A program made the translations under genes and the position numbers. Positions 1 through 12,603 of a stretch of DNA of 12,603 bases are shown here, one piece after another. The stretch is taken from the NCBI GenBank assembly GCA_946479055.1, contig CAMLEX010000055.1, forward strand, positions 1-12,603, given 5' to 3'. The notes beneath the pieces are model-generated. The model had not been told where the DNA came from. It searched no databases and was given only the letters and a program-made list of their open reading frames with translations. Position 1 is the first letter of the stretch, and each line of letters starts with the position of its first letter. Source of the DNA: an uncultured Bacteroidota bacterium. GTDB lineage: Bacteria; Bacteroidota; Bacteroidia; Chitinophagales; Chitinophagaceae.

Positions 1-314
1 GACCGCATCATCTTCGCGTGGATCTTGTCGTGAACGCCGTCCTCGAGCAGGTTCGGGTTGATGCCCTGGCTCTTGAGCTGCAGGAGATCGTGGTAGCTGA
101 ATTCACCCTCGAAGCCGCCGGGTACGTTGACCTCGGTGCCGTCCTTCAGTGTGATCTTGTGCTCGGGCGAGACGCGCCCCAGGCCCGGCACGCCGTGCTC
201 GGCGCCGTGGGCCTCGAGCTGCGCCGGCGTCCAGCTCGCCGGCGGGAGTGCGGCGCGCAACTCTTCCGAGCTCAAACCAAAGCCGGCGTCGGTGACCTTG
301 TCGTCTGTCTTCAT
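1..314 (-). CDS. partial high-GC gene of unknown function, runs off the left edge
   Basis: Reading leftward from ATG at 314-312, the frame stays open for 104 codons to the window edge with no stop. By my count about 93 of 104 codons end in G or C and 200 of the first 300 bases are G or C, a clear coding signature for a high-GC genome and unlike the AT-rich genes that follow. The protein begins MKTDDKVTDAGFGL. It is rich in charged residues, has no signal peptide or membrane segment, and includes a stretch around residues 70-104 with GEFSYHDLLQLK and GINPNLLEDGVHDKIHAKMM. I do not recognise the family. Composition changes abruptly at the start codon: bases 315-412 are strongly AT-rich. It may be a transferred gene or a misjoined piece of another genome at the contig end. 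The coding call is fairly safe; its membership in this chromosome is not. Confidence 0.6.
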   Translation of the reverse strand, partial: MKTDDKVTDAGFGLSSEELRAALPPASWTPAQLEAHGAEHGVPGLGRVSPEHKITLKDGTEVNVPGGFEGEFSYHDLLQLKSQGINPNLLEDGVHDKIHAKMMR

Positions 315-448
315 GTATATTTTGTTTCCAATATTATTTTACCCTCTCAAAAATTAAATTGCAAAAGCCTGACATTCTCCAACAGGTTCATATATAAAAA
401 CTTGTTAAAGCATTGATTCAGCTCGTTCAAAGGCATGAAAAATGCGTT

Positions 449-471
449 ATAGTGGAACTGAATTTCACTAT
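449..471 (+). promoter_or_regulatory. hairpin immediately before the subtilase start codon
   Basis: ATAGTGGAA at 449-457 pairs with TTTCACTAT at 463-471 (nine pairs including one G-U) around a five-base loop. The stem ends one base before the ATG at 473 and contains the only GGAA that could serve as a ribosome binding site. In mRNA this would put the start region into a hairpin. The pairing is seen directly; a role in translational control is inference. Confidence 0.4.
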
Positions 472-472
472 C

Positions 473-1654
473 ATGTATTTAAAAAGACTCGCTTTTCTTT
501 TAACGATCGCTTTTGTGCTGTTTGCTGGGTGTAAAAAAGAAAATAATAATTCCGGGCTTACTGATACCAGCCCAGACGATTGTGTTCAAAAAGCTACAAC
601 CAGTAATGGTGATATTGTCGAGGGAAGCTATATTGTTGCTTATAAGGCAACATCCGTCAGCACTCGTGGTATATCAGCCCAACGCCTGAATAACATTGGC
701 GAGGAACTGCTTTTAAGAAATAGTATAGGCAAATCAGCTTTGAGGAAAAGCTTTGCCGGCGAACCCGGAGGATTTATTGCCCATTTATCTACAGAAGAGG
801 CTAAACGCCTGAGCCAGGATGAAAATATTGCAGCTATAGAGCCTGATAGAATCATTTCGTTGGGCGCTTGTTTCACCGTTGCCGCTCCACGATTGATAAC
901 CTGGAATATTAACCGCGTAGGATATGGCGACGGTATTGGCAAAAGAGCATGGATTATAGACTCAGGTATTGATTTTGACCATCCTGATCTGACAGTAGAT
1001 GTCAGCCTAAGTAAATCCTTTGTCAGTGGAGAAAATTCGGCAGAGGATGAGAATGGACACGGCACTCATGTGGCCGGCATTATTGGCGCAAAGAATAATA
1101 CAATTGGCGTATTGGGCATTGCTTCAGGAGCTACACTTATTTCATTGAGAGTTTTAGATAAAGATGGGAATGGTCTTTTGTCTTCCATTATCCAGGCATT
1201 GGCCTATATTAATACTCACGGCTCTGCCGGCGATGTGGTAAACCTGAGTGTCGGAGACGATGAAGGCATTTCAACTACATTAGATGAGCAGGTTAAAAAC
1301 ACTGCGGCAAAAGGAATTTACATTGCGATTGCCGCCGGCAACGAGACAACACAAGCCAATAAATATTCTCCCGCCAGAACCAATGCGCCCAATGTTTTTA
1401 CAGTATCTGCTGTTGATAGCCTTGATAATTTTGCTAAATTTTCTAACTATGGAAATGATGTAGTTGACTATGCAGCTCCGGGTGTTCGCATTTTATCCAC
1501 TTTTACCAATGGCCGCTATGCTTACCTGAGTGGCACATCGATGGCAGCGCCGCATGTGGCGGGATTATTGTTATTAAAAGGGAGAAATATCACCAGTTCA
1601 GGTACCGCAATAAATGATCCTGATGGAACACCTGATCTAATAGCTCATTATTAA
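473..1654 (+). CDS. S8 family (subtilisin-like) serine peptidase, lipoprotein
   Basis: A 393-residue secreted serine protease. The frame is open from ATG 413, but ATG 473 is chosen because it gives a proper lipoprotein signal: MYLKRL, a hydrophobic core, then lipobox LFAGC with the lipidated Cys at residue 20, followed by KKENNN. Residues about 45-130 resemble the I9 propeptide that chaperones folding and inhibits subtilases (GDIVEGSYIVAYK through NIAAIEPDRI). The catalytic domain follows with the full set: Asp163 in WIIDSGID, His196 in NGHGTHVAG, oxyanion-hole Asn290 in AIAAGN and nucleophile Ser356 in LSGTSMAAPHVAG. Nothing essential is missing, so an active enzyme anchored to a membrane or the cell surface is expected. 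The substrate is unknown; degradation of peptides or proteins outside the cytoplasm is the family role. It is short for a Bacteroidota subtilase, with no C-terminal sorting domain. It stands alone upstream of a hairpin at 1676-1699. Confidence 0.96.
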   Translation: MYLKRLAFLLTIAFVLFAGCKKENNNSGLTDTSPDDCVQKATTSNGDIVEGSYIVAYKATSVSTRGISAQRLNNIGEELLLRNSIGKSALRKSFAGEPGGFIAHLSTEEAKRLSQDENIAAIEPDRIISLGACFTVAAPRLITWNINRVGYGDGIGKRAWIIDSGIDFDHPDLTVDVSLSKSFVSGENSAEDENGHGTHVAGIIGAKNNTIGVLGIASGATLISLRVLDKDGNGLLSSIIQALAYINTHGSAGDVVNLSVGDDEGISTTLDEQVKNTAAKGIYIAIAAGNETTQANKYSPARTNAPNVFTVSAVDSLDNFAKFSNYGNDVVDYAAPGVRILSTFTNGRYAYLSGTSMAAPHVAGLLLLKGRNITSSGTAINDPDGTPDLIAHY

Positions 1655-1675
1655 TATAAGGTGGGCAAATGCTTG

Positions 1676-1699
1676 ACTTCATGCAATAGGGCATGAAGT
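1676..1699 (+). terminator. 9-bp perfect inverted repeat, terminator of the subtilase gene and/or operator
   Basis: ACTTCATGC (1676-1684) and GCATGAAGT (1691-1699) form a perfect nine-pair stem with a six-base loop, 22 bases after the subtilase stop. A T5 run follows at 1704-1708, so it could end transcription. The same T run belongs to a TATTTTTG box (1702-1709), so the palindrome also lies directly against the presumed promoter of the next gene and could be a protein-binding site. The sequence alone does not decide between the two. Confidence 0.5.
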
Positions 1700-1701
1700 A
1701 A

Positions 1702-1709
1702 TATTTTTG
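1702..1709 (+). promoter_or_regulatory. Bacteroidota -7 box (TATTTTTG) for the Gre-like gene
   Basis: It matches TAnnTTTG and is followed by CA, as is common in this phylum. A transcript would start near 1716, about 20 bases before ATG 1736. The nearest upstream TTG (1673-1675) is 26 bases away, more than the usual 17-23, so the -33 element is poor. Confidence 0.5.
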
Positions 1710-1735
1710 CATTGAATAGAATACAGGATATGGCC

Positions 1736-2185
1736 ATGACATTTAAAGAAAAAATATACGAAAGCTATCTCCGGATATTGGAAGATAAAATTCAGTTGTT
1801 TCAAAATACACTATATGAACTAAGGGAAAGTGGCATTAATGAAACAAAGAGCACTGTGGGAGATAAATACGAGACTGCTTTAGCTATGCTTCATATTGAA
1901 CAGGAAAATACCAATCAGCAATTAACAGAGGCAGTGAAACAAAAAGTTTTGCTCAGCAAAATTGATCCTGCCGTTTCGACATCGAAAATTATAAACGGAA
2001 GTTTGATTAAAACAAATAAAGGCTTTTTTTTTCTTAGTGTCGCTTTAGGTAAAACAATAGTAGATGATATTACCGTGATTGCCTTATCTCCTCATTCTCC
2101 ATTGGGACAAAAGTTAATAGGATTAAAAGTAAATGACACTACGGAAATAAATGGCACCCGATATGTAATTGAAAATGTTGTTTAA
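1736..2185 (+). CDS. short GreA/GreB-like transcription elongation factor
   Basis: A 149-residue cytoplasmic protein. The N-terminal half (about 1-75) is predicted helical coiled coil. The C-terminal half (about 80-149) looks like the FKBP-like fold of Gre factors, ending in SPHSPLGQKLIGLKVNDTTEI, closely resembling the SP-x-G-x-x-LIG-x-K-x-x-D signature of GreA. At the coiled-coil tip the GDKYET motif carries Asp43 and Glu46, with the same D-x-x-E spacing as the acidic pair of E. coli GreA (GDLKEN) that positions Mg2+ in the RNA polymerase secondary channel to cleave backtracked RNA. Start: ATG 1736 has AGGA seven bases upstream (1725-1728); ATG 1730 is too close to it, and a TTG frame extension to 1712 would begin about where transcription should start. 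Relatives in Bacteroidota are, as I recall, often mislabelled 3-oxoacyl-ACP synthase. Family assignment is good; cleavage activity is inferred. Confidence 0.85.
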   Translation: MTFKEKIYESYLRILEDKIQLFQNTLYELRESGINETKSTVGDKYETALAMLHIEQENTNQQLTEAVKQKVLLSKIDPAVSTSKIINGSLIKTNKGFFFLSVALGKTIVDDITVIALSPHSPLGQKLIGLKVNDTTEINGTRYVIENVV

Positions 2186-2229
2186 TCCTGGTATAACCTG
2201 ATTTTTTTACCTGGCTAAATGAGGCATAT

Positions 2230-2237
2230 TACATTTG
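2230..2237 (+). promoter_or_regulatory. Bacteroidota -7 box (TACATTTG) for the DUF1415 gene
   Basis: TACATTTG followed by CAG matches TAnnTTTG, identical to the box before the MATE gene. No TTG is seen at the -33 distance. The box lies inside the open frame that begins at ATG 2219, which argues that translation really starts at ATG 2255, about 12 bases after the expected transcription start. Confidence 0.55.
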
Positions 2238-2254
2238 CAGTGACATTAGTAAAT

Positions 2255-2797
2255 ATGGATTCCACAAATCAAATCATTTCGCAAACAAAAAAATGGATCA
2301 CTGACGTGGTAGCAGGATGTAATTTTTGTCCTTTTGCTGCCAGGGAATTAAAGCAAAACAAGGTGCATTACCAGGTGGAACCAACTACTGACTTGAACGT
2401 TTGCGTGCAATCTTTTTTACAGGAATGTATCCGGCTTGATAACGATGAAATGATCGAAACCACTTTACTGATCTTTCCCAATGCCTTTCAGTCTTTTGAT
2501 GAATACCTGAACCTGGTTAGCCTTGCTGAAAAGTTGATCAGTAAAAAAGGATATAAAGGTATTTACCAGGTAGCCAGCTTTCATCCGTTATATTGTTTTG
2601 CTGATTCATCCGCTGATGATGCTGCTAATTATACCAACCGTTCCATATACCCCATGTTGCATTTATTGCGGGAAGAAAGTATAGAGAAAGCGTTGAAACT
2701 TTATGCCGATCCTGAACAAATTCCTGTACGCAATATCCGTTTTGCCCGTGAAAAAGGAATGTTGTACATGAAAATGCTCAGGGATGCCTGCTTATAA
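2255..2797 (+). CDS. DUF1415 domain-containing protein
   Basis: A 180-residue cytoplasmic protein of the DUF1415 family, whose biochemical role is not established. Family hallmarks are visible: GCNFCPFA with Cys22 and Cys25 near the N terminus, YQVASFHPLYCFADSSADDAAN around residues 104-125, then YTNRS and a C-terminal RNIRFAREKG. The family's usual NRSPYP reads NRSIYP here. The clustered Cys, His and Asp residues would suit metal binding, but that is inference only. The length is normal, with no signal peptide or membrane segment. ATG 2255 is preferred over ATG 2219 because the promoter box sits between them. It has its own promoter and ends 38 bases from the convergent kinase gene. Nothing nearby shows its pathway. 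Family call sure, function open. Confidence 0.92.
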   Translation: MDSTNQIISQTKKWITDVVAGCNFCPFAARELKQNKVHYQVEPTTDLNVCVQSFLQECIRLDNDEMIETTLLIFPNAFQSFDEYLNLVSLAEKLISKKGYKGIYQVASFHPLYCFADSSADDAANYTNRSIYPMLHLLREESIEKALKLYADPEQIPVRNIRFAREKGMLYMKMLRDACL

Positions 2798-2835
2798 AGG
2801 AATAGTATTGAGAAATTTCATTCGTCAGTTAATCA

Positions 2836-5028
2836 TTACTCTTTAATGGGGATCCTGACATTCAGGATGCAACCTTTGCCAGCTGACGCTTTTATATTAA
2901 CAGTGCCGTTATAAAACTGCGTCCGCTCATGGATATTTGATAATCCAATTCCCTGTCGTGTCTGATGTGGATCAAATCCTTTTCCATTGTCTTTCATCTC
3001 CAGGTTTACATACTCATTCGTAGATTGAATGCAAATTTGAGCAGTTGTTGCCTGGCTATGCTTGATAATATTTTTAAGCTGCTCCTGTACAATACGGAAT
3101 AACGTTATTTTTTTACCTGACGAAAGCAATTCGTCATTGATATCATGAACAAAGTTGATCTTCAAAGCACCGGTCATCTGTATGTCTGCAATAATCGCAT
3201 TGATATTCTCCGCCAGGTTTTCTTTTTTCAATTGTGGCGTCACTAACTCTTTGGATAATTTGCGGATTTCTTCTATTGCAAGATGAAGATATTCTATACT
3301 TTTTTCTTTTAGCTGTTTTTGCTCCTGGCCGGATGGATTCATCCTGTCAAAAAACAATTTTACAGTTGATAATATCTGGTTCACATTGTCATGTAGTTCA
3401 TGGCCGATCCGTGTTCTTTCTTTTTCCTGTACACGTATCACCGTTTCCGATATTTCTTTCTGCCGTTGCAGTCTTAAATCAGCTAATTCGTTTTCCAATT
3501 CCTTGAGCATTGATACATTCTGCAAACAACCGATCATTTTTACGGGAAGTCCATTTTCATATACTACAAATCCTTTGTCCTCTACATATTTGTAGGTGCC
3601 GTCAGCACATTTGAAACGATATTCATCATGCCATGATTGCTGATGGCTATCAGTTGCTTCTTTTATTTTATCGGCCAACCGATTGCGATCGTCCGGGTGA
3701 ATACGACGTAACCACCAGGAAAGCCCTTTTGAATTATCTTGATTGTAACCGATCATTTCCATCAGGGTTTCATTGCGGAATATCTGCCCTGTTTGCATAT
3801 CCCACTCCCAGATAGCATCTGATGTAGCACGGCTGAGGTTTAGCATCCGTTCCTTTACCTCTTTCAATTCTTTTTCCAACCGGCTTTTGTCGGGCAGGTT
3901 GATAGCCTGGGCGCCGACCATTTTTTTTCCCGAAACCGATTGAATAGGAAATATATTAATGTGAGAGACGGAATGGGTTCCATCCGCCCATTTGATCTTT
4001 TCCGAAAATTGAACAGGCTTGCCGGTTTCAAACACTTCTATATGTTTTTCATAAACGGCACGTGTTACGGCAGCAGGTACAAGGTCGGTGACTTTAACAC
4101 CAATGGATTCTTTTTCATTTATGCCAAAATGATGATAAAAAGCGCCGCTGGCAAAATGAAGAACAGCCTCTTCATCAAGAACCCATGCAAGAGTTGGGGT
4201 ACGTTCGAAGAAGGCGTTGATCAATGCTTTGCCTTGTTTAAGCTCATTCGATAACTGACGTTCAGAAGTGATATCAACAATATTGGATATTACAGAAAAA
4301 CACTTTTCGTCGACTAGGGGTTGTGAATTAAAGAGTATCCATTTTTTTTTGCCATTTTTCAGACGTATGACGAGGGTCTGTGTATGCGATTCGCCGGTTT
4401 TAATAGCTTTTACAAAAGAAGTTTCTTCAAAAGCAATGGGCTGGCCACATTCATTTGTGATACTCCATTCATTGTTCCAGAGTTGCCCAACATTCTTAAG
4501 TTTGTATAAGCTTTCCAATGTTGTCTCAAAAATACTGGCAGCTTTTTGATTGGCTGCAATCAATTCACCATTTATATCGTGAAAAATAAGTCCGCTAAGT
4601 CCTTCTACTATTAATTGACAATTATTTTTCAACAAATGGTTGAAACGATTCACTCTCTCATCGTCAACTATTTTATAACCAACGCATAAAAATTTTTTTT
4701 CTAAACCAACCCCGTCTTGTAAATAATTTATCTGCCATTTCATCGGGTGGTAATGCCCGTTCTTAATATATAACTCTATCCCCTTGTGATTTTGGTCATC
4801 ACCTGTTTCCTGTAATGCATTTTTAAAATCACCTATATGTGAAGGATGTACAAGATCAAAGAAATTAATGGATACTACGCGAGGATCATTCAACTCAAGA
4901 TTTCTTATCATGGTTGCATTCGCACAACTGATCAGGCCATTTTCATTGATCACCGTAAGAAACAGATTGGTTTGCCTACCGGTGTCGCCTATCATCTGTT
5001 TCAGAGTTGTCCAACTCGTTTTTTTCAT
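2836..5028 (-). CDS. soluble sensor histidine kinase with four PAS domains (HPK7/NarX-type core)
   Basis: A 730-residue kinase. No signal peptide or membrane helix is seen, so it should sense a cytoplasmic cue. Four PAS-like modules lie at about 17-120, 133-258, 268-378 and 395-508; the last has the WEWDMQTG and HPDDR features of the PAS_3 fold. A coiled coil (about 505-535) leads to a HisKA_3 dimerisation domain with ERTRIGHELHDNVNQ, phospho-accepting His546. The ATPase domain has the N box (LKNIIKHS, Asn653), G1 (DNGKGFD, Asp680) and G2 (GIGLSN, 693-698), all intact. Kinases of this class normally phosphorylate NarL/LuxR-type regulators, such as the one at 5775-6404. It is the last gene of the leftward signalling block, 216 bases after the receiver gene, and has its own candidate promoter (5119-5126) with a shared operator-like element upstream (5171-5190). 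The ligand is unknown. Confidence 0.96.
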   Translation of the reverse strand: MKKTSWTTLKQMIGDTGRQTNLFLTVINENGLISCANATMIRNLELNDPRVVSINFFDLVHPSHIGDFKNALQETGDDQNHKGIELYIKNGHYHPMKWQINYLQDGVGLEKKFLCVGYKIVDDERVNRFNHLLKNNCQLIVEGLSGLIFHDINGELIAANQKAASIFETTLESLYKLKNVGQLWNNEWSITNECGQPIAFEETSFVKAIKTGESHTQTLVIRLKNGKKKWILFNSQPLVDEKCFSVISNIVDITSERQLSNELKQGKALINAFFERTPTLAWVLDEEAVLHFASGAFYHHFGINEKESIGVKVTDLVPAAVTRAVYEKHIEVFETGKPVQFSEKIKWADGTHSVSHINIFPIQSVSGKKMVGAQAINLPDKSRLEKELKEVKERMLNLSRATSDAIWEWDMQTGQIFRNETLMEMIGYNQDNSKGLSWWLRRIHPDDRNRLADKIKEATDSHQQSWHDEYRFKCADGTYKYVEDKGFVVYENGLPVKMIGCLQNVSMLKELENELADLRLQRQKEISETVIRVQEKERTRIGHELHDNVNQILSTVKLFFDRMNPSGQEQKQLKEKSIEYLHLAIEEIRKLSKELVTPQLKKENLAENINAIIADIQMTGALKINFVHDINDELLSSGKKITLFRIVQEQLKNIIKHSQATTAQICIQSTNEYVNLEMKDNGKGFDPHQTRQGIGLSNIHERTQFYNGTVNIKASAGKGCILNVRIPIKE

Positions 5029-5118
5029 TCAGGATATTTTAAAACATCAGTTTTTCCGATACAATTCTTTTTCAGAATTGCAACTAAATAAGATATGTGG
5101 ATAGGTTTATAGAATTCA

Positions 5119-5126
5119 GCAAAATA
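5119..5126 (-). promoter_or_regulatory. candidate -7 box (TATTTTGC) of the soluble kinase gene
   Basis: On the minus strand this reads TATTTTGC, near the TAnnTTTG consensus but one base short. The same eight bases occur at 5684-5691 before the receiver gene, at almost the same distance (45 against 44 bases) from a shared palindrome. It lies 90 bases before the kinase start codon. Confidence 0.4.
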
Positions 5127-5170
5127 AAACAGTACAGGCCAGAAGACCCATAGAGGTTATATAAAGATTC

Positions 5171-5190
5171 TTGTAGTATAATAACTACAT
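5171..5190. promoter_or_regulatory. shared 20-bp palindromic element, copy A (upstream of the soluble kinase)
   Basis: Plus strand: TTGTAGTATAATAACTACAT, an inverted repeat TGTAG-N8-CTACA (perfect as TGTAGT-N6-ACTACA). It matches copy B at 5735-5754 (read on the minus strand) at 17 of 20 positions. It sits in the spacer between the receiver and kinase genes, with a TATTTTGC box 45 bases downstream in the kinase direction. The form suits a dimeric regulator's binding site. The stem is short, AT-rich and lacks a T run, so a terminator role is less likely. Confidence 0.6.
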
Positions 5191-5201
5191 GAAAACCCTT
5201 A

Positions 5202-5218
5202 ATATTCGTAACGAATAT
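5202..5218. repeat. 17-base palindrome downstream of the receiver gene
   Basis: ATATTCGT-A-ACGAATAT is a perfect eight-base inverted repeat around one central base, 26 bases past the receiver stop codon. As RNA it could fold with seven pairs and a three-base loop, followed on the minus strand by TAAGGGTTTTC, making a weak terminator. As DNA it resembles an operator. Confidence 0.4.
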
Positions 5219-5244
5219 ATGTATATCTGGCAATATCGCCTACC

Positions 5245-5637
5245 CTATTGGAATTCTTCTTCCTGGTTTTTTTCTGTTTCTATAATACGCCTGACTGCCT
5301 TAACCAATCCGGCAGGTAAAGAATCTTTGCTTATAAAATCTTCGGCACCGGCTTTTAAAACACGGGGTGCATATTGTTCTGCTGGGTAAGTGCTAAGAAT
5401 AATTACAGGTAATTTCTTTTTGGCTGCTTTAATTTTTTTGAGTGCAACAAATCCACCTCCGCCGGGCATGGCAAGATCAGAAATAACAAGGTCCCAGGTA
5501 TCAGATGAAACTTTTTCAAGAAGCATCATGGTGTCTGTTGCTTCTTCAACGTATATCCCCGGAAATTCCTCCAGCATTATTTTTTTTAATGCCTGCATAA
5601 CTACCGGGTGATCATCTGCAATAATAATCCTTAGCAT
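5245..5637 (-). CDS. stand-alone receiver (single-domain response regulator)
   Basis: A 130-residue cytoplasmic protein that is a CheY-like receiver from end to end. The acidic pocket is Asp8 and Asp9, the phospho-accepting Asp54 lies in VISDLAMPG, with Ser82 and Lys104 in the usual switch and phosphate-contact places, so it should be phosphorylated. No helix-turn-helix follows; the protein stops after the last receiver helix with an acidic tail (EKNQEEEFQ). The first 118 residues match the receiver of the neighbouring LuxR-type regulator at 55 positions without gaps, so it probably arose by duplication and loss of the output domain. The sequence past the stop does not read on into an output domain in this frame. 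It lies 137 bases after that regulator and has its own candidate promoter and a shared palindrome upstream. Likely roles, by inference, are phosphate sink, relay intermediate or protein-binding switch between the two kinases. Confidence 0.94.
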   Translation of the reverse strand: MLRIIIADDHPVVMQALKKIMLEEFPGIYVEEATDTMMLLEKVSSDTWDLVISDLAMPGGGGFVALKKIKAAKKKLPVIILSTYPAEQYAPRVLKAGAEDFISKDSLPAGLVKAVRRIIETEKNQEEEFQ

Positions 5638-5683
5638 ATTAATTATGGGGCGTTGATAACCAGAAAAAAACTGTACGCCGGTT

Positions 5684-5691
5684 GCAAAATA
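5684..5691 (-). promoter_or_regulatory. candidate -7 box (TATTTTGC) of the stand-alone receiver gene
   Basis: The minus strand reads TATTTTGCAA, the same box as at 5119-5126. It lies 44 bases downstream of palindrome copy B and 46 bases before the receiver start codon. It deviates from TAnnTTTG by one missing base; the repeated arrangement is the main support. Confidence 0.4.
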
Positions 5692-5734
5692 GATATTCGG
5701 TTGGAAGATACATGTAGCCTGAAAGTTTTAAATA

Positions 5735-5754
5735 ATGTAGAGTTTATACTACAA
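5735..5754. promoter_or_regulatory. shared 20-bp palindromic element, copy B (upstream of the stand-alone receiver)
   Basis: Minus strand: TTGTAGTATAAACTCTACAT, again TGTAG-N8-CTACA, identical to copy A (5171-5190, plus strand) at 17 of 20 positions. It lies 20 bases past the stop of the LuxR-type regulator gene and about 100 bases before the receiver start. A further TGTAG half site is at 5713-5717. It could also form a weak five-pair RNA hairpin followed by TTATTT, so a minor terminator role for the upstream gene is not excluded. Confidence 0.6.
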
Positions 5755-5774
5755 ATAATACTAATTCGTCTTTA

Positions 5775-6404
5775 TTAAATAAGCTTCTTTTCAAGGGCAT
5801 ATCGTGTAAGGTCTGCATTGGACCGGATACCCATTTTTTCCAAAATACGGGACCGGTAAGTACTTACGGTAGTTGTGCTGAGAGATAACTGGCTGGCGAT
5901 ATCAGAAACAGATTTACCGGAAGCTATTAATTTAAATACATCAAACTCCCGATCAGAAAGCAATTCATGCGGCTGTTTGTTATTATTATTATGGAAGGCA
6001 TCAGCAAGTTTTTCCGCTATAGAGGGAGTAATGAATTTTTTTCCAAGTTGTACAGTTTGTACCGCTTTGATAATATCATCATGTATACTTTCTTTTTGGA
6101 GGTAACCGGAAGCTCCTGCTTTTAAAACCCTCAATGCATACTGATCTTCCGGATACATGCTCATGATCAATACCGGCAGATCCGGAGCTACTTGCTTTAT
6201 ATGTATCAGGGCATCGAGACCGCTGCGACCGGGCATATTCATATCACATATGACAATATTCCAGCCATTACTTATCACTTGCTTTATTAATCCTTCGGTA
6301 TCCGCTACCTCGCCGATGGTAGCAGAAGGATACTCTTCCAGCAAGAGCTGCTTTAGCCCTTTCCGTACAATAGCATGATCATCTGCAATTAGAATTTTTA
6401 ACAT
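5775..6404 (-). CDS. NarL/FixJ-type response regulator with LuxR DNA-binding domain
   Basis: A 209-residue two-domain transcription regulator. Receiver (about 1-120): Asp8, Asp9, phospho-accepting Asp54 in VICDMNMPG, Ser82, Lys104. A linker with an asparagine run (residues 139-142, from an ATT-type triplet repeat) joins it to a LuxR-type helix-turn-helix at about 146-205: LSDREFDVFKLIASGKSVSDIA followed by the recognition-helix region TTTVSTYRSRILEKM. This is a full-length, intact member of the family that dimerises and binds inverted half sites when phosphorylated. It starts 16 bases after the membrane kinase stop codon on the same strand, so the two form an operon and probably a cognate pair. 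It is the only DNA-binding protein in the block, so it is the natural candidate to bind the two shared palindromes; that is inference. Confidence 0.96.
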   Translation of the reverse strand: MLKILIADDHAIVRKGLKQLLLEEYPSATIGEVADTEGLIKQVISNGWNIVICDMNMPGRSGLDALIHIKQVAPDLPVLIMSMYPEDQYALRVLKAGASGYLQKESIHDDIIKAVQTVQLGKKFITPSIAEKLADAFHNNNNKQPHELLSDREFDVFKLIASGKSVSDIASQLSLSTTTVSTYRSRILEKMGIRSNADLTRYALEKKLI

Positions 6405-6420
6405 GGTTCAATCTTTGTTT

Positions 6421-9400
6421 TTACAGGTCGGTTTCTGGTAATGGAACAATAACTGTTACGGTAGTGCCTTCTCCCTGGATGCCGGATATGCTGTACTGGC
6501 CACCCATCATCAGGGTTCTTTCTTTCATTCCCAATAAACCGAGTGTTTGTTTAGCCGCTTTTTTATCATCAAATCCTTCTCCATTATCCTTGATTATTAA
6601 AATTAGCTTTTTATCCTTTTGCTCAAGGCGTACAATTACTTTTTTTGCACCGGAATGCCGTGCAACATTCGTCAGTGACTCCTGGAAAATTCTGAATAAG
6701 CCGATCTTAAGACTACTGGGCAATTGTATTTCGGTTTCCGGTATGTATAATTCTTTTTCTATACCTGAACGCCGTTCAAAATCTTCCAGGAACCATTCCA
6801 GAGCAGCCAGCAAACCAAGATCATCCAGGAGGCTGGGCCGTAGTTCTGAAGCAATACGCCGCACAGATCTTACAATAGTATCTATTAATGTAAAAATCTC
6901 CTCCAATTTATCTTTTGCAATTTTATTACCGGGTTCAATTCTTTTGTTTAACCACGATACATCCATTTTCAATACAGTAAGTAGTTGTCCCAGTTCATCG
7001 TGAATTTCACGGGACATATGTAATCGTTCTTCTTCACGAACATTCTGAAGATGTCCTGTTAATGTTCGGATAGCATCATAGGATTCTTTCAGCTTTTCTT
7101 CGGCAATATGTTTTTCAGTCACATCATTAGCCAGTACAAGACGAGTCTGCTGTCCTTCGTAATTAATATCATACGTAATAATATCAACATAAAGTATAGT
7201 TCCGTTTTTCTTTTTGTGACGCCATATACCTGCATGATGAATGCCGCGGAATGTTGTATTGGTGGCGGCTTTAAATTTATCAATGTCTTCGTTTGGCCTG
7301 AAGTCATAAACTGTGAGATTCAGAAATTCTTCCCTGGTATATTCGTATTGCAACAAGGCGGCTTTGTTTACATCAATGATGTTGTACTCAGGCAGGTTCA
7401 GCATCCACATGGGCAATGGATTACTTTCAAAAAGAAGTTTATATTTCTGTTCGGATGCAATTAATCCTGCCTCTGCTTTTTTGCGTTCGGCAATATCAAT
7501 ACCGTTGCCTAATAAGCATGGCTTTCCTTCAAAATTGATCATTACAGCTTTAAAATAGTAAGGAACCTGTTTACCGGATTTGGTTAAAAAATTCGCTTCC
7601 GCATCGTTAATGCCTTTCAGAAATACACCTTCGATTCTTCCGGCGATATAATTCTTTTGCTCCTCTGAAAAAAAATCAGTTGGATGCATTCCCGCAATTT
7701 CTTCCGCAGAATACCCGGTTGCTGTTTCAAATTCTTTGTTCCAACGAATGAACTTTCCATTGGCATCAAAAAAATAAAATACGCCCGGCAAGCTATCAAT
7801 CAATTTATCTGCAAGGTCTTTTGCTTTATTGATCTCGGTTTCCGCCTTTTTCTGTTCTGAAATATCCCGGATAAAAATGGATAATCCATTTGCAGATGGA
7901 TAAATATAATTTGACTGCCATAAATCAAGCGGAGCGTAGTAGTCTGTGTTGCTGACAAACTGTTGCTCATTCATGGCTTGGTAGCAAGCCTGATAGGTAT
8001 GCGAATCAAGAAGCATAGGAAATTCTTCCCATATTTTTTTTCCGATCAATGAATCTGGTTCACGGTGAGTGAGCTCCCCGGCCTTTTTATTTACATAAGT
8101 ATACCGGAAGTCTTTATCCAAAGCAATGAAACCATCGGTTACTCTTTCAAAAATTTCTGTCAGCTCTCCTGTTTTCTCTTCTACCTGGCGGGACAGTTCC
8201 TCATTAAAAGTTTTTAGTTTGTCTTCTATTTGTTTTCTTTCAGTGATATCGCGGATGAAACCGACAAAAAATTGTTTTTGGTCCAGCAACAAGGGTGATA
8301 TCCTCAGTGAAACATCTACTTCTGACAGATCTTTTCTGATAGCCCAAAGATCAACTGTCCGGCCAAGAATAGTGTTTTCCCCAGTAGCAAGAAAACGCCT
8401 CAATCCTTTTCTATGTGCTTCTCTGAATTGTTCGGGAATAATTAAATCACTCAATAATTGTCCTTTTACTTCCTGTTCATTCCAACCAAAAAGTTTTTCC
8501 GCTTCCGGATTCCATTTAGTTACTATACCATTGCTATCCATAACCACTACAGCATCGGGAGCATTATGGAAAATAGCCTGTATATGTTGTTCGCTATCCC
8601 GGAGAGCATCTTCCGTTTGTTTTTTCAACATATCCCGCTTATTCAGTAACCAGGCATTGTACCATGTAATGCAAGCAAAAATGATAATAATGCTCACTAC
8701 GTAGAGTGCAGTGCCAAATTCGCCGCTAGAAATACCAGCCCAATTTCCTCCTAACTGTAAAAGACCTAAAACCGAAGGCACAATGATGGCTGCCGGAAGT
8801 AATAAACGGGCCATTATGCTTCCACTTAAAACACTGGTAAACTCCTTCATTATTCCTTTACCGGGATCCGAAAAAAGAACAGTTATCGAAAACAGGAAAA
8901 AACATAAAGCAGTTGAAGGCGCCATGGAAACATGGATGAAAAATCCGTAAATTCTTTCCACCTGGTATAAGTATTCTAATAAAGAAAACAAGCTCAGTAT
9001 TGCTATTGCGAGCACTAAATAATGGGAGAGTTGATATTTCATTGCTTTATACCGTCCCAGCATTAATGAGGTGCCGGCCAATACAAAACAAATGGATGTA
9101 GCAAGCGCCATGTAGCTAGGTAAAGTGCCATCCGTTCCCTTCAATAATTTATCGGCATATAAAAAAGAATCGGCATGTATATCAAAACCCAAAACATGGT
9201 CGCCAAATTTTAGGAGTCCCGTTAATACTACCAAGGCCGCGAAAGTCCAGGCTGCTTTTCCTGGCGTATCGCTTTTGAACAACCATGAAGAGAACCCTAA
9301 TAAGATAAAACTAACAGCAGTCAGCGGGTTCATGGCTACCGGTGGCAAAAGAAATGTTTTCCAAAAAGCTATGTTGAACTGCCAGCCTATCAACACAAAC

Positions 9401-9486
9401 AACGGTATTATTATGAGCCCCGCAACGAGATAGCTGGACCATCGCTTTAATTTTAGAGCTAATTCTGTGTCAAGCGGTAACTGCAT
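6421..9486 (-). CDS. membrane sensor histidine kinase, 8 TM plus four PAS domains (HPK7-type core)
   Basis: A 1021-residue inner-membrane kinase. About eight hydrophobic helices fill residues 17-282 (near 18-36, 53-70, 78-95, 122-143, 153-175, 186-205, 226-246, 259-281). Within them a P-x-TA-x-x-F-like motif recurs at 53-60 (NPLTAVSF) and 190-197 (PSTALCFF), with a looser copy at 124-134. Four PAS modules follow at about 297-415, 440-545, 557-667 and 680-792, the first ending in the typical FIRDITERK. The HisKA_3 domain has REIHDELGQ with phospho-accepting His829. The ATPase domain shows the N box (ESLTNVARHS, Asn940), G1 (DNGEGFD, Asp967) and G2 (LGLLGMKER, Gly983 and Gly986). All catalytic motifs are intact. 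It is first in the leftward block and in an operon with the LuxR-type regulator. The membrane part is not a named domain I can place, so the signal is unknown. Confidence 0.96.
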   Translation of the reverse strand: MQLPLDTELALKLKRWSSYLVAGLIIIPLFVLIGWQFNIAFWKTFLLPPVAMNPLTAVSFILLGFSSWLFKSDTPGKAAWTFAALVVLTGLLKFGDHVLGFDIHADSFLYADKLLKGTDGTLPSYMALATSICFVLAGTSLMLGRYKAMKYQLSHYLVLAIAILSLFSLLEYLYQVERIYGFFIHVSMAPSTALCFFLFSITVLFSDPGKGIMKEFTSVLSGSIMARLLLPAAIIVPSVLGLLQLGGNWAGISSGEFGTALYVVSIIIIFACITWYNAWLLNKRDMLKKQTEDALRDSEQHIQAIFHNAPDAVVVMDSNGIVTKWNPEAEKLFGWNEQEVKGQLLSDLIIPEQFREAHRKGLRRFLATGENTILGRTVDLWAIRKDLSEVDVSLRISPLLLDQKQFFVGFIRDITERKQIEDKLKTFNEELSRQVEEKTGELTEIFERVTDGFIALDKDFRYTYVNKKAGELTHREPDSLIGKKIWEEFPMLLDSHTYQACYQAMNEQQFVSNTDYYAPLDLWQSNYIYPSANGLSIFIRDISEQKKAETEINKAKDLADKLIDSLPGVFYFFDANGKFIRWNKEFETATGYSAEEIAGMHPTDFFSEEQKNYIAGRIEGVFLKGINDAEANFLTKSGKQVPYYFKAVMINFEGKPCLLGNGIDIAERKKAEAGLIASEQKYKLLFESNPLPMWMLNLPEYNIIDVNKAALLQYEYTREEFLNLTVYDFRPNEDIDKFKAATNTTFRGIHHAGIWRHKKKNGTILYVDIITYDINYEGQQTRLVLANDVTEKHIAEEKLKESYDAIRTLTGHLQNVREEERLHMSREIHDELGQLLTVLKMDVSWLNKRIEPGNKIAKDKLEEIFTLIDTIVRSVRRIASELRPSLLDDLGLLAALEWFLEDFERRSGIEKELYIPETEIQLPSSLKIGLFRIFQESLTNVARHSGAKKVIVRLEQKDKKLILIIKDNGEGFDDKKAAKQTLGLLGMKERTLMMGGQYSISGIQGEGTTVTVIVPLPETDL

Positions 9487-9542
9487 AAAAATATATATCC
9501 CGTTGCTTATACGATTATGAAATGCTTACTATGAACCTAAAG

Positions 9543-9611
9543 AATCTCTGTTACATTTATCAGAGATTAATCAAATTATCTTATCTCTGAAAATCATAAA
9601 GCATGCAGAGA
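9543..9611. repeat. two inverted pairs of TCTCTG/CAGAGA half sites upstream of the membrane kinase
   Basis: AATCTCTG (9543-9550) and CAGAGATT (9561-9568) form a perfect eight-base inverted repeat with a ten-base spacer. A second, shorter pair, TCTCTG (9584-9589) and CAGAGA (9606-9611), follows with a sixteen-base spacer. Four half sites in alternating orientation within 69 bases of a promoter region suggest binding sites for a regulator. The first pair could also be an RNA stem in the kinase leader. Confidence 0.45.
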
Positions 9612-9869
9612 CTATAACCATATACCCAGCTATTTGTCAAAACATTACGATTCAAATTTCAACCTACAACTTAACTCATTTATTACAATAAAATAAAGGA
9701 AAAAACATTTTTTGAAGCGCAGTATCCCGATTTTTTTAATAATAAAAGAAACTAAATTATATCCTTAAGCGAAAACTCTTATTCTGAAGGTCGACTTATA
9801 AAAAAGGTTGGCAGCCTATCATCCGATTTTACCTTTCATTGAAAAAATAATACGATTACCCGGCTTGGG

Positions 9870-9899
9870 TTTGGCGATCAAAACAAATTATTACATTTG
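9870..9899 (+). promoter_or_regulatory. Bacteroidota promoter of the MATE transporter gene
   Basis: TTTG at 9870-9873 and TACATTTG at 9892-9899 are separated by 18 bases, a full match to the -33/-7 pattern of the Bacteroidota primary sigma factor. Transcription would start near 9906, giving a leader of about 135 bases before ATG 10041. Confidence 0.7.
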
Positions 9900-10040
9900 C
9901 TTTCTCTTTAAGCAGACGAATATGAAAATGTTTTAAGGTTCGCCCCCATTGTAAATTCAGAACCTACATTTAAGATTAGTAATCAAATGGCAACAATCCT
10001 GTTGTTATAGTTCATTTCGTTTAATTTCAAAAAATAAATC

Positions 10041-11465
10041 ATGTCGCAGATAACAACCTCTACGAATAAGGTACCAGGTTTTTTTGCTTTATTAAAACAA
10101 GCCATCCGCGGTGATGAGATGGATTATACTTCCGGTAGCATCAGGAAAGCGGTCTTTATGCTGGCTATACCGATGATGTTGGAAATGTGTATGGAATCAG
10201 TATTTGCTGTTGTAGATCTATACTTTGTAGGCCATCTTGGAGATAGCAGTCACGCCATACAGGTGGTGGGATTAACAGAGTCTGTTTTAACCATTGTGTA
10301 TTCACTCGCTATTGGAATGAGCATGGCCGCTACGGCAGTGGTAGCAAGACGTGTTGGGGAAAAAAATCCGGAGGCTGCCGCCCATGCTGGTTTACAGGCA
10401 ATGATTGTAGCCGTGGCCGTGACTATATTTATCAGCATCTTCGGATTTGTTTTTGCAACCGATATTTTAAGAATTATGGGTGCTTCGGAAGAAGCTTCAA
10501 TAAAAGGAACTCCTTTTGTACGCATTATGATGGGAAGTAGTTTGGTGATCATGTTGCTATTTCTTATCAATGGTATTTTCCGTGGCGCTGGCAATGCAGC
10601 TATTGCTATGAAGAGCTTATGGCTAGCTAATATCTGTAATATCATTTTATGCCCGTTATTCATCAATGGCCTTGGACCAATACCTGCATTTGGGTTAACC
10701 GGTGCAGCCATGGCAACAGCAATAGGACGGGGTATTGGTGTTTCTTATCAACTTTATCATTTGTTTAAAGGCAACAGTTTACTGAAAATAGAAACGAAAC
10801 ATTGGAAGCTCGATTGGCTGGTGATCAAATCGCTGACTAAGATTGCAGCACCTGGCATTCTTCAGTTTATAATAGCTTCCTGTAGTTGGATATTCCTGGC
10901 CAGGCTGGTAGCCACCACCGGCCATGATGAAGGCTCTGCAGGATATCAAACAGCTATCCGGCTAATGATGTTCTTTATCCTGCCTGCCTGGGGCTTAAGC
11001 AATGCGGCGGCTACGCTGGTGGGTCAAAACCTTGGAGCCAAAGAATTAGAAAGAGCAGAATCCTCCGTAATGAAAACAATAAAGTACAATACCATTTTTA
11101 TGGCCTTTGTAACTGTATTGTTTTTTGTATGTGGTGAATGGTTTGTTGCTTTTTTTACGAACGACAGTGAAGTAAAAGAAATAGCAGCGACAGCCCTTCG
11201 TATTATCAGCTCGGGGTACATCTTTTATGGGATCGGCATGGTGATGATGAATACATTTAATGGAGCTGGTGATACCTGGACGCCTACAGTTGTAAATTTT
11301 TGTGGCTTTTGGTTGTTTCAGATTCCGCTGGCATATTTACTGGCAAAACATTTTGAAATGGGAGCAACGGGTGTATTCGTTGCAATACCGGTGGCAGAAA
11401 CCGCCATTACTATTGCCGGATTTATTTTATTTAAAAAAGGAAACTGGAAAAAAGTAAAAGTGTAA
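10041..11465 (+). CDS. MATE family efflux transporter
   Basis: A 474-residue inner-membrane antiporter of the multidrug and toxin extrusion family, exporting drugs or metabolites in exchange for Na+ or H+. Two homologous MatE halves are seen, about 35-235 and 262-460, each with roughly six hydrophobic helices. The internal twofold repeat shows in FRGAGNAAIAMKSLW (180-194) against FNGAGDTWTPTVVNF (406-420) and in VARRVGEKNPEAA (101-113) against LVGQNLGAKELERAE (326-340). The N-terminal 35 residues before the first helix are cytoplasmic, and length is normal for the family. It starts at ATG 10041 with no Shine-Dalgarno, as is usual here. It stands alone with its own promoter, long leader and terminator. 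The substrate cannot be told from sequence; I see no neighbouring drug-responsive regulator. Confidence 0.96.
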   Translation: MSQITTSTNKVPGFFALLKQAIRGDEMDYTSGSIRKAVFMLAIPMMLEMCMESVFAVVDLYFVGHLGDSSHAIQVVGLTESVLTIVYSLAIGMSMAATAVVARRVGEKNPEAAAHAGLQAMIVAVAVTIFISIFGFVFATDILRIMGASEEASIKGTPFVRIMMGSSLVIMLLFLINGIFRGAGNAAIAMKSLWLANICNIILCPLFINGLGPIPAFGLTGAAMATAIGRGIGVSYQLYHLFKGNSLLKIETKHWKLDWLVIKSLTKIAAPGILQFIIASCSWIFLARLVATTGHDEGSAGYQTAIRLMMFFILPAWGLSNAAATLVGQNLGAKELERAESSVMKTIKYNTIFMAFVTVLFFVCGEWFVAFFTNDSEVKEIAATALRIISSGYIFYGIGMVMMNTFNGAGDTWTPTVVNFCGFWLFQIPLAYLLAKHFEMGATGVFVAIPVAETAITIAGFILFKKGNWKKVKV

Positions 11466-11483
11466 TCAGCGAATTATTAAATG

Positions 11484-11521
11484 AAAGCTGTTCGTAATAT
11501 GAGCGAACAGGCTTTTATTTT
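11484..11521 (+). terminator. rho-independent terminator of the MATE gene
   Basis: AAAGCTGTTCG (11484-11494) pairs with CGAACAGGCTTT (11504-11515) with one bulged base and a nine-base loop, followed by TATTTTA. It starts 18 bases after the stop codon. Confidence 0.75.
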
Positions 11522-11690
11522 AATGATACTAAGATTTATATAAATAGTATTTTTTCTTTGTATAGGATCAAAAACTTGCGTAAATATTCTCCCTGTTCAA
11601 AGCAACAGTACCTGATTACTTTTATTTTTTAATAGCTGATACTATTTTTACACGTTGCAGCGTTTGCTATGTTGTAAAATCCGTACCTGT

Positions 11691-12437
11691 TTGAAAAATT
11701 ACATAACAATACCTTTTTATTGTTTGTTATTTGCTTTGTTCAGTATATCCTGGACGCTTCCGCATAAACAAAAAAATATCGAAGATGCCAGGCAAGAGGC
11801 TGCATTACCATCTGGCCCTGTCCTGGAAAAATCTCCTGAAGAAGATATTTCTTTTTTATATACATCTCTGAAACTTCATCAATTAGGGCTGTCGAAAAAA
11901 GCTTTTGAATATGCCTGCAAGGGTTACCGGCTTTTACTGAAAAAGAGAATCATTAGTAATCAAGCATACCTGGCTATCTGTGATTTCAGTCAATCTTCCA
12001 ATAACAAAAGACTATACCTGGTAGATATGGTGAACGGCGAAGTTTTACTGAATACTTATGTAGCGCATGGCCGCAACTCAGGCGGAGAATATGCCACCCG
12101 TTTTTCCAACAGGCCCGAATCGTTACAAAGCAGCCTTGGTTTTTACGTAACCCAGAATACTTATTATGGAGAGCATGGTTTGTCGCTGAGAGTAAAAGGA
12201 ATTGAAAAAGGATACAATGATAAAGCAGGCAGACGCAGTATTGTAGTTCATGGCGCAGATTATATCGGAGATCCCTGGCTGGATCAAAATAATTATATGG
12301 GACGCAGTTACGGCTGCCCAGCCATTCCAAAAGAAGAAAGCAACTACCTTATCAACACTATTAAAGACGGAAGCTGCATCTTCATTTATCATCCTTCAAA
12401 AAACTACCTGAAAGGATCAAAAATATTAAACGGCTGA
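11691..12437 (+). CDS. murein L,D-transpeptidase catalytic domain (YkuD_2) family protein
   Basis: A 248-residue exported protein if started at TTG 11691. This start gives MKNYITIPFYCLLFALFSISW, a good signal peptide; the frame is open back to TTG 11655 but contains no ATG before the conserved domain. A weak -7-like TATTTTTA (11643-11650) would place the transcript start near 11657, which also favours 11691. The domain covers about residues 55-240 and shows the family's features: FSQSSNNKRLYLVDM, VAHGRNSGGEYATRFSN, SSLGFYVT, IVVHGADYI with catalytic His187, and GRSYGCPAIP with catalytic Cys209. Members of the YkuD fold cross-link peptidoglycan stems or attach proteins, with the Cys as nucleophile; activity of this YkuD_2 branch is less well studied. 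It stands alone, with terminators before and after. Family call is firm; the exact start is uncertain. Confidence 0.91.
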   Translation: MKNYITIPFYCLLFALFSISWTLPHKQKNIEDARQEAALPSGPVLEKSPEEDISFLYTSLKLHQLGLSKKAFEYACKGYRLLLKKRIISNQAYLAICDFSQSSNNKRLYLVDMVNGEVLLNTYVAHGRNSGGEYATRFSNRPESLQSSLGFYVTQNTYYGEHGLSLRVKGIEKGYNDKAGRRSIVVHGADYIGDPWLDQNNYMGRSYGCPAIPKEESNYLINTIKDGSCIFIYHPSKNYLKGSKILNG

Positions 12438-12465
12438 TTGGACACAGATAAGGATGGATGATAAC

Positions 12466-12500
12466 AAAAGGCTCGCCTAACCCTATGGGTGGGCCTTTTT
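12466..12500 (+). terminator. rho-independent terminator of the transpeptidase gene
   Basis: AAAAGG at 12466-12471 pairs with CCTTTT (12494-12499), enclosing shorter GC stems (GCC with GGC, ACCC with GGGT) and ending in a T5 run at 12496-12500. It begins 29 bases after the stop codon. Confidence 0.75.
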
Positions 12501-12556
12501 GTTTAAACCCCACCCGACCTTCCCTGGGAGAGGCCATCATAGCACAGCCCTCGCTT
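12501..12556. other. short GC-richer end of the genomic sequence
   Basis: This stretch holds a small TCCC-T-GGGA palindrome at about 12522-12530 in a CACCCGACC context. It is reminiscent of short intergenic repeats in Bacteroidota genomes, but no second copy is in the window. No gene is seen. Confidence 0.25.
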
Positions 12557-12603
12557 AGATCGGAAGAGCACACGTCTGAACTCCAGTCACTACCACAGAT
12601 CTC
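12557..12603 (+). other. Illumina TruSeq adapter with index, not genomic
   Basis: From AGATCGGAAGAGCACACGTC at 12557 to 12590 the sequence is the standard TruSeq 3' adapter. Eight bases of index (TACCACAG, 12591-12598) follow, then ATCTC, the start of the next adapter part. The genome ends at or before 12556, and any reading frame entering from here is artificial. Confidence 0.98.

Follow-up and report, generated by a model that had tools for sequence, protein, structure and literature searches.

The window, by which we mean the whole 12,603-nucleotide stretch of DNA analysed here, carries on its minus strand a group of two-component genes and sites in the order kinase 1, regulator, operator 1, receiver, operator 2 and kinase 2. 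Histidine kinase 1 (6421-9486, minus strand, 1021 aa), a PAS-rich HisKA_3/HATPase protein, is encoded directly upstream of a LuxR/NarL-type response regulator of 209 aa (5775-6404, minus strand), which combines a receiver domain with a GerE HTH and is the binder proposed below. Both domains score above the Pfam cut-off (PF00072, 86.8 bits; PF00196, 66.2 bits), which places the protein among NarL/FixJ (LuxR-type) regulators. Kinase 1 is likely the cognate kinase of this regulator, and in 45 of the 60 family loci described below, the window included, a kinase resembling it stops no more than 150 bp from where the regulator begins. The two genes proposed as targets are those of a stand-alone receiver of 130 aa (5245-5637, minus strand) and of histidine kinase 2, also a PAS-rich HisKA_3/HATPase protein (2836-5028, minus strand, 730 aa). 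The receiver had been described from the sequence as a paralogue of the regulator, and over 118 aa it is indeed 47% identical to the receiver domain of that protein. The alignment matches its ADDH motif, the SDLAMPG aspartate, a serine and a lysine with the domain, so phosphorylation of the stand-alone receiver is probable. A search of viral contigs with the stand-alone receiver returned no relative. At its left end, the window has a G+C content of 0.667 over positions 1-300, versus 0.29-0.46 in the other 300-bp segments; this end is either foreign DNA or an assembly junction, and the open minus-strand frame at 3-314 has no Pfam match.

Two palindromes lie in front of the proposed targets. The 20-bp pattern TTGTAGTATAANNNCTACAT matches exactly twice, at 5171-5190 on the plus strand and at 5735-5754 on the minus strand, as claimed in the sequence-only reading, and scanning the window with up to three mismatches gave no third site. 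Dinucleotide shuffles contained on average 0.04 matches, and none of 200 reached two. The dyad TGTAG-N8-CTACA is present in both copies and its symmetry was verified. Two parts of that earlier description need amending. The copies do differ at three of 20 positions, giving the 17/20 identity announced, but this requires that, with respect to the following gene, one copy be read in the reverse sense of the other; likewise, the palindrome stands as the conserved element, but the real unit is an 18-bp core and not the 20-bp motif. The inner eight bases of this core are weakly kept across the sites of 38 relatives (best T 0.76, A 0.63, T 0.61). Putative operator 1 (5736-5753, minus strand, core TGTAGTATAAACTCTACA) is located between the regulator and the stand-alone receiver and is kept in relatives, and putative operator 2 (5172-5189, minus strand, core TGTAGTTATTATACTACA read towards the kinase) is located about 55 bp past the receiver stop. 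The layout of two palindromes was correct but overlooked a third half-site, CTACA at 5713-5717 (minus strand), which lies 18 nt past operator 1 and would cover roughly -38 to -34 relative to the predicted start; 18 nt past operator 2, the kinase side has only CTATG, a weak half-site (5149-5153, minus strand).

Each core is followed by the octamer TATTTTGC, at a gap of 44 nt on the receiver side (5684-5691, minus strand) and of 45 nt on the kinase side (5119-5126, minus strand), exactly as first reported, and the window holds no other exact copy. The octamer alone is common (1.47 copies expected, at least two in 83 of 200 shuffles), and what is unusual about it is its constant position relative to the core, not its presence. 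We predict that the two copies are the -7 boxes of the receiver and kinase promoters, with starts near 5679 and 5114, respectively, judged by the -12 to -5 placing of a related box described in Flavobacterium (PMC9723704).

The core is found behind the regulator gene in many relatives. A contig search with the regulator provided the best 80 loci, which together with the window make 81 (one of them, L010, is cut by a contig end and has no stop). An exact core occurs within 150 bp past the regulator stop in 14 of the 81 loci, that is 14 in 10,560 positions versus 13 in the other 1,068,382, a 109-fold enrichment over 1.08 Mb; with at most one mismatch, 23 cores fall within this distance versus 34 elsewhere. 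This count leaves out the exact core of L009, which overlaps the stop, and L025 was read with a spurious early stop. Three of the 14 loci are labelled as non-Bacteroidota (L049, Nitrospinaceae; L053, Nitrospirae; L061, Melioribacter, Ignavibacteriota), and in the Melioribacter locus a stand-alone receiver gene (PF00072, 57.7 bits) again comes next.

A second sample consisted of 117 genomes from the family of Flavihumibacter solisilvae (G003, Chitinophagaceae). The regulator matched at E <= 1e-60 in 44 of them, at 60 places; 59 places were fetched with their flanks and give, with the window, 60 regulators (the match at G095:C4:32357, inside a fetched stretch, is not counted apart). Between -20 and +220 of the regulator stop, the core was exact in 22/60, present with at most one mismatch in 38/60 and with at most two in 40/60. 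Six scrambled control patterns gave no exact match at the 60 regulators, counts of 0, 0, 0, 0, 0 and 2 with at most one mismatch and of 0 to 16 with at most two, the contrast at two mismatches being weaker than that at one. The motif had been expected to persist in the spacers of relatives, and it does so at many loci; the counts are not independent, because the 60 regulators are kin and overlap with the best-80 set. The remaining 22 regulators have no core within 220 nt of the stop, seven of these have a downstream receiver, and in two of the seven (L137 and L149) a site is present further on. A core accompanies 26 of the 33 loci with a downstream receiver versus 12 of the 27 without (Fisher p 0.008, which is optimistic because the loci are related), and the association of the site with the receiver is moderate. 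Taken at the level of sequence, these data indicate that the palindrome is a genuine, conserved control site.

The genes behind the sites were examined for the 71 cores that carry no more than one mismatch and lie within 4 kb past a regulator stop; 33 of these are more than 220 nt away from it. A gene in the same direction was called within 450 nt of 58 of the 71 (57 distinct proteins), and 39 of these 58 match a receiver profile built from the regulators. Thirty-six of the matching proteins are under 170 aa, which makes a stand-alone receiver the commonest following gene; the remaining three are the full-length regulators of L134 and L139 and a 610-aa protein of L161, a weak match. ORFs were called mechanically, and the receivers of L127 and L138 were missed, so that of the 13 sites lacking a called gene two precede receivers as well. 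Clustering of the motif at two-component genes, proposed at the outset, is what we find, the genes behind the sites being mostly two-component genes. Further putative targets include histidine kinases (the window and L150), a PAS protein (L172; L236), an outer-membrane barrel protein (L141; PF13568) and GH5 cellulases (L172 and L177; PF00150, 135.1 and 112.4 bits); the gene behind the L016 site has no Pfam match. In L170, L172 and L177, the operator is followed by related proteins of 355-364 aa whose N-terminus is signal-like, that of L170 resembling the two GH5 cellulases.

The arrangement around operator 2 varies. Five loci (L127, L128, L129, L131 and L134) carry two operators together with a relative of kinase 2; there, operator 2 is followed by a second small receiver and then by the kinase, and L013 has the same order, the second small receiver lying between operator and kinase. 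The second operator stands directly before the kinase in the window and in L002, and a second small receiver appears to have been lost in the window's line. L172 holds four exact copies, two of which each precede a small receiver; there, two consecutive small receivers with their own exact copies are followed by the copies before the GH5 cellulase and the PAS protein. Among 16 loci examined, L153 and L155 have no ATG ORF of at least 25 aa within 450 nt and no receiver within 3 kb past the stop, the site persisting there with no same-direction gene or receiver nearby; a small-RNA target, as for GacA, is possible in these two loci. L142 shows separate receiver-like stretches 264-377 and 852-1139 nt past the regulator stop, the first of which may be a decayed receiver because no full open frame surrounds it.

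In our view, the LuxR/NarL-type regulator encoded at 5775-6404 and its orthologues probably use TGTAG-N8-CTACA as their operator, through which the receiver and kinase 2 would be activated. The features expected of an operator at the sequence level are all present, namely a dyad, conservation, a fixed distance to promoter boxes and co-occurrence with the regulator. The neighbouring regulator had already been named as the likely binder, a proposal that gains support here.

The fixed distance is apparent across the 71 sites. After the core, CTACA occurs at offset 18 in 12 sites and at 17 in four, the shorter CTA at offset 18 in 24 sites and again at offsets 41 (14 sites) and 40 (10 sites), and TAnTTTG at offset 44 in eight, at 68 in five and at 67 in four. 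None of 500 shuffles reached the top offset counts of these three elements, and none of 1000 reached the eight TAnTTTG boxes at offset 44. TAnnTTGY falls within offsets 42-46 or 64-71, ranges picked after inspection of the data, in 22 of the 71 sites (1000 shuffles: mean 0.89, maximum 5); the other 49 have no recognisable -7 box in these ranges. The two registers are about 23 nt apart, the same spacing as between the two half-site positions, and both predicted window promoters belong to the first register. The housekeeping box TAnnTTTG gave no register peak, with two occurrences at offset 67, a count that 106 of 1000 shuffles also reached. In 171 regions upstream of genes in general at these loci, which may include some regulated promoters, TAnnTTTGC is enriched 6.9-fold and TAnTTTGC 4.7-fold over shuffles, and since both are enriched there, an alternative sigma factor is not required.

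The register also bears on the sign of control. The regulator could bind and repress, which would make the palindrome a negative-feedback operator on receiver and kinase; such a role is compatible with the position of the sites, and a -33 element would coincide in part with the half-site at -38 to -34. Against this, the distance from each site down to the -7 box takes fixed values, in two registers, and the box has the short form TAnTTTG, not TAnnTTTG, as activator-dependent promoters might show. Repression seems unlikely to us, and from this architecture activation by the regulator is favoured.

Genome-wide, the motif is not a dispersed repeat, as five genomes of relatives contain 12, 2, 4, 6 and 2 exact copies, close to the 7, 11, 6, 5 and 8 of the reversed control. 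An extended pattern (core, N17-18 and CTA) was sought in the 117 family genomes, again with the reversed pattern as a control. It matched 40 times versus 15 for the control in the 44 genomes with the regulator, and 23 times versus 22 in the 73 genomes without a detected regulator, some of which may hold one because up to 26 candidates per genome were scored. At least one match was present in 24/44 and 19/73 genomes, respectively (Fisher p 0.003, uncorrected for kinship), and a control match in 11/44 and 20/73. Fifteen of the 40 matches lie within 1 kb of the regulator gene; the 25 unlinked ones exceed the 15 of the control modestly, so the regulon looks small in most of the 44 genomes, and the regulator's own locus looks like a main target in most of them. 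Unlinked sites precede Pfam-confirmed small receivers in L201, L217 and L232, and the gene behind that of L233 was not confirmed as a receiver by Pfam.

These distributions can be set against the idea that another co-inherited regulator, a NarL-type paralogue encoded elsewhere in the genome, binds the sites while the neighbouring regulator acts elsewhere. First-look paralogue candidates number 7 to 115 per genome among the 64 genomes listed, and similar palindromes stand before other NarL-type genes in L193, L195 and L207, whose genomes have no close match to the window regulator (the L195 gene has receiver and GerE domains by Pfam; those of L193 and L207 were assigned by eye). Yet copies cluster directly behind the window-type regulator gene, genomes without a detected regulator stay at the background level given above, and site presence drops with identity to the window regulator, a core with at most one mismatch being found in 15/18 loci at 65% identity or more, in 14/19 at 55-65% and in 9/23 below 55%. 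We regard a paralogue as quite an unlikely binder. Separately, TGTAG-N8-CTACA palindromes were noticed close to the starts of ArsR-type genes in L087, L093 and L188 (assigned by Pfam HTH_5 for L087 and L188, and by eye for L093), where they are probably the ArsR protein's own operator with a similar core; an ArsR binder for the window sites was rejected, none of the nine scanned window proteins being ArsR-type.

It is very improbable that the palindrome acts in RNA, as a hairpin or weak terminator behind each gene, and not as protein-binding DNA: in the region 5160-5200, operator 2 does lie inside a longer predicted hairpin (-11.1 kcal/mol, equalled by 0 of 200 shuffles), but operator 1 folds at shuffle level (z -0.5, 60/200 as good), the 71 sites show a fixed sequence without covariation, with inner pairing at chance and three flanking pairs alone in slight excess (reached by 12 to 18 of 300 shuffles), and a terminator leaves the fixed downstream half-site and -7 box unexplained. 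An RNA hairpin was rejected as the conserved feature on these folding and covariation results, as was a described RNA family, the window having no Rfam match at the gathering score. The hairpin at operator 2 is perhaps also the terminator of the receiver gene.

Returning to the regulator as activator, we start from what is observed, the sites, their conservation, the fixed promoter register and their link to the regulator and receiver genes, and infer from it the identity of the binder, its need for phosphorylation, activation and the role of the extra receiver. The phosphorylated regulator would bind, as a dimer, the palindrome centred near -66 of two promoters, and the receiver promoter would offer a further half-site at -38 to -34, the position expected of a -33 element. 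The bound regulator would recruit RNA polymerase to the -7 box TAnTTTG, and the stand-alone receiver and the second kinase would be switched on. The output regulator would thereby reset the make-up of its own signalling circuit, a feedback in which the extra receiver might compete for phosphate or carry a separate output.

To our knowledge, Bacteroidota have many NarL-type regulators per genome, few of them with a defined operator. One orthologous group now gains a concrete site, a promoter layout and a testable target list, stand-alone receivers are pointed to as feedback-controlled parts, and there is a hint that the -7 box of these promoters lacks one base of the housekeeping form. If a wider reading is true, that of the old GacA-like pair to which we give somewhat less than even odds below, batteries of stand-alone receivers and extra kinases would be under the output regulator's own control, with half-sites about 23 nt apart meeting, in either of two registers, the short -7 box, and, because added receivers bring their own operator copy (L172), circuits could therefore be rewired by duplication.

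Elements of this arrangement have counterparts in known systems. In Flavobacterium, SM5 promoters carry TAnnTTGY, one base shorter than the housekeeping TAnnTTTG, and SM4-6 are judged most likely to be under alternative sigma factors (PMC9723704); TATTTTGC fits TAnnTTGY, whereas TAnTTTGC is here also enriched upstream of genes at large. The operator TGTAG-N8-CTACA is not described among the matches listed from the open-licence literature, at the level of titles and abstract starts; PMC3333781 mentions NarL once. The principle is known, and the site and its layout seem undescribed in the open-licence literature searched. The CrbR/ACTU motif of acetate-use genes likewise pairs a LuxR-type response regulator with an inverted repeat, reported as imperfect and directly upstream of the promoter (PMC5715377), but it differs in sequence and targets and belongs to Gammaproteobacteria. 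Phosphate-sink two-component systems, in which an extra receiver is described as competing for phosphate (PMC4214558), have the extra receiver in common with the window, where a sink role of the receiver is putative.

The closest likeness is to GacA/UvrY/SirA. The best NCBIfam model for the regulator is the UvrY/SirA/GacA equivalog NF007018, with 171 bits, below the cut-off of 280 and versus 450.9 bits for E. coli UvrY; the regulator is 31% identical to the latter, with TVSTYRSRILEKM facing TVNSYRYRMFSKL. The GacA/UvrY box is given as an 18-bp palindrome, TGTAAG-N6-CTTACA, bound by UvrY upstream of csrB/csrC (PMC4682653; PMC3171408). The window core does not match this box. It has the same 18-bp length and the outer TGTA...TACA, and the protein that binds the box is likewise a response regulator of this kind, but the core reads TGTAG/CTACA and lacks AAG/CTT, indicating resemblance, not membership. 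The csrB box is placed near -183, whereas the window sites are predicted near -66, and the described UvrY targets are Csr RNAs, whereas the putative window targets are receivers and kinases. We tentatively suggest, as a possibility somewhat short of even, that the regulator and its palindrome are an old GacA-like regulator-operator pair with its own box, Chitinophagaceae-wide, reaching other phyla and largely dedicated to signalling.
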